From positions 2,480,001 through 2,544,000 of the forward strand of contig NZ_QASA01000001.1 of the NCBI RefSeq assembly GCF_003340495.1: a DNA stretch of 64,000 nt, in the 5' to 3' direction. This document shows, piece by piece, positions 1 through 64,000 of this stretch. How positions within the stretch are numbered: position 1 is the first letter of the stretch; every line of letters begins with the position of its first letter. This DNA comes from Adhaeribacter pallidiroseus. Lineage in GTDB: Bacteria; Bacteroidota; Bacteroidia; Cytophagales; Hymenobacteraceae. A model generated the notes under the pieces. That model was given only the letters and a program-made list of their open reading frames with translations. It was not told the DNA's origin and searched no databases. The position numbers and the translations under genes were made by a program.

Positions 1-1520
1 CGTATACCGGGCCGGCATGGAGTAAAAAGCGCTATGGGTGTTATTGGCCGTGGAAATAAATACGTTATTGTCCTCCGAAAAGCCGAGGCCCCAGGTATTG
101 TTGCTGGTATTGGCTAAGAACTCCATACCGGTTCCATCGGGATTAACGTGGTACACACCGGTCCGGAAACTTAAATTTTTGCTGTCTTTGGTAGTACCAT
201 TAAATCCGGAACCCACTACGCCCCAGATTTTATTATCGAAACCGTATTGTAAGTTAGAAGGGCCAAAATGGGTATCGTTCTTTTCCCAGCCGGTCATAAT
301 ATTTTCGCGCACATCGGCTTTATCGTCGCCGTTAGTATCTTTTAAAAAAACAAAGTAAGGCGCCATGGAAACGACTACCCCCCGTTGGCAAACACCATAC
401 TGGTCGGGATATTCAGCTTATCGGCAAAAACCGTGAACTTATCGGCTTTGCCGTCGTTGTTGGTATCTTCACAGATTTTAATGCGGTCGTTGGCGGCGCC
501 GTCGGTTTCCAGGAAAGTATTCGGATAATCCACGGATTCTACAATCCACAAGCGGCCGCGCTCGTCCCACGACATGGCAATCGGGTTGGTAATATCCGGC
601 TCGGCAGCAAATAATTGTACCTCAAAATCTACGGGTACCTGGGTTAATTTCAGGGATTGTTCCGGCGTAAGCGCTTCCTGCATTTTAGGTACTAGGTGGC
701 GCTTGGTATAATCCGAAATAGCGATGTTGGAAGAAGCATAAATATCTACCTGGGGGGCATTAAACTGGGCAATTTGCTTTTGCACTTTGTCGCCCACGGC
801 CCATAACACGCCATTGCTCACTAATTTTTGAAAACCAGGTTTCGTCCAGGTGCTGTCGTCGTGGCCGTAAGCGGTGTAGAATACCCGGCCTTTGCCTTGG
901 TGGCGCACCCAGGTATACGGTTCGCGCGTGCTGCCCTCTACCCTTTCCATTAAAACCGTTTTGTCTTTGTTCAAATTTTGGTGCACGTAAGTTTCATCGG
1001 TAGTAGAAAATTCCGTAAGGCCTTGTGTAACCGGGTGCTTTTTGTTAACAATAGCCGCGGTAAAAGCGCCGTTGCCATGCGATTTAAACTGGCCCCCGAT
1101 AGTGTTTAGGTACCACGGGGAGTTTTTGAAGCAACCGGTTGCGCAATGCAACGGAATTAAACCTTTCCCTCCTTCTACAAAACCTTGCAACGCTTTTTCC
1201 TGGTCGGTAGCCAGGGTATCGTAATTGGCATAAATTACCAAGGCATCGTATTTACTTAAATTTTCGGGATTTAAATCTTTTAAATTAGTAGTGTAAGTGA
1301 GGTTGAGGCCGCTCTTAAACAAAGTAATGGCCAGCCAAGGGGCGTATTTACCGGAATCGTGGTGTTTGCTGTTGTGGCCCAAAAACAATATTTCGCCTCG
1401 TCGGGGACCTTCCTTACCGGATTTATGGCTGCTGGTTATAGCGGAGGTGGTTCCAGCTTTTTTGGCGCACCCGGAAAATAGCCAAGCAGTTAAAAAAACG
1501 AGATAAACTAATTTCTTCAT
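1..1520 (-). pseudogene. ThuA-domain / PVC-type dehydrogenase lipoprotein, frameshifted and cut by the window edge
   Basis: The gene starts at 1520 with a lipoprotein signal peptide (lipobox FSGC, Cys18). Residues ~44-240 are a ThuA-like domain (trehalose-utilisation family, class I glutamine amidotransferase-like fold). Residues ~290 onward begin a PVC-type membrane-bound dehydrogenase beta-propeller (NPIAMSWDERGRLWIVES, then TNNDGKAD). The reading frame stops at 375 after residue 381. A matching frame continues without a stop from about 377 to base 1 and carries the expected next propeller blade (TNGDDKAD, GPSNLQYGFDNKIWG, GTGMEFLANTSNNTWG). Adding one G to the six-G run (C run at 378-383 on the plus strand) joins the two halves. 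So this is one long secreted carbohydrate-oxidising protein with a single-base loss, either real or a sequencing error. The LacI gene upstream and the operator between them suggest sugar control. Confidence 0.8.
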
Positions 1521-1657
1521 TTTAACAGAATATATTTATTTTGGAATAGCCAGTTTTTACCGGTAAGTACAGATTAATCAAGATTGGTTTTAACCTGCTT
1601 TTATCAGTTGCTTTAGGGTTTTAATCGCTTTCCAATCAAGTAAAAGCAATCTGGTAA

Positions 1658-2833
1658 TTATGCCGGGCTTATTACCATAATTGTAAAAAGCAACCTGAGA
1701 AAGCACGGCTGATAAAAGAATTTAAAATGCGCAACCGGTTGCGTAATGTTAGAACAAAATTTCTTAGATTCAAAATTACCGTTGCAAAAATTTTTAAATT
1801 TTTTTAAGCTGGACTCCCGCACGATTAATTCCGTGGAAAGTATTCGTTTTTCGATAGGGGAAGTTTTATCCTGGATGTGTTGAAAGAAAATGGCGGCGGC
1901 CGTTTCGCCAATCTGAAAAGCCGGCTGCACCAAAGAAGACAAAGGCGGCTCCACCACCGTATCCATCGGCTCGTTGCAAAACCCCACGACGGCCATTTCC
2001 GCCGGAATTTTAATTTTATTCTTTTTTAAAGTAACCATGGCACCAATGGCAATGGGATCACAAAAAGCAAAGATGGCATCGGGCCGCAAACCGGCATCTA
2101 ACATTTGCTGAGCAGTCTGGCTGCCATTTTCCTGTTCTAAACCCGGTCCGCAATCAATTACTAATTCTTCGTCAAAAGGAATGTTGTGCGCCAATAAGGC
2201 ATCTTTGTAGCCGTTTATACGATTCTGACTAATCAGCAATAAAGGCGGGCCAGCGAAATGAGCGATCCGGCGGCAACCTTGCTTAATTAAATGTTCTACC
2301 GCCATAAAAGCGCCTTGGTAGTCATTAATAATCACGCTGCTGGCTTCTATCTCGGGGCAAATACGGTCGAAAAAAATAATGGGAATATTTTTTTCCTGAA
2401 AAACTTTAAAATGATCGTAGTTTTTGGTTTCTCTGGAAATAGAAACTAAGAGGCCATCTACTTTGCTGGATAGTAAAGTCTGCGACACAATCACTTCGCG
2501 CTCGTACGACTCCGCCGATTGGCAAATAATTACTTTGTACCCCGATTTGTAAGCCAGCTCCTCAATGCCGGAAATTACCGTAGAAAAGTAATAATGCGAC
2601 AGCAGTGGAACAATGACTCCAATCGTTTTGGTAGATCGTTTTGATAAACTGGAAGCAATATCGTTGGGATGGTAGTTGTATTTTTTGGCCAGATCTTGCA
2701 CCGCTTTTTTGGTAGCCTCGCCAATGGAACGATGGTTTTTTAAGGCCCGCGACACCGTCGACTTGGAAACGTTTAATTCCTTGGCAATATCAATAATGGT
2801 TGTTTCTTTGTAGGGATTGGGTACGTGTGTCAT
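1658..2833 (-). CDS. LacI family transcriptional regulator with an anomalous C-terminal tail
   Basis: DNA-binding transcriptional regulator. Residues ~12-35 form the LacI helix-turn-helix (DIAKELNVSKSTVSRALKNH). The remainder is a periplasmic-binding-protein-like sensor domain (KTIGVIVPLLSHYYFSTVISG, FFDRICPEI, PDAIFAFCDPIAIGA). Family members usually end shortly after a segment like ELIVRESSL; here that occurs near residue 343 and is followed by ~45 unrelated residues. The tail begins at a seven-A run (1799-1805); one more A would give a stop at once (LKKI-stop). The tail also reads through a palindromic operator (1730-1743), so it is probably translated intergenic DNA. The true gene likely ends near 1795. 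It probably regulates the downstream ThuA/PVC gene and possibly the GH92 gene at 20-22 kb, whose operator has the same core. Confidence 0.9.
   Translation of the reverse strand: MTHVPNPYKETTIIDIAKELNVSKSTVSRALKNHRSIGEATKKAVQDLAKKYNYHPNDIASSLSKRSTKTIGVIVPLLSHYYFSTVISGIEELAYKSGYKVIICQSAESYEREVIVSQTLLSSKVDGLLVSISRETKNYDHFKVFQEKNIPIIFFDRICPEIEASSVIINDYQGAFMAVEHLIKQGCRRIAHFAGPPLLLISQNRINGYKDALLAHNIPFDEELVIDCGPGLEQENGSQTAQQMLDAGLRPDAIFAFCDPIAIGAMVTLKKNKIKIPAEMAVVGFCNEPMDTVVEPPLSSLVQPAFQIGETAAAIFFQHIQDKTSPIEKRILSTELIVRESSLKKFKNFCNGNFESKKFCSNITQPVAHFKFFYQPCFLRLLFTIMVISPA
1730..1743. promoter_or_regulatory. LacI-type operator upstream of the ThuA/PVC gene
   Basis: The 14-bp perfect palindrome CGCAACC/GGTTGCG is followed by TAATGTT. 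The same core sits in the centre of the palindrome upstream of the GH92 gene at 22.48 kb. LacI family proteins bind such CG-centred palindromes. It lies ~210 bp before the ThuA/PVC start, inside the suspect tail of the LacI reading frame. Binding by the neighbouring LacI protein is inferred. Confidence 0.6.
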
Positions 2834-3320
2834 TTTCTAATATTTATCTTAACCATCTCTTTTTTTCAACAAAACAAGCCTAAACATTTAGAAATAGTTT
2901 AACCAGGAACCTTATCAGGTTTACCGAAGCTTTAAAGTTCCCCTTTATTTTAATCTTTTACTGTTACCCCGCGGAATTTCCTGTTATTGGCTGGTATAAT
3001 CTGGCGGCTCATCAACTAATCCGTGCCGGAATAATAACAGGAGTTGCAAAGAAATAAATAAAATCAGGTACTATATAGGTAGATTTACCAATAATAACTA
3101 AAACAGAAGTGTATTTTTTACAATAATCTAAAGAAGGCGGCGGCGTTCGGTAACTTAAAACCGTAATTAATTTTTTAAAAAATCTTTCGTATTTAGGGCT
3201 TAGGTGGTATATAATAATTCTTTAGATGCCCCGAGCAACTAATAGGATATTGATCTATTCGAAAACAGATAATTTTTTAAAATTATAGTAGTATTCCAAA
3301 GCCAAAATAAATGTACCCGC
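2834..3320. other. Divergent intergenic region, LacI / UPF0261
   Basis: This 487-bp gene-free stretch separates the divergent LacI and UPF0261 genes and must hold both promoters. It is AT rich. I found no copy of the GCAACCGGTTGC operator and no clear TAnnTTTG box at a convincing distance from either start. Confidence 0.5.
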
Positions 3321-4568
3321 ATGAAAGCAACCTTTCCTTATATTTTAATGCTCGGCTGCTTTGATACGAAAGAAGAAGTTTTTTCTTTTTTGCGTGATCA
3401 GTTATTAAGCCAGGGCTGGAACGTACGCACCTTGAACACGGGGGTACGGGGTTCGACTTCTTTATTTGCGGTGGATTATGAAGCTGACCTGGTAGCCGCC
3501 GCCGCCGGTTATTCTTTAGAAGTTATCCGCCAGAAAAAAGACCGCGGCTGGGCCGTAGATGTAATGGGTAAAGGAGCGGCTAAACTAGTGGCGGATTTAG
3601 TAAAACAAGATGGTTTGCAGGCGGCGGTTGGTATGGGCGGCGGGGGCGGGACGTATATTACCCTGGCCGCCATGCAGCCAATTCCCATGGGCGTACCCAA
3701 ACTATGTTTAACCACCTTGGCCACCAAAGATCTATCCCGACAAATTGGTATTAAAGATATAACCTTAGTGCCCTCGGTGGTGGATCTGGCCGGTTTGAAT
3801 CGCATTAGTTCGCTATTAATTAGCCAGGCGGCGGCGGCAGTAAGCGCCATGGCCCGGGTACCAGTCCAGGAATTTAAAAATCCTACCAAAAGCATTGCCA
3901 TTAGTATGTTCGGGAACACCACGCCTTGCGTCGACCGGTGCCGTAAGCTCCTGGAAGAACAAGGTTACGAAACCATGGCCTTCCATGCTACCGGGGTAGG
4001 TGGCCGCACCATGGAAGCGCTTATCCGGGAAAATTATTTTACGGCCGTGCTGGATGTTACCACCACCGAATTAGCCGATGAACTGTGCGGGGGTGTTTTA
4101 AGCGCGGGGCCGGAGCGATTAACCGCCGCCGCGGAGCGGGGTATTCCGCAGGTAGTAGTGCCGGGTTGCCTGGACATGGTTAATTTTGCCCAAAAAGAAA
4201 CGGTGCCCCTGCCCTACCAAACGCGGCTATTATATAGTTGGGCCCCGGATGTAACCTTAATGCGCACCAACCTTGAGGAAAACCAACAACTCGGCGAGGA
4301 AATAGCCATTAAACTTAACGCCGCTACCGGACCCGTTACGATTGTATTACCCTTGCGCGGCATTTCCCAAATAAGTGCCCCTGGGGAGGTATTCTACCAG
4401 CCGGAAGTAGATCAGGTGTTATTCCGCACCATTAAAGCTCACATTAAAGCACCGGTAAAAGTTACGGAACTGGATGCAAACATCAACGATCCGGCTTTTG
4501 CGGAATTTTTGGTAAAGTTGCTTCTGGAAATGATGCAGGAAAGTAGAGCAAATCTAAAAAGCAGCTGA
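3321..4568 (+). CDS. Tm-1-like ATP-binding domain protein (UPF0261 family)
   Basis: 415-residue cytoplasmic protein, full length for the UPF0261/Tm-1-like family. The N-terminus (YILMLGCFDTKEEVFSFLRDQ) and the glycine-rich stretch GMGGGGGTYITLAAMQ at ~112-127 are family landmarks. The C-terminal half carries the second Rossmann-like subdomain (ISMFGNTTPCVDRC, HATGVGGRTMEALI). In the tomato resistance protein Tm-1 this region is the ATP-binding, viral-replicase-binding half and is fused to a TIM barrel. Here the TIM-barrel half is the next gene downstream on the same strand, ~360 bp away. The native bacterial reaction is not established. The start is set by the family N-terminus. Confidence 0.88.
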   Translation: MKATFPYILMLGCFDTKEEVFSFLRDQLLSQGWNVRTLNTGVRGSTSLFAVDYEADLVAAAAGYSLEVIRQKKDRGWAVDVMGKGAAKLVADLVKQDGLQAAVGMGGGGGTYITLAAMQPIPMGVPKLCLTTLATKDLSRQIGIKDITLVPSVVDLAGLNRISSLLISQAAAAVSAMARVPVQEFKNPTKSIAISMFGNTTPCVDRCRKLLEEQGYETMAFHATGVGGRTMEALIRENYFTAVLDVTTTELADELCGGVLSAGPERLTAAAERGIPQVVVPGCLDMVNFAQKETVPLPYQTRLLYSWAPDVTLMRTNLEENQQLGEEIAIKLNAATGPVTIVLPLRGISQISAPGEVFYQPEVDQVLFRTIKAHIKAPVKVTELDANINDPAFAEFLVKLLLEMMQESRANLKSS

Positions 4569-4928
4569 TGTGTTTTATTTTAGTAATTGATCTGACAGCG
4601 TTCCTAATTTTATTTAGAAGTCCTTAGGTCGAGCTTTTTTTAAATTTTAGTAAGGAAAGGCGCATTTACCAGTGGGCTTTTGATAACTGGTTAATGGTAA
4701 ATGTAAAAAGCGGCTTCTCCTTCCCTGTTTTTAGGAAGATGCCGCAGGCGGAAGGGTAAATACGCCATAGCTAACCAGGAATCTATTTAACTCGCTCCTG
4801 CATTAGTCTTTATTAAAAATAAACAGATCCGCGTTTTTTTGAAATCTTTCGCTTATTTTTCGTGCGCTTTTGCTTGTTTATCCACTCTCCGGAAACGCAA
4901 TTACCTATCTATAAATTTAAATAAGACT
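4569..4928. other. Intergenic region between UPF0261 and PEP-hydrolase-like genes
   Basis: A 360-bp stretch without a gene. An imperfect hairpin around 4711-4745 (GCGGC ... GCCGC arms) could be a weak terminator. Nothing else is recognised. The possible 30-residue upstream extension of the next gene (from 4839) is not family-like. Confidence 0.35.
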
Positions 4929-5801
4929 ATGCCAAATCCATGGACCGGTAAGGGAAATCCTTATACCCGGCAAGAAGTTAGAGATCGTTTAAAAACTACC
5001 ATTCAGCAACAAAAAGCCATTATTGCGGCGGGAGCCGGTACGGGTATCAGCGCCAAGTTTATTGAAAAAGGCGGCGCCGATTTAATTATTATTTATAACT
5101 CCGGGCGTTTCCGGATGGCGGGCCACGGCTCTACGGCGGGTTTAATGGCTTACGGCGATGCCAACGCAGTGGCCATGGAAATTGGCGAATTTGAGGTTTT
5201 GCCGGTAGTAGAAGAAATTCCGGTAATCTGCGGGGTCCACGGCTCTGATCCCCGCCGGCGCATGTGGCACCACTTGCTCAAAGTAAAAGAAATGGGCTTT
5301 TCCGGGATTAACAATTTCCCGACGCATTCGATTGTGGATGGTCATTTCCGGCAGGTGCTGGAAGAAACCGGCATGGGCTTTAATAAAGAAGTGGAAATGG
5401 TTCGACTAGCCTCTAAAATGGATTTGTTTTCTATTGTGTACGTGGCCCATCCCGAAGAAGCCCGGCAGATGGCCGAAGTAGGCGCGGATGCGATTATTGC
5501 GCACGTGGGCACCACCGTAGGCGGATCTGTTGGCGTAGTAGAAGCTTCCTGCACCATGGACGATGCCATCGAACGCACCAACGCCATTATGGAAGCCGGC
5601 AAAGCCGTAAACCCCGACTTGTTTTTTCTGGCGCACGGCGGCCCGATTAATACGCCGGAAGATGTGCACCAAATATTAAATGCCACGGCCGTCCACGGTT
5701 TTGTAGGAGCTTCGTCTTTAGAGCGGATGGGCGTAGAAGCTTCCTTAACCGAACTCACCCGGCAATTTAAAGCACTTACCTTGCCCAACCAGAACAGGTA
5801 G
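4929..5801 (+). CDS. Phosphoenolpyruvate hydrolase family protein (TIM barrel)
   Basis: 290-residue TIM-barrel protein of the PEP-hydrolase-like family (PEP mutase/isocitrate lyase-like fold), corresponding to the C-terminal half of plant Tm-1. Visible family segments are AIIAAGAGTGISAKFIEKGG, GADLIIIYNSGRFRMAGHGS, GVHGSDPRRRM, INNFPTHSIVDG, DAIIAHVGTTVGG and the closing GFVGASSLERM. The frame is open from 4839, but the ATG at 4929 (MPNPWTGKGNPYTR) is the family start; the upstream 30 residues are Cys/Ser-rich and look unconserved. It probably works with the UPF0261 protein upstream, since the two occur as a fusion in plants. Substrate unknown. Confidence 0.88.
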   Translation: MPNPWTGKGNPYTRQEVRDRLKTTIQQQKAIIAAGAGTGISAKFIEKGGADLIIIYNSGRFRMAGHGSTAGLMAYGDANAVAMEIGEFEVLPVVEEIPVICGVHGSDPRRRMWHHLLKVKEMGFSGINNFPTHSIVDGHFRQVLEETGMGFNKEVEMVRLASKMDLFSIVYVAHPEEARQMAEVGADAIIAHVGTTVGGSVGVVEASCTMDDAIERTNAIMEAGKAVNPDLFFLAHGGPINTPEDVHQILNATAVHGFVGASSLERMGVEASLTELTRQFKALTLPNQNR

Positions 5802-6185
5802 TTACCAGTTATTAGTTGGAAGTGGCTAAAAATTTAAAAAATTCAGGCTTATGCATTCTTTTCGGAATCCAAGATTAAATAAACCCTTTGTTGTGCGTAG
5901 AGTTAGTGAAACGCTCTTAACACCTTTGGTGCGGCCAAACGCTGATTGGCGTTTACAATAATCTTAGAGTTACCCCAAGCAAGGATTAAATTTCTAAAAA
6001 CGGTAGCGTTCGGGGCCACGCTCTTAACCCTTAACCACGCAGTCTCATTACTATATTGCTCAATTTCCTGGTATTTAATTTTTAAACCTTCTTTGATAAG
6101 CCCAATGATACGCCGCCCAAAAATCACAAATTAATTTTAACATTAAGTTAACTTACCACCTGTATATTTGGCAAAACACCAGCTT
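5802..6185. other. Intergenic region before the metallophosphoesterase
   Basis: About 380 bp. Short overlapping reading frames exist on both strands (5903-6127 minus, 5946-6134 plus), but neither looks like a protein family. The only recognisable signal is the TATATTTG promoter box at 6163-6170. Confidence 0.4.
6163..6170 (+). promoter_or_regulatory. Bacteroidota -7 promoter box (TATATTTG)
   Basis: Matches the TAnnTTTG consensus of Bacteroidota housekeeping promoters. It lies 16 bp before the ATG at 6186. It also overlaps an alternative TTG start at 6168, which argues against that start. The predicted leader is very short. Confidence 0.5.
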
Positions 6186-7037
6186 ATGAGTCAGCGCCGC
6201 CAATTTCTAGAGAAATCCCTTAAAAGTATAACCGGACTTACCCTTTTACCCGCACTAAATACTTTTGCGAATGCGGTATCTGGTTCTCAGCCGGCTCAGA
6301 AAGAAAAATGGAAGCTTCGCTTTGCTGTTGCTTCGGATGGGCACTATGGGCAACCGAACACCGAATATGCATCGTTTTACACTGATTTAATCGAATGGCT
6401 GGAACAAGACCACCAGCAGCATAAATTAGATTTTGTGATTATCAACGGCGATTTAGTACACGACCGTCCGGACTTGTTGGTGGAAGTACGGGATAAATAT
6501 TTAAAAAAATTGCCGGTTCCTTTTTACACTTTACCCGGTAACCACGATTTTGCCGACACCGCTTTATGGAAAAAAGTTTTTGGCTACGAAGATAAATACA
6601 CCTTAAGCTTCGGGGATGTAGGTTTAGTGTTGGCTAATACCGCCAGCCCGACTGGTACCTATGTTTGCCCCGATAATACTTTCCTGAAAAAAGCACTGGA
6701 AGAATTTAAAACCAAAAGCCTGGTGTTTGTAGTGCTGCACATTGCCCCGCACCAATGGTTACCCGAGGAAGACAAGATTTTTTTAAACTGCCCCGAAACC
6801 ATGGATTTGCTGCACGCTTACCCCAACATTAAAGCCGTGTTTCACGGCCATGATCATTCGTTGGATGCCGTGCGTTACACGAAAAATTTACCGCACTTTT
6901 TTGATTCGCATTTTGGTGGTAATTGGGGAACGGCTTACAAAGGTTACCGGATCGTGGAAGTGAATAACGCCAATCAGATTTTTACTTACCAGGTAAATGC
7001 CAGCCAAAACCCAACTTTAAATTCCACGAAACTATAA
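6186..7037 (+). CDS. Exported calcineurin-like metallophosphoesterase
   Basis: 283-residue protein with the metallophosphoesterase motifs in order: ASDGHYG (D-x-H), INGDLVHDR (GD), LPGNHDF (GNHD), VVLHIAPHQW and FHGHDH (GHxH). These bind two metal ions and hydrolyse phosphate esters or related substrates. The N-terminus SQRRQFLEKSLKSITG followed by a hydrophobic stretch is a Tat-like export signal. A TTG six codons upstream is possible, but it lies in the promoter box, so the ATG at 6186 is preferred. Substrate not determined; some relatives act on cyclic or lipid phosphodiesters. No close operon partner: the next gene starts 209 bp later. Confidence 0.85.
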   Translation: MSQRRQFLEKSLKSITGLTLLPALNTFANAVSGSQPAQKEKWKLRFAVASDGHYGQPNTEYASFYTDLIEWLEQDHQQHKLDFVIINGDLVHDRPDLLVEVRDKYLKKLPVPFYTLPGNHDFADTALWKKVFGYEDKYTLSFGDVGLVLANTASPTGTYVCPDNTFLKKALEEFKTKSLVFVVLHIAPHQWLPEEDKIFLNCPETMDLLHAYPNIKAVFHGHDHSLDAVRYTKNLPHFFDSHFGGNWGTAYKGYRIVEVNNANQIFTYQVNASQNPTLNSTKL

Positions 7038-7245
7038 AAAATTAAAAAATTATAGTTGCAGCCAAAAGAATGGCTTGGTAGCAAGGTTAATGAACTTAGA
7101 ATCATTTCGAGGGCAGTACAGCTTTTAACGAGTTGTTATACGGTTGCGGCCCTGAACAAAATAAAAACGTAGCTGGGTTTAATTCGCTTAAAAGTTGTAT
7201 AACGCTTATAAGCCTAACCAACGGCTCATCTTAGATTATTTCACC

Positions 7246-7740
7246 ATGAACCTGAACGAGGTATTAACTATTCTTTCGGCCATGATAACGCCGGCCGTAT
7301 TAATTTTGGCGAGTGGTTCTTTAATCCTGACAACTTCACAGCGTTTGAGCCGGTCTATGGAACGGGTCAGACATTTATCGGACCAGTTACGCAAACTCAT
7401 CCTGCACCCCGAAGAAAGTAACTTGTTTGAAGATGAACACGGCACCCTAGTCGAATTAATTCAGTTTGCCATTAAAAGAAGTCGGTTGTTGCAACAATCG
7501 CTTACTACTTTGTATATTACCTTAGGTACTTTTGTGGCTATTAGCATTACCATTGGCATTCTGGAATTCTCGGGTTTGCAGCATACTTGGGTGCTTACTG
7601 TACTTACTATTCTGGGCGCCGGTTTTCTTTTTTACGCCAGCATTCTACTGATCATAGAATCTCAAATTGCCTTCCGAGCCGTTAACTACGAAATGAATAC
7701 CGTGTTGCAGCGGGTAAAAAAGTATAAAAAACCGCATTAA
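7246..7740 (+). CDS. DUF2721 domain-containing membrane protein
   Basis: 164 residues. The ATG at 7246 begins MNLNEVLTILSAMITPAVLI, the standard family start; the frame is open to a TTG at 7195, which is less likely. One hydrophobic helix lies near residues 8-28, followed by an amphipathic SQRLSRSMERVRHLSDQLR segment, then two C-terminal membrane helices (~88-110 and ~115-135). This matches DUF2721, a widespread small inner-membrane family with no assigned function. Its 3' end faces the reductase gene on the opposite strand. Confidence 0.85.
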   Translation: MNLNEVLTILSAMITPAVLILASGSLILTTSQRLSRSMERVRHLSDQLRKLILHPEESNLFEDEHGTLVELIQFAIKRSRLLQQSLTTLYITLGTFVAISITIGILEFSGLQHTWVLTVLTILGAGFLFYASILLIIESQIAFRAVNYEMNTVLQRVKKYKKPH

Positions 7741-7985
7741 ATAGCTGCCCACCAGATTCTGAAAGCCATAATTATTTAACAGATCCGTAAAACGGCTAAG
7801 GACAGTTAACACGAAAGAGCCATTTGTGGCGTCAGAGTCGTAAAAATTTAAAAAAATAGAGTTTTCAAGTGTTTTCAAGCGGTAAACTTCCTGATTGCTA
7901 ATGTAGATTTAAAAATTAACTCCATGATAAATACGGTTATCCGTAAAGCTGGAATTCTATTTTAAAAAGTTACGATCTGTTCCAA

Positions 7986-9374
7986 TTATTGCGGTTTGTC
8001 TAAAGTTAGAAAAAGGTTGTTCAGAGATTCGGCGTATAAAGGATGCGCAAATACCATTTCTTTCATTTGTTTGTAATCTATTTTTCCCAGCATCGCCATT
8101 TGCAGCACCGACATGATTTCGCCGCCCTCCTGCCCTACCACAGCTACTCCTATAATCTGGTTGGTTTCGGCATCCACTACGGCTTTTAGCAAGCCCCGAG
8201 TATCCCCGGTTTCGATAGCCCGGGCTACGCTGGCCATCGGCAATTTGGCCACTTTAACGTTTAAACCTTGCTGCCGGGCTTCTTTCTCCGTTATACCCAC
8301 CCGGCCTACTTGCGGATCGGTGAACAAGCAGTAAGGTACCAGGCGATTCTTGGTAGTGCTGTTTTGCTGTTCCAGCAAATTATGGTACAAAATAACGTAA
8401 TCGTTGTAAGCAATATGCGTAAACTTAGGGCCGCCGGTAATATCGCCGAGAGCGTAAATACCCGGGGCGGTCGTTTCCAGCTTTTCATTTACCACAATGT
8501 ACCCTTTACTATCCACTTCCACGCCGGCAGCTTCCAAGTTTAAGGTATCGGTATTGGGCTTGCGTCCGGTGGCTACTAGAATATGCGAGCCGGTAATTTC
8601 CGTTACTTGGCCTTTACTGCTAACAGATAACTGAATATCTTTTTTATGGCGGGTAACGCAGGTAACTTCGGTTTGGGTTAAAATCTGGATTTCTTCTTTT
8701 TCTAAAAATTGGCGCACCTCTGCCGCCACATCTTCATCTTCGCGTTTTAAAAATTGTTCGTTATGCTCCAGAATAGTCACCTGGCTCCCAAACCGGCGGT
8801 ACATTTGCCCAAACTCCAAACCAATGTAATTACTCCCTAAAATAACGAGGTGCGGCGGTAGTTCGGTAAAATCCAAAATTGTAGTAGAGTCAAAATAACC
8901 TACTTCCGCTAAACCCGGTATATCCGGCACCTTTGGCCGGGTGCCCGCATCAATAAAAATCTGATCCGCCGTAATAATCAAAGAACCACCTTCCTTTAAA
9001 TTAACGTGGATTTGTTTATTACCGGTAAAATAAGCTTCGCCAAAAATTACGGTAAGGTTGGGCGTTTTTTCTAATCCTTGCTGCGAACCATTCCGGAAGA
9101 AATGTACCACTTCCGTTTTCCGGTGAATAATTGCTGGTAGATTCAGGTGATACTCCGGAACCTCTACCCCCCATTTTGCAGCCTGGGCCACGGTATAGGC
9201 TACTTTGGCGGAGGCAATCATGGTTTTGGTAGGCGTGCAGCCATCGTTCACGCAAGTACCGCCAATAAATCGCCTTTCAATGAGTGCTGTTTTCCAGCCG
9301 GCCTGGGCCAGTTTCTTGGCGAGCGGAGTACCTCCCTGACCAGAACCGATAATAACGGCATCGAAATGTTTCAT
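7986..9374 (-). CDS. Mercuric reductase-like FAD-dependent pyridine nucleotide-disulfide oxidoreductase
   Basis: 462-residue class I flavin disulfide reductase. N-terminal FAD site (GSGQGGTPLAKKLAQAG), redox-active disulfide CVNDGC inside GGTCVNDGCTPTK, NAD(P)H site GSNYIGLEFGQMYRRFG, second FAD motif GIYALGDI, and a C-terminal dimerisation domain with AHPLYAESLNN. It lacks the NmerA heavy-metal domain and the C-terminal cysteine pair of true mercuric reductases, so Hg(II) reduction is doubtful. The usual dihydrolipoamide signature at the disulfide is altered too (DGCTPTK). Annotated in relatives as mercuric reductase or dihydrolipoyl dehydrogenase-like; physiological substrate unknown. Possibly cotranscribed with the Gfo/Idh gene 93 bp upstream. 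Confidence 0.85.
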   Translation of the reverse strand: MKHFDAVIIGSGQGGTPLAKKLAQAGWKTALIERRFIGGTCVNDGCTPTKTMIASAKVAYTVAQAAKWGVEVPEYHLNLPAIIHRKTEVVHFFRNGSQQGLEKTPNLTVIFGEAYFTGNKQIHVNLKEGGSLIITADQIFIDAGTRPKVPDIPGLAEVGYFDSTTILDFTELPPHLVILGSNYIGLEFGQMYRRFGSQVTILEHNEQFLKREDEDVAAEVRQFLEKEEIQILTQTEVTCVTRHKKDIQLSVSSKGQVTEITGSHILVATGRKPNTDTLNLEAAGVEVDSKGYIVVNEKLETTAPGIYALGDITGGPKFTHIAYNDYVILYHNLLEQQNSTTKNRLVPYCLFTDPQVGRVGITEKEARQQGLNVKVAKLPMASVARAIETGDTRGLLKAVVDAETNQIIGVAVVGQEGGEIMSVLQMAMLGKIDYKQMKEMVFAHPLYAESLNNLFLTLDKPQ

Positions 9375-9467
9375 GAGTTACCAGTAATTTTTTAATTTTT
9401 TTGAAATGTTAAGGTAAAGAAGTACCGCGGTAAATAGTCCCAATGTTTACCGGTCTGTTTTTTTAAA

Positions 9468-10628
9468 TCAAACCCCTACTTTTTTATTTGTTTGGGCTGC
9501 TTCATAAATAGCCAATAATATTTTAACATCGCGCAGGCCCATTTGGCCGGGTACCGGAGTAGGTTTGTTATGGCGGACGCAATCGGCAAAATTATCCATT
9601 TGGCGGGCTTGCTGATTTACTTCCTCAAAATCCATTTTACCCTGACTGGTTTCCCCGGTTATGCCCGCGTAACTATAAGCCGGATCTAACCGCCACCAGC
9701 CATTTTGGGCTTCGCCGTATAACATACCGGCTTCGTCGTTGTAACTACTCACGCACTCGGCAATCAAACCGCCTTTAAACTGCATTTGCCAGCTAATAGA
9801 TTGCTCTACGGTTTTAAAATAATCAGGCCGGGTATTCTCGCCGAACTTGGCGGTAATGGCAATTGGTTCTTGCCCCAGGGTATACATAACACCTTGCACG
9901 CAGTAAATGCCCACGTCCATTAAGGGACCACCGCCAGCCAGTTGCTTGTTTAAGCGCCAGTCATCGGGTTCTACGCTAATTTTAAAACTATCGGCAGCTT
10001 TAATACTTTTTACCGGGCCAAACACCGCTTTTTGCCCCAGCTCCATCACCCGCTGGTTATGCGGCTCAAAGTGCAGGCGGTAACCCACGGAAAGTTGTAC
10101 GTTATTTTGCTTACACGCCTCAATCATTGCCTGGCAATCTTCGACGGTGGTAGCCATGGGTTTTTCGCAGATGACGTGTTTTTTAGCCTGCGCGGCCCGC
10201 ACTACAAATTCCCGGTGCAGCGCATTGGGAGTTACCACGTACACAATATCAATCGCCGGATTATCTTTAATCTGGTCGAAGTTTTCGTAACTGTACACAT
10301 TTTTGTCCGGAATATCGTATTGATTTTTCCATTTATCTGCTTTTTCCGGCGAACCGGTTATAATACCAGCCAGATAGCAATTTTGGGTTTCCTGCAAGGC
10401 CGGGGCCAATTGCCCGGTGCTGTATTTGCCCAAGCCCAGCAAGGCGATTCCCAGTTTTCCGCTTTTTCTATTTTGTTCCGCTGATGCTTTAGTTTGTTCG
10501 TTGTTTTTAGAATTACAGGCTTGTAAAGAAAGCAAGGATAGTCCGGTAGCCGTGGTACCCAAAGTAAGCGAGAGATTTTTTAAAAACTGGCGGCGATTAG
10601 TAGGCAAGGTAAAACGTAATTTTTTCAT
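9468..10628 (-). CDS. Gfo/Idh/MocA family oxidoreductase, Tat-exported lipoprotein-like
   Basis: 386 residues. The N-terminus holds a twin-arginine motif (NRRQFLKNLSLTLG) and then SLLSLQAC, so it is probably exported by Tat and lipidated at the Cys. The Rossmann domain begins IALLGLGKYS; the family motif CEKPMATT is near residue 150, followed by AQAMIEAC-like helix residues and the C-terminal GFO/IDH sheet domain (PLMDVGIYCVQG). Such enzymes oxidise or isomerise sugars with tightly bound NADP, for example glucose-fructose oxidoreductase relatives. Substrate unknown. Lies directly upstream of the flavin reductase gene on the same strand. Confidence 0.88.
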   Translation of the reverse strand: MKKLRFTLPTNRRQFLKNLSLTLGTTATGLSLLSLQACNSKNNEQTKASAEQNRKSGKLGIALLGLGKYSTGQLAPALQETQNCYLAGIITGSPEKADKWKNQYDIPDKNVYSYENFDQIKDNPAIDIVYVVTPNALHREFVVRAAQAKKHVICEKPMATTVEDCQAMIEACKQNNVQLSVGYRLHFEPHNQRVMELGQKAVFGPVKSIKAADSFKISVEPDDWRLNKQLAGGGPLMDVGIYCVQGVMYTLGQEPIAITAKFGENTRPDYFKTVEQSISWQMQFKGGLIAECVSSYNDEAGMLYGEAQNGWWRLDPAYSYAGITGETSQGKMDFEEVNQQARQMDNFADCVRHNKPTPVPGQMGLRDVKILLAIYEAAQTNKKVGV

Positions 10629-11190
10629 AGAGCAGGTGCAAATAAAAAGTTATTACTGTAACGAAAACGGGTAAACATTAAAGGTGCTACTCCGGACATA
10701 TAAGTAGTTGGTCGTTAATAGTTGTTCGTTGTTCGACTCATTAAATATTTAAAATCAACTACTTATCAGAACCTATCCATCTATTTGATTTTGTCCAAGT
10801 ACTTATTTCTAATTGATTTCAGAACAAAGTCTCATTCAATTGTGCATTCGAGGTAAACTTCAGCTGGTACCAAACCGTTAAAAAAGTACTCGCCTTAAAA
10901 TCAAAATTTAAAAATTTCGCTTGCTCTCATCTGTTTTCGCCCTTCAGGAGATAACATTCCCCTGGGTAGCCCATGGTTCGTTGGTATGTTACTTAGAGTT
11001 AATAGAACAGCGCATTTATAATATTGTTAAATCAGATATATATTTCTTAGTAAGCAATGAGTTAAAGCCTCTTATATTATCTATTTGTAAAGTTTATGAT
11101 GCGAGTCAGTAAAAGTGCTCCACGATTAATAAAACCATAACTTTTTTGGATTATGCTGGTTACATACCTGTTACCAAACCTTGAAAAAGT
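10629..11190. other. Gene-free region containing repeat copy A
   Basis: About 560 bp between the Gfo/Idh and DUF5872-like genes. It carries copy A of the direct repeat (10697-10809). A 63-codon frame at 10921-11112 has no family features and is not called. Confidence 0.45.
10697..10809 (+). repeat. Intergenic direct repeat, copy A
   Basis: Shares the opening ATAAGTAGTTGGTCGTT, the block TAGTTGTTCGTTGTTCGA, and the closing TTTTGTCC..GTACTTATTT-like end with copy B at 11878-11990. Copy A also has an 11-bp perfect inverted repeat inside it (ATAAGTAGTTG at 10699-10709 and CAACTACTTAT at 10757-10767), which could fold into a hairpin. Confidence 0.75.
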
Positions 11191-11724
11191 ATGGCCCAGA
11201 ATAGGAATGAACAACAGTATACCCAGCCGGAACTCCGGGACAATATAAAAGAAGAGTTAAAGCAGTCCGATAAAGGTGGCAAAAAAGGCCAGTGGAGTGC
11301 CCGTAAAAGTCAGTTGCTCGCTAAAGAGTACGAGGAACAAGGCGGCGGCTACAAAGGCCCCAAAGATGAAAAGGCCAAAGAACTGGACCAATGGACCAAA
11401 GAAGATTGGCAAACTCAAAAAGGCGAAGCCAAGGCCCGGCAACCTGGTAAAACCAGCCGGTATTTGCCTAAAAAAGTTTGGGATAACCTAAGTCCGGAAG
11501 AGAAAAAAGAAGCCGAACAAACCAAGGTAAAAGGTTCGAAAAAAGGCGATCAACCAGTAGCGTATACCCCCGCCGTGAAAAAAGCTTTTCAAAAAGTAAA
11601 AACCACTGGCGCAGTATCCTCGAGTAAAAAGGATTTGCTGGAAAAAGCTAAAAAGTTAGATATCAAAGGCCGCAGCAAAATGAATAAAGAAGAATTAGAA
11701 CAAGCCATTCAGGCGCAGCAATAA
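11191..11724 (+). CDS. DUF5872-like basic protein with Rho-N/SAP-like C-terminus
   Basis: 177 residues, very rich in Lys, Gln and Glu and strongly basic. The first half (DKGGKKGQWSARKSQLLAKEYEEQGGGY, then W..EDWQTQKG and RYLPKKVWDNLSPEEK) resembles the DUF5872 family known from bacteria and large DNA viruses. The C-terminal 30 residues (LLEKAKKLDIKGRSKMNKEELEQAI) resemble the Rho N-terminal/SAP-like helix-extension-helix that binds nucleic acid. A nucleic-acid-binding or stress role is inferred from composition only. It stands alone between the two copies of a direct repeat. Confidence 0.75.
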   Translation: MAQNRNEQQYTQPELRDNIKEELKQSDKGGKKGQWSARKSQLLAKEYEEQGGGYKGPKDEKAKELDQWTKEDWQTQKGEAKARQPGKTSRYLPKKVWDNLSPEEKKEAEQTKVKGSKKGDQPVAYTPAVKKAFQKVKTTGAVSSSKKDLLEKAKKLDIKGRSKMNKEELEQAIQAQQ

Positions 11725-11877
11725 TAAAATTTAAAAATAGTTCGGGAGTAAGACTATTTGTAAGGCATTTGGTTAATAAATACCTTAACCTGATTTCGGC
11801 ATATTAGCAGCTTCTACGAGTTGTTATTTTTGTTTGCGAGTAGTTGGTAAAATAAAGTGAGTTCTATTTAAGTAAAA

Positions 11878-11990
11878 CATAAGTAGTTGGTCGTTTTTAG
11901 TTGTTCGTTGTTCGATCATTAATTAATTAATTAATAATCAATTATTTAACTCAGGTTTTTATCTACTTAATTTTGTCCTGTTACTTATTT
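11878..11990 (+). repeat. Intergenic direct repeat, copy B
   Basis: Second copy of the element at 10697-10809, same orientation, ~1.18 kb away. The first ~40 bp are nearly identical; the middle contains a TTAA-rich stretch with several TAAT repeats; the end again reads TTTTGTCC and TACTTATTT. The internal inverted repeat is degraded here. Confidence 0.75.
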
Positions 11991-12012
11991 AAAGAGTAAG
12001 TTAATCTTCTTT

Positions 12013-12079
12013 ATTGCCGTTATTCTGGAAGAATCTAACTGATTACTTGCTGATTAGATTCTTCCAGAATAACGGCAAT
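12013..12079. terminator. Perfect 26-bp stem-loop between convergent genes
   Basis: Left arm 12013-12038 and right arm 12054-12079 are exact reverse complements with a 15-nt loop. The arms contain GCCGTTATTCTGGAAGA. It could stop transcription from both the DUF5872-like gene and the AhpD-like cluster. The stem is much longer than an ordinary intrinsic terminator and has no clear U tract, so it may instead be a mobile hairpin element. Confidence 0.6.
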
Positions 12080-12147
12080 AGACGGGAAACACTATTGTTT
12101 TTTGCAAGTGGGTGCCTTAAAATTAAAAAAAATCAGGAAAGGCAAGG

Positions 12148-12699
12148 CTACGTACGAAGATCAGTAGCAAGGTAACCTTCCGCGGCACGTTGCGGCGCCC
12201 GGTTTACGTAAAATTGCAAGTCAGTAGGCGCCCAGGTAGCCAGGCCATCTACGTAGCGGTTGAACATGCAAAATGCCGCCGCAATTAAAACGGTATCGTG
12301 GATTTCGCGGTCCGTTGCGCCCCGAACTCGGGCTTCGGCTATTTGCGCGAGCGTAACCATCTGCCCGCTCTGCTGCACGCTCCCCGCAATTTGCAGCAAG
12401 GCTTTCATCTTTTCCGAGATATCAGCGGCCGTGAAATCCTGTTTAATTTCCTCGATGGTTTGAATATCGCACTGTAAATAATGCCCAGCCAAAGCGCCAT
12501 GCACGTGCTGGCAGAAAAAGCAATTATTCCGGTAGGATACGTACGCCCCAATTAACTCGCGCTCGCCGCGGGTTAAGGTGTTCTCATCGGACCGCAGCAA
12601 CGCTTCGGCCAACGCGTTTAGGGGTTTTGCCGTATCGGGCCGGTAAGCCATCAGCCCCCGGATACCCGGCAAATCGTTTTGTAAATTAATGTGAGCCAT
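12148..12699 (-). CDS. AhpD-like protein 1 (carboxymuconolactone decarboxylase family)
   Basis: 183 residues. Carries the AhpD-type active-site pattern E-x11-C-x2-C-x3-H (ELIGAYVSYRNNC then FFCQHVH), the redox pair of peroxidase-related enzymes. Typical family segments are DLPGIRGLMAYRPDT at the start and ATDREIHDTVLIAAAFCMFNRYVDGLA near the C-terminus. Members reduce peroxides or other disulfide/thiol substrates, often with unknown partners. It starts 11 bp after the end of the second paralogue, so the two are cotranscribed. They look like a tandem duplication. Confidence 0.88.
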   Translation of the reverse strand: MAHINLQNDLPGIRGLMAYRPDTAKPLNALAEALLRSDENTLTRGERELIGAYVSYRNNCFFCQHVHGALAGHYLQCDIQTIEEIKQDFTAADISEKMKALLQIAGSVQQSGQMVTLAQIAEARVRGATDREIHDTVLIAAAFCMFNRYVDGLATWAPTDLQFYVNRAPQRAAEGYLATDLRT

Positions 12700-12710
12700 T
12701 TTTTTAAATT

Positions 12711-13268
12711 TTAATTCGTGCTGGCGCGTTGCGGCGTTACGTAACCGTGTTCGGCTAAACGTTGGCCCATGGCGGCGTAAGCGGCCTCATCGGTGGGCGT
12801 AAGACTGGCCAGACCATCTACGTAGCGGTTAAACATACAAAAAGTAGCGGCAATTAAAACCGTATCGTGGATTTCCCGGTCCGTTGCCCCTAAGTTGCGG
12901 GCAGCGTCAATATCCGCGGGCAGTACGGCTTTCCCCAGTATCTGCGTTTTACCGGCAATATGCAGCAAGGCTTTTAATTTCGGACTAACCGCCGCTTGTT
13001 GCATATCTGCCAAAACTTCGTCTACGTGGTGGGAATGGTCGGGGCCGTACAAACACCGGGCAGCCGCGGCGTGGCTGTTGCGGCAAAAAACACAATTATT
13101 TAAATGCGACACGTAGGTCGCAATCAGTTCCCGGTCGGCCGCTGCCAGCGGCGACTCGCCCCGTAACAACAGCTGGGCCAGGTCATACAAATGCTGCCCG
13201 GTATCGGGCCGGAACATGACCAGCGAGCGAATGCCCGGAATACCTTCCGGAACGTTAATGTGAGCCAT
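12711..13268 (-). CDS. AhpD-like protein 2 (carboxymuconolactone decarboxylase family)
   Basis: 185 residues, with the same E-x11-C-x2-C-x3-H pattern (ELIATYVSHLNNC then VFCRNSH). The N-terminus MAHINVPEGIPGIRSLVMFRPDT aligns with paralogue 1, as does ATDREIHDTVLIAATFCMFNRYVDGLA. It sits upstream of paralogue 1 in a two-gene unit and 277 bp downstream of the MFS gene. A structured RNA candidate lies in that gap. Likely a cytoplasmic peroxidase-related or thiol-redox enzyme; no signal peptide. Confidence 0.88.
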   Translation of the reverse strand: MAHINVPEGIPGIRSLVMFRPDTGQHLYDLAQLLLRGESPLAAADRELIATYVSHLNNCVFCRNSHAAAARCLYGPDHSHHVDEVLADMQQAAVSPKLKALLHIAGKTQILGKAVLPADIDAARNLGATDREIHDTVLIAATFCMFNRYVDGLASLTPTDEAAYAAMGQRLAEHGYVTPQRASTN

Positions 13269-13453
13269 ATTTTTAAATTTTTTTATTAGTGAGCAGATAA
13301 ATTAAAATTTAAAGTTGAATAATTTGATAAAGTAATTTCCCTAAAAAATTAAGGGTGAGCAGTGTTCAGCCATTTATAACCAAGAACAGGCAAAATTTTA
13401 AAAAAAGCTTTAATCTTGGAAGCAAGGGAGGTGCTGGTTTAACAACAACCTAC

Positions 13454-13507
13454 CCCCGGTAGCTCTATTGGTAAGCCCGGAAATCTTTACCGCAGAAACT
13501 ACCGGGG
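13454..13507 (-). ncRNA. Candidate structured RNA element between the MFS and AhpD-like genes
   Basis: An outer 9-bp perfect stem (CCCCGGTAG at 13454-13462 with CTACCGGGG at 13499-13507) encloses a 7x7 internal loop and an inner 5-bp stem (GGTAA 13470-13474, TTACC 13487-13491). No U tract follows on the minus strand, so it is not a classic terminator. It could be a regulatory leader of AhpD-like protein 2 or a processing/attenuation hairpin. I do not recognise a known riboswitch class. Confidence 0.4.
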
Positions 13508-13545
13508 ATGGTGGCTGAACCATTGGTATAAATTAGCATTAATTG

Positions 13546-14814
13546 TTACTGAATCGTTTCAGGTGTATTTTCCCGTTTATCGTGCAGGAATAAAACCACC
13601 AGCCACCCTACCAGAAAAACCAGCGAGAACAGGAAAATAGCGTTACCGTAACCGCCCAGCGAAGCCACCAATATACCCACCAGCAAAACTGCCGTAGCGG
13701 TAAACAAGCGGCCAATGTTAAAACAAAAACCCGTAGCTGTAGCCCGGATGCCCGTCGGAAACAACTGCGGAATATACACCGATAATACGCCCTGACTCAG
13801 CCCAAAGAATAAAGCCAGCACAATAATTTCGGGGTAAATAACCGGCGAAAAAACCAAATTGGTTTTAAACAACACAAACGACATACCCGAGCACACGGCA
13901 AAACACAACAAAAGCGATTGCCGCAAACCCAGAAAACGAATGAGCCACCCGGATAGGAAACCGCCGCTTAATCCACCCATTCCCAGAAACATCATACTCA
14001 AGCCCCGCTCCTGCGGTGCATCCGTAGCAATTAAGCTTTGCACCCAGGTGGGCAGCCACGAAAATATGGCCCATAACCCAATGAGCATAGTGCCAAACGT
14101 TAAAGAACCCAGGAGCAAAGATGCCCGGTGGGGCGCTGAAAACAAGGTGGCAAGTGGGGCGGCCGCCTGGTGGTTTTCCTGGCGGTAGGCCAGCCATTTA
14201 TCTGACTCCCGGACAAACCAGATGCCCAAAAAAGCTAACACCAATGGCCCCAAGCCGATAAAAAAACCAATGCGCCAGGAAGCTACCGCGTAATTGAGCA
14301 AACCCGCCGAAAATATACCGACCGGAAATGCAATGGACAAGATACCCGTGTAAATGGCCCGGGTGCGCGCCGGCCAAACTTCGTTGAGCAAGGTAAAAGT
14401 AACCACCAGCACGCCGCCAACGCCAAATCCGCTCAGAAACCGGCAGACTACGACCGTACCCCACGTGGGCGCCAGCCCGGTGGCTACCGTAAACAAACCG
14501 TAAAACGCAATAGCCAGCAACAAGGCTTTTTTACGCCCGATTTTATCGCTGATCAATCCCCAGGAAAAACCACCGAAAGCCCAGCCAAAAATAAACAAAG
14601 CGTTAATATACCCACTGATGTCGTTGGCGGCGCTGAGGCTGGCCCCAGCCTGCAAATCCTTAATGACTACGGGCAGATAAACGGCCATCAACGTCGACAC
14701 CGTGCCGCCCAAGGCACTGCTAATGAAACAAAGGGCGAATAAAAAAGCCCGGTACCGTTGTCCGGTTCGGTCGTGACCGGTAGCAAGTTGGGAAGGTAAT
14801 ACAGTTGGGTGCAT
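13546..14814 (-). CDS. MFS transporter (sugar/organic-acid proton symporter type)
   Basis: 422 residues with about 12 hydrophobic helices. The loop 2-3 signature GLISDKIGRKKALLLAIAFYG is the major facilitator hallmark, and RFLSGFGVGGVLVVTFTLLNEVWP in helices 4-5 resembles metabolite:H+ symporters of the aromatic-acid and sugar groups. The C-terminal half repeats the layout (FLGMGGLSGGFLSGWLIRFLGLRQ). It begins 4 bp after the TonB receptor stop, so the two genes share a transcript: outer-membrane uptake followed by inner-membrane uptake of one ligand. Ligand unknown. Confidence 0.9.
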   Translation of the reverse strand: MHPTVLPSQLATGHDRTGQRYRAFLFALCFISSALGGTVSTLMAVYLPVVIKDLQAGASLSAANDISGYINALFIFGWAFGGFSWGLISDKIGRKKALLLAIAFYGLFTVATGLAPTWGTVVVCRFLSGFGVGGVLVVTFTLLNEVWPARTRAIYTGILSIAFPVGIFSAGLLNYAVASWRIGFFIGLGPLVLAFLGIWFVRESDKWLAYRQENHQAAAPLATLFSAPHRASLLLGSLTFGTMLIGLWAIFSWLPTWVQSLIATDAPQERGLSMMFLGMGGLSGGFLSGWLIRFLGLRQSLLLCFAVCSGMSFVLFKTNLVFSPVIYPEIIVLALFFGLSQGVLSVYIPQLFPTGIRATATGFCFNIGRLFTATAVLLVGILVASLGGYGNAIFLFSLVFLVGWLVVLFLHDKRENTPETIQ

Positions 14815-14818
14815 AGCC

Positions 14819-17587
14819 TTATTTTAAAAGATCGTTGAAAATAATAGACACATGGTAAATGGCGCCAATGGCCGGCGAACCGTAGGCCTGGTACACGCGA
14901 TTATTAAATAAATTGCTGGCTCCCAGCTTTATCGTGGAATTGGCTTTCACCAGCTTTTTGCTGATTTGGGCGTCTACTAAGGAATAAGCTTGAATGCGGC
15001 CGGGTTCGTTGCCGTTAAAAGTGCCGTACCAATCAAAGGCACTTTGCCAATGCCAGGCCAGGTTAAAGCCAAAATCGCGGAAAACATTGGAATTGCTTAA
15101 AGTAAAGTTGGTACTGTATTCCGGCGTGTTAAATGCGGCAATATTATCGCGGTTGGCATTTTTTAAATTAAAGTCCGACCAGGTAACATTCCCCCCTACG
15201 TTGTAGCCTTTGTTCAGCAAATAAGTAAGCGATACCCCGGCACCCTGCGCGGATACTTTATCCGGAGCATTGGTATACAGCTGAAATGCGTGGATCTTGC
15301 CACCCGGAATATCGGAAGCAGCAGCAAAATTAATTTTACCATCGGGGCCGTACACGTTATTCTGGGGTTGAATGACTACCGTATTCAATATAAAATCGGT
15401 GTAAGAACTGTAATAGTAATTAAGGTCTACTAACAGTTTGCTCGCCAGGTAACTTTTGTAACCTACCTCAAACGCTTTTTGCTGCTCCGGTTTTATGTAG
15501 GCTACGTTCGACTTTTGCAATAAATTCAGGTTTTCGGCTACAGCCTGCGGAAAAGGTTTGCCACCCGCCACCGCTGCTCCAAAAGCTCCTCCAAAAGCAC
15601 CTACCGACGTGGCCGTAAAAGAATTTTCGTACACGTTTAAGCCCCGGCTGTTTTTCGGTGCTCCCCCCAGAATGGTAATCGGCCCGACGTTTAAATTAAT
15701 AAACTGATCTACGGGAGTAGGATTGCGGAAACCGGTTTGGAACGAGGCCCGGAAATAATGCGCCTTGTTGATGGCGTAAACGCCCGAGAAACGCGGGGTA
15801 AAATTACCATCAAAATTTTCGTTTTTATCGTAGCGCAGCGAGGCGGTTAGTTTTAACTTATCGTCGAACAACTTTTTGGAGGCCTGCACAAAACTGCCGT
15901 ATTCTTTAATGGTAATTTTTTGATTTTTATCGTCGAACAAACTGCCGTTGGTAAACATATCGTAGTACCGGAAACTTCCCCCGGCCAGCAACTCTATAAC
16001 CTTGGTAAAACGCGAAAAATCGTACTGTCCTTCGGTGTGGTAAAATTTACTGTTGCTAAACACGCCGGCGCCGCTTAAACCATAATTGTGAATCGAAGCC
16101 TCTTTAGCCTGATCAAAGGAATTAGTACCGGGTAAAAACCGGCCCTGATCAGCAAAGGTCCGCGCCGCCGCGTGGTTGCTGGCCGTTACGCCGGTGGCGT
16201 TACCATTAAACGCGTGGGCGTACCGGGTAAACCACATATTATCAGCTTCTGAAGGGGAAACCGGCTGGCCATCCAGGTTCTGCACCCAATCGCGGTTAAT
16301 AAACTGGGCCAGCGACCGCGTATTGTAAGAATCGTGGGAGTTCTCGGATACCGCGTAGCTGCGCAGAAAGAAATTGCTGCCTTTTAACTCGGCGCGGTGC
16401 GTTTGCAACACAAAATTGTTTAAATCGTAGCGGCTGCTGCCGGTATAACTGGCGGTACCCCGGCCAAAATTATACTGGTAAATGGCTTCCAGATTATTAG
16501 AAATCCGGTAATGTATTGCCCCGTTCAGTTTCAGGCTGTATACATTATAGTTCATCAAATCTTTTTCTTCGTAACCGGTGCGCGATACCAACCCGATACC
16601 CGGTAAGGGTTTCGATACTTCGTCGCCGTAAATATTTAAAGCATCCCGACCCGGATTATTCGGGCCGCGCTGCGCGGCGGCAGTTTGGGAACTCACATCG
16701 GTAAAATTGTTGGCGTACCAATCCACCCCCGATAAATAAGAAGCGTTTATTTTAAAAGCGAGCCGGTTATTAAAGGCTTTGGCGTATCGGGCGGCAAAAT
16801 CGTACAAACCTTTGGGCTGCACCCCGTTTTCGGCTATGTGGTTAATCCCGGTTTTGGCCTGCACGGTTAAGCCCTGGTACGTAAAAGGATCTTTGGTATG
16901 CATCGACAAAACTCCGTTAAAGGCCACGGGGCCGTACAAAGCCGAAGCCGCGCCGGGTATTATTTCCACGCTTTCTACATCAATATCGGAGGCACCGAAC
17001 TGGTTGCCCACCGAAAAATTAAGGCCGGGAGTTTGGTTATCTACCCCGTCTATTAACTGCAAAAACCGGGAATTGCCGGTATCGTTGAACCCGCGGGTAT
17101 TTATTTGTTTGTAGGTTATGCTGCTGGTTACGGCATCAATGCCTTTTAAGTGTTGCAGGCCGTCGTAAAAAGTAAAGGATGGATTTTCCTGAATAGCCTG
17201 GGTAGTCATTTTCTCGATGCTCACCGGCGATTCCAATATGCCCTCGTTTACCCGGCGGGCCGCAAAAACCATTTCGTTGAGCTGCACCGTTTGGGGTTGC
17301 AAAGCAATAGATACTTCCTGGCCAGTAGTGGTAACCGCAATTTCCTGCCGCTCAAAACCCACCGATGATACCACCAGGTTAAAAGGCAGCTTTAATTTAG
17401 GGACTGTTAATTTAAATAGTCCCTCGCGGTTGGTAATGGTACCGATCAAATTATCTTTTACAGTAATACTTACTCCCCGCAAGGGTTCTTTGGTAGCGGC
17501 GTCGGTGATGGTGCCGCTTAGTTGGGTTTCCTGGGCAAATACGGTGAGGGAGAAAAAGGAAAATAATAGTAGTAGGATTGCTTTCAT
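14819..17587 (-). CDS. TonB-dependent receptor with carboxypeptidase-like N-domain
   Basis: 922 residues. Start chosen at 17587 (MKAILLLLFSFFSLTVFAQ, a clear signal peptide); the frame is open to 17686, but that would overlap the upstream AhpD-like gene and place 33 residues before the signal. Residues ~20-105 are the CarboxypepD_reg-like domain (LSGTITDAATKEPLRGVSI). The plug follows (INTRGFNDTGNSRF, LIDGVDNQTPG, VEIIPGAASALYGPVAFNGVL), then a ~22-strand barrel. This imports a large ligand across the outer membrane using TonB energy. It lies 22 bp after AhpD-like protein 3 and 4 bp before the MFS gene, so it belongs to one operon. Confidence 0.92.
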   Translation of the reverse strand: MKAILLLLFSFFSLTVFAQETQLSGTITDAATKEPLRGVSITVKDNLIGTITNREGLFKLTVPKLKLPFNLVVSSVGFERQEIAVTTTGQEVSIALQPQTVQLNEMVFAARRVNEGILESPVSIEKMTTQAIQENPSFTFYDGLQHLKGIDAVTSSITYKQINTRGFNDTGNSRFLQLIDGVDNQTPGLNFSVGNQFGASDIDVESVEIIPGAASALYGPVAFNGVLSMHTKDPFTYQGLTVQAKTGINHIAENGVQPKGLYDFAARYAKAFNNRLAFKINASYLSGVDWYANNFTDVSSQTAAAQRGPNNPGRDALNIYGDEVSKPLPGIGLVSRTGYEEKDLMNYNVYSLKLNGAIHYRISNNLEAIYQYNFGRGTASYTGSSRYDLNNFVLQTHRAELKGSNFFLRSYAVSENSHDSYNTRSLAQFINRDWVQNLDGQPVSPSEADNMWFTRYAHAFNGNATGVTASNHAAARTFADQGRFLPGTNSFDQAKEASIHNYGLSGAGVFSNSKFYHTEGQYDFSRFTKVIELLAGGSFRYYDMFTNGSLFDDKNQKITIKEYGSFVQASKKLFDDKLKLTASLRYDKNENFDGNFTPRFSGVYAINKAHYFRASFQTGFRNPTPVDQFINLNVGPITILGGAPKNSRGLNVYENSFTATSVGAFGGAFGAAVAGGKPFPQAVAENLNLLQKSNVAYIKPEQQKAFEVGYKSYLASKLLVDLNYYYSSYTDFILNTVVIQPQNNVYGPDGKINFAAASDIPGGKIHAFQLYTNAPDKVSAQGAGVSLTYLLNKGYNVGGNVTWSDFNLKNANRDNIAAFNTPEYSTNFTLSNSNVFRDFGFNLAWHWQSAFDWYGTFNGNEPGRIQAYSLVDAQISKKLVKANSTIKLGASNLFNNRVYQAYGSPAIGAIYHVSIIFNDLLK

Positions 17588-17609
17588 TTTAAATGATTTT
17601 TTAAATATT

Positions 17610-18170
17610 TTATTTTTTGAGGTGATCATAGCCTTGGGGCAAACGGGTATATCCGTGGTCCACGAGGCGTTGAGCCAGTTGATCATAGTATTGGGGTTGG
17701 GCCGGCAGCGCGGTAGCTAAACCATCGACGTAGCGGTTGTAAAGGCAAAACAAAGCGGCGATTAACACGGTATCATGAATTTCCAGGTCGGTAGCGCCGG
17801 CTGCTTTGGCTTGGGCTATAATTTCGGGAGTTACCAACTGGCCACTTTGCCGCACTAAATCCGCGATGGTAAGCAGCACCTTCATTTTAAAACTCAGCGG
17901 GGCGGTGGCGACGTCTTCTTTTACCTGCTGAGCTAGTTGCGGGTCGCCGAGCAGCAAATCGGCGGCAGCGGTGTGCGCCGTGGTGCAAAAGGTACATTCA
18001 TTGCCCGACGAAACAACGGTGGCAATTAATTCGCGTTCGGCCTCGGTTAGCGTAGACGGTCCCCGGAGTAATAACTGGGTTAAATGGCGGATGGGTTCGG
18101 CGGAATCCTGCCGGTATTCGAGCAAGCCGGTAATACCCGGCAAATGCGGTTCTAAAGGAATATAGGGCAT
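17610..18170 (-). CDS. AhpD-like protein 3 (carboxymuconolactone decarboxylase family)
   Basis: 186 residues from the ATG at 18170 (MPYIPLEPHLPGITGLLEYRQDS, which aligns with the starts of paralogues 1 and 2). The frame is open upstream to 18236, but that extension is hydrophobic and unconserved. It carries E-x11-C-x2-C-x3-H (ELIATVVSSGNEC then TFCTTAH) and the common ATDLEIHDTVLIAALFCLYNRYVDGLA. First gene of the AhpD3-TonB-MFS unit. Three such paralogues around one uptake system suggest the imported ligand is handled by thiol-based redox chemistry, or that its metabolism generates peroxide. This is inference. Confidence 0.88.
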   Translation of the reverse strand: MPYIPLEPHLPGITGLLEYRQDSAEPIRHLTQLLLRGPSTLTEAERELIATVVSSGNECTFCTTAHTAAADLLLGDPQLAQQVKEDVATAPLSFKMKVLLTIADLVRQSGQLVTPEIIAQAKAAGATDLEIHDTVLIAALFCLYNRYVDGLATALPAQPQYYDQLAQRLVDHGYTRLPQGYDHLKK

Positions 18171-18424
18171 AAAATAAGCTAAAAAGAATGAAACAGATAG
18201 CTGCAGCATAAAACAGCAGTGTTTTGCGGCAAGCAAACAGATGCGAATAGACGGGTTGGGCCACGTTACTCTAACCAGCCGACATTTACAGCCCCGGATA
18301 GAATAAACCTGCCTTTACCACCCCAAAGGAGCCTATATGATTTATTTACGACACCGGGAAGTGCAGCAACATATAGCTCTTTCAGAAACTCCGAAAGATT
18401 ATTCGCAAATCTAAAAATGAAGAA

Positions 18425-18988
18425 TTAACAAGCTATTTCCGGAGGCTCACCGGGTACATCAAACGCTTTGGAAACTGGCGAATGGGAAGGTTGGGTAATA
18501 TAAATGACCGCTAGTTGAACGGGCGGAGCAAAATGATAATCCAGAATCTTAAAATCGTATTCGCTGTAGAGGCCGCTTTTTTTAGTAGTACCAGCCTGGT
18601 TTTTCTTGCTTTGGGGTAAGTCGTTTACGTGTTTGGTATAGGCATTTCGCGCTTTATCCAGGCGCTGCGTTTCCGGGTTGGGCAAACATTGCAGGAAAAT
18701 AGTATCTCGTTCAATTTTCCGTTTTACGTAGGTATACAATACCCCTTTTATTTCTACCTGACCATCCACCCGTTCATAATCAGGCTTATCAATAATGTAA
18801 GGTAAAGAAATGGGGATTTTAAACTGAATCAGTTCACTTTCCTGGTATTGGTTTAAATCCAATTGCGCTACCAGGTTGGTATCGGTGCGGTAAATAAAAT
18901 ATTGAAACAAGAGGGAATAACCAACTATGTTAAATAGATGAATTGCGAGTAAATGAAGGGCAAACAATCGTCTCACTAACGCTACCAA
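18425..18988 (-). CDS. Hypothetical protein with an N-terminal membrane anchor
   Basis: 187 residues. A hydrophobic helix at ~7-30 (LFALHLLAIHLFNIVGYSLLFQYF) anchors a mostly periplasmic domain containing two segments of charged beta-type sequence (LIQFKIPISLPYIIDKPDYERVDGQVEIKGVLYTYVKRKIERD). I do not recognise a named family; similar short anchored proteins are found beside TonB receptors in Bacteroidota. It sits 254 bp upstream of AhpD-like protein 3, same strand, so it may head the same transcript. Confidence 0.65.
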   Translation of the reverse strand: MVALVRRLFALHLLAIHLFNIVGYSLLFQYFIYRTDTNLVAQLDLNQYQESELIQFKIPISLPYIIDKPDYERVDGQVEIKGVLYTYVKRKIERDTIFLQCLPNPETQRLDKARNAYTKHVNDLPQSKKNQAGTTKKSGLYSEYDFKILDYHFAPPVQLAVIYITQPSHSPVSKAFDVPGEPPEIAC

Positions 18989-19242
18989 GAGTGGTTATCT
19001 AATCCTGCCTAAATCTAATATTTTTCGGATAATATTGTAATATTTTTATTTAATTATTTTCTATTTTAATACGTAGGTTATTTGGGCAAGGTAACACATT
19101 GAACATTTTAAGCCTGAATAGTATCAATATTTAAAAAAAGTCAGCTCCAATGCCTGTTTGCATCCATCCTTTAATTTATCAGCAACGACTTTCCTTGTTA
19201 TATTTTGCACAATTAATCGTCCGTAAGGTTAAATACTACACC

Positions 19243-19338
19243 ATGACCTCACGCCAAAGTTTTATTCAACAGGCTACTATGGCCACAGCCGGTCTGCTAG
19301 CACCCCGATTAACGTTCCCCACTTTAGCAAGTCCCTAG
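19243..19338 (+). pseudogene. Remnant of a Tat-type signal peptide gene start
   Basis: The frame TSRQSFIQQATMATAGLLAP looks like the export signal of an oxidoreductase or sugar-isomerase family protein (SRxSFIQQA, then a hydrophobic core). It ends at a stop after 31 residues, and no mature domain follows in any frame. Read as the broken 5' end of a deleted gene. Confidence 0.4.
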
Positions 19339-19472
19339 GACAAGCCATTCCGGCAATTACGCCAGGCTATGGCTACGCGTTCCCATCTCTTGAAAATTCT
19401 TGGATTGGCTGCCGTTTTGAGCGATTACGTCCGGTTTCATGCCGTCAATTTATTACCCGCGACAATAAACAC

Positions 19473-19806
19473 AAAGGTATTCTGGAAAAGTTTGAAAACT
19501 TACTGACTCAATATTATTAAATGGACCAACCCTTAACCATTGGTTTACCCTCAGTAAGCTACTGCACCGGAGAGTTAAACTTATCAGCTAATTATTTTAG
19601 TGACCTAATTAAAAAAAACGGGTACTACCGCCCAAGAATACATGCAACTAAGAGTAAGAAATATAGCAAAAGAAAGAATATTTGAGCAAAGCAAATCCGT
19701 TAGCCAAATTGCCTACGCATTAGGTTTTTAGTATCCCCAGCATTTTACCCGGTTGTTTAAGCAGCGCGTTGGGCACTTCCCAAATGAATACCGCGCTATT
19801 ATTTAA
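19473..19806 (+). pseudogene. Decayed AraC family regulator (C-terminal HTH part)
   Basis: Conceptual translation gives the C-terminal half of a Bacteroidota AraC regulator: KFENLLTQYY, PLTIGLPSVSYCTGELNLSA, NYFSDLIKK, then in the next frame TTAQEYMQLRVRNIAKERIF, SVSQIAYALGF, YPQHFTRLFKQRVGHFPNEY. It has a TAA at 19518, a frameshift near the A run at ~19612 and a TAG at 19729, and no N-terminal half. It aligns with the intact AraC gene at 28428-29348 (ILDHYF, LSPSYLSDLL, VSEVAYALGFEHPQ), so it was once a paralogue. Confidence 0.75.
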
Positions 19807-19931
19807 ATGAGTTTATTTAATTAACAGCGCATAAGCAATCTTTGAAGCCGTAAACACAACTTGTATTGCGTGGTACCTGCTAGAAAAATCATAATTTATA
19901 TCCGATTTAGGAGTTTTTGTCAGGTAAACCG

Positions 19932-22217
19932 TTATTTAGTAGAAGATAAGGAAAATGGTTTATCTTGTGGTTGTGTGCCCCGGTTTACAGCTGGCGCATT
20001 GCCCATTTCTAAATGCAAGGTGCCGCCGTTTATAATATCCTGATGGCGGATAAAATTAGCGGTGTATGGTTTGCCGTTTAAGCTAGCCGCTTGTATATAC
20101 ACCTTTTCTGGGCTATTATTCCGGGCCACAATGGTAAACTGTTTGTTGTTTTCTAAAGTTATCACAATTTTTTGAAAAACCGGGCTGCCTAATACGTACT
20201 CGTCCGTACCCGGGCAAACACTGTAAAAGCCTAAGGCACTCAGCACATACCACGAAGAAGTTTGCCCTTGGTCTTCATCGCCCGGGTAACCATTTTCGGT
20301 AGCATTATACAACTTACTCATTATGGTGCGGGTTAGTTTTTGCGATTTCCAGGGCTGGCCGGCGTAGTTGTACAAATAAGGCATGTGCTGAATCGGTTGG
20401 TTGCCGTGGGCATATTGGCCCATATCGGCCATTACCATTTCCGTCATTTCATGAATCATGCCGCCGTAGGTACCCACTTTTACCTTATTAGGCTGGGTTA
20501 AAACCGAATCCAGTTTAGCCGTGAAATTATTTTCGCCTCCCATTAAATTTATCAACCCTTGCACATCCTGAAAAACCGACCATTGGTAATGCCAGGCGTT
20601 ACCTTCTGTGAAAGGTCCTCCCCACTCTATTGGGTCAAAATTTGGTACCCAGGTGCCATCGGAGCGCCGGCCCCGCATAAATCCACGCGCCGCATCGTAT
20701 ACGTGACGGTAGTTATACATTTGCTTGGCAAATAATTGCTCATAAAAAGAGTTTTGGGTTAGCTTGGCCAATTGGTACCCGCAGAAATCGTCGTAGGCGT
20801 ATTCCAGGGTTTTGGCAGTGGCTTCGCGGTAATTCGGGTAAGGCACAAATCCCAGGGTAAAATATTCTTTCCAGCCTTCGCGGCCATTAGCCGGACCCCA
20901 AGGTCCTTTGTTCGTAACTTCGTGGAGATAAGCAGCTAACGCTTTTTGCGGATCAAAGGTGCGGATCCCTTTTACCCAAGCATCGGCCAGCAGCGAAATA
21001 GCGTGATTGCCAATCATACTCCCGGCTTCCCCCGGAAACGACCAGGATGGCAGCCAACCGCATTGCTCCTGGGCATCTAACAAAGCGCTAACGTAACGGC
21101 CTTGCATGGTGGGGTGTAAAAGCGTGTTTAACGGAAACTGGGCCCGAAAGGTATCCCAAAACCCGGTATCGGTATACAGGTAACCTTGGTGAATTTGGCC
21201 ATCGTATGGACTGAAATAGTAAGGCTTACCGGCTGGATCTATTTCAAAAAATTGGCGGGAAAAAAGGCTAGCCCGGAAAAAGCACGAATAAAAAGTAGCT
21301 TTCTCGGCTTCGGTGCCACCTTCTACGTAAATCCGGTTCAGGTGCTTGTTCCAGATTTTGGCAGCGGCGGCTTTGGTGTCTTCTAAGCGTTTAAAGGCTC
21401 CTAGTTCTTGTTGTAAATTTAACTCTGCCTGTTCCGGACTAATGTAAGACGAAGCTACTTTAGCCTGCACCGATTCTCCGGCTTTAAATTGAATGTAAGC
21501 CCCCATACCCGTTCCCTGGGCGGTTAAATTACCTGGCAAAATGGCGTTTTGCCGGTTTTCCCAGGTGCCCTGCGCTACAAAGGGTTTGTCAAATATAATT
21601 ACAAAGAAATTTTTAAAATTTTTCTGTAAACCGCGGCCGTTATGCACGTAGCCAACAATCTTCCGTTCTTTCGGAAAAATAGTGATGCTACTGGCGCCGG
21701 TGTAGCCATCCAGTACCACGTAAGAGGCTTTGGACCGGGGAAATGAAAACCGCGCGTGAACGCCTCGCTCGGTGGGCGCTAGTTCCGTGGTAATTTTATT
21801 ATCGAGCGTTACTTTATAGTAATGCGGTTTGGCTATTTCATTCTGGTGGTTAAACGTAGCCGCTCTTTTAAATTGACTTACGGTAAGTTGCCCGGTAACC
21901 GGCATGAGCGAGAACACGGCGTAATCATTGGTCCAGGAGCTGCACTGGTGCGCTTGCTGAAAACCCCGGATAGAATCGGCAAAGAATTGGTATTTCCAGC
22001 CATCGCCGTTGCGGCCGGTCTGGGGAGTCCAGGTGTGCATGGCAAAAGGTAAGGCCGTAGTGGGATACGTATTACCGCGGGTTAACTCGTGTTTCGAGTT
22101 GGTACCTTGTAAGGTATTCACATAATGTACCAAATCCGGCAACTTGGCAGCTGACAGACTATAACTGTTGAAAATTAAATATAATATTAAAAAATGCTTT
22201 TTTAGTAAAGTATTCAT
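19932..22217 (-). CDS. GH92 family glycoside hydrolase (exo-alpha-mannosidase)
   Basis: 761 residues. Start chosen at 22217 (MNTLLKKHFLILYLIFNSYSL, a signal peptide); the frame is open to 22322. GH92 landmarks: VNTLQGTNSKHELTRGNTYP near the start, GFQQAHQCSSWTNDYAVFSLMP, GFWDTFRAQFPL, the calcium/acid region GDEDQGQTSSWYVLSALGFY, then VCPGTDEYVLGSP. GH92 enzymes are calcium-dependent exo-acting alpha-mannosidases that trim mannans or N-glycans. The gene stands alone on the minus strand, with a LacI-type operator inside a 54-bp palindrome ~240 bp upstream. Likely repressed without mannosidic inducer. Confidence 0.93.
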   Translation of the reverse strand: MNTLLKKHFLILYLIFNSYSLSAAKLPDLVHYVNTLQGTNSKHELTRGNTYPTTALPFAMHTWTPQTGRNGDGWKYQFFADSIRGFQQAHQCSSWTNDYAVFSLMPVTGQLTVSQFKRAATFNHQNEIAKPHYYKVTLDNKITTELAPTERGVHARFSFPRSKASYVVLDGYTGASSITIFPKERKIVGYVHNGRGLQKNFKNFFVIIFDKPFVAQGTWENRQNAILPGNLTAQGTGMGAYIQFKAGESVQAKVASSYISPEQAELNLQQELGAFKRLEDTKAAAAKIWNKHLNRIYVEGGTEAEKATFYSCFFRASLFSRQFFEIDPAGKPYYFSPYDGQIHQGYLYTDTGFWDTFRAQFPLNTLLHPTMQGRYVSALLDAQEQCGWLPSWSFPGEAGSMIGNHAISLLADAWVKGIRTFDPQKALAAYLHEVTNKGPWGPANGREGWKEYFTLGFVPYPNYREATAKTLEYAYDDFCGYQLAKLTQNSFYEQLFAKQMYNYRHVYDAARGFMRGRRSDGTWVPNFDPIEWGGPFTEGNAWHYQWSVFQDVQGLINLMGGENNFTAKLDSVLTQPNKVKVGTYGGMIHEMTEMVMADMGQYAHGNQPIQHMPYLYNYAGQPWKSQKLTRTIMSKLYNATENGYPGDEDQGQTSSWYVLSALGFYSVCPGTDEYVLGSPVFQKIVITLENNKQFTIVARNNSPEKVYIQAASLNGKPYTANFIRHQDIINGGTLHLEMGNAPAVNRGTQPQDKPFSLSSTK

Positions 22218-23398
22218 GCAGGTTTCTGATATCCTAAATTTTATGCGATTAATCTTATTTATAAACGGTTGGGAATATGGAGCCAGTAGGTGTTTAATGT
22301 TGCGGGTAGAATTACGCCCCATAATACAGGTGCCGGCATTAAAATTTTAAAAATATTGATTGTGACGTTGTTTAAACCTAGCAAGCAGTTGTTCCAGCAG
22401 GCACCATTACTACTAACCAGTAACCTAATTACCGAAACAATTTTTCTGCAAAAGCAAAATCTGTTTAATATTACGCAACCGGTTGCGTAATATTAAACAG
22501 ATTTTGCGAAACGGGCAACTGGATCTTATTTTTTTAAAGGTGAAACAGTTTTTCCTATTTAAAAAAAATCTAACTCTGGAAAGTTCCTAAATTAACACTG
22601 GTTTAAACCTGCTTGCAGGACTAATCCCGCTGCAGAGAAAAGTAAAAAATCAGTTAATAAATTTAAAAAAAGCTGCTTGGTAAATAAAGCAAACCGGCAA
22701 ACAGCTAGGCTTTTGCCGGAAATAATCGGCCAGTAAACTAAGCCCCTATGGCCCCTTTTCGGATGCTTACAATTAATTGTAACTTAGATACGATTAGAAA
22801 ATAGCTATTAACCAAATACTCTAAAGCTAGGTCAATCACTTGCAAACAGAAATACAGCACTCCAACAAGGCTATTGACGAGCATATTCCTACCAAAGCTT
22901 AAACTGGGGAAAACGATTAGCTTATTCTAACTGCAGGAAGGATCGGGATTAGGGTTTACTCTCTAAAATGCATAAAAAAAATTTAGTAGTTCAAGTAAAT
23001 ATTGCTACTACCTAAATTGTGAATAATAGTTGAGCTTTTATTAGGTTAATTACAAGTAACACCCGTTTACATAATTTAAAGCAAAATTTAAATGATTTGA
23101 CCAGGTTACTTGATCAACTAACTACCAAAACTTCAAACCTCATATCGTCTCATATATCCCATCTCCTAAATTTATTAAAAATTTAAATTTTAAGATGGTC
23201 TTTTAAGACAAATATCTAACTTGAATTTGGCTTGTAAGTATACAAAAATTCAATCTCTTTATTCCGTCGTTTCGTGAGACGAGTTTGTCAACTTAATTTA
23301 GAACTAGCCAGACTTAACAGTCTAGTATAAAAAACCTCTTAGTTTCTTACTTATATATTATCTCCAGCAGGTTAATCGGTCTAAATTTATTTACTAGA
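22218..23398. other. Long gene-free region upstream of GH92
   Basis: About 1.2 kb without a convincing gene on either strand. It holds the 54-bp palindrome (22454-22507) and a small hairpin (CCGGCAAA 22694-22701 with TTTGCCGG 22712-22719). Otherwise AT rich and unrecognised; it may be the site of a deleted gene. Confidence 0.5.
22454..22507. promoter_or_regulatory. 54-bp perfect palindrome centred on a LacI-type operator
   Basis: Each 27-nt arm is the exact reverse complement of the other, with no loop. The centre is CGCAACC/GGTTGCG flanked by TAATATTAAACAG, the same core as the operator at 1730-1743. It lies ~240 bp before the GH92 start. A LacI protein probably binds the centre; the long perfect arms could cruciform or add extra operator half-sites. 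Confidence 0.75.
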
Positions 23399-25453
23399 TC
23401 ATAAATCTATACTTGGGAGAATAACTTCCTGAAAGTAATCAAGCGTATTCCCCATATCACCCCGTTCATAGTTTCCGGCAGTAAATACCCCCACTATTTT
23501 CAATTGCGGAATTGCTAGAATGAACTGTCCCCCATTCCCCCAAGCTCCAAGAGAAATAATTTTCTTTCCAGAAAGTGTACGCAGTTCTTTAATATGCCAC
23601 AGATAGCCGTAGTCTACCGTTTCGCTGTATACTTTTGAATGCTTGGTTTGAAGTTGAGTTAAAAATTGGGGCGAAACTATCTGCGTGTTATTCCACTTTC
23701 CATCATTTATTACCAGTTGGCCGATCTTGAGCATATCTCGTGATGTCATTTCTGCTCCCCCGGCCCCGTATATCCTGCCAGAGGGATCATATTTGAACGA
23801 TTTATGGTATATTTCTAATGGGGTAAAAAGATACTTCTCACTAAATTCATCCAGCATCATTCCGGAGGCATTTTCAATTATTCCATTCAAAATATGCATT
23901 GCCGCCGAGGAATATTCACATTTTATTCCCGGATCATAGGTCAGTGGCGCATCCAGCATGTAGGTAACCCAATCCTTATTTTCCGTCTGATTCTGTAACG
24001 TGCCTTCGTCACCGTAACCGGAGCTAATGAGTCCGGAGGTCATCGTAAGTAAATGGTACACGGTTATTTTCTTTTTTCTTTCATCCCAGTTTTTGGACGG
24101 GCGATAGCTCGGGAAATAATTCAAGACGGGATCGTGGACGTTCTTTATATAGCCTTTATCTATAGCTATCCCAACCAGTAAGGCCGTAATGCTTTTATGA
24201 GCAGACCGCATTTCATGATGGTCCAGCAGATTACCTTCATTAAAATATCTCTCATAAACCAGCTTCCCATCCTTAGCTAGCAGAAAGCTATGGATATTCT
24301 CCATTAAACCTGACTCGATCTTGGCGGTAAGATCGATAATAGATTTCGGATTTACCTTAGCCGTTACCAGGGTACCAGTGGGCCAGTAAAAATATTCGAG
24401 TGGACGCGCCTTAGACATTCTTTCTAGGGCCGGTCTCCAGCGGGGATCGTTCCGGAGCGGTGCTAACCGCTTTTGGGATTTTGCTCTTGAAATATCAAAC
24501 ATGCCCGCAGCAATGGACATATCTAATGTTCGAAAGGCTTCATCGATCTTAGAAGCCCGAGAATTCATGATAGTAGCGTCCCAAAATTGCTCAAAGTTTT
24601 GCTTGCCCTTACGTTCTGCTGCTTTCACAAAATAAGTGGCGGCACTTTCCCATCTTCCGGCTGTTCTTGCATTCAGGGCTAGTATGTAATTCTTCTTCCA
24701 ACCGCTAAATTTATCTGCATCCTGCTGTATTTGATTTATTTCTTCCTCAATTAACTGTCTGGCATTCCTGAAAACCAAATTGATAGCTTCAAAGGAAGAG
24801 GCTTCATTATTATAATCTTTCAAAATGTGCTCATATTGTTTTTCGGGCTTCAGCAAGGCAATGGAATTCCGCACCATTCGCATGACCGGCCTCAAATGCT
24901 GGTAATCGCCTTTTATCATAAGAGAAGCCTGGTACAAAGCACAAAACAAGCTAAACTTTCCGCCTTCGCAGATCCTAGTGTCTTTTCTATTCCAATTTTT
25001 ACCCCCTTGTAGCAATTTAACAGCCGTATCAAGAATCTGCAGATCCAACTCGGAAGCAGCCAGGAAATTACCCTGTAGCTGCGCATCTTCCGCGTTAGAA
25101 GGCCGAATTGTGATATAAATGGTATCGGTTTTATAAACCCCGGTGCCCGCAAAATGCAAGATAGAATCGGACATTAGTTGCAAGGCACAATTATAAGTGG
25201 CCCCCTTCCTATTCCATTTAAATACCAGAGAAGAATCGCCTATTAGCACGTCTGTAAAGGCTACTGGTACTTGTCCGTAAGGAGCGTACACGATGTTCCA
25301 TGACTTATTTATCTCTTGTACTTCGAAGCGGCTTTGTTCTGTCTTTCCTTTGCTGATAACTTTACCAAAGAGTAAGATATCGCGGCCTTGGGACCAGCCG
25401 GTAGTAATATGGAAAATTAAAATTGCAAGTAGTAAGTAGTTTTTGATGGCCAT
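23399..25453 (-). CDS. Serine hydrolase (beta-lactamase/class C family) with N-terminal extension
   Basis: 684 residues with a signal peptide (cleaved near Ser21-Gln22). Residues ~23-345 are an extension with tetratricopeptide-like helices and no named family. Residues ~365-680 are the beta-lactamase/esterase domain: the nucleophile motif S417-A-H-K420 (S-x-x-K), the Y514-S-S motif in place of Y-x-N, HLLTMTSGL, and GNGGQFILAIP near the C-terminus (K/H-T-G-like strand). Such enzymes are esterases or D-Ala-D-Ala-type peptidases. It lies 39 bp after an AraC-type membrane regulator on the same strand, which probably controls it. Confidence 0.85.
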   Translation of the reverse strand: MAIKNYLLLAILIFHITTGWSQGRDILLFGKVISKGKTEQSRFEVQEINKSWNIVYAPYGQVPVAFTDVLIGDSSLVFKWNRKGATYNCALQLMSDSILHFAGTGVYKTDTIYITIRPSNAEDAQLQGNFLAASELDLQILDTAVKLLQGGKNWNRKDTRICEGGKFSLFCALYQASLMIKGDYQHLRPVMRMVRNSIALLKPEKQYEHILKDYNNEASSFEAINLVFRNARQLIEEEINQIQQDADKFSGWKKNYILALNARTAGRWESAATYFVKAAERKGKQNFEQFWDATIMNSRASKIDEAFRTLDMSIAAGMFDISRAKSQKRLAPLRNDPRWRPALERMSKARPLEYFYWPTGTLVTAKVNPKSIIDLTAKIESGLMENIHSFLLAKDGKLVYERYFNEGNLLDHHEMRSAHKSITALLVGIAIDKGYIKNVHDPVLNYFPSYRPSKNWDERKKKITVYHLLTMTSGLISSGYGDEGTLQNQTENKDWVTYMLDAPLTYDPGIKCEYSSAAMHILNGIIENASGMMLDEFSEKYLFTPLEIYHKSFKYDPSGRIYGAGGAEMTSRDMLKIGQLVINDGKWNNTQIVSPQFLTQLQTKHSKVYSETVDYGYLWHIKELRTLSGKKIISLGAWGNGGQFILAIPQLKIVGVFTAGNYERGDMGNTLDYFQEVILPSIDL

Positions 25454-25492
25454 AATATTCGTGTTGATTATGGCAATAGTAGCTCATACAAC

Positions 25493-26683
25493 TCACCCAA
25501 AAGAGGCATTATGCATTTTGACACCTGTTTCTGACTCTTTTAATTTTTTTAAATAAGCAGCAGGAGGCATTCCGGCTAGCTTTTTAAAACTTCTAATAAA
25601 CGTAGATTTAGAGTTAAAACCACACTCGTATGCTATTCCTTCCAGGGTAAGATGGTTATATGACGAATTCATGGCTTTTCGCTTTACCTCATTTATCCGG
25701 TATTCGTTGATATAGTCCGAGAAGTTTTTGCCGGCACCCTGGTTGATGATACGGGTTAGGGTATTATGATGAATGTCAAGTTCGACAGCCAGCATTCGGA
25801 GCGTCAATTCTGGATTCAAATACTGCTGACCACGCGTAATTTCCCGATTGAGCCACTCACTCTTTTCCACCAATTCAGGTAGAGGAATAGCGTTTGGTTG
25901 CTCCTTATCGGGTTGCTTTTCATAATTAGGTTGCGGTGGAAGGTCAACTGTCAGCGCGGGCCTGAGCAGCGTCTCGATACCCATCCATATAGCAGTGGCG
26001 GCAATCAGGAAATAAACGGTATAATAATGGGTGGCAGGAAGTTCGTAATTATTTAAGAGGTAATCGTACAAAGTGAAAGGTACCCATAGCACCCACATAA
26101 CGGCGAATGCCCGGAGATCTTTTATTAACCAGTCCAATTTATATTTTCCGGCATTACTAAAGTGTAAGTTCAGCTCAATTTGAAAGAGGTTAATTTCTTT
26201 TAAACTAAGGGCTATGTAAACGATTATGGAAGATGTAGTTAAAAGCTCTACAACCGGGTTAATGATTTCATAAATATTAGTTAGATTAGGTTGCTGAACA
26301 CCATCGGTATAACCCTCCCAGATGTAGAAAGTCTGGGCTGTCACATGAATAATTAAAGGTAAATAATGCAAGTAGTCCTTCTTGCTGGATTTCCATTCTG
26401 GGTAACAAACGCTCTTTACATAGAAGAATACGGAAGGCCCCAGCGTAAGGGTAAAATTAAAGGGCAACCAGTTTAATATAGGATAGTATAAGCCCAGGGT
26501 AACATCTTTGACTATTATCCCAAAAAGCCAGAAAGATATGGTTAAAAGGAAAAAAGTCAGAAATTGAATAGATGGTTGTTTAATGCTTCGGGCAAGAATA
26601 AGTAACGAACTTAAAAAGGCAGAGGCAACCATGCCGATTAATAGCATGATATTTCCCAGGGTCAAGAATAATTGATAGGTCAT
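25493..26683 (-). CDS. Membrane-bound AraC family transcriptional regulator
   Basis: 396 residues. The first ~240 carry about seven hydrophobic helices (ITLGNIMLLIGM.., FLLTISFWLFGIIV, LPFNFTLTLGPSVFFYV, SIIVYIALSL, WVLWVPFTLYDYLL, FLIAATAIWMGIETLL). A helix-turn-helix domain follows from ~295: LRMLAVELDIHHNTLTRIIN, then AYECGFNSKSTFIRSFKKLAGMPPAAYLKK. This is a common Bacteroidota layout in which the membrane part probably senses a signal and the HTH binds DNA at the membrane. It is immediately upstream of the serine hydrolase. Confidence 0.88.
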   Translation of the reverse strand: MTYQLFLTLGNIMLLIGMVASAFLSSLLILARSIKQPSIQFLTFFLLTISFWLFGIIVKDVTLGLYYPILNWLPFNFTLTLGPSVFFYVKSVCYPEWKSSKKDYLHYLPLIIHVTAQTFYIWEGYTDGVQQPNLTNIYEIINPVVELLTTSSIIVYIALSLKEINLFQIELNLHFSNAGKYKLDWLIKDLRAFAVMWVLWVPFTLYDYLLNNYELPATHYYTVYFLIAATAIWMGIETLLRPALTVDLPPQPNYEKQPDKEQPNAIPLPELVEKSEWLNREITRGQQYLNPELTLRMLAVELDIHHNTLTRIINQGAGKNFSDYINEYRINEVKRKAMNSSYNHLTLEGIAYECGFNSKSTFIRSFKKLAGMPPAAYLKKLKESETGVKMHNASFG

Positions 26684-27451
26684 AAATCAGCTGATCCAGC
26701 TTTTTGCATTCTTAAATGAAAGTAAGATAATTATTTATTAGGAATTACTTATTCTCCTTCAGCGCTGGTTGCAGCGGAAATTATAAAAAGCGACAGCATA
26801 AAAATAAGTCTAACTAAGTACACTTTATCCCTGCTATCTATTTTGTTTTATCAGGAGGTTAGCTATTTTTAACCTACATGCGAAAGCATACGCTAATTAC
26901 CCTGTACTTCGGCTGACACCCTCGCATCAGGTATGCACAAATACATTGTAGCTTTTTAATTATACAAAATAAAGAAATTAACCCCTATTTAACCTAACAG
27001 TCGTTCTAGGTGAATCTGCGTTTACAGCATCCTAAAGAAGACTTTTCTGGAACTATTTTATTGTACTTTGGCATGGTGAATTCAAACTATTTTAAACCTG
27101 ATTATTGCTCTCTTCCTCTTGCCCAACCTATAGATAAGAAGTTTTTGATTGCCTAATTTTGATCGCCTCACCCTCCAGAATAATATCAGCTGCAGCTGGC
27201 GGTAAAGGTTTGAAAAGAATTTAATGAAGTAAAGGCTGCCACCTTTTAAATGCCTTCTTTGAAGAAAACAAACCGAGTCTAAAAAAGGAGATTATAACTA
27301 AGTACTGCCGGGTACCTAGTACGAAAAACTTGAACCAACCTCTAATTTCTTCCGGTATTCTCAATTAGACTACGAAAAGTCTCCATTAGGCTACAAGCCG
27401 CACTGGGCAGCTGCTGATCTTTGTAGTGTTATTCATGTAAACTTTAAAATT
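26684..27451. other. Divergent intergenic region, AraC / SDR
   Basis: About 770 bp without a gene. It must hold promoters for the AraC-serine hydrolase unit (minus) and the SDR gene (plus). I see no repeat or known operator and no pseudogene with convincing homology. Confidence 0.4.
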
Positions 27452-28333
27452 ATGGCACATCAAAATGAAACTTTAAAGGCTATCTCTCTACCAGCTCCTG
27501 GTACTTCTTCTAAAGTTTGGTTCATTACCGGCGCTTCGCGGGGTTTTGGACAGGTTTGGACGGAAGCTGCCCTTAAGCGGGGCGACCAGGTAGCGGCTAC
27601 CGCCCGTAAACGGCAAAGCATTGCCTTCTTGCAGGAACAGTATGGGGAAAACGTGCTGACCCTGGAGCTAGACGTAACGAAGCCCGAGCAGGTAAAGACA
27701 GCGGTGGCCCAGGCTCATGCTCATTTCGGCCGGCTGGATATTGTTCTCAATAATGCCGGGTATTCTCTGGTGGGCACGATTGAGGAAGCCCGCGCCGAGG
27801 ATATTCGGGCCCTTTATGAAACGAACATCATTGGCCCAGTGGCAGTTATTCAGGCGGCCTTGCCGCTATTGCGGAAACAGGGATTCGGGCATATACTGGG
27901 TACCTCCAGCAACCTCGGCCATGTGACCGCACCGGTTATCGGTTATTATTGTTCCTCCAAATGGGCCTTCGAAGCCATTCACGAAAGCCTGGCCGCCGAG
28001 GTGAAACCTTTTGGCATCAAAGTAACCATCATCGAGCCGGGTGCTTACGCCACCGAGTTTGGCAGCCCGGAGTCTTTAAAGTTTGCTCCCGGCCTCGACC
28101 TTTATAATGATTTTAAAGCCCAGTTTATTCAAAGTTTAAAAACGATGGAAAGGGGCGATCCCCAGGCAACGCCCGAAGCGCTTTTTAAAATTGTGGATGC
28201 CGAAAATCCACCGCTACGGTTCTTCCTGGGCAGTCATTGTTTGCCTTGGGTGCGCACGGCCTATCAGGAGCGGTTAGCCACTTGGGAGGCGTGGGAAGCT
28301 GTTTCTAATTCGGCTCAGGGCTCATCCAGATAA
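27452..28333 (+). CDS. SDR family NAD(P)-dependent oxidoreductase
   Basis: 293 residues. Cofactor motif VWFITGASRGFGQVW (TGxxxGxG), NNAG motif (LNNAGYSLVG), and active-site YCSSK (Y-x3-K) with an upstream Ser (TSSNLGH). It reduces or oxidises a carbonyl/alcohol; substrate unknown. The AraC regulator at 28428 follows, a frequent SDR-AraC pairing in Bacteroidota, though a terminator hairpin separates them. Confidence 0.9.
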   Translation: MAHQNETLKAISLPAPGTSSKVWFITGASRGFGQVWTEAALKRGDQVAATARKRQSIAFLQEQYGENVLTLELDVTKPEQVKTAVAQAHAHFGRLDIVLNNAGYSLVGTIEEARAEDIRALYETNIIGPVAVIQAALPLLRKQGFGHILGTSSNLGHVTAPVIGYYCSSKWAFEAIHESLAAEVKPFGIKVTIIEPGAYATEFGSPESLKFAPGLDLYNDFKAQFIQSLKTMERGDPQATPEALFKIVDAENPPLRFFLGSHCLPWVRTAYQERLATWEAWEAVSNSAQGSSR

Positions 28334-28370
28334 AAGAACTTGTAAATAAACCCGTTACTTGTTAAAACCT

Positions 28371-28412
28371 GAAGGATAACCGATATTTAATTAATGATCG
28401 GTTATCCTTTTA
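28371..28412 (+). terminator. Intrinsic terminator after the SDR gene
   Basis: A 13-bp stem (AAGGATAACCGAT at 28372-28384 with ATCGGTTATCCTT at 28397-28409), a 12-nt loop and a short T run. It lies 38 bp past the SDR stop, so the SDR and AraC genes are probably not read through efficiently. Confidence 0.75.
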
Positions 28413-28427
28413 ATTAAGTTCTCCGCT

Positions 28428-29348
28428 ATGAAAAAGGAAGAAAACAGCCCTCAGAAATTTGCGTCGTTATCCCAGGCCCACCAGGCGATGGGTTTGCCTC
28501 AGCCCCAGCATCCGTTGGTCAGCCTGATCAACGGCTCCCATACCCGGGTGGAACCGGTTAGACTTCCCCAATACCACCTACTGAGTTTTTATAAAATATC
28601 CTACAAACCCAAACTTAGCGGCAAGTTAAAGTACGGCCAGAGTTATTACGATTTTGATGAAGGGGGTTTATTATTTGCTTCCCCCGGTCAGATTATTGGC
28701 AGTAATGACAACGAGGCCAGCGTTTGTTCCGAATACACTTTGCTCATCCATCCGGATTTCCTTTTAGGTTATCCCTTAGCCAAAAACATAAAGCAATATA
28801 ATTTCTTTTCCTATTCCACTAACGAAGCTTTGCACCTTTCGGCCGAGGAAAAAGCAACGATTATGGCGTTATTTAAAATGATGGAAAAGGAACTAAGCAG
28901 CCGCATCGATGACTTTAGCCAGCCGGTGGTTATTGCCCAAATGGAGCTGTTGCTGAATTACGCTAATCGTTTTTACAAACGGCAGTTTCTTACCCGCAAA
29001 GCCGTTAACAGCGACCTGTTGCAAAAGCTGGAAGAAATTTTAGACCATTATTTTGCGGACGAAAAATCTTTAATCCAGGGAATCCCAACCGTTCATTATC
29101 TTTCGGAAAAACTGCATATATCACCCAGTTACTTAAGTGATCTGCTGCGCTCCCTCACCGGACAAAATGCGCAGCAGCACATCCACCATAAACTGATCGA
29201 AAAAGCCAAAGAAAAATTGTCTACCACCAACCTGACCGTTAGCGAAGTGGCCTATGCGCTGGGCTTTGAACACCCGCAATCTTTTAGCAAATTATTTAAA
29301 ACCAAAACCAACCTATCGCCCCTGGAATTTAAACGATCTTTTAATTAA
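28428..29348 (+). CDS. AraC family transcriptional regulator
   Basis: 306 residues. The N-terminal cupin-like sensor region (residues ~20-180; YHLLSFYKISYKPKLSGKL, GGLLFASPGQIIG) is followed by the AraC HTH at ~190-306: LHISPSYLSDLLRSLTGQNAQQH and VSEVAYALGFEHPQSFSKLFKTKTNLSP. The decayed AraC copy at 19473-19806 aligns with this C-terminus. It likely regulates the adjacent SDR gene and/or responds to its substrate. No membrane segment. Confidence 0.88.
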   Translation: MKKEENSPQKFASLSQAHQAMGLPQPQHPLVSLINGSHTRVEPVRLPQYHLLSFYKISYKPKLSGKLKYGQSYYDFDEGGLLFASPGQIIGSNDNEASVCSEYTLLIHPDFLLGYPLAKNIKQYNFFSYSTNEALHLSAEEKATIMALFKMMEKELSSRIDDFSQPVVIAQMELLLNYANRFYKRQFLTRKAVNSDLLQKLEEILDHYFADEKSLIQGIPTVHYLSEKLHISPSYLSDLLRSLTGQNAQQHIHHKLIEKAKEKLSTTNLTVSEVAYALGFEHPQSFSKLFKTKTNLSPLEFKRSFN

Positions 29349-29764
29349 CCGCTATCAGCCGGTAATAAACGAATCTGTTAAGAAAGGGAAGACTTCTCAG
29401 AATACTGCTTTTCTAAAGGTTGTGCAATAGGTTTTTACGAAGTGCTTGAGTAATTGTGCAGCATTAGTAAAAGGCTCAACGGCACAGGTAACTAACCGGA
29501 TTTAATCCTATTCGGAAGTTGATAGCCAACAATTTGTTTTAGTTAAAACTGGTAAGTTCCGGCCATAGCTATACCCTAAATGTATAAAGCTATGCCGGAG
29601 TTTACCGGGTGCCTGATAGGTACGAATAGGTAAAACGACTTAAATGCGATAACCTGTTTTAAGCTTATTATTTATTTTAAAAATGCGGGAAGTACAGTAT
29701 TCTCCTAAACTGGCCAGTATACTGTAAACCGAAACTAGACTATTTTAAATAATCTTTATCGTAC
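29349..29764. other. Intergenic region before the second SDR gene
   Basis: About 415 bp with no gene, RNA or repeat that I recognise. Confidence 0.4.
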
Positions 29765-30601
29765 ATGAAAGATCAAATAGCTTTAATCACGGGAGCTAGC
29801 TCGGGTATTGGCAAAGTAACGGCTTTCGAACTCGCCCGCCAGCAATATACTTTAATTCTGATATCGCAAAACGAAGGGCGCGGTACCCAGATCATCCAAG
29901 AAATTCATAAAACATTGCCAGATGCGGAAGCCGAGTTTATGCCCTGCGATTTAGCCGATTTGCGGGCAGTCCGGCAAGTGGCGGCTACTATCCGCCAAAA
30001 GTACCTCTACCTCGATGTTTTTATTAATAACGCCGGTATTTTGCCCGGCCAGCGCGAAATTACGCCCGATGGTTTTGAACGCTCCTGGGCCACTAACCAC
30101 TTAGGACCTTTTCTGCTGACAAATCTATTATTGGATTTAGTGCAGCAAGCACCGGCCGGCCGAATCATTAACGTTTCCTCGGACGTCCATCGTTTTGGGA
30201 AAATAGAATTTGATCCGGCCATACATGATAATAAATACAGCGCCCTTGCCGCTTACTGCAACTCGAAACTAGCCAATATATTATTTACCTACGAACTAGC
30301 CCGCCGCTTAGAATCTACGGCTATAACTGTAAATACCTTACACCCGGGCGCGATTGCGAGCAATTTTGGCCAAACCAGCAGTGGTTTTTTAAAATTTTTA
30401 TTTCGGCTAGGCCGCCCGTTTATGAGTACCCCGGAAAAAGGAGCCAGCACCGTTATTTACCTGGCCACCTCCCCGGACGTAGCCCATAAAAGCGGGTTGT
30501 ATTTTGAAAATAAAAAGGCCGTTAAATCTTCTAAACTATCGTATAATCAATCCTGGGCCCAGCGGCTTTATCAGGAAAGCTGGGTCCAGGTAAAATTTTA
30601 A
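29765..30601 (+). CDS. SDR family oxidoreductase (retinol dehydrogenase-like)
   Basis: 278 residues. Cofactor motif LITGASSGIGKVTA, NNAG motif (INNAGILPGQ), NVSSDVH and the catalytic YCNSKLAN (Y-x3-K). The sequence around it (NTLHPGAIASNFG, EKGASTVIYLATSPDV) matches the short-chain dehydrogenase group that includes retinol dehydrogenase-like and WW-domain oxidoreductase-like proteins. Substrate unknown. Stands alone. Confidence 0.88.
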   Translation: MKDQIALITGASSGIGKVTAFELARQQYTLILISQNEGRGTQIIQEIHKTLPDAEAEFMPCDLADLRAVRQVAATIRQKYLYLDVFINNAGILPGQREITPDGFERSWATNHLGPFLLTNLLLDLVQQAPAGRIINVSSDVHRFGKIEFDPAIHDNKYSALAAYCNSKLANILFTYELARRLESTAITVNTLHPGAIASNFGQTSSGFLKFLFRLGRPFMSTPEKGASTVIYLATSPDVAHKSGLYFENKKAVKSSKLSYNQSWAQRLYQESWVQVKF

Positions 30602-30825
30602 AAAAGTAAAAGACCGCTGGAAAGATACCCTCCCGTTTTCGCATTAGATGGTTCCTTTATCCGGTTACATGTTGCCCTAGTATAACTTGTACCCGGTACT
30701 ATTGGAATGTTTTAATGTTTTTCCAGTATAGATCTGGGCAGAATATAGTTTACCCACCCCCAGCTAAATGGCACCAATGTTCATGTTGCTGTTTACTAGA
30801 GATCTTTCCCTTTTTATTTCTTCCC

Positions 30826-31251
30826 CTATCCTTCTTTATCTGCTACTATAAAATATGGATTATCGTACTTGTTGGGTTCTTTTTTAGAGGAAGGGTGCGG
30901 AAAGTACGTGAAATTATCCTGAGTACGGTTAAACCGGAATAATCCCTGCTGATAAGTGCCTATCCAAAGAATACCTTTGCTGTCTTCAAAAATGGTGGTG
31001 ATAACCCGATTAGCCCGTTCCTTTTTATCGGTAGTTTCCAGATTATATACTTTCAGGTTATAGCCATCGTAGCACACCAGCCCGTTTTGCGTACCAAACC
31101 ACATGTAGCCCAGCTTGTCCTGCAAAAAGCAGGTGGCAATATTTGCCGGCAAACCGTTTTTACCGACAGTTGGTTAAAGTTCAGCTCCCGTATCTGGCCC
31201 AAGGGCACTGAAGGAAAGAAAAAAGAATAAGATAAAGTAAAGCTTTCTCAT
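30826..31251 (-). pseudogene. Truncated two-component sensor/regulator-propeller remnant
   Basis: The minus strand from an ATG at 31251 encodes a signal peptide (MRKLYFILFFFLSFSALG), then, after one or two frameshifts near 31165-31185, NQLSVKNGLPAN and ATCFLQDKLGYMWFGTQNGL. The latter is the first blade of the beta-propeller (Reg_prop) sensor of hybrid histidine kinases, followed by DSKGILWIGTYQQGLFRFN. It stops at 30826 after two blades; intact proteins are ~1300 residues with kinase and response-regulator domains. So only the first ~10% remains. Confidence 0.7.
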
Positions 31252-32086
31252 GCAGCCGTTTTAAAGATGAAAAATCACGGGTAAGCGCAAAAATTAATGA
31301 TGGGTAAGCGGCTCCTTTTTTCTCCTGCTGAAAACCAAATTATTAGCTAGTCTTGGCACGAGGACAAACAGTAGCTAAAATCTACCTATTTATTTTCAGA
31401 ATTTAGGCAATTATTTTTTCAATATACCTTTTATAATCAGCAAAATATAGTTGCCATCGCTGGTCAGGTTATCCATTTATCCCGGTGATCACCCCACATG
31501 TTTTATCCCAAACTATGGTACCTGATTTAGGCGAATCCGACTACCAAGAATAAAATGTAATCGCCTGTTTTTGAAGAAAATAGGTGAATAAATAAATTAC
31601 TAAAAGCTTAGGAAAAGATAGCACAAGATCCTTTTTTAAAAACACCAGCTAGTGGCAGAACTGGTAAATGTAGGCAGCTAACATGCTTGTTCCTATACCT
31701 AAGATTAGGTATTTTGCACCAGAATTTGAATCCAGATTGTACGAAGGACAACGAGTAGAATAGCTTAAAATAGAAATGGCGCTTACTCCCTTCAAGAACC
31801 TATTATAAAGCTAAATTTACGTACCGTACGACAAACGGCTTTGCTTACTTCCGTAAAATTGGTGTTACATTTTGGTTTATAACCAATTATAGGTAAAATA
31901 AAAAAACCAAAAAAATAAATGAAAATATATGTTATGGAATAAAGTCTTAAGAAAGACCATTATCCGTGATACAAAATAAACCTGCAAAACTAAATTTATA
32001 AGAAAGGCAGATTTAATAAAACCTATGATATAATCCAAAAAATGCCTTATAAATAATTAATTTATAATGCATTTTGAATAATCCAG
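31252..32086. other. Gene-free region with a possible tRNA-like remnant
   Basis: About 835 bp between the sensor remnant and tRNA-Lys. It holds a short tRNA-Leu-like stretch (31645-31740; see findings), a 7-bp hairpin (ATACCTA/TAGGTAT near 31694-31711) and a TTGGTT/AACCAA hairpin near 31871. No protein gene seen. Confidence 0.4.
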
Positions 32087-32159
32087 TGATCCCGCTGGGA
32101 TTCGAACCCAGGACCCATACATTAAAAGTGTATTGCTCTACCAGCTGAGCTACGGAATC
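32087..32159 (-). tRNA. tRNA-Lys (anticodon TTT)
   Basis: Reads GATTCCG ... CGGGATC as a 7-bp acceptor stem (one G-T pair) with A as the discriminator. The anticodon arm is ATACA-CTTTTAA-TGTAT, giving anticodon TTT (lysine). The T arm contains GGTTCGAATCC and the D arm AGCTCAGCTGGTAGAGCA. The 3' CCA is not encoded. Confidence 0.95.
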
Positions 32160-32165
32160 TTTTAG

Positions 32166-32173
32166 TATCTTTG
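32166..32173 (+). promoter_or_regulatory. Bacteroidota -7 promoter box (TATCTTTG)
   Basis: TAnnTTTG match 56 bp before the ATG at 32229 of the SH3-like protein, just past the 5' end of the divergently read tRNA-Lys. No good TTG -33 box was found. Confidence 0.45.
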
Positions 32174-32228
32174 CAATAAGGATGTGTTTCTCCGAATTGC
32201 GATGCAAAACTACAGGAGAATTTTTAGA

Positions 32229-32963
32229 ATGCAAAATAGTTGTCTTAAATATTTAACGATATTTTTCGTTTTTTTTAACAGCTTTCTTCAACCGGTTTAC
32301 TGTCAGCCTACTACTGCGCGGGTAGTAGTTGCCGATTCGTTGTTTAATCAGAAACAATACTTAGAAGCTTTCGCCAAGTACGAACAAATTTTAGTGGAAG
32401 ATCAGCAATATTCTCCCACGATGCTTTTAAAAATGGCTTTTATAAAGGAAGGATTGCGTGATTATACCGGCGCAATGTACTACCTGCATTTATACTACGC
32501 TAAAACACCTAACCGCACTGTATTACGAAAAATGGAAGACTTGGCGCAGGCGCACCGGCTTACCGGTTATGAATACAGCGATTTACAATTTTTTAAAACC
32601 CAATTCCGGAAATACTATCAGAACATACTGGAAGGTTTACTGCTGGTTGCCGTGGTAGTTATTACTTTTACCCTGTTCCGGCACACAACCAAACCAATTA
32701 CCAATTCTTTTAAGATTGGATTTACGCTTTACTTAGCTTTTATTTTCTACTACATTAATTATTTAGATTTTGGCCGGGAGGGTATTATCCGGTACAAACA
32801 AATTCCGGTAATGTCGGCTCCTTCGGCGGGCGCGACTTGGTTAGCTACCGCCAATCCGGGACAGAAACTGCAACTAATTGGGGAAGAAGATATCTGGTAC
32901 GAGGTACGCTGGCAGAAACAAAGGGCCTTTATTCGGAAACAAAATATTTTAGTATTACCCTAA
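32229..32963 (+). CDS. Membrane protein with TPR-like N-domain and SH3-like C-domain
   Basis: 244 residues from the ATG at 32229, which begins a signal peptide (CLKYLTIFFVFFNSFLQPVYC). Residues ~28-110 are two TPR-like helix pairs (ADSLFNQKQYLEAFAKYEQ, YTGAMYYLHLYYAKTP). Residues ~140-185 are two membrane helices. The C-terminal ~60 residues (VMSAPSAGATWLATANPGQK, IWYEVRWQKQRAFIRKQNI) look like a bacterial SH3 domain. Common in Cytophagales as an unannotated SH3-domain protein. Role unknown; cell-envelope assembly or peptidoglycan contact is inferred from SH3. Confidence 0.78.
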   Translation: MQNSCLKYLTIFFVFFNSFLQPVYCQPTTARVVVADSLFNQKQYLEAFAKYEQILVEDQQYSPTMLLKMAFIKEGLRDYTGAMYYLHLYYAKTPNRTVLRKMEDLAQAHRLTGYEYSDLQFFKTQFRKYYQNILEGLLLVAVVVITFTLFRHTTKPITNSFKIGFTLYLAFIFYYINYLDFGREGIIRYKQIPVMSAPSAGATWLATANPGQKLQLIGEEDIWYEVRWQKQRAFIRKQNILVLP

Positions 32964-33071
32964 AGCGAGTTTCTGCTGCTCTTCTTTTCTATTGTACCAA
33001 TCAAAATTAAACCATTCGTTATTCTGACTCCCGCCAAAACTCCCGCAGGTAAAATTGTAGCTTCTTGTATA

Positions 33072-33890
33072 TTAATTTTTAATTTGTTTAAAAGGAGAAT
33101 CTTTTTCTTTGGCCATTACCTTATAAACAAGCTTATCCGTTAAGCTGGGAAACCATTTATTTAAAAAAACCGTGAATTTGCCTTGCGAAGTCATGATTAT
33201 TTCGCGTTGACGCCGTTGGGTGGCTTTTAAAATGCGTGTGGCCACTTCCGTAGCCGTCATCATTTTTTCTTCGGCCCGGGGCGATTCGCCCTGGATGTTA
33301 CCGGTGGCGTTTAAAGCGGTATTGCGGATGTTAGAGGCTGTAAAACCCGGGCAAGCCACCATTACATGTACACCTTGGTGCATCACTTCGGTGCGTAAAG
33401 CTTCTAAAAAGCCTTGCATGGCAAACTTAGAGGCAGAGTAACCCGTACGACCGGGCAAACCCCGGTAGCCCGCAATAGAGGAAACACCAATCACCGAGCC
33501 CTTACTTTTTAAAATATGCGGCAAAGCGTATTTGGTAACATAAACGGTACCATAAAAATTTATATCCATTACCTGCTTGATAACGCGTAAATCCAGATCC
33601 TGAAAAAGCGCCCGCATGGAAATACCGGCATTGTTAATTAATACATCCAGACCGCCAAAATGCGCTATGGTTTCCTTTACTAATTTTTGCGCTTCTGTTT
33701 CTATACTTACATCACTTTGTACCGTTAAGTGGGTAATTTGCTTTTGGGTTAATTCTTCGGCGGTAGATTTTAACTTTTGCAGATCTCTTCCGGAGATAAC
33801 CACGCGGGCTCCAGCCTCGCCAAACGCCAAAGCACAGGCTTTACCAATACCCGAAGTGCCACCCGTAATAATTACTACTTTATCTTTCAT
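33072..33890 (-). CDS. SDR family oxidoreductase
   Basis: 272 residues. Cofactor motif IITGGTSGIGKACALAFG, INNAG motif (LINNAGISMRALF), catalytic YSASK (Y-x3-K) within GRTGYSASKFAMQGFLEAL, and GVSSIAGYRG with the catalytic Ser. The gene is divergent from rlmD across 124 bp. A minus-strand TAnnTTTG box lies in that gap. Substrate unknown; similar enzymes are annotated as dehydrogenase/reductase SDR family members. Confidence 0.88.
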   Translation of the reverse strand: MKDKVVIITGGTSGIGKACALAFGEAGARVVISGRDLQKLKSTAEELTQKQITHLTVQSDVSIETEAQKLVKETIAHFGGLDVLINNAGISMRALFQDLDLRVIKQVMDINFYGTVYVTKYALPHILKSKGSVIGVSSIAGYRGLPGRTGYSASKFAMQGFLEALRTEVMHQGVHVMVACPGFTASNIRNTALNATGNIQGESPRAEEKMMTATEVATRILKATQRRQREIIMTSQGKFTVFLNKWFPSLTDKLVYKVMAKEKDSPFKQIKN

Positions 33891-33910
33891 GGGACTTTAT
33901 TAAACAAAAA

Positions 33911-33918
33911 CAAAAGTA
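33911..33918 (-). promoter_or_regulatory. Bacteroidota -7 promoter box for the SDR gene (TACTTTTG on minus)
   Basis: CAAAAGTA on the plus strand reads TACTTTTG on the minus strand, 21 bp before the SDR start at 33890. Confidence 0.45.
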
Positions 33919-33999
33919 ACTTTCCGGCAGTAAACTAGCTTATTTTTTAACGAAGTCCTGATTCTAATTTCTAAATTTTTTGGCTCGGGTAAAACTGCG

Positions 34000-34007
34000 T
34001 AATTTTG
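34000..34007 (+). promoter_or_regulatory. Bacteroidota -7 promoter box for rlmD (TAATTTTG)
   Basis: TAnnTTTG match only 8 bp before the GTG at 34015, implying a nearly leaderless mRNA. Confidence 0.4.
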
Positions 34008-34014
34008 CCGGACT

Positions 34015-35424
34015 GTGAAGAAGAATAAGAATTTACCTGTTATTACCCATTTGCGCATCGAAGAAATGGTGGCCGAAGGCAATTGCTTGGCCCGGCACGA
34101 AAACCGGGTTATTTTCGTGAAAGGGGTAGCACCCGGCGATGTAGTGGATGTACGAATTACCAAGCAAAAGAAAAATTTTTGGGAAGGCACCCCGGTTCGT
34201 TTTGTATCTTACTCCCCCTTGCGCGTAGAACCTTTTTGTGAGCACTTTGGTGTGTGCGGCGGTTGCAAATGGCAGCACATTAGCTACGAAACCCAGTTGC
34301 ATTATAAGCAAAAGCAAGTAAAAGATAACCTGGAACGGATTGGCAAACTGGCCTTACCGGTAATTGACCCAATTGTGGGTTCGGCCAAAACCACCTATTA
34401 TCGGAATAAGCTGGAGTATACTTTTTCAAATAATGCCTGGCTTACTACGGAGCAAATAAAATCCGGTAACGCCTTCGACCGCGATGCTTTAGGTTTTCAT
34501 ATTCCCGGTCGGTTTGATAAAATTCTGGATATTAAACATTGCTATTTACAAAACGATCCTTCTAATGGCATACGTTTAGCCGTGAATAAATACGCCAAAG
34601 AGCATGATTTAGAGTTTAATGATTTGTACAAAATAGATGGTTTTCTGCGGAACCTGATTATTCGAACCGCTAACACGGGCGACATTATGGTTGTTTTGCA
34701 GGTATACCACAATGATGTGGAAAATATAAGCAGTTTGCTCGACTTCCTGCATCAAGCTTTTCCGCAAATTACTTCGTTGCAGTACGTGGTTAATAATAAA
34801 GGCAACGAAACGTTCCACGACTTAGACGTTATTTGTTTTAAAGGTGAACCGTTCATCCACGAAGAAATGGAAGGATTACGTTTTCGGGTTGGCCCAAAAT
34901 CGTTTTACCAGACCAACTCGGAGCAAGCTTACGAGTTATACCGCTTAACCCGCGAAATGGCCGAATTAACCGGTTCAGAATTGGTGTATGATTTATATAC
35001 CGGGGCCGGAACTATCGCTAATTTTGTGGCTCGCCATTGCCGGTCGGTAGTTGGCGTAGAATACGTACCCAGCGCCATCGAAGATGCTCAGTTAAACTCT
35101 CGAATCAATAACATTACCAATACCCGCTTTTTTGCCGGCGACCTGAAAGACGTACTGACCCCAACGTTTGTACAGGAGCATGGCTCACCCGATGTTATTA
35201 TTACAGATCCACCGCGAGCTGGCATGCACCCCGAGGTAGTAGCTCGGTTATTAGAAATACACCCCAAGCGCATCGTGTATGTAAGTTGCAATCCGGCAAC
35301 ACAAGCCCGCGATTTAGAATTACTTGCGGAAAAGTATAACGTAACCCGGGTGCAACCCGTTGACATGTTTCCGCAAACCCACCACGTCGAGAATATTGTG
35401 GCACTAAAAGCTAAAAAATTTTAA
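34015..35424 (+). CDS. rlmD: 23S rRNA (uracil-5-)-methyltransferase
   Basis: 469 residues. Transfers a methyl group from S-adenosylmethionine to a uridine C5 in 23S rRNA (m5U). The N-terminal TRAM domain (THLRIEEMVAEGNCLAR, VFVKGVAPGDVVDV) binds RNA. The 4Fe-4S cysteine cluster is CEHFGVCGGCKWQH with HCYL later. The catalytic half has YDLYTGAGTIANF (SAM site), ITDPPRAGMHP and YVSCNPATQARD (nucleophile Cys). Starts at GTG because the TRAM domain begins directly after. Rlm D-type versus RlmCD is not resolved by the sequence. Confidence 0.9.
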   Translation: MKKNKNLPVITHLRIEEMVAEGNCLARHENRVIFVKGVAPGDVVDVRITKQKKNFWEGTPVRFVSYSPLRVEPFCEHFGVCGGCKWQHISYETQLHYKQKQVKDNLERIGKLALPVIDPIVGSAKTTYYRNKLEYTFSNNAWLTTEQIKSGNAFDRDALGFHIPGRFDKILDIKHCYLQNDPSNGIRLAVNKYAKEHDLEFNDLYKIDGFLRNLIIRTANTGDIMVVLQVYHNDVENISSLLDFLHQAFPQITSLQYVVNNKGNETFHDLDVICFKGEPFIHEEMEGLRFRVGPKSFYQTNSEQAYELYRLTREMAELTGSELVYDLYTGAGTIANFVARHCRSVVGVEYVPSAIEDAQLNSRINNITNTRFFAGDLKDVLTPTFVQEHGSPDVIITDPPRAGMHPEVVARLLEIHPKRIVYVSCNPATQARDLELLAEKYNVTRVQPVDMFPQTHHVENIVALKAKKF

Positions 35425-35547
35425 AAAATCTTGGTGAATTCAGGATATCCGAAAAATTCTGAGAAATAAAGCGGTGTTTACAATATTTAATAAGCTGTTT
35501 GCACCGCAATAAAATAAGCAACGTTTACGTAAACACATTTTTGAACT

Positions 35548-35916
35548 ATGCAAAACGATCCTGAACTGAACGGTAAGTATTTAGGTACGATAACACAAGA
35601 CTTTGCTACGGTGGCCGATACTTTGAAAGAAGCTTCCTATCAAATCCGGAAGCGTACTATTTCGCGGTACCCGATATTTGTTTTTACCAAAGAAGCCACT
35701 TCCATTGGCTCTTTACTGATTAACGCGGACGAGTTGGCTTTGCAGTGGCACATTTATGCTTCTTACCTAGATGATTTTGTAGGCCGAAAAATTATTGGCT
35801 TAGATAAAATTGATGATTTTGAGCAAGCTTATAAAAATCCGGATGAATTTTGCTGCCTTTTCGTAATCGATGTGGAGTTTACCAATTTCGTATTTATACC
35901 TTTTCCGGAAGATTAG
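35548..35916 (+). CDS. Conserved hypothetical protein
   Basis: 122 residues, acidic, no signal peptide or membrane helix. Secondary structure by eye is alternating helix and strand (ASYQIRKRTISRYPIFVFTKE, ALQWHIYASYLDDFVGRKI, CCLFVIDVEFTNFVFIPF). I do not recognise the family; it resembles short conserved Cytophagales proteins. It lies 123 bp after rlmD on the same strand and may be cotranscribed. Confidence 0.75.
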   Translation: MQNDPELNGKYLGTITQDFATVADTLKEASYQIRKRTISRYPIFVFTKEATSIGSLLINADELALQWHIYASYLDDFVGRKIIGLDKIDDFEQAYKNPDEFCCLFVIDVEFTNFVFIPFPED

Positions 35917-36200
35917 TAAAAATTCTGCCTTTAGTGTTAAATTTTTAAAAATTACTTCATGAATCATTCGCAAGGCTCATAATTTAACTAAAACCTTATT
36001 TGTTCTAACTCCACTCTCCGGAGGGTTTTGCGCATTACCTAACGATCGCGTATTTTTATTAGCTTAAAACCTGCTTGGTTGGAGTTTCTTATTTTTATTT
36101 CGAGGCAGCCCTGATAAAGTGTCCGATTTAAAACAATTATGCCATCATCCGGAGTGTTCCTTTCTCTTTGCTAAAGTAAATTCAGGCTTTATTGGTGACT

Positions 36201-37561
36201 ATGAAAAAAAGATTGTTAAGTATTTTTACTTTGATAAGTGGTTTTGGTTCCCCAATTTTCGCGCAAGAGACGGCGTCATCCGAACAGGGCAGTAAACCAA
36301 AAACCGAATTGCGGTATCTGTTATCAACCGACGGATCAAAATATATTAAAGCTACTTTTTAAACCAGGTGTGGCTGCGTTGGAACAGAAGCAATCCGGGT
36401 ACCACGGTAAACGGCGAAACCCAGCGGCAAACCTTTGATATTGGCTTGCGGCGCACCCGGATGCAGTTGTACGGGCAAATCTCGGATCATACTTTTTTTT
36501 ACACGCAGTTTGGGATGAACAATTTTAATTTTTTGGCCCAAAATGCGGGGAACCGCAAACTTGCTGCTTTTTTCCACGATGCTTTAGGCGAGTACAAAGT
36601 ATTCCGGAATAACGATAAATTAAAAATTGGTGCGGGTTTAACCATTACTAATGGCTTAAGCCGGTTTTCGCAGCCCAGTGTGGGTACCATCATGACCACG
36701 GATGTACCCGTGTTTCTGCAAGCAACCGTAGACCAAACAGATGAGTTTGCGCGCAAATTAAGCGTATATGCCCGGGGGCAATTAGGCAAGTTAGATTACC
36801 GGATAGCTGTATCGGACCCTTTTCCGGTTCAGACGAACGGCCAAATCGCTCCTCCTTTAAGTAGTCACGCCAACTTTACTACCGCTGGTCATACCAAGCA
36901 ATACCAAGGCTTTTTTATGTATAACTTCTTTGACCAAGAACCGCACACCACGCCTTACATGACGGGTACTTTTTTGGGCGATAAGAAAATAGTAAACCTA
37001 GAAGCTGGTTTTATTTATCAGAAAGATGCTACCTGGTACACCAATGATGGGGGAGCAAATGCCCTTTACGAAAACCTGGTGCTATGGTCAGGGGCTGCTT
37101 TTGCCGACCTGCCGGTGCAAGCCAACAAATACGCGCTATCTGCTTACCTCGGCTATTTCAACACGGATTATGGCCGAAACTATATCCGGAATAATGGCAT
37201 CATGAACCCCGCTAACGGCAGCAACGACCCCACTAATTTTAATGGTGCTGGCAATGCTTATCCCATGTTTGGCACCGGAAAATCTGTTTACGCCCAGGTA
37301 GGATGGCGCTTAGCCCCCGATTTATTAGGCGATCAAGGAACATTAATGCCGTATGTTTCTTTCCGCCACTCTCAATATGACCGCCTGATAGATCCGGTAA
37401 AAGTGTTGGATGGAGGAGTTAATTGGCTGATTAATAAACATCAAACAAAGGTTTCCCTGAACTATCAACTACGCTCGGTATTTATGCAGCAAGCCAATGG
37501 CCCCATATACCAGGACCGCAACGCCAGTTCGGCGTGGCTCCAGTACCAGGTTTCATTCTAA
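36201..37561 (+). pseudogene. Frameshifted outer-membrane porin
   Basis: A gene starts at 36201 with a signal peptide (MKKRLLSIFTLISGFGSPIFAQ) and the mature start PKTELRYLLSTDGSKYIKATF, then a stop at about 36360. The following frame from 36368 continues directly as a phosphate-selective/OprP-type porin (SNPGTTVNGETQRQTFDIGL, RTRMQLYGQISDHTFFYTQF, then barrel strands to AWLQYQVSF at the C-terminus). Adding one T to the five-T run near 36355 joins them (ATFLNQVWLRWN). Corrected length ~453 residues. Ends in Phe, normal for an outer-membrane barrel. Either a true phase-off/pseudogene or a sequencing error. Confidence 0.85.
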
Positions 37562-37578
37562 TCTTATTATGTAATCAC

Positions 37579-37610
37579 AAAAAAGAGTGCAACTATTCGG
37601 GCTCTTTTTT
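37579..37610. terminator. Bidirectional terminator between porin and hypothetical gene
   Basis: AAAAAAGAG (37579-37587) pairs exactly with CTCTTTTTT (37602-37610) around a 14-nt loop. A/T runs on both sides allow termination on both strands. It lies just past both convergent stops. Confidence 0.7.
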
Positions 37611-37618
37611 AAATTTTA

Positions 37619-38164
37619 CTAATCTTCCATGGTGATAATGTTTAAGTACTTCTCCCCTACTACTTCCACCCAGTGGTTATAAATTAAACTAGAGAGCACA
37701 TCTTGCTGGGTTACTTCAAACACTTCTATTTTTTTTATCCGGTGCACATCCGCCAGAAATAGGTTAGGGTCTACTAAGTTCCGGTCTACCATAACGGGTA
37801 AATGGCGGTTAGCAGCGGGTATTTCAAAATAGTCCAGCACTTCGTCAAGTTTTAATAAGGGTATTTTCGTTTTTAACTCACCTACTAAAACACCATTCAC
37901 TCCCTTGTCGCCAAAGTATTTTATTTCGGCTGGTTCTTGGTAGGTTTTAACAATTTGTAAATTTTCCGGATCCAGAATCAAAGAAGGCAGGTTGGTTTCT
38001 AAAGAGCCAATAATAATTAATGGATGGTCCCTACTGATCCGGAGCGAGCCACCGATCGGATAAGTATCTACCCGAGAAAAAGCCCGTTCTCGTTCTATTA
38101 ACTGGGCATAAGAAAAAGGATGCACCAGCCACAGAAACAATACGATTAAAACTAGCTTACGCAT
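37619..38164 (-). CDS. Exported protein resembling a TonB-receptor plug domain, no barrel
   Basis: 181 residues with a signal peptide (MRKLVLIVLFLWLVHPFSYA). The mature part reads SLETNLPSLILDPENLQIVKTYQEPAEIKYFGDKGVNGVLVGELK, resembling the plug of SusC/TonB receptors (DPxxIxxIxVxKxxxAxxxYGxKGxNGVxxI). But the protein stops soon after and has no beta-barrel. It could be a soluble or surface plug-like binding protein, or a structural analogue. Family assignment is inferred. Faces the porin gene across a terminator. Confidence 0.65.
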   Translation of the reverse strand: MRKLVLIVLFLWLVHPFSYAQLIERERAFSRVDTYPIGGSLRISRDHPLIIIGSLETNLPSLILDPENLQIVKTYQEPAEIKYFGDKGVNGVLVGELKTKIPLLKLDEVLDYFEIPAANRHLPVMVDRNLVDPNLFLADVHRIKKIEVFEVTQQDVLSSLIYNHWVEVVGEKYLNIITMED

Positions 38165-38402
38165 GAGTTACCTTGCTTTTATTAACCGGTAAATAACGAC
38201 TCTTTAGTGCTATATAAAAGGAATAGAATTAATGTTAATGTACTGAAACAGAGCGAAAATATTGTTAATATAATCCATTATCAGTAATGGTTTTAATAGA
38301 GAGTTCTTATTTAAAAAATAACGAACAATATTAAAAATTAATACAATCACCATAGTATTGGCCCCTAAACTCAATTCAAGGGTTCGGTTGTTGCCTAAAA
38401 AT

Positions 38403-39428
38403 TTAAAAATGTCGCCAGCCCTGGGCCTGTAAAGGGTACGCATTACCACTCGGCATTACAATCCTTACGCCATCTTGCTTTTCCGAAATCTTTCCTATAA
38501 TCGTGACATCGGGGTGGTTTCGGATTTTATCGTAGTCCTGAAGAGCCACGGTAAATAACAGTTCATAATCTTCGCCACCGTTCAGGATACAGGTTACCGG
38601 ATCAATTTTAAATTCTTCAGCGGTATCCAGTACTTGCTCATCGGCCGGTAATTTATCTTGAAAAATAACAGCACCTACACCGGATTGCGAACAAATATGC
38701 ATCAATTCCGAAGCCAAACCATCCGATATATCAATCATAGCGGTGGGTTTCACGCCCAATTCTTTTAGTTCATGAATCACATCCATGCGCGCTTCCGGCT
38801 TAAGCTGGCGTTGTACCAAGTATTCCTTTTTATCTAGCTCGGGTTGCATTTCCGGGTTCGCTATAAAAGCTTGCTTCTCCCGGTTTAAAACCTGCAACCC
38901 TAAATAAGCAGCCCCCAAATCGCCGGTTACGCAAACTAAATCATTCACCTGGGCGGTACTGCGTAATACCGCTTCGCCAGCGGCAATTTCGCCAATGGCT
39001 GTAATACTTATAATTAAACCCGCGTTAGAAGCAGTGGTATCGCCGCCTACTACATCTACCTTATAAGCCGCGCAGGCCGCGCGGATTCCGGCGTATAATT
39101 CTTCAATGGCTTCTAAAGTATAGCGCGCACTAATTGCAACACTTACCGTAATTTGGGTGGGCAAAGCATTCATGGCGGCAATATCCGAGATGTTTACCGC
39201 CACTGCTTTATAGCCCAAATGTTTTAAGGGGCAAAAAGTTAAATCAAAATGAATGCCTTCAACCAGCATATCCGTAGAAACGACAATTTGCTTCTGGCCT
39301 GGTTCAATAACAGCCGCATCGTCGCCGATGCCCGTTACAGTAGAGCTATTCTGAATTGAAACGGCTTTTTTAATGACCTCTATCAATCCAAATTCACCTA
39401 AATCGTTTAAAGAAGTATAGTCGTTCAT
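38403..39428 (-). CDS. thiL: Thiamine-phosphate kinase
   Basis: 341 residues. ATP-dependent phosphorylation of thiamine phosphate to thiamine diphosphate, the last step of thiamine synthesis. AIR-synthase-type fold: GIGDDAAVIEPGQKQIVVS (ATP/Mg-binding), FDLTFCPLKHLGYKAVAVN, VVGGDTTASN, VTGDLGAAYLGL, AMIDISDGLASEL and NGGEDYELLFTV are ThiL motifs in order. No other thiamine gene is near. A TACCTTTG -7 box is at 39464-39471 on the minus strand. Confidence 0.93.
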   Translation of the reverse strand: MNDYTSLNDLGEFGLIEVIKKAVSIQNSSTVTGIGDDAAVIEPGQKQIVVSTDMLVEGIHFDLTFCPLKHLGYKAVAVNISDIAAMNALPTQITVSVAISARYTLEAIEELYAGIRAACAAYKVDVVGGDTTASNAGLIISITAIGEIAAGEAVLRSTAQVNDLVCVTGDLGAAYLGLQVLNREKQAFIANPEMQPELDKKEYLVQRQLKPEARMDVIHELKELGVKPTAMIDISDGLASELMHICSQSGVGAVIFQDKLPADEQVLDTAEEFKIDPVTCILNGGEDYELLFTVALQDYDKIRNHPDVTIIGKISEKQDGVRIVMPSGNAYPLQAQGWRHF

Positions 39429-39463
39429 GAAGGTAGTGTCAAATTTTTAAATTTTAGACGCCG

Positions 39464-39497
39464 CAAAGGTAAAAATTAGTCCAGAAATTACGGGCAA
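39464..39497 (-). promoter_or_regulatory. thiL promoter candidate
   Basis: Minus strand: TTG (39495-39497), ~23-nt spacer, TACCTTTG (39464-39471), ending ~35 bp before the ATG. Fits the Bacteroidota -33/-7 layout. Confidence 0.5.
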
Positions 39498-39902
39498 TTG
39501 CTGTTAAATCTACTGGCAGAAAAGATTTGATTCCTGGTAATCAAATCACTTTAAAAACAAGGTACGTAATTGCTAAACGCATAACATGAAGCATTCTTAC
39601 GCCATTTGTATCCGCCATTATGGGTAAGAAATCCATTTATCTGATAATAGTAAAATTAACGGCTAGCAATTACGCCCTTTTTTAAATTTTATTTTATTAG
39701 CTTGCTACAACAGGCAAAAAATTATTGTCCGGTAAGTATGCCATTAACTTTGGTGAACGGTAGCTTATTATCAAACATTTTATTCTTGCTATTTACATTA
39801 TTTAAATGCAATTTTATCTGATTAATACAATGATATATTCCAGGGAGAGTAAGTAACCGGATCATAATACCTGCTGGTTGAACTATTTGGTATTTTTTCT
39901 GA

Positions 39903-39934
39903 TTGTTTTATTTTTAAAAGGCTGATTATCTTTG
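39903..39934 (+). promoter_or_regulatory. GH88 promoter candidate
   Basis: TTG at 39903-39905, 21-nt spacer, then TATCTTTG at 39927-39934. The ATG follows 115 bp later, leaving room for a leader. Confidence 0.5.
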
Positions 39935-40049
39935 GATCGGTAGCTTTTAAAATGGCCCTTACTTCCAGTATTTACCTGTTTATTTGTAATTATATGGGTG
40001 TTACTTCTCTTTCATTTAAACCAGTACTCCTTTTAATCTCTCTTAATCT

Positions 40050-42392
40050 ATGAAGTACAAATTTACGCTCTTCTTTCTTCTTTTATTCTGGTCGGTTACC
40101 AGTTTTGCCCAACAAACCCTAGACTTAGACTCGGCATTTACCCACGCCGAAAAGCAAACGAAGGTAATGCTGCAGGAAATAGAAGCGGCTACCAGCAGCA
40201 CCCAACCTAATTTGGTATCACCCAAAACCCTTCAGCCAACGGGAAAGTTAAAGTTAACTCCTTCTAAAGATTGGACAAGTGGTTTTTTCGCAGGTAATCT
40301 GTGGTTTTTGTACGAGCATACGCAAGACTCTTTTTGGTTAAACCAGGCCCAGACTTTTACGGCCAAAATAGAAGCAGAACAATATGACACGGGCACGCAC
40401 GACGTAGGGTTTAAAGTTTATAATAGCTTTGGCGCGGGTTATCGGCTAACTCAAAATGCGGCTTATCGCCAGGTAATAATACAAACCGCAAAATCACTTT
40501 CAACTCGTTTTAATCCAAAAACGGGCGTAATCCGGTCTTGGGATCATAGTACTAACCGCTGGAAAAACCCCGTTATCATTGATAATATGATGAACCTGGA
40601 ATTGCTCTTTGCGGCCACACGCCTTACGGGTGATTCTTTGTATTATAAGATTGCGGTATCGCATGCGAATACTACCTTAAAAAATCACTTTCGGCCAGAT
40701 TATAGTTCGTGGCACGTAGTAGATTATGATTCGCTTACGGGAGAAGTAATCAAGAAAACAACTAGCCAGGGTTACAGCAACTCGTCGGCTTGGGCCCGGG
40801 GCCAAGGATGGGGATTATATGGCTATACCATGTGTTACCGCGAAACCAAAAACCCCGCGTACCTGGAACACGCCGAAAAAATTGCGGCTTTTATTCTGAA
40901 TCATCCCCGCTTGCCCGCAGATGGTGTACCCTATTGGGATTTTGATGCCCCACTTATTCCGCTGGAGCCGCGAGATGCCTCGGCAGCCGCAGTAATGGCT
41001 TCTGCCCTTTATGAATTAAGTACCTACAGTTCGCAAAAAGATACGTTCCGGGCAGCGGCCGATAAAATATTAAAAAATCTGGCTACGCAATATGAGTCCC
41101 CGGTTGGTGAAAACCGAGGCTTTCTTTTATTACATAGCACGGGCAACAAACCTTATAACATTGAGGTTGATGTGCCTTTAATCTACGCTGATTATTACTA
41201 CCTGGAAGCTTTAATCCGTCGGCAACAAATAAACCAGCCGCCGCAAATTACTTCGGTACCCAATCAATCGGTAACCGTTGGCAATGCTTTACGTTTTGTA
41301 GTGGCTGCTTCCGACTCCAACACCAACCAGGTACAAACTTATTCTTTAGTAAATGCCCCTACGGGAGCCACCATCGACAGCAAAACCGGTAGTTTCTCCT
41401 GGACGCCTACGCAAACCGGAAATTTTAAATTTTTAATTAGAGTTACCGACAATGGCTCGCCTATTCTTTACACCGAACAACCTATAACGGTAACGGTAAA
41501 CCCCGTTAAGCGGTACGCCTTGCAAGTGAGTATTACCGGTAGCGGAACAGTAATCCGCGATCCGCAGCAAACAACGTACGTGGAAGGAACCGAAGTAAAA
41601 TTAAAAGCGGTGCCGGCCACAGGTTATCAATTTAATGGTTGGTCCGGCGACTTTACCGGAACCAATGCCGCACTTACCCTTACCATGAACAGCGATAAGC
41701 GAATTACGGCCCAGTTTGCCTTAATTCCGCCGCAGGTAGTAAAGGTAAATGTTATTGACGCGGCCGATGCGCATACGATTTTAACCTTACAGGACGATGT
41801 AACCCTAGATTTGGCCACCTTACCTACTACCAACCTCAGCCTGGAAGCATTAATAAATACGGCTACCACCAAAAGTGTGGTATTTGAATTAAGTGGTGAA
41901 CTTAACCGCCGGCAAGTCGAATCGGCCGGGCCTTATGTTTTGTTCGGCGACACCAAAGGTGATCCCAACGCTTGGACACCGGCAATAGGCAGCTATTCTT
42001 TGAAAGTAACCCCTTACTCAGCAAGCGCGGGCGGCGGAACCGCGGGCAAACCGGTTATTCTAAATTTTAAAGTTATAAATAGCGCTAACATTAACCGGCA
42101 AAACCGGGCAACTCCTAAGAATACCGACTTACAGGATTTTAAAACCTTGGTGGCCTTTCCTAATCCAACTTATAATGGCCAAGTTACCATCCATTTGCCG
42201 GTTGCTTTTAAAGGAGAAGTCCGTTATACTTTACTTTCTCTAATAGGCGCCAAATTAGCCGAAGGAACCTTTCCGGCGGAGACTTCTGCTTTTACCTTAG
42301 ATTTTTCGCGGCATATGTCGGTAGCGGGTGTTTACTACATGCAAGTAGAAAACGCCACTACTAAAGAAATTATTAAAATAGTGCGGCAATAA
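40050..42392 (+). CDS. T9SS-secreted GH88 glycosidase with accessory domains
   Basis: 780 residues: signal peptide (to ~20); GH88 domain ~45-395 (LKLTPSKDWTSGFFAGNLWF, IRSWDH, IDNMMNLELLFAA with the catalytic Asp, WARGQGWGLYGYTM); Ig/cadherin-like domain ~400-485 (SYSLVNAPTGATIDSKTG-like); InlB B-repeat-like domain ~488-560 (EGTEVKLKAVPATGYQFNGW); a beta domain ~563-690; and a C-terminal T9SS type A sorting tail ~705-780 (FPNPTYNGQVTI, VAGVYYMQVEN). GH88 removes unsaturated glucuronyl groups from lyase products. It is probably anchored on or released from the cell surface. The next hairpin at 42422 may terminate it. Confidence 0.88.
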   Translation: MKYKFTLFFLLLFWSVTSFAQQTLDLDSAFTHAEKQTKVMLQEIEAATSSTQPNLVSPKTLQPTGKLKLTPSKDWTSGFFAGNLWFLYEHTQDSFWLNQAQTFTAKIEAEQYDTGTHDVGFKVYNSFGAGYRLTQNAAYRQVIIQTAKSLSTRFNPKTGVIRSWDHSTNRWKNPVIIDNMMNLELLFAATRLTGDSLYYKIAVSHANTTLKNHFRPDYSSWHVVDYDSLTGEVIKKTTSQGYSNSSAWARGQGWGLYGYTMCYRETKNPAYLEHAEKIAAFILNHPRLPADGVPYWDFDAPLIPLEPRDASAAAVMASALYELSTYSSQKDTFRAAADKILKNLATQYESPVGENRGFLLLHSTGNKPYNIEVDVPLIYADYYYLEALIRRQQINQPPQITSVPNQSVTVGNALRFVVAASDSNTNQVQTYSLVNAPTGATIDSKTGSFSWTPTQTGNFKFLIRVTDNGSPILYTEQPITVTVNPVKRYALQVSITGSGTVIRDPQQTTYVEGTEVKLKAVPATGYQFNGWSGDFTGTNAALTLTMNSDKRITAQFALIPPQVVKVNVIDAADAHTILTLQDDVTLDLATLPTTNLSLEALINTATTKSVVFELSGELNRRQVESAGPYVLFGDTKGDPNAWTPAIGSYSLKVTPYSASAGGGTAGKPVILNFKVINSANINRQNRATPKNTDLQDFKTLVAFPNPTYNGQVTIHLPVAFKGEVRYTLLSLIGAKLAEGTFPAETSAFTLDFSRHMSVAGVYYMQVENATTKEIIKIVRQ

Positions 42393-42421
42393 AGCGAGAG
42401 TTTATACTTTAAACGGCTTAA

Positions 42422-42486
42422 CTAACAGGAACTTAATGTGAACTGGGATGCACTACCCAGCCCAGTTCACATTAAGTTCCTGTTAG
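42422..42486 (+). terminator. Perfect 26-bp stem-loop after GH88
   Basis: Left arm 42422-42447 and right arm 42461-42486 are exact reverse complements with a 13-nt loop; the arm contains AGGAACTTAATGTGAACTGG. It follows the GH88 stop by ~30 bp and could end its transcript. Unusually long; same design as the hairpin at 12013-12079, with a different sequence. Confidence 0.6.
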
Positions 42487-42636
42487 CATTTTACCCATAG
42501 CCCCTATTTACGATACACAGGCCAGTACTTTCGCCTTATTTATATAAAACAAACAAATAAATACAACTAAATTACCATAAGCGTACGGCATTCAATCAGA
42601 AATAAATACTTTTACAAGACCATTCTTTTTTGGTTT

Positions 42637-43266
42637 ATGATAGCGGAAAACGCCGGCGGTAAAACTTTGTCCCTGTATGCTTCTCTGGCTCCCGAAGAGA
42701 AAGTAGAATGGCTATTCCGGAAATACTACGCTCCCCTCTGTAAAAGTTTGTACCGCACCATACGCGATGCCAGTTTTGCCGAAGATATTGTGCAGGAAGT
42801 GTTTCTGAAAGTGTGGGAAATGCGGGAAAATTTAAAAATGGACGAAGCCATACAGGCTTATTTATATCGTTCTTGTTATAACTCCGCGCTTAATTTTTTA
42901 AAATCCCAAAAGCCCAAAACCGATTTTGAGTTGCTCGGGGAGGTTTTGCCCGGCAGCGAAAGCGCTGAAAAACAGATTAACTTACTAGAAACCGAAGAAC
43001 AAATTTTACAGGCCATTGATGCCTTGCCGCCAAAAACCAAACTGGTATTCTCGATGAGTCGTTTCGAAGAACTGAGTTATAAAGAAATTGCCGAGCGGCT
43101 CGATATTTCGCTGAAATCCGTGGAAAAACACATGGGTATTGCCTTACAACGCTTGCGCGAAAACCTGAAAGAATACCTCGTAAGCCTGCTTTTAATTTTA
43201 ATGTCCGATTTTTTTAAATTTTTTCTTCCGCAAGGTAGGGTAAGGACGAGTTATATTGTTTTATAG
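42637..43266 (+). CDS. RNA polymerase sigma-70 factor, ECF (FecI-like)
   Basis: 209 residues. Region 2: FRKYYAPLCKSLYRTIRDAS, AEDIVQEVFLKVWEMREN. Region 4: LPPKTKLVFSMSRFEELSYK, EIAERLDISLKSVEKHMGIALQRLRE (helix-turn-helix). A Bacteroidota-type extension follows (LLILMSDFFKFFLPQGRVRTSYIVL). It starts the cluster sigma-DUF2807-FecR-STN-TonB. It is expected to be held by the FecR anti-sigma and released by a surface signal. Confidence 0.9.
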   Translation: MIAENAGGKTLSLYASLAPEEKVEWLFRKYYAPLCKSLYRTIRDASFAEDIVQEVFLKVWEMRENLKMDEAIQAYLYRSCYNSALNFLKSQKPKTDFELLGEVLPGSESAEKQINLLETEEQILQAIDALPPKTKLVFSMSRFEELSYKEIAERLDISLKSVEKHMGIALQRLRENLKEYLVSLLLILMSDFFKFFLPQGRVRTSYIVL

Positions 43267-43332
43267 AAGAAGACACCAGGCGCCTCTTCCTTTAAACAAT
43301 ATAATCTAACCGAATCTCAACTCTTTTGAACA

Positions 43333-44064
43333 ATGAAAAATTATTTAATTAAAAAACGGAACATTGCTTTATTATTTGCTGCCACTCTTTTAACCCTTAC
43401 CTCCTGCGACGACGAAGTTTTACGCGGCCGCGGAGATACCGTTTCCCGGACTCGCCCAGTGGGCAACTTTGATGCCGTGAGTGCCGGGGGTGAATTTGAA
43501 ATTTATTTATCCCAAGGCCCCACTAAAGATATTTTACTCGAAGGCCAGGAGAACGTTTTAACCGAAGTATCTACGCAGGTAAGAAACAACAAACTCTATA
43601 TTGAATTTGAAAAAAACCGGGTTAAAATACAAAAACCAGTGCGGATTTATTTAACTACTCCCCAGCTCACCGGCATATCGGTGTCCGGCGCCAACTCCGT
43701 TAGAAGTTTAACTGACTGGCAAGTAGATAATTTAAATATTGATGCTTCCGGTAATAGTTCGATTTACTTAAACGTAAAAGGTGCGCAAACCATCGAAACC
43801 GATATTTCCGGTTCGGTAAACATGGAATTAAACGGCGATGCCGAATTTCAGAAAATAGATATTTCGGGTTCCGGCAACATCAAAGCTTTTGGTTTAGCTA
43901 CTAAAACCGCCGACATTGATATCAGCGGTTCCGGTAAATGCGAAGTAACCGTATTGGATAAAATAGATGCGAAACTGAGCGGCTCGGGCCGGGTGCGTTA
44001 CAAAGGCAGTCCTACGGTAAATACTAAAATTTCGGGCAGCGGCAGCGTAGTGCAAGTAGATTAA
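43333..44064 (+). CDS. DUF2807 (GIN) domain lipoprotein
   Basis: 243 residues. Signal peptide with lipobox LTSC (Cys25), then a right-handed beta-helix built of ~18-residue repeats rich in SGSG and Asn/Asp (ISVSGANSV, ASGNSSIYLNVKG, DISGSVNMELNG, DISGSGNIKAFG). This is the DUF2807/GIN fold of putative auto-transporter adhesins in Bacteroidota; likely surface-exposed and calcium- or glycan-binding. Role inferred. It lies in the sigma-FecR cluster, 67 bp after the sigma gene. Confidence 0.85.
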   Translation: MKNYLIKKRNIALLFAATLLTLTSCDDEVLRGRGDTVSRTRPVGNFDAVSAGGEFEIYLSQGPTKDILLEGQENVLTEVSTQVRNNKLYIEFEKNRVKIQKPVRIYLTTPQLTGISVSGANSVRSLTDWQVDNLNIDASGNSSIYLNVKGAQTIETDISGSVNMELNGDAEFQKIDISGSGNIKAFGLATKTADIDISGSGKCEVTVLDKIDAKLSGSGRVRYKGSPTVNTKISGSGSVVQVD

Positions 44065-44138
44065 AATCTTTTTGGTAAATTAAAATAAAATTTACCTTTA
44101 GGGTAGGGTAAACCTTATTTTAATTGTTATAAAACTAA

Positions 44139-45134
44139 ATGGATGATAACCGGCCTACATTCTGGGAAAAACTAGCCCGAGAAGTCAGCGGCAATGCCTC
44201 GGCAGAAGATAAAACCTGGCCCCCGGAAGCCCAGGAGCCAGAACTAACCGAAGTACGCACGCAGGCCCAACGGGTATGGAACCGCACCGCCGTACCTGTT
44301 CCGGATTACGAACCAGATGTAGCGCGTGGGTGGGAACGGTTTCAGTTACGGGTGCAAACCCGGGAAACACCGCTGCTGCCCGAGAAGAAAAAAGAAACCT
44401 ATAATTTTAAATGGGCAGTAGCAGCCACCGTAGCGCTGTTGCTGGTAGCGGGGGCTTATTTTATCTTTAGCCCCGTAAGCCCGGCCTGGACGGAAATACG
44501 AACGGCTGCTAATCAAACCAAAACCATCCGGTTAGCCGATGGCAGCACGGTAGCCCTCAACCAGAATAGTACTTTTTCGTTCCCAACTAATTTTCAAAAA
44601 GAGAATAGAACGGTGCGGTTGACGGGCGAAGCTTTTTTTACAGTAGCCAAAGCCGAAGGCAAGCGTTTTACCATTTACGCCCAAGGCACTAAAACCGAGG
44701 TAATTGGTACGGCGTTTAACTTGCGGGCTTACGCCCGGGAACCTGTGAAAGTACAGGTAGTAGAAGGTAAAGTAGCCTTTGCCCGCACCGAAACCGATGA
44801 TGCTATTTTTTTAGTACCGGGTCAGGAAGGCGTTATGGCGGGCCAGAAAGTAATTGCTCAGAAACAAGTTATTCCAAACAAAAACTTCCAAAGCTGGAAA
44901 ACCAAAAGTTTAACCTTTAACAATACCCAGTTAGATCAGTTAGCCGTTGATTTGGAAAATTATTTTCATGTAACGATTACCATTCAAAATAAAAATTTGC
45001 GCCACTGCCGGTTTACCACTTCTTTCCGGAATCCGGACCTGAAGGAAGTACTGGATATTCTAGCCGTTACGGGCAACCTAACCATTATTCAAAAAGGGAC
45101 CACTTACTTTATCAATGGTCCTGGTTGTAAATAA
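44139..45134 (+). CDS. FecR domain-containing anti-sigma regulator
   Basis: 331 residues. A cytoplasmic N-terminal ~95 residues, one membrane helix (WAVAATVALLLVAGAYFIF) at ~92-110, then the periplasmic FecR domain (EIRTAANQTKTIRLADGSTV, LNQNSTFSFPTNF, RTVRLTGEAFFTV, VIGTAFNLRAY) and the DUF4974 C-terminal domain (KSLTFNNTQLDQLAVDLENYFHV). In FecIR systems it transmits a TonB-receptor signal to the ECF sigma factor. It begins ~75 bp after the DUF2807 gene and ~30 bp before the STN protein, so the cluster is probably cotranscribed. Confidence 0.9.
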   Translation: MDDNRPTFWEKLAREVSGNASAEDKTWPPEAQEPELTEVRTQAQRVWNRTAVPVPDYEPDVARGWERFQLRVQTRETPLLPEKKKETYNFKWAVAATVALLLVAGAYFIFSPVSPAWTEIRTAANQTKTIRLADGSTVALNQNSTFSFPTNFQKENRTVRLTGEAFFTVAKAEGKRFTIYAQGTKTEVIGTAFNLRAYAREPVKVQVVEGKVAFARTETDDAIFLVPGQEGVMAGQKVIAQKQVIPNKNFQSWKTKSLTFNNTQLDQLAVDLENYFHVTITIQNKNLRHCRFTTSFRNPDLKEVLDILAVTGNLTIIQKGTTYFINGPGCK

Positions 45135-45163
45135 AATTTAAAAAATTTAAAAATTTCAGTAGA

Positions 45164-46777
45164 ATGAAAACACCTCGTTTTTTCATAATGGCCTTGCTTT
45201 GCCTAATATTTTGTACGCAGGCAGTGCAGGCTCAATCATTAAAAACCAAAATAACCTTACAGGTAAATAATGCCACTTTGCCGCAAGTTTTACAGAAAAT
45301 CCAGCACAAGTACGCTATTCGTTTTTCGTACCTGAACAACGATTTGCCGGTAAAAAACCGCATTTCGGCTAACATTGAAGCGAAACCTTTAACCGATGTA
45401 TTGGACATGCTGCTGGCTAACACCCATGTAGGTTACTTAGAGAAAAAAGGCCAGGTTATCATAAAGAAAGGTTTACCGAAAAATTTACCAAAAACCGCTA
45501 CGTTCACCAAATTGCCGCCGACTACGGCCTCTCCGGTTAAACCCAGTACCAAAACCACCCCGGCGCCCGAAACTAAACCCGACGCTCCGCAAAAAATGCC
45601 GGCCAAAACTGCTGAACCCAAAAGCACCAGCACGAATAATACCGCCGAGGAACCAGCGCCTACCCTTTCCAATGAATCGGATTCTACCAGTACCAGCCCC
45701 AATACTACGACTTCAGCTCCCGTCCAAGCCATCATCAACGTGCCCCCCGTTTTCGACGAGGATTCACTGGAAATCCGGCCTTTTCATGCTGGTTTTATTT
45801 ATCCTTTGAGCACCAACGGAACCCGGGCGAACGAATATGTAAATAGATTATCGGTGCATGCGCTGGTGGGAACAGCGGCCGGATCGCAGGGTTTGGAATT
45901 AGCCGGATTTGGCAACATAGATAAAAAATACGTGCAGGGTTTTCAGTTTGCAGGCTTTTTTAATGTAATCGGTAACCGTGCCAAATTAACTCCGATTGTT
46001 GATAGCGTAGCCACGCGTTATACTTTACGTGGCGGTCAATTTGCCGGATTTTTAAATGTAGCCGCCGGCGACAGTAAAGGTGCGCAGTTTGCCGGATTTT
46101 TAAATATTACTAAAAATATCACCGGCGTGCAAGGGGCTGGTTTCGGGAATGTGGCTAAAAATGTGAGCGGGGTACAAATGGCTGGTTTTTTAAATAAAGC
46201 TAAACGGGTAAATGGCGCACAACTGGGTATTATTAATATTGCCGACACGGTTGATGGAGTAGCTATTGGTCTTTTAAGTATTGTAAAAAAAGGTGGTTAC
46301 CGGCACGCGGAATTCTACGTAGCCGATGATTTTAACGCCAACTTTACTTATAAAATAGGCGTGCCCCGGTTTTATACCATGCTGGCCTTAGGCGCAGAAC
46401 TCGACGATAAAAAACGGTGGGGCTACGGTGCCGGATTTGGTTCGGAATGGAAGCTTTACAAGAGCCTGCGTTTAAACACCGATATAATTTCGTATTACGT
46501 GGTGGAAGATAGTTACGAAAACTTTCCGGATGGCTTATTCGAAAATTACGAAGTAAACCTATTAAATAAGTTTCGATTATTAGGAACACTACAAATCGGA
46601 CGTCATTTGGCATTATTTGGCGGACCTACCTTTAACGTGATGGTTTCGCAGTACCAGGAACCTGGCGAAACAGCAATAGGCTCTACCTTAATGAAAAATA
46701 CATTTTACGATAAAACCGGCTTCGATGGTACTAACGTAAAACTAGGCATTGGTTTTAACGCCGGTATCCGTTTTTAA
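45164..46777 (+). CDS. STN-domain protein with surface-repeat tract
   Basis: 537 residues. A signal peptide is followed by an STN/secretin-TonB short N-domain at ~25-105 (TLQVNNATLPQVLQKIQHKY, LLANTHVGYLEKKGQVIIKK), a Pro/Thr/Ser-rich linker ~105-195, and ~225-385 with about seven tandem repeats of the form G-Q-x-A-G-F-x-N (VQGFQFAGFFN, GGQFAGFLN, GAQFAGFLN, GVQGAGFGN, GVQMAGFLN, GAQLGIIN), the LA_2272-type surface repeat. The C-terminus is a ~130-residue domain of unknown type. STN domains dock FecR; the repeat tract may hold or stabilise a surface structure. Position between FecR and the receptor supports a signalling role. Confidence 0.75.
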   Translation: MKTPRFFIMALLCLIFCTQAVQAQSLKTKITLQVNNATLPQVLQKIQHKYAIRFSYLNNDLPVKNRISANIEAKPLTDVLDMLLANTHVGYLEKKGQVIIKKGLPKNLPKTATFTKLPPTTASPVKPSTKTTPAPETKPDAPQKMPAKTAEPKSTSTNNTAEEPAPTLSNESDSTSTSPNTTTSAPVQAIINVPPVFDEDSLEIRPFHAGFIYPLSTNGTRANEYVNRLSVHALVGTAAGSQGLELAGFGNIDKKYVQGFQFAGFFNVIGNRAKLTPIVDSVATRYTLRGGQFAGFLNVAAGDSKGAQFAGFLNITKNITGVQGAGFGNVAKNVSGVQMAGFLNKAKRVNGAQLGIINIADTVDGVAIGLLSIVKKGGYRHAEFYVADDFNANFTYKIGVPRFYTMLALGAELDDKKRWGYGAGFGSEWKLYKSLRLNTDIISYYVVEDSYENFPDGLFENYEVNLLNKFRLLGTLQIGRHLALFGGPTFNVMVSQYQEPGETAIGSTLMKNTFYDKTGFDGTNVKLGIGFNAGIRF

Positions 46778-47072
46778 TCCGGGATAATGCCTGGCTCCTC
46801 GCCTAGCGATTTAGTAATTATTGTTTTCTGAGCTGGTTTCGGATTACTCTTTTAGCGAAGTTGACTTCAGATTTAAAATAAACTCAACATTTTAGTAGTC
46901 AGCCGCCAAACCCGGAACCACAAATTTTTTATAATACCTATCAACTAAAAAACGAGTAGCATATTGCTGTTGCTCGTCAGCCAAGTTCCCCATTTCTAAA
47001 TAATCATATTATTTAAATTTTAAAACTGCTCCGCGGCAGTTACCAGAATTTTATTGCTTAAAAAATTCGACT

Positions 47073-49574
47073 ATGAAATTATATGTCAACCGTAATCAAA
47101 TATTAACTGCTCCTACTTACCAGCAAGGCTGGGAAAAAGCCCAGGCCGAATACGAACGCCAACAGAAAAAATTAAGGAAGCCCGTTAATACTTCGGGTTC
47201 TTTTATTAAAAATTTTAAAACTAAAGCAATGGTTTTGCTGTGCTTGCTGGGCTGCCCAATCATGGTGTTCAGCCAGAATTTATCGCAAACGATCCGGGGC
47301 AAAGTGATTGACCGGGAATCACAAACCCCTTTAATCGGGGCTTCTATCAGCATTACCAACCTAAACCCCGTTAAAGGCAGCATTACCGATGCCGAGGGTA
47401 ATTTTAAGCTGGAAAAGGTACCGGTGGGCCGGCATACTTTAAAAATAAACTACATTGGTTACGAAGAACAAACCATTCCGGAGTTGCTATTGGGTTCGGG
47501 TAAAGAATTGGTGCTAACGGTAGGTTTAACCGAATCGATCCGGCAAATGGACGAAGTAGTGATTACGGCCCAGCCCGATAAAGGCAAACCGCTTAACGAC
47601 ATGGCCACTCTGAGTGCCCGGTCTATTTCTGTGGAAGAAACCAAACGCTACGCGGCCAGCGTGAACGACCCCGCCCGGGCTGCCATGTCGTACGCCGGCG
47701 TTGCCACCACCGACGATGGCGGCAACGAAATTGTGGTGCGCGGCAACTCGCCCAAAGGCATTTTATGGCGCCTGGAAGGCATAGAAGTTCCCAATCCGAA
47801 CCATTTCGGCGAAGAAGGTGCTTCGGGCGGCGGCATTAGTATTTTAAGCGTAAACATGATTGATAATTCTGATTTTTTCACCGGTGCTTTTCCGGCCGAG
47901 TACGGCAATGCTTTGTCCGGTATTTTTGACATGAAACTACGGTCAGGGAATAATGAAAAAAGAGAACACGCTTTACAAGTAGGGCTATTGGGAGTAGATT
48001 TTGCCACCGAAGGCCCAATAAAGAAGAATTATAAAGGATCATACCTGGCCAATTACCGGTATTCTACACTTGGTATTTTAAGTAAAATTGGCGTGAATAT
48101 CGGGGGCGATGCTATTCCGGAGTTTCAGGATTTTTCGTTTAAAGTCCTGTTGCCTTCCACAAAAGCCGGTATTTTTACGCTCTGGGGAATAGGTGGCTAC
48201 AGCACCCAGGCCCAGGAAGCCGTGCGCGATGCTTCGGAATGGAAAGAAAAAGAAGATCGCTTCGATGATATTTTTAAATCCGGCATGGGGGCCACCGGTT
48301 TATCGCACGTGTATTTTGTAAATTCCAAAGCTTACCTGGAAACCGTGCTTTCTCTTTCGGGTAACTTTACCAAATATCGGTACGACTCCATTGGTACAGA
48401 TTATAATGTAAATACCATTTACCAAGAAAGTTTTAAAAATTACGCCGGTCGGGCCTCGGTATTATACAACCACAAAATAAATAACCAGCATACCGTGCGG
48501 GTGGGGGCTATTTACAGCAATTTAAATTTTAACTTATTCAGCGAAGGCCGCAACGAAGATCATAATAATCAGATAGAGCGATTTGTAGATAACAAAGGCG
48601 GCACCGGCTTATGGCAAGGATATGGCCAATGGAAATACCGCATTTCCGAAAAAGTAACTTTAAATACCGGCTTGCATTACATGCGCTTAGCTTTAAACGG
48701 AAACAGTGCTCTGGAGCCGCGCTTAGGTATTCGTTGGAATTTTGCGCCGAACCAAGCTTTGGGAGCGGCTTTTGGTACCCATAGCCGTAACGAATCTATG
48801 GCGGTATACTTTGTACAACAACCCATTGGAAACGGCCAGTATTCCCAAAGTAACAAAGATTTAGAACTAACAAAAGCCCGCCACTACGTTTTATCTTATG
48901 ACCGCCTATTGCGCGAAGATCTCCGGTTTAAAGTAGAAACCTATTACCAACAGCTCTATAATCTGGCCATTAGCCCGGATTCCAATAATACCTTGGCTGC
49001 CCTAAATTCAAGAAACGGCCTAATGCCCGATAGCCTGGTGAGCAATGGAACTGGCAGAAACTATGGCGTAGAAATGAGTTTGGAGAAATTCTTCACAAAT
49101 AATTATTATTTTTTAGTTACCAGCTCGTTGTACAATTCAAAATATACCGCGGCGGATGGTATTGAAAGAAATACCCGTTTTAATGGGCAGCATATTTTAA
49201 ATGCGTTGGGTGGTAAAGAGTTTAAAGTAGGTAAGAATAGCGGGAATTTAATCGGGTTGAATGTGCGTTTATTATGGGCGGGCGGTAACCGATATACCCC
49301 GCTAAACATAGAGCAATCGCGGCTACAGGGCAAAGCCGTTTATTACGAAAAACAAAGCTTTGCCTCCCAAGCACCTGATTACTTCCGGACCGATATCCGG
49401 GTGAGTTACCGGAAAAACCGGCCCAAGGCTTCCTACATCTTGTCCCTGGATATTCAGAATGCTACCAACCGGTTGAATTTTTATAATCAGTATTACGATG
49501 AAGATACCCAAAGTTTAAAAATCAGTACCCAAACCGGACTTATTCCGGTTCTGAATTACCGCATCGAGTTCTAA
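47073..49574 (+). CDS. TonB-dependent receptor with CarboxypepD_reg-like domain
   Basis: 833 residues. CarboxypepD-like domain (TIRGKVIDRESQTPLIGASI), plug (VNDPARAAMSYAGVATTDDG, NEIVVRGNSPKGILWRLEG), then a beta-barrel to the end. The signal peptide starts at 47229 (MVLLCLLGCPIMVFS), preceded in frame by 52 charged residues from 47073 (MKLYVNRNQILTAPTYQQGW ... KKLRKPVNTSGSF). It is unclear whether the longer N-terminus is translated; the ATG at 47229 is a plausible alternative. As last gene of the sigma/FecR cluster it is the likely signal-sensing receptor. Confidence 0.88.
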   Translation: MKLYVNRNQILTAPTYQQGWEKAQAEYERQQKKLRKPVNTSGSFIKNFKTKAMVLLCLLGCPIMVFSQNLSQTIRGKVIDRESQTPLIGASISITNLNPVKGSITDAEGNFKLEKVPVGRHTLKINYIGYEEQTIPELLLGSGKELVLTVGLTESIRQMDEVVITAQPDKGKPLNDMATLSARSISVEETKRYAASVNDPARAAMSYAGVATTDDGGNEIVVRGNSPKGILWRLEGIEVPNPNHFGEEGASGGGISILSVNMIDNSDFFTGAFPAEYGNALSGIFDMKLRSGNNEKREHALQVGLLGVDFATEGPIKKNYKGSYLANYRYSTLGILSKIGVNIGGDAIPEFQDFSFKVLLPSTKAGIFTLWGIGGYSTQAQEAVRDASEWKEKEDRFDDIFKSGMGATGLSHVYFVNSKAYLETVLSLSGNFTKYRYDSIGTDYNVNTIYQESFKNYAGRASVLYNHKINNQHTVRVGAIYSNLNFNLFSEGRNEDHNNQIERFVDNKGGTGLWQGYGQWKYRISEKVTLNTGLHYMRLALNGNSALEPRLGIRWNFAPNQALGAAFGTHSRNESMAVYFVQQPIGNGQYSQSNKDLELTKARHYVLSYDRLLREDLRFKVETYYQQLYNLAISPDSNNTLAALNSRNGLMPDSLVSNGTGRNYGVEMSLEKFFTNNYYFLVTSSLYNSKYTAADGIERNTRFNGQHILNALGGKEFKVGKNSGNLIGLNVRLLWAGGNRYTPLNIEQSRLQGKAVYYEKQSFASQAPDYFRTDIRVSYRKNRPKASYILSLDIQNATNRLNFYNQYYDEDTQSLKISTQTGLIPVLNYRIEF

Positions 49575-49714
49575 AATTTTTAAGTTAAGAATCCTGTTAA
49601 AATTTAAAAAATTTGTCTTCTACGCTTAGTATATTGCCTTTTAAATGATGCCTTGTAACGGATTTTTCTTGAAACCAAATAGTGTTAGTACAATTCTATA
49701 ATTAAGATCAATGG

Positions 49715-49928
49715 AAAGGACTTACTTAACTTACAATGGCTTATCTTTGGAGCCTTTGCAAGTCTCCAGGCGTTGGTGCTATCTAACTTGTTGACATCAA
49801 ATTTTGCCTCGCGGCCGGCGGGCTTCGTTTGGCTCTTCCGGGCTGGCCTAAGCTTCCTTTCCTCGCTCCGCTACGGAATGTCTCCTTCGTCGACACCGGA
49901 ACCCTAGCAGGTGCTTACAGCCAAACTG
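49715..49928 (+). repeat. Inverted repeat, left arm
   Basis: About 80% identical by eye to the reverse complement of 50085-50297. The strongest block is 49831-49903, with about three mismatches in 73 bp (GGCTCTTCCGGGCTGG ... GACACCGGAACC). The block at 49715-49736 is exactly shared. Contains TATCTTTG at 49742-49749. Confidence 0.8.
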
Positions 49929-50084
49929 GTATCATCGCCTGGTAGCTATTGCTTTCCTTAGAGTGCCTTGCAAGAATGAGATATAAAAATTTCTAAATGC
50001 AGAAAGTTACCAGAATCAGCAAAAACAATTTTATACTTTGGTTTGTCTGCTTATGTTTAAACGGTAGCTAAGCATAAACGACAT

Positions 50085-50297
50085 CAGTTTGGCTCAGGAG
50101 GGCCTTCTAAGGTTCCGGTGTCGACGAAGGAGACATTCCGCAGCGGAGCGAGAAAAGGAAGCTTAGACCAGCCCGGAAGAGCCCAACGGCCCCCCGGCCA
50201 GGAGGCAAACAGGCTACTGGTCAAACTAGATAGCACTAGAGCCTGGAGACTTCAAAAGGCTCCAAAGTTCAGCCGTTGTAAGTTAAGTAAGTCCTTT
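50085..50297 (-). repeat. Inverted repeat, right arm
   Basis: Reverse-complement partner of 49715-49928. Its core block is 50111-50183. Separated by 156 bp, so the pair could form a large stem of about 210 bp in RNA or single-stranded DNA, or could be two copies of a mobile element in opposite orientation. Confidence 0.8.
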
Positions 50298-50380
50298 CTT
50301 TCTAAGAAAGCTATTACCTATAACCAGTTAAATTTTTAAAAAGCTACTGTAAAAAGCAATTTTTCTTAACCAATAACATC

Positions 50381-52978
50381 TTATTGAAACAAATCAGTGG
50401 CTATCAAAGCCGTCCAGCCGGTTTGGTGGGCTGCGCCTAAGCCCTGACCGGTATCGCCGTTAAAATACTCGTAAAATAAGATATAATCCTGAAAATCTTT
50501 GCTTTCTTGAAAAAGAGGGGCAGAACCAAACAAAGGGCGTTTTCCCGCAGCATTTTTTTTAAAAATTTTAAAAACCCGGCTGCTTAATTCTTCGGCAACT
50601 TCTTGCAAGGTGTAGTAATTACCGGAACGCGTGGGGCATTCTACTTTAAATTCGTCGCCGTAAAATTGGTAAAAGCGTTTTAACCCCTGAATGATCAAAA
50701 AGTTTAAGGGAATCCAAATGGGGCCGCGCCAGTTACTATTACCCCCAAACATATTATTATCGCTTTCGCCGGGCGTGTACCGGATGCTGTAATGTTTGCC
50801 ATCTAACCTGAAATCAAATGGGTGCTGTTGGTGGAACTTAGAAACCGAGCGAATGCCATATTCACTCAAAAACTCTTCTTCGTCGAGCAGGTATTTCAAA
50901 GTCATTTTCATGCGGTAACCCCGCATTAAACTAATTAAATGAAAACCTTTGGCATTTTTCCGTTCCCAATGCGACACCAAATCGGCTAAATCCGGGCGGT
51001 TCTGCCGGAACCATTTCATTCGTTGGTCCAGGGCTTCATCTTCCTGCATGCCTCCTTCCCCTACCGTTTCTACCACAAACAAGGGAATTAAACCAACTAA
51101 ACTGCGGACTTTTAAGGGAACTGATTTGTTCTCCGGAAAGCGCAACCGATCGTAATAAAAATTATCTTCCTCGTCCCATAGGTTTTCCTGCAGTTCGTTT
51201 AAGCCGTTCATGGCGCCGGCGATGTACAAAAAATGTTCGAAAAACTTGGCACTGATGTCGGAGTAAGCACTGTAGTACAAAGATAATTCGTGGGCGATCT
51301 GCATTAAGTTTAACGCGTACATGGCCATCCAACTGGTGCCATCCGCTTGTTCAATGTGGCCGCCACCGGGTAAAATGGTGTTCCGGTCGAATACGCCAAT
51401 GTTATCTAATCCTAAAAAGCCGCCTTCAAAAATATTGTTACCGTGTTCGTCTTTGTTGTTTACCCACCAGGTAAAATTTAGCATCAGCTTATGAAACACT
51501 TTCGTTAAAAAAGCTACATCGCCTTGCCCGTTATTAGCGGCTTTTTCCTGGCGGTAAATTTCCCAGGTAATCATAGCGTGAATGGGTGGGTTGCTATCGC
51601 TGAAATTCCATTCGTAAGCCGGTAATTGGCCATTCGGGTGCATGTACCATTCTTTGGTAAGGTATAGCAATTGGCTTTTGGCAAAATCCAGATCAACCAG
51701 GGCCAGCGGAAAACAATGAAAAGCCATATCCCAGGCCGCAAACCAAGGGTATTCCCACTTATCCGGCATCGATAAGATTTCTTTGGCATTGACGTGTTTC
51801 CAGCAATCATTACGTAAATGAAGCCGTTCGGGAGGCGGCGGCGGTTGCCCCGGATCGCCTTTTAACCATTGGTGCACATCAAAGTAGTAAAATTGCTTGT
51901 TCCATAATAAACCCGCCAGGGCCTGTTTTTTAATCTGGTAAGCTTCTTCGGTTTTATTAATTTTTAAAATTTGCTGGTAAAATTCATCTGCTTCTTGTTT
52001 CCGAAGCGAGACCAAATCGGAGAAAGTAGCAAAATCATAGTTAGGGTTTTGGGATAAACACAACCGAATACTAACCTGGTCCTGGGCAGGGACGCTTACC
52101 TCAAAAATAAAGGCCGCTTTGGTTCCTTTGTTTTCCGGATTAACAGTATCTTGATTATCAACCAGGTAATTGTTAATGCCATCTTTGTAGTAGTTACCCG
52201 AACCTGGCTGGTGGTACAAGCGGGATACGTTCGTTTCGTTTTCACAGTACACCTGTTGGGGATTTCCTTCGGCCGTTAAATAATATTGCCCCAATTGTTG
52301 ATGAAAAATTTCCATTACCTGGCCGGAGCCCGATTGAATGAATGGTTTGTAAGAGTCGTAGCCCCAGGCCCAGGTATTCCGGAACCAGATGGTGGGAATT
52401 ACCTGAATCGCGGCTTCCTCCTGGCTCCGGTTCATAACCGTAATTTGAATGAGAATGGTAGTGGGTGATTCTTTGGTATATTCAATAGCAATATCAAAGT
52501 ATTTATTTTGATCAAAAATGCCGGTATCCACAATTTCGAATTCAGCCTGTTGCCTGGTTCTTTGCCGATTGGTGTTTACTAATGGCGCGTACGGAAAAGT
52601 TTGCTGCGGGTATTTGTACAGCATGTGCATGTAGGAGTGCGTGGGCGTATTATTTAAATAATAATACAACTCTTTCACATCTTCGCCGTGGTTTCCTTCG
52701 GCATTGGTGAGGCCAAAAAAACGTTCTTTAATAATCGGATCTTGGTGGTTCCAGAAAGCCGGGGCAAAACATAAAAGTTGTTCGTCGTCGCTGATGCCGG
52801 CAATTCCTTCTTCGCCCCACCGAAACGCTTTGCTGCGGGCCATGTCGTGCGATACATAGTTCCAGGCATCGCCGTTGGGGCTATAATCTTCGCGTACAGT
52901 TCCCCATTGCCGGGCGCTTACGTACGGTCCCCATTTTTTCCAGGTATTATCTTTTAATCTTTCTTGTTCCTTGTTCAT
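50381..52978 (-). CDS. GH63-like (MGH1-type) glycoside hydrolase
   Basis: 865 residues from the ATG at 52978; the frame is open to 52996. No signal peptide, so probably cytoplasmic. The N-terminal beta domain (YVSARQWGTVREDYSPNGDAW, RWGEEGIAGISDDEQLLCFA) and the (alpha/alpha)6 domain in the second half (DKWEYPWFAAWDMAFHCFPLALVD, YEWNFSDSNPPIHAMITWEI, GFLGLDNIGVFDRN, ADGTSWMAMYALNLM, WRGPIWIPLNFLIIQGL) resemble MGH1/GH63 glucosidases and mannosylglycerate hydrolases. Substrate not resolved. Ends 84 bp before the inverted-repeat region. Confidence 0.85.
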   Translation of the reverse strand: MNKEQERLKDNTWKKWGPYVSARQWGTVREDYSPNGDAWNYVSHDMARSKAFRWGEEGIAGISDDEQLLCFAPAFWNHQDPIIKERFFGLTNAEGNHGEDVKELYYYLNNTPTHSYMHMLYKYPQQTFPYAPLVNTNRQRTRQQAEFEIVDTGIFDQNKYFDIAIEYTKESPTTILIQITVMNRSQEEAAIQVIPTIWFRNTWAWGYDSYKPFIQSGSGQVMEIFHQQLGQYYLTAEGNPQQVYCENETNVSRLYHQPGSGNYYKDGINNYLVDNQDTVNPENKGTKAAFIFEVSVPAQDQVSIRLCLSQNPNYDFATFSDLVSLRKQEADEFYQQILKINKTEEAYQIKKQALAGLLWNKQFYYFDVHQWLKGDPGQPPPPPERLHLRNDCWKHVNAKEILSMPDKWEYPWFAAWDMAFHCFPLALVDLDFAKSQLLYLTKEWYMHPNGQLPAYEWNFSDSNPPIHAMITWEIYRQEKAANNGQGDVAFLTKVFHKLMLNFTWWVNNKDEHGNNIFEGGFLGLDNIGVFDRNTILPGGGHIEQADGTSWMAMYALNLMQIAHELSLYYSAYSDISAKFFEHFLYIAGAMNGLNELQENLWDEEDNFYYDRLRFPENKSVPLKVRSLVGLIPLFVVETVGEGGMQEDEALDQRMKWFRQNRPDLADLVSHWERKNAKGFHLISLMRGYRMKMTLKYLLDEEEFLSEYGIRSVSKFHQQHPFDFRLDGKHYSIRYTPGESDNNMFGGNSNWRGPIWIPLNFLIIQGLKRFYQFYGDEFKVECPTRSGNYYTLQEVAEELSSRVFKIFKKNAAGKRPLFGSAPLFQESKDFQDYILFYEYFNGDTGQGLGAAHQTGWTALIATDLFQ

Positions 52979-53510
52979 TGCTAGCAGTTTAGCCACAGCT
53001 TAACATGGCCTTGAAAATATTTTGGTTTACCAAGCAACTTCTTTTTTAAATTTTACATCTTTGAGTAGGCTGGTGCAATGCTATATCCTTGGTTTTTAAG
53101 AAAACTGGCTGATAATCTCTTTTTTACGCCTTTTCAAAAATAATTTAAAAAAATTTATACGTTTTCTGTATGCAAAAACAAGCCGATCAGCATCGTATTT
53201 ATACCGGGGCATATTTTTATTAATAGAAGCACCCTACAAGTACCGGATTAAAGCTAAAAAGTAATTAGCAGATTAAACCTAGTTTTAAACCTAATTTACT
53301 AAGTGGTTCTTACCAATTAAAAGCTCCTACTGGAACAAAGCTAAAAAATTAGGATATTTCCTATTCTGACTTTTAACCCAGCTTTTTTTAACCCAGGTTT
53401 TTATTTCTATTTTTTAATTGCTACATATCTCCTTAAGATTGTTCGGAAAGAATTTGCGTGGTGAAAGGAATGTGATTTAAAATTTTTTAAATTTTTAATT
53501 ACAAGTAACT
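52979..53510. other. Divergent intergenic region, GH63 / OMP
   Basis: About 530 bp, AT rich. A symmetric AT tract (AAATTTTTTAAATTTTTAA) lies just before the OMP gene start. No gene, RNA or repeat recognised. Confidence 0.4.
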
Positions 53511-55940
53511 ATGAAAACTCTTTTTACCCTGGTTATCCTGTTGTTTAGTGTTCATTTATTACATGCCCAAGCGGCTCATCCGGGTAAAATTACCGGTCTT
53601 CTCACCGATTCGGTTACTGCCAAACCCATTGCTTTTGCCAATGCCGCCTTGCAGCAAGAAAATAAACTTATTACCGGGGCTACCACTGATGCTGCCGGCG
53701 CTTTTGTTATCGCTAATGTGCCTTTAGGCAAGTACCAATTAGTGCTTTCTTTTGTGGGCTATAAATCAAAAACATTACCGGTAATTCTCACCCCCGAAAA
53801 AACGGAACTAGACCTGAGTGGTGTAAAGTTGAGTCCGGACACCAAAATACTAAGTGGGATAACCGTCACGGGTCAAAAAGCATTGGTGGAAGATAAAGGT
53901 GATCGCTTGGTTTATAATGCCGAGAAAGATATTTCGAATGCCGGTGGCACGGCCGCCGATGTGTTACGCAAAGTTCCGACCTTAACCGTTGACCTGGACG
54001 GGAACGTGCAGATGCGGGGCAACAGTAATTTAAAAATTTTAATAAACGGCAAACCTTCTGCCATGATGGCCCGCAACCTGGCCGATGCTTTGCGCCAAAT
54101 GCCCGCCAACGTCATTAAATCCGTAGAAGTAATTACCAGCCCCGGGGCCAAATACGATGCCGAAGGTTCCGCGGGAGTTATTAATATTATCACCAAAAAA
54201 GGCCTGCAGGGCTTTAATGGTTCTACTAATATTACCGCTGGTAATTACAACCGGTCGGTGGGTACCAACTTAAACTTAAAGAAAAAGAAAATTGGCTTAA
54301 CTCTATCGGCTAATGGCTACCAATACCGCAACCAGTGGGAAATTCAATCTACCCGTACGACACTCTTCAATAATAATCCGGTTAACATTTTAAATCAATC
54401 GAGCAAAGCTGATAACACCGGCACCGGTGGCTACGGCGAAATGAGTTTTGATTACGACCCGGACTCTTTAAGCCGGATAAATTTTTCGGCTAACGTCTGG
54501 GGCGGTAATTACCCCAATAACAGCACTTTGCTAAACCGTTTAACGAATCCGGCCGGTCAGGAACTGCAAGCTTTCCGCAACGATCGCCGGTTCCGTAACC
54601 CGTACGGCAACGGTCAATTGGACCTGGGTTACACCAAAAATTTTAAAAAACCGGATCAGGAATTTGCTTTTTTAACGCAGTTCAGCCGCATGCCGGATAA
54701 TTACTTTTACGACACCGACAGCTACTCCATGGCCGAGCTGCTTACTTACCGGCAACACAGTTCTAATTACAGCCGCAACAAAGAATACACCGTACAAACC
54801 GATTACACCCATCCGTTTACGTTAAAAAGCCGCCGCGACACGGCCAGTATAAAGCTGGAAGTGGGAGCCAAAGGCATTTTGCGGGATATCGGCAGTGAAT
54901 ACCGGGTAGAAGAATCGGTGGATGGAGCCGGCGAGTTAATCCCTAATCCCTTGCTATCTAATGATTTTAATTACAAACAACAGGTTACCTCGGGTTACAC
55001 CGCTTTGCGCGTGGATACCAAACGGAAATGGGGTTTAAACATTGGGGCTCGCCTGGAACACACCGATATCGAAGGCGATTTTGTAACCAATCAAACCAAA
55101 ATTAAAAATCAGTACAATAATATCATACCCAGCATAACCATCTCCAAAGGAATTAAAACCCAAACCATAAAAGTAAGTTATACCCAACGCATTCAGCGGC
55201 CTTTAATCTGGTATTTAAACCCTTGGTTAAACGCCAGTGATACTTTAAATGTGAACACCGGCAACCCTTACCTGAAACCCGAATTAAACCACGCTACCGA
55301 ACTCGGCTATAACCTGAACACCAAAAAAGGATTATCCTTAAACTCGGCTCTGTACTGGCGCTTTACCGATAATGCCATTGAATACCTGACAATCGTAGAT
55401 GTTTCCGGCGTTTCGTTCAGTAAACCGCAGAACATTGCGACGCGCCAAACCTACGGTTTAAACCTAAACTTATCTGGGCAACCCAACAAAAACTGGAACT
55501 TAAACGGCGGAACCGATATTCGATTTGTGGATTTACGCAGCCCGGCTCAAAACCAACGAAACGATGGCTTTATCTGGAATTTAAACTTTAACAGTACTTA
55601 CAAACTTCCGAAAGATTACTCGATCCAGGCCAACGGTAATTTTGGATCGGGGTGGATTAGTTTACAGGGTACCAACTCGGGTTATTACTGGTACGGCTTT
55701 GCGGGTAAGCGCGAATTCTGGGATAAAAAAGCCAGCTTAACTTTAGGCTTGAATAATCCCTTTAAACGAGCCATTCACCAAACCGGCCGCCAGGAAGCCA
55801 GCACTTTCATCAGCGATTACAGTTCTATCTACGTGAACCGTTCCGCGCGGCTTACTTTTGAATGGCGTTTCGGACAAATGAACACCGGTGGCGGCAAGCA
55901 AACAAAAAAAATCAACAACGACGACAAAGGCGGAAGGTAA
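53511..55940 (+). CDS. Outer-membrane beta-barrel receptor (CarboxypepD + OMP family)
   Basis: 809 residues with a signal peptide (MKTLFTLVILLFSVHLLHAQ). CarboxypepD_reg-like domain ~22-105 (KITGLLTDSVTAKPIAFANA), plug ~120-225 (VYNAEKDISNAGGTAADVLR, LRQMPANVIKSVEVITSPGA, GSAGVINIITKKG), then the outer-membrane beta-barrel (YRNQWEIQSTRTTLF, WYLNPWLNASDTLNV, RLTFEWRFGQM at the C-terminus). A monomeric TonB-like receptor of the OMP_b-brl_3 type; ligand unknown. No SusD partner next to it, so it is not a standard SusCD pair. Confidence 0.88.
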   Translation: MKTLFTLVILLFSVHLLHAQAAHPGKITGLLTDSVTAKPIAFANAALQQENKLITGATTDAAGAFVIANVPLGKYQLVLSFVGYKSKTLPVILTPEKTELDLSGVKLSPDTKILSGITVTGQKALVEDKGDRLVYNAEKDISNAGGTAADVLRKVPTLTVDLDGNVQMRGNSNLKILINGKPSAMMARNLADALRQMPANVIKSVEVITSPGAKYDAEGSAGVINIITKKGLQGFNGSTNITAGNYNRSVGTNLNLKKKKIGLTLSANGYQYRNQWEIQSTRTTLFNNNPVNILNQSSKADNTGTGGYGEMSFDYDPDSLSRINFSANVWGGNYPNNSTLLNRLTNPAGQELQAFRNDRRFRNPYGNGQLDLGYTKNFKKPDQEFAFLTQFSRMPDNYFYDTDSYSMAELLTYRQHSSNYSRNKEYTVQTDYTHPFTLKSRRDTASIKLEVGAKGILRDIGSEYRVEESVDGAGELIPNPLLSNDFNYKQQVTSGYTALRVDTKRKWGLNIGARLEHTDIEGDFVTNQTKIKNQYNNIIPSITISKGIKTQTIKVSYTQRIQRPLIWYLNPWLNASDTLNVNTGNPYLKPELNHATELGYNLNTKKGLSLNSALYWRFTDNAIEYLTIVDVSGVSFSKPQNIATRQTYGLNLNLSGQPNKNWNLNGGTDIRFVDLRSPAQNQRNDGFIWNLNFNSTYKLPKDYSIQANGNFGSGWISLQGTNSGYYWYGFAGKREFWDKKASLTLGLNNPFKRAIHQTGRQEASTFISDYSSIYVNRSARLTFEWRFGQMNTGGGKQTKKINNDDKGGR

Positions 55941-56114
55941 AACTAAATGTCTGATTTCATTGGCTCCGGCTAAAATTTGGAGCCAAGGAAACAGTAGGAA
56001 GCAAATCAGCTTTGTATTAAATTCTTTATATTAACTATTTAACCACTAGCTTGAGCTATTGGTATATTTTAGAAATCCTCAGAAATATATAACCGATAAC
56101 TCGGAATAATACCG

Positions 56115-56122
56115 TAACTTTG
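56115..56122 (+). promoter_or_regulatory. pyrG promoter -7 box (TAACTTTG)
   Basis: TAnnTTTG match 25 bp before the pyrG ATG at 56147, the best-placed Bacteroidota promoter in the window. No clear TTG -33 box. Confidence 0.6.
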
Positions 56123-56146
56123 TATCCCATAAGCCGCAAAATACTT

Positions 56147-57778
56147 ATGGAATCTAAATATATTTTTGTTACGGGGGGTGTTACTTCCTCGCTCGGTAAA
56201 GGCATTATTTCCGCTTCACTTGCCAAATTATTACAAGCCAGAGGCTTTTCCGTGACCATCCAAAAATTCGATCCTTACATTAACATCGACCCCGGTACCT
56301 TAAATCCTTACGAACACGGCGAGTGTTTTGTAACCGACGATGGCGCTGAAACCGACTTGGACTTGGGTCATTACGAGCGTTTTTTAAATATTCCTACTTC
56401 GCAGGCCAATAATGTTACCACGGGTAAAATTTACAACCACGTAATTACCCAGGAGCGCCAAGGGGCCTATTTAGGCAAAACGGTGCAGGTGGTTCCGCAC
56501 ATCACCGACGAGATTAAGCGCCGGTTGTTGTTGCTGGGCCAAACCGGGGAGTACGACATTGTGATTACGGAAATTGGTGGTTGCGTAGGCGATATTGAAT
56601 CGCTGCCCTTTATCGAAGCGGTTCGGCAACTGCGTTGGGAATTACCGCAGTCCGATTCTTTGGTGATCCATTTAACCTTGCTGCCTTACTTAAAAGCAGC
56701 CGGCGAATTAAAAACCAAGCCTACCCAACACTCCGTGAAAGCGCTTTCGGAAGCCGGGGTACAACCGGATATTCTGGTGTGCCGCTCCGAACATCCGATC
56801 CCGCTGGAGATGCGCAAGAAAATTGCGTTGTTCTGCAACGTAAAAGTGAACTCGGTCATCGAATCGCTGGATGCCGAAACCATTTACGACGTGCCGCTGA
56901 TGATGAAAAAAGAAAAGCTCGACGATCGGGTAATCAAAAAATTAAAATTATCGGGTAAACACGAATTAAACCTGGATTCCTGGAAAGAGTTTTTGGGTCG
57001 TTTAAAAAATCCGACGGAAGAAGTACATATTGCTTTAGTAGGGAAATACGTTGAGCTACCCGATGCTTATAAATCTATTATCGAAGCTTTTATTCACGGA
57101 GGCGCCGCCAACGAGTGCAAAGTCCGGATTAAAACCATTCAATCCGAATACCTCACCCGCGATAATATTGATATGCTCTTGGGCAAAAGCGACGGGGTTT
57201 TAGTAGCTCCGGGCTTTGGGAGTCGTGGCTTTGAAGGCAAGCTGGAAGCTATTAAATACGTGCGGGAGCGTAACGTTCCGTTTTTGGGAATTTGCCTGGG
57301 CATGCAATGCGCCGCGGTGGAGTTTGCCCGTAATGTTTTGGGTTTATCCGATGCTGCTTCTACCGAAATGAACCCCAATACCATTAATCCGGTTATTGAT
57401 TTAATGGAGGATCAGAAAGATGTAACGCAGAAAGGTGGTACTATGCGGTTGGGTTCCTATATTTGTGAGTTAAGAAAAGGAAGCCGGGCGCAGCATATCT
57501 ACGGTAAAACGAAAATTAGTGAACGGCACCGCCACCGCTACGAGTTCAATAATAAATATTTGCAAGCATTTGAAGAAAACGGCATGTTGGCCACGGGCAT
57601 TAACCCCGACACTAACCTGGTAGAAGTGATTGAACTTCAAAACCATCCGTGGTTTGTAGCCGCGCAATACCATCCTGAACTAAAAAGCACTGTTTTAAAT
57701 CCGCATCCGCTATTTGTAAAATTTATAAAAGCGGCCATACAACACACCAAAACTAAAAACGATTATTTAAAAGGTTAG
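56147..57778 (+). CDS. pyrG: CTP synthase
   Basis: 543 residues from the ATG at 56147 ([20 protein letters not shown], the standard start; nine upstream codons are untranslated leader). The N-terminal synthetase domain has [38 protein letters not shown] and the UTP/CTP site. The C-terminal glutamine amidotransferase domain has GICLGMQC (nucleophile Cys), [14 protein letters not shown] and QYHPE. Converts UTP to CTP using glutamine and ATP. Immediately upstream of yidC (12 bp), likely cotranscribed. Confidence 0.97.
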
Positions 57779-57790
57779 TACCAACACAAT

Positions 57791-59599
57791 ATGGAGAAAA
57801 ATCAAGCAGTAGGCTTAGTTATTATTTCGGTCCTGCTGATCGTATACATGACATTCTTTGCTCCCAAAGCGCCCCCCAAACCCGCTCAGGAACAACAAAC
57901 TACTACCGCCAGTACCAATTTCAGTACCATTATTACACCCGCTACTATCCCGGATTCTGTTCGGGCTAAAACGCTAGGTGAGTTTGGCGCTTTAGCGCAA
58001 GGTACCGCCCAGGAAGTTATTCTGGAGAACAAAAACCTGCGGATTACCTTAAGCAATAAAGGCGGTAAAGTAGACGAAGTATTATTGAAGAACTACAAAA
58101 CCTGGGATAAAAAGCCTTTAATTTTATTTGATAAAGTAAGTAGTTACGCCGACATAACTTTTCTAACGAATTCCGGTAAAGCTATCCGGTTGTCTGATTT
58201 ATATTTTAAAGCCCAGCCCGTTACAAATCAGAACGGAGCCCAGGTTTTAGCCTTTAGCGCGGAGGTAGGAGCGGGTCAATCAATCAATCAAACGTATACT
58301 TTAGCCTCTGATGGTTTTACTTTAGATTACAAGGTTAATTTTAAAGGATTAAATCAAATAGTTGCTAATAAACCTTTGACTTTCAATTGGAATGATCGTT
58401 TAAAAAAAACCGAATTTGACTTAAAACAAAACCGGGATCATTCGCGCTTAAACGTGATGATGGCCGAAGATGATTTTGACTATTTAGTAGGGAAAGCTAA
58501 TGAAACCGATACAAAAAAATTAGAGACGCCTATTAAATGGGTATCGAACAAGCAAAACTTTTTTTCGGCTGCTATTATAGCTAAAAATACTTTCGCCAGC
58601 GGTGATTTAAAAGTTAGCTTTAATCAGGCCGATACCACCGAGGTAAAAACCTTTGCCACTACCCTGGCTATTCCGGTGAACGATGTACTTGGGAATGGAG
58701 GTGAATTTACTTACTTTTTTGGCCCGAATGACTTTACCGTCTTAAAGCAACTACCTTTTGACTTTGAGCGAAACCTAGAATTAGGTTGGGGTATTTTTTC
58801 TTATGTAAACAAGTTATTGATTATTCCGGTGTTCCACTTTTTGGAGCGTTTTATTAGCAGTTACGGTATTATAATCGTTTTACTGGTATTGTTTATAAAA
58901 ACTTTGTTGTTTCCATTAACCTACAAGTCTTACCTCTCTATGGCTAAAATGCGGGTTTTGAAACCCGAGATTGATGCCATTAAAGAAAAAAACGACGGGG
59001 ACATGCAGAAAACGCAATCGGAAACCATGAAGCTTTACAGCGAAGTAGGAGTTAATCCCATGAGCGGCTGTATTCCGGTGGTGCTTTCGATTCCGGTTTT
59101 ATTTGCCTTATTTAACTTCTTCCCGAACTCGATTGAATTAAGGCAAGAGCCATTCTTATGGGCGCAGGATCTTTCGACGTACGATGTATTTGCCCGCTTA
59201 CCGTTTACTATTCCCTTTTATGGTAACCACGTGAGTATGTTTACCCTCTTAATGACGGCCTCTACCATCTTGTATACTTGGTCAAATAACCAGGTAAACA
59301 CCAGTATTCAAGGACCAATGAAGTTTTATTCTTACTTAATGCCTTTGGTGTTTTTGTTTGTGGTAAACTCTTTACCGGCTGGCTTAAGCTTTTATTACTT
59401 TGTAGCCAACATTATTACCTTCGGACAGCAAGAGTTAATTAAACGCTTTGTAGACGAAGATAAAATCCGGGAAAAACTTATTTCTAATAAAGAGAAAAAC
59501 AAAAACAAACAGCCCGGTGGTTTCCAAAAACGCTTGCAAGAAGCCATGAAAGCGGCCTCTGAGCGGGAAGCCCAACAGAAAAAAGGCAGTAAAAAATAG
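57791..59599 (+). CDS. yidC: Membrane protein insertase
   Basis: 602 residues. N-terminal helix (VGLVIISVLLIVYMTFFAP), a periplasmic beta-supersandwich domain (~60-345), then the conserved five-helix insertase core: YGIIIVLLVLFIKTLLFPLT, YLSMAKMRVLKPEIDAIKEK, GCIPVVLSIPVLFALFNFFP, YSYLMPLVFLFVVNSLPAGL and IITFGQQELIKRF. Inserts and folds inner-membrane proteins, with or without SecYEG. Lys-rich C-terminal tail. Cotranscribed with pyrG; followed by a strong hairpin terminator. Confidence 0.96.
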   Translation: MEKNQAVGLVIISVLLIVYMTFFAPKAPPKPAQEQQTTTASTNFSTIITPATIPDSVRAKTLGEFGALAQGTAQEVILENKNLRITLSNKGGKVDEVLLKNYKTWDKKPLILFDKVSSYADITFLTNSGKAIRLSDLYFKAQPVTNQNGAQVLAFSAEVGAGQSINQTYTLASDGFTLDYKVNFKGLNQIVANKPLTFNWNDRLKKTEFDLKQNRDHSRLNVMMAEDDFDYLVGKANETDTKKLETPIKWVSNKQNFFSAAIIAKNTFASGDLKVSFNQADTTEVKTFATTLAIPVNDVLGNGGEFTYFFGPNDFTVLKQLPFDFERNLELGWGIFSYVNKLLIIPVFHFLERFISSYGIIIVLLVLFIKTLLFPLTYKSYLSMAKMRVLKPEIDAIKEKNDGDMQKTQSETMKLYSEVGVNPMSGCIPVVLSIPVLFALFNFFPNSIELRQEPFLWAQDLSTYDVFARLPFTIPFYGNHVSMFTLLMTASTILYTWSNNQVNTSIQGPMKFYSYLMPLVFLFVVNSLPAGLSFYYFVANIITFGQQELIKRFVDEDKIREKLISNKEKNKNKQPGGFQKRLQEAMKAASEREAQQKKGSKK

Positions 59600-59628
59600 A
59601 TCGCAGATTTTCGGGGATTACACAAATT
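59600..59628 (+). repeat. REP-like inverted repeat, left copy
   Basis: Starts at the yidC stop. The reverse complement matches 59835-59863 at 26 of 29 positions (AATTTGTGTAATC..CGAAAATC.GCGAT). This kind of CGCAGATT...ACACAAATT sequence is a common scattered repeat in Bacteroidota genomes. Confidence 0.65.
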
Positions 59629-59650
59629 ACGCTGATTCAATACTTACTAA

Positions 59651-59681
59651 AAAGCCCTACTTTTTTAAAAAGTAGGGCTTT
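59651..59681 (+). terminator. Intrinsic terminator after yidC
   Basis: A 15-bp stem (AAAGCCCTACTTTTT, 59651-59665, with AAAAAGTAGGGCTTT, 59667-59681). It lies ~50 bp past the yidC stop. Confidence 0.8.
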
Positions 59682-59834
59682 ATGCTTATATACTTAAAGA
59701 TAATATTGTGGGTATTATGATAGATAAATTTTTAAATATTAGGCTAAGCCGGCAATAAGATGAATGTGAACACATCCAGAATTTAGGCATTCAGATTAGT
59801 CCATTCAGATTGCTTGATCTATAATTTTTAAAAA

Positions 59835-59863
59835 AATTTGTGTAATCTGCGAAAATCCGCGAT
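59835..59863 (-). repeat. REP-like inverted repeat, right copy
   Basis: Partner of 59600-59628, ending at the stop of the minus-strand solute-binding gene. The two copies face each other across the convergent gene boundary. Confidence 0.65.
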
Positions 59864-61513
59864 TCAGATTTTATCTACTTTTTCTAATTTTAAGTTATTC
59901 ATAGCATCGGCTTGCAGCCCTTTTATATTGTTTTGGGTAAGCCGGACAACCTCATCGTAAAATAAGACTATTACCGGCACTTCTTCTACTACAATCTTAT
60001 CCATGGCTTGGTACAAGGCAAACCGTTTTTGTTCATTTTGCTCCAGCCGGGCTTGCTCATATAAGCGATCATAAGTGGTATTTTTAAAATGTGTTTTATT
60101 TGGGCCCGCCGGCGAAAAGTTAGGACTGTAAAACAACGCTAGAAAATTCTCTGCATCCGGGTAATCACCAAACCAAGATTTCATGAAAAAGCCTGAGCGG
60201 CCATTATCTACGGCTTCCTGGTGCGCCGGAAATTGACTAATGCTTATATCAACTTGTACGCCCACTTCCGCCCAGTTTTTCTGCATATATTCGGCAATTT
60301 CTTTGTGCTCCGCCACGGTATTTAAACGCAAACGTAAGCTATTTTTTAAGCCATAACCGGCTTTTTCCAATAATTGGCGGGCTTTAGCAGGATTGTAGCT
60401 ATAGCCACCAACAACTTTATAATTAAAAGAAGGTAAAGGTGGCGGCACCATGCCTGAGTACCCCGGAATACCCAAACTATTGCGGTAATACATAATTAAA
60501 GCTGGCTTGTTAATCGCGTAGTTCAAAGCTTGCCGAACGCGTTTGTCCCGGAAGGCGGCATTATTTTCCGGTAGGTTCTTCAAATCTAATTGAAAGCCAA
60601 TGTATTCGGTATCTAAGTAAGGCATTTTTTGTATCCGGAACTTACCGGCGAAATCTTGCTGCACAGTACCATCCGGGTTAAAAATCAAATCTTTAGAACT
60701 ACCTTTTACGCCAGATAAAAAATCAATTTTTCCTTGCTGAAAAGTTAAAAATTCTAATTTACGGTCATTAATAAACGAGATCTGTACCGCATCCAGGTAG
60801 GGCAAAGGTTTACCGCTGGCATCTTTTTTCCAGTAATGGGGATTTTTATGGAGTATTATAGCATTCTCTTCGTCCCATAATTTAAACCGAAAAGGTCCGG
60901 TACCAATCGGATTGCTTCTAAAATCTTTGCCATATAACTTTACACCTTCAAAAGGCAATACAAAGGCATAAGGCATACTCAAAATACCTAAGAACGGGAT
61001 AAAAGGCTCTTTTAGATAAATGAATAATGTGCTATCGTTCTGCGCTTTAAAACACGTATCTGAAACTTGCCCATTAGCATTCTCCAGCACTTTCCCCTTA
61101 AAAACCCACCTACCGGTACTGGCTGTTTTAGGCTCCAGAATGCGTTTAAAGGAATACACAAAATCAGCAGCGGTAACTTTCCGGCCTTGCCCTTGGCTAA
61201 ACACCGGATGGTCGTGAAAATAAACATCGGAACGCAGGTGAAATACATACCTTTTACCATCCGGGGAGATTTCCCAGGATCGGGCAATAGCCGGAGCCGG
61301 TTTTAATTGCTGATCCAGTTCCACTAATCCGTTATACAATTGCGTTACCGCCCAAATATTACCCTGGTTGCGAGCGTAAGCTGGGTCCAGAGAAGTTAAA
61401 GATTCCGGCTGATTATAACGAAATACTTTGTTGTTTGTAGCTTGGGTGCGCTGGTTTTTGCAGCCACTGATTAAAGCCAACAGGCAATAGAAAAATAATA
61501 TAGGTCTCCTCAT
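59864..61513 (-). CDS. ABC transporter substrate-binding lipoprotein (peptide/nickel family 5)
   Basis: 549 residues. Signal peptide with lipobox ISGC (Cys18), then family-5 solute-binding fold: LTSLDPAYARNQGNIWAVTQ, YVFHLRSDVYFHDHPVF, VTAADFVYSFKRILEPKT, SNPIGTGPFRFKLWDEENAI, VRQALNYAINKPALIMYYR and the last lobe. Such proteins bind oligopeptides, dipeptides or nickel for ABC import. No permease or ATPase gene is adjacent, so it is an orphan or belongs to a distant operon. Confidence 0.9.
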   Translation of the reverse strand: MRRPILFFYCLLALISGCKNQRTQATNNKVFRYNQPESLTSLDPAYARNQGNIWAVTQLYNGLVELDQQLKPAPAIARSWEISPDGKRYVFHLRSDVYFHDHPVFSQGQGRKVTAADFVYSFKRILEPKTASTGRWVFKGKVLENANGQVSDTCFKAQNDSTLFIYLKEPFIPFLGILSMPYAFVLPFEGVKLYGKDFRSNPIGTGPFRFKLWDEENAIILHKNPHYWKKDASGKPLPYLDAVQISFINDRKLEFLTFQQGKIDFLSGVKGSSKDLIFNPDGTVQQDFAGKFRIQKMPYLDTEYIGFQLDLKNLPENNAAFRDKRVRQALNYAINKPALIMYYRNSLGIPGYSGMVPPPLPSFNYKVVGGYSYNPAKARQLLEKAGYGLKNSLRLRLNTVAEHKEIAEYMQKNWAEVGVQVDISISQFPAHQEAVDNGRSGFFMKSWFGDYPDAENFLALFYSPNFSPAGPNKTHFKNTTYDRLYEQARLEQNEQKRFALYQAMDKIVVEEVPVIVLFYDEVVRLTQNNIKGLQADAMNNLKLEKVDKI

Positions 61514-61542
61514 TCAAAATAAAATTTCTCCCCAAAATAGTA

Positions 61543-61550
61543 TATCTTTG
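61543..61550 (+). promoter_or_regulatory. Bacteroidota -7 promoter box (TATCTTTG)
   Basis: TAnnTTTG match ~45 bp before the ATG at 61596 of the MBL-fold hydrolase and just past the divergent substrate-binding gene start. Confidence 0.5.
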
Positions 61551-61595
61551 CGGCAGCTTAAGAGTATAAAATTAATACCGATTACTAATCTTTTT

Positions 61596-62279
61596 ATGAA
61601 CGTAACGTATCTGGGCCATTCTTGTTTTTTATTTGATTTTGATGGTACGAAAGTACTTACTGACCCATTTATCACGTACAATGCATTAGCCAAAAACATT
61701 GATAAAGAAGCTATTACTTGCGATTACATTCTTTTATCACATGGCCACCAAGACCACATGGCGGATGCTGAGTTTTTTTTAAAAAAAGATAACGCCACCT
61801 TAGTTGCGATCTACGATATTGCCGAATGGTTTAAAGAAAAAGGTATAGAAAATTTAGTGCACCTGAATATTGGCGGTAAAACCGCGCTGCCTTTTGGTTT
61901 GGTAAAAATGGTTACGGCCGTGCACTCCAGTGTTCTTCCCGATGGATCCTATGGAGGTAATCCGGCAGGTTACGTGATACAAACGAAAGATAAGGTAATT
62001 TACTTTGCGGGGGATACGGCTTTAACTTACGACATGAAGCTGATTGCCGACCGGTTTAAAAAAGTGGATGTTGCTTTTCTGCCCATTGGCGATGCTTTAA
62101 CCATGGATATAGAAGATGCCGTAGTGGCCGCAGACTGGGTAAATGCAGATAAGATAATAGGGATGCATTACGATACTTTTCCGAATATTCAGCTAAATAA
62201 AGAAGCGGCTTCACAAACTGCCCAGCAAGCAAACAAAAAATTGGTTTTACTTGCAATTGGCGAAACTACAACCATATAA
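61596..62279 (+). CDS. Metallo-beta-lactamase-fold metal-dependent hydrolase (UPF0173 type)
   Basis: 227 residues from the ATG at 61596 (MNVTYLGHSCFLFDFDGTKV), the family start; the frame is open to 61548. Zn ligands: HGHQDHMAD (H-x-H-x-D-H), AVHSS, and FAGDTALTYDMKLI, then a late His (IGMHYDTFP). UPF0173 members include metal-dependent hydrolases with unknown physiological substrate. It sits 24 bp before parA on the same strand. Confidence 0.9.
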   Translation: MNVTYLGHSCFLFDFDGTKVLTDPFITYNALAKNIDKEAITCDYILLSHGHQDHMADAEFFLKKDNATLVAIYDIAEWFKEKGIENLVHLNIGGKTALPFGLVKMVTAVHSSVLPDGSYGGNPAGYVIQTKDKVIYFAGDTALTYDMKLIADRFKKVDVAFLPIGDALTMDIEDAVVAADWVNADKIIGMHYDTFPNIQLNKEAASQTAQQANKKLVLLAIGETTTI

Positions 62280-62303
62280 TAAGCTCAGGAACAACGCATC
62301 ACC

Positions 62304-63083
62304 ATGGGAAAAATAATTGCAGTAGCCAATCAAAAAGGCGGTGTAGGCAAAACTACTTCAGCTATTAACCTGGCGGCAAGCCTGGCAGCTTTGGAGTACA
62401 AAACTTTGTTGGTAGATGCCGACCCACAGGCTAATGCTACGTCAGGTATCGGATACGATCCAAAAGATATTTCTACCAGCATTTACGAGTGCATGGTCGA
62501 CGGCATTAATGCGGCTGACATCATTATATCGTCATCTATTGATTTTTTAGACCTTATTCCCTCGCACATTGATTTGGTTGGGGCTGAAGTAGAGATGATT
62601 AACCTGCCTAACCGGGAGGAAAAGATGAAGGAAGCCCTTACTCCTATTAAGGATAAGTACGACTTTATCATTATTGATTGTTCGCCTTCCCTAGGGTTAA
62701 TCACCGTAAATTCGCTTACGGCTGCCAATTCCGTTATTATCCCGGTTCAATGCGAATATTTTGCCCTGGAAGGTTTAGGTAAACTATTAAACACAATTAA
62801 AATTATTCAATCGCGTTTAAATCAGGAATTGGAGATTGAAGGCATTCTGCTTACCATGTATGATGTGCGACTCCGGTTATCGAACCAGGTAGTAGAAGAA
62901 GTTAAACTGCACTTTCAGCAAATGGTATTTGATACCATTATTCCGCGTAATGTGAAATTAAGCGAATCGCCTAGTTTTGGCTTGCCGGCTATTATGCACG
63001 ATGCCGATAGCAAAGGAGCCATCAGTTATTTGAACCTGGCCCGCGAAATTGTGGAAAAAAACGCGGTTGTTCAAGCACGATAA
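62304..63083 (+). CDS. parA: ParA family chromosome-partitioning ATPase
   Basis: 259 residues. Deviant Walker A (QKGGVGKTTSAINLAASLA), Walker A' region (LLVDADPQANATSGIG) and Walker B (FIIIDCSPSLGLITVNSL) are all in place, as in the Soj/ParA group. It hydrolyses ATP on nucleoid DNA to move ParB-bound replication origins. Directly followed by parB, ~70 bp later. Chromosomal type rather than plasmid: no partner repA, and housekeeping genes surround it. Confidence 0.93.
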   Translation: MGKIIAVANQKGGVGKTTSAINLAASLAALEYKTLLVDADPQANATSGIGYDPKDISTSIYECMVDGINAADIIISSSIDFLDLIPSHIDLVGAEVEMINLPNREEKMKEALTPIKDKYDFIIIDCSPSLGLITVNSLTAANSVIIPVQCEYFALEGLGKLLNTIKIIQSRLNQELEIEGILLTMYDVRLRLSNQVVEEVKLHFQQMVFDTIIPRNVKLSESPSFGLPAIMHDADSKGAISYLNLAREIVEKNAVVQAR

Positions 63084-63155
63084 TTCCGGGCGAACTGTTT
63101 CATTTATTTTACCAATAGCATTCCCGGGAAAGCAGTTTCAAAGCAGAAGCATCTA

Positions 63156-64000
63156 ATGTCTGAAAATAAAAACCAAATAAAGAAAAAAGGAGGATTGGGT
63201 CGGGGATTGAATGCCCTTATTACCGGAAGTTACGACAAGAAAGAAGAAACTGCAAATACCCCCGAAGTGGCAGTTAACGCCATTGCTGGTATTCCCATCC
63301 AATCTGTTCAAACCAATCCCTTTCAGCCCCGTACTCATTTTGACAAGGAAGCTTTAGAAGAACTAGCCGAATCTATTAAAGTTCAAGGCATTATCCAGCC
63401 CATAACAGTTCGTAAACTATCCGAAAACACGTACCAGTTAATTTCGGGCGAGCGCCGCTTACAAGCTTCTAAACTAGCTAATTTAGAGGTCATTCCCGCC
63501 TTTATCCGGCAAGCCAACGACCAACAAATGTTGGAAATGGCTTTAATTGAAAATATCCAGCGGGAAAACCTGAATGCCATAGAGATAGCCCTCTCCTACC
63601 AACGATTACTCAGTGAATGCAATTTAAAACAAGAAGAACTAGGCGATCGGGTTGGTAAAAAAAGAACGACCGTTACCAATTACCTACGCTTACTAAAACT
63701 GCCACCCGATATTCAAGTTGGTTTACGGGATAGTAAAATTGGCATGGGGCACGCCCGGGCCCTCATTAATATTTCCGACATAGATAAGCAACTGGAAGTT
63801 TACAAACGAATTGTAGCGGAAGACTTATCGGTGCGTAAGGTAGAAGAACTGGTTCGTCAGCTCAGTATTGAGAATACTTCGAAGCCTGAACCTGCTAAAC
63901 CGGAGTTATCAGAACATCCACAAGCCGGCGAAATTAAAAGAGTAGAAACGCGGTTATCTACGCACTTCGGCACCAAAATTCAAGTTAAATCCAACGCGGC
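63156..64000 (+). CDS. parB: ParB/Spo0J family partition protein (3' end outside the window)
   Basis: 281 residues visible, open to the window edge. Start at 63156 (MSENKNQIKKKGGLGRGLNALI). The N-terminal ParB domain has IQSVQTNPFQPRTHFDKEAL, ESIKVQGIIQPITVRKL, YQLISGERRLQASK (the GERRxRA CTP-binding signature) and MALIENIQRENLNAIEIALSY. The HTH follows (LKQEELGDRVGKKRTTVTNYLRLLKLPP). Binds parS sites near the origin and slides as a CTP clamp. Coding continues to base 64000 with no stop. Confidence 0.95.
   Translation, partial: MSENKNQIKKKGGLGRGLNALITGSYDKKEETANTPEVAVNAIAGIPIQSVQTNPFQPRTHFDKEALEELAESIKVQGIIQPITVRKLSENTYQLISGERRLQASKLANLEVIPAFIRQANDQQMLEMALIENIQRENLNAIEIALSYQRLLSECNLKQEELGDRVGKKRTTVTNYLRLLKLPPDIQVGLRDSKIGMGHARALINISDIDKQLEVYKRIVAEDLSVRKVEELVRQLSIENTSKPEPAKPELSEHPQAGEIKRVETRLSTHFGTKIQVKSNA

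Follow-up and report, generated by a model that had tools for sequence, protein, structure and literature searches.

As far as we are aware from the literature, high-copy repeats of bacteria take the form of short palindromes or simple hairpins. Cardinium, a member of the order Cytophagales, carries an IS982-derived MITE. In the cited sections this is presented as a bacterial MITE thought to be maintained by its parental IS (PMC9769881). RUP of Streptococcus pneumoniae is described as non-autonomous, with about a hundred intergenic copies and with ends resembling those of an IS630-family element of its host, IS630-Spn1 (PMC2229807, PMC3049150). REPINs and BIMEs form extragenic inverted doublets, occur as singlets too, and are predicted in the cited part to give hairpins in single-stranded DNA or mRNA (PMC3116915), and RAYTs flanked by unusual structures have been recorded in Bacteroidetes (PMC6006769). 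ERIC, Correia/NEMIS, and BOX are high-copy folded intergenic repeats, the reported effects of ERIC depending on its orientation to transcription (PMC2229807, PMC3049150). Here we analyze a large inverted repeat in the window, i.e., the whole 64,000-nucleotide stretch of the Adhaeribacter pallidiroseus genome (G000), and argue that it is probably a MITE-like, non-autonomous transposable element with structured arms, preserved here as an old copy, because we observe dispersed copies, a recurrent unit, terminal repeats, duplications, similar IS ends, and empty sites. No description of this element was found in searches of open-access papers.

The repeat consists of two inverted arms, 49714-49948 and 50063-50298, which are 82% alike and lie in the non-coding gap between convergent genes (Table 1). 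This position, given already by a sequence-only reading of the window, is confirmed by a repeat finder, BLAST, and the gene list, and the arm identity of about 80% estimated there agrees with the BLAST value (82% over positions 10-224 of the query 49705-49935 against the other arm). The repeat finder resolves the pair into an inner inverted block pair, 49826-49911 / 50103-50188, and an outer one, 49714-49790 / 50222-50298 (77 nt, 87% complementary). The inner blocks correspond to the near-perfect core of that reading, which is present and, at 86 nt (93% complementary), slightly longer than the 73 nt claimed. Folding of the pair yields -370.5 kcal/mol vs. -178.7 +/- 8.9 in 20 shuffles (z -21.5). 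Just two frames of at least 50 aa cover the arms. Both lie in the right arm, one per strand, with 50 and 73 aa, and are taken as chance. An Rfam scan of the window region at E up to 1 returned nothing at or above the cut-off, its sole hit, beside the repeat on the minus strand, reaching 18.3 bits vs. a cut-off of 34; nor did seven other arm loci give a match above the cut-off. The covariance model described below detected the two arms and no further ones in the window.

Table 1. Features of the inverted doublet and its flanks, in window coordinates.
Feature	Position	Strand	Basis or remark
Whole inverted doublet, still-recognizable extent, 585 bp	49714..50298	.	original outer ends no longer recognizable
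Left arm, hairpin P1 to TAGCTA closing strand; chimera	49746..49948	+	boundaries by eye vs. alignment A1
Right arm, both halves type A	50063..50266	-	boundaries by eye
Structured core, left arm	49806..49928	+	model 109.1 bits, E 8.6e-23
Structured core, right arm	50085..50206	-	model 115.6 bits, E 3.1e-24
Hairpin P1 (TGGAG...CTCCA)	49748..49768	+	inner pairs switch CTT/AAG to CGG/CCG across the family
Inter-arm spacer	49949..50062	.	sequence
Outer segment of left arm, with 19-mer exclusive to this arm pair	49714..49745	+	0 mismatches between window arms
Outer segment of right arm, with identical 19-mer	50267..50298	-	19-mer comparison
Left flanking gene, TonB-dependent receptor, outside the element	47073..49574	+	Pfam
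Right flanking gene, MGH1-like/GH63 glycoside hydrolase, outside the element	50381..52996	-	Pfam

With the left arm as DNA query, BLAST gave 42 matches in the A. pallidiroseus genome (6.43 Mb). A covariance model of the arm core (R1; 121 positions, built from 37 arms) found at least 81 hits there at E up to 1, at least 53 of them strong (E 2.8e-11 or better, all on contig C1), both counts being minima, as 150 of 1566 candidates were scored. At E up to 0.01, and with at most 61 candidates scored per genome, R1 had matches in 23 of 59 genomes. These comprise all 8 genomes of the genus, A. pallidiroseus included (1 to at least 61 matches each), and 15 of 29 other genomes of the family, from genera g2, g3, and g6, the weakest match being that in G012 (E 0.004). 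Among the candidates scored there was no match in the 14 genomes of genera g4 and g5 or in any of 22 genomes outside the family (at most 61 candidates per genome), both absences being provisional. One g3 genome of 4.1 Mb contains at least 110 hits at E up to 0.001 (150 candidates scored). As in MITEs, the element has no coding capacity and many dispersed copies. The suggestion of the sequence-only reading that the arms are copies of a mobile or repeat family is thus supported by dozens of copies and genus-wide matches, as well as by the units with ends and the empty sites described below; a search of the whole genome and of relatives shows that the arms are neither unique nor unconserved.

The genes next to arms have little in common: among 84 neighbor genes no Pfam family is shared by more than 4, and none of the 25 commonest of the 146 Pfam families found (84 of 85 neighbor genes scanned) is that of a transposase. 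One arm neighbor, in L070, is presumably a transposase. Arms of genus g3 at L037, L249, L259, L039, L251, and L261 lie amid other repeats, namely TGTCATTTCGAG-like motifs, TATAGTT motifs, and the palindrome GGACAGGTCGCGACCTGTCC.

The arms share a fold with strong covariation. In alignment A1, which holds 37 arms aligned by MAFFT from BLAST hits (one of 38, with an insertion, was left out), RNAalifold found double changes in 18 of 40 pairs. The hand-refined structure has 52 pairs in 10 helices, with 93.6% of cells paired; double changes affect 24 of the 52 pairs and 181 cells, compared with 15.3 pairs and 59 cells after shuffling and 4-10 pairs and 7-25 cells with slid partners. One helix is weak (columns 44-47 with 58-61, 63.7%). 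Alignment A5 comprises 49 rows from four genera, which were verified, and shows double changes in 28 of 33 pairs and 350 cells (shuffled: 21.8 pairs, 106 cells; slid: 14-74 cells), with 94.2% of cells paired vs. 32-48% with slid partners. Since A5 was found with and fitted to the model, as alignment A4 was fitted, pairing in these two is biased upward; A1 is unaffected. The layout is kept across the four genera of A5 while its helices are rewritten, e.g., 7 of 8 pairs of the long closing helix in other genera have double changes. Each arm is predicted to fold on its own, with heavy compensatory change.

Fold alleles are discrete. Besides the switch in the inner pairs of P1 (Table 1), the helices near columns 100-112 and 182-192 occur as type A (GGGC..TCTAA / TTAGA..GCCC) or type B (GCAC or GCCC..CTAG / CTAG..GTGC). 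Typing of 53 A. pallidiroseus arms gave 30 with both halves A, 19 with both halves B, 2 mixed, and 2 unclear; these types are letter patterns, and two typings disagree for a few arms, e.g., L072 minus and L074 5869. The left window arm is one of the mixed arms, its 5' half being type A and its 3' half type B, and its inner helices are therefore partly mismatched. Upstream of the arms in L052 (minus), L053 (5951), and L065 (6116 minus), P1 and the following GGTGCTAT segment are tandemly doubled, an AAG-type copy preceding a CGG/CCG copy.

The arms often occur in pairs. A set of 169 strong arms was collected from four species, those of G003, G004, and G006 being the best-scoring among the hits listed, and 116 of 125 hits at 88 bits or more were used for it. 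Within this set there are 42 doublets with arms no more than 1.2 kb apart, and in all 42 the 3' ends face inward; 85 further arms are unpaired. By letter pattern, the doublets divide into 22 clean A+B, 7 A+B with one half unread, 8 single-type, and 5 unclear. A single large hairpin of both arms was rejected as the main reading, since most doublets (29 of 42, type A + type B) differ in the arm-closing helices. For 9 of 11 strong A. pallidiroseus pairs the likeness of arm to arm lies within the range of unpaired members, the two exceptions being neighboring, related pairs. Most doublet arms being no closer than unpaired members, doublets are generally not fresh local duplications, and for the same reason one large RNA hairpin is the weakest of the three readings originally offered. 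An autonomous element enclosed by distant arms was also considered and rejected, since L080 and L078 contained ordinary genes.

The ends of the mobile unit and its duplications are seen mainly in one relative, G003, and in one A. pallidiroseus doublet, L067. Several doublets of G003 are 80-89% alike across about 715 bp and are bounded by terminal inverted repeats of a sequence near TAYCAAATAGTAA..AGTAGYTGCYATA, which for the most part lie 104-118 nt beyond the core. When up to 3 mismatches are allowed, this pattern occurs 53 times in G003, 11 in G000, 10 in G004, and 19 in G006, the reversed pattern at most once. TTA or TAA stands directly outside 18 of 27 recognized terminal repeats. Both ends of 12 units were read by eye. 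Of the 9 that could be read, 8 carry an identical 3 bp (TTA or TAA) on either side; the exception is L157 at 1571, and one end is unreadable in L153, L165 at 1184, and L170. Among paired arms a terminal repeat was recognized for 15 of 26 in G003, 4 of 22 in G000, 2 of 28 in G004, and 0 of 8 in G006, and among unpaired arms for 6 of 85 overall (3 of 31 in G000); because the scoring matrix derives from repeats that come largely from G003 and in part from those same arms, it may overlook other end types, and the count for G003 is circular to some extent. Outside G003 the ends appear to be mostly lost or of types absent from the matrix, with the cores remaining. No terminal repeat upstream of either window arm scores above the 99% background, and the window copy, with its unrecognizable ends and chimeric left arm, appears to be an old one. 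Short elements of about 100-200 bp (L195, L196, L197, and L209) have the same terminal repeats and no full arm, L195 and L196 retaining a 53-nt core fragment.

Filled and empty sites were compared at other loci, because the hydrolase adjacent to the window repeat has matches of just 52-53% in the six relatives that have one. The ffh-tadA gap measures about 785 bp in G000 and 781 bp in G003, each with a doublet, and 865 bp in G002, which has one arm there; it is short in G004 (88 bp), G006 (124 bp), and G001 (200 bp). In G007 it spans 418 bp with no arm detected, and in G005 tadA was not found nearby. The arm nearest ffh is type B in G000 and type A in G003, suggesting separate insertions or exchange. 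Occupied in three species and short in three, this gap resembles a favored landing place. The gap between sbcD and sbcC, which we take to be the genes for a hairpin-cutting nuclease, is 1043 bp long and holds a doublet in A. pallidiroseus (L072 5604-6644), vs. 298 bp in G004, 458 bp in G005, 230 bp in G007, 165 bp in G002, and 129 bp in G001, all without arms; sbcC was not found in the examined stretch of G003 and G006. The filled and empty sites at these two loci show that doublets come and go as a unit. Terminal inverted repeats, a target-site duplication, and filled and empty sites are all features of a MITE. The unit would be laid out as terminal inverted repeat, arm A, spacer, inverse arm B, and terminal inverted repeat, flanked when young by a 3-bp TTA/TAA duplication.

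A candidate mover is present in the A. pallidiroseus genome as three nearly identical IS630-type insertion sequences of about 1165 bp (L192 2457-3620, L193 2514-3678, and L194 2566-3730). These have TTA on both sides, the same 3-bp duplication as the doublets, and split frames for an HTH protein (188 aa) and a DDE_3 protein (212 aa), the latter scoring 112.2 bits vs. the NCBIfam IS630 cut-off of 100. Insertion at TA with TA duplication was found neither for the IS nor for the doublet, both showing 3-bp TTA/TAA. The ends of the IS and those of doublets agree at 19-22 of 28 positions. Such similarity is by itself not decisive, since a scan of 1.12 Mb, elements included, gave 14 sites with at least 20 of 28 matches. 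At E 1e-20 the IS was found in G000 (3 matches) and G001 (2 matches) and in none of the 6 other genomes of the genus, including G003, where the youngest units occur; convincing terminal repeats are absent around the two DDE_3 genes of that genome. Transposase activity is uncertain because of an in-frame TAA in two of the three A. pallidiroseus matches and in both G001 matches. From the similar ends and the same duplication we infer that an IS630-type (DDE) transposase may move the unit in trans. The earlier statement that no coding frame or known element explains the arms holds with regard to Rfam families and has to be qualified with regard to the ends, as the ends of young units in a relative resemble those of an IS630-type element.

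A RAYT partner in the A. pallidiroseus genome was rejected, as arms and Y1 genes are not associated there. The genome contains three Y1_Tnp genes (L081, L082, and L083; frames of 182-192 aa), and no arm was found within 7 kb around these loci (best 9.4 bits, E 0.72, filters off). Beside the first gene there are several copies of a short palindrome, CGCGGAAGTTACTTCCG, which is unlike the arms and absent from the window; beside the second is another palindrome unlike the arms, GCGAGCGTCCACGCTCGT.

Many arms occupy sites that correspond in two to four species. The cores average 91.9% identity and the flanks 79.4% in 23 A-A comparisons at these sites, with 72.8% for unrelated flanks aligned in the same way; for other A-A cores the average is 88.5% within genomes and 87.4% between them. 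In 8 of 46 cases the arm occupying the corresponding site is also the one that matches best in that genome, and a clean A/B switch is seen in 3 of 31 site comparisons, at two sites (33 comparisons were made, and two of L054 were dropped, the corresponding arm being ambiguous there). These data fit copying between dispersed arms or strong constraint, without separating the two. In the window itself, the outer 19-mer shared by the arms differs by 6 or more letters from anything upstream of the 167 other arms examined, and inner columns 84-183 are 93.8% alike, above 98.3% of the 666 arm pairs of A1, while over the whole arm the pair reaches the 77th percentile only. Given the shared 19-mer, the very similar inner part, and the chimeric left arm, one window arm has probably overwritten part of the other.

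Wobble pairs bear on the level at which the fold exists. G-T pairs on the arm strand are rare, at 18 of 1623 cells in A1, 15 of 3703 in A4, and 8 of 1526 in A5 (0.3-1.1%), the A5 count covering 48 of 49 rows with one spurious row left out, and one doubtful pair being left out of the A4 and A5 totals (with it, A4 has 73 G-T and 50 A-C). For tRNAs of the same genome the value is 47 of 620 (7.6%) in 29 distinct sequences, or 79 of 1006 over 47 readings when repeats are counted, with a finder that tolerates G-U and hardly A-C. The rarity of G-T pairs therefore favors a DNA-level fold and disfavors an RNA of the arm sense. A-C mismatches, equivalent to G-U in the opposite sense, number 26 in A1, 49 in A4, and 47 in A5 and are concentrated in a few pairs.

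The orientation of arms to genes follows a rule that a purely DNA-level fold does not predict, and this counts against such a fold. Among 75 single arms of four species (the 85 unpaired arms less 7 that have a weak partner and 3 that lack a gene on one side), the flanking genes are tandem and run against the arm in 44 cases and with it in 7, and are convergent in 22 and divergent in 2; corresponding-site arms are taken once per species here, so that the 44 and 7 are not all independent and the p value calculated from them is too small. In A. pallidiroseus alone the count is 13 vs. 4 (p 0.025), and it is 11 vs. 3 among 32 arms drawn from other genera and from G001, G002, and G005. Paired arms between tandem genes show no strand bias (13 vs. 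12). Replication orientation was rejected as the sole cause: genes at arm loci are hardly leading-strand biased (277 vs. 257), and where tandem genes lie on the lagging strand, 17 of 23 arms follow gene direction and not replication. Origin and terminus were placed here by fitting the GC skew of the fetched loci alone, with an explained share of 0.67 to 0.93. A 3'-UTR element in the arm sense was likewise rejected, a first count of 53 arms having shown no rule and the later count having given the opposite sense in single arms.

Because single arms obey this rule, a transcript-level effect is kept as the main rival. Under this explanation, which we consider unlikely, the arms would be a structured RNA family, their reverse complement acting in the 3' or 5' untranslated region of mRNAs, e.g., by steering decay or read-through, and the mobile element would be merely its carrier. 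Strong covariation in A1 and A5 would be expected of it, and for 44 of the 51 single arms located between tandem genes the reverse complement does have the direction of the genes, as it has in 17 of the 23 lagging-strand conflicts, although the former count treats corresponding-site arms of several species separately. The excess of A-C over G-T in A4 (49 vs. 15) and A5 (47 vs. 8) also points to the opposite sense. However, this excess is confined to a few pairs, is not significant in A1 (26 vs. 18, p 0.29), and amounts to only 16 vs. 10 in single arms, and the opposite-strand wobble of 0.9-3.1% is still below that of tRNA. Moreover, doublets carry both senses without tandem bias, and no common neighbor family and no Rfam match were found. 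The ncRNA-family reading made from the sequence thus stands in part: the conserved, covarying helices are what an RNA family would show too, and neither an Rfam match nor an RNA-like frequency of G-U was found.

Two further explanations place the fold in DNA. In the first, which we regard as improbable, the repeat would be a REPIN/BIME-like element whose hairpins a Y1/HUH (RAYT) transposase cuts and copies in single-stranded form, and the IS630-like ends would be a later acquisition. The inverted doublets, single leftovers, and high copy number resemble those described for REPINs (PMC3116915), and the genome does encode Y1_Tnp proteins, but arms are absent around these genes, i.e., a cognate flanked Y1 gene was not found in A. 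pallidiroseus, and the arms measure about 200 nt vs. the 20-40 bp given for REPs (PMC3733652). It is more improbable still that the arms have no function and are quasi-palindromic DNA repeatedly corrected by template switching, which would produce Watson-Crick helices without selection. Nearly all changes are indeed exact Watson-Crick doubles with few G-T intermediates. Such local correction, however, should keep short hairpins and not a whole layout, whereas the multi-branch layout persists over four genera with its closing helix rewritten, albeit in rows that were found by the model and are biased toward that layout.

For the MITE-like element with structured arms, which we prefer, the following course may be envisaged. 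After insertion the ends would decay and the arms would keep their Watson-Crick shape, the fold being selected or else kept by copying between arms, as suggested by the covariation and by corresponding-site arms seldom being mutual best matches. The likeliest working level would be folded single-stranded or cruciform DNA, enabling recognition and copying between copies. The main possible addition would be a transcript-level effect on neighboring genes. A bolder version, rather doubtful at present, is that of a new kind of selfish element with a DNA fold as the inherited unit: its homologous arms, in orthogonal types A and B, would each fold on themselves rather than pair with the inverse partner, and would spread by borrowed transposon ends and then by single-stranded arm-to-arm copying, surviving in four genera while most helix letters change.

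The element thus sets a multi-helix fold of about 200 nt, present in dozens to more than 100 copies in several genomes and in fewer than 20 in others, beside the described repeats. Across genera the fold retains its shape with few wobble pairs, and it seems to persist longer than the transposon ends by which it was carried. The many natural variants per genome provide material for asking whether folded DNA is the kept unit or whether a transcript effect retains the repeats.

In our comparison, the element appears to work like a MITE, with ends like those of RUP with IS630-Spn1 and with inverted doublets and single arms like those of REPINs. It is unlike RUP in size (about 715 bp vs. 107 bp) and in showing a 3-bp TTA/TAA duplication where RUP inserts at TA (PMC2229807); the cited sections on RUP describe no pair of separately folding, covarying arms (PMC2229807, PMC3049150). 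Unlike REPINs and BIMEs as presented in the cited part, it has arms that are several times longer and multi-helix, and it has IS630-like ends and TTA/TAA duplications (PMC3116915). It resembles ERIC, Correia/NEMIS, and BOX as a high-copy folded intergenic repeat, for which the cited sections describe no A/B doublet with facing 3' ends (PMC2229807, PMC3049150). The Cardinium element is likewise a MITE in a bacterium of this order and is thought to be maintained by a parental IS, the parent there being IS982 and no structured arms being mentioned in the section cited (PMC9769881).
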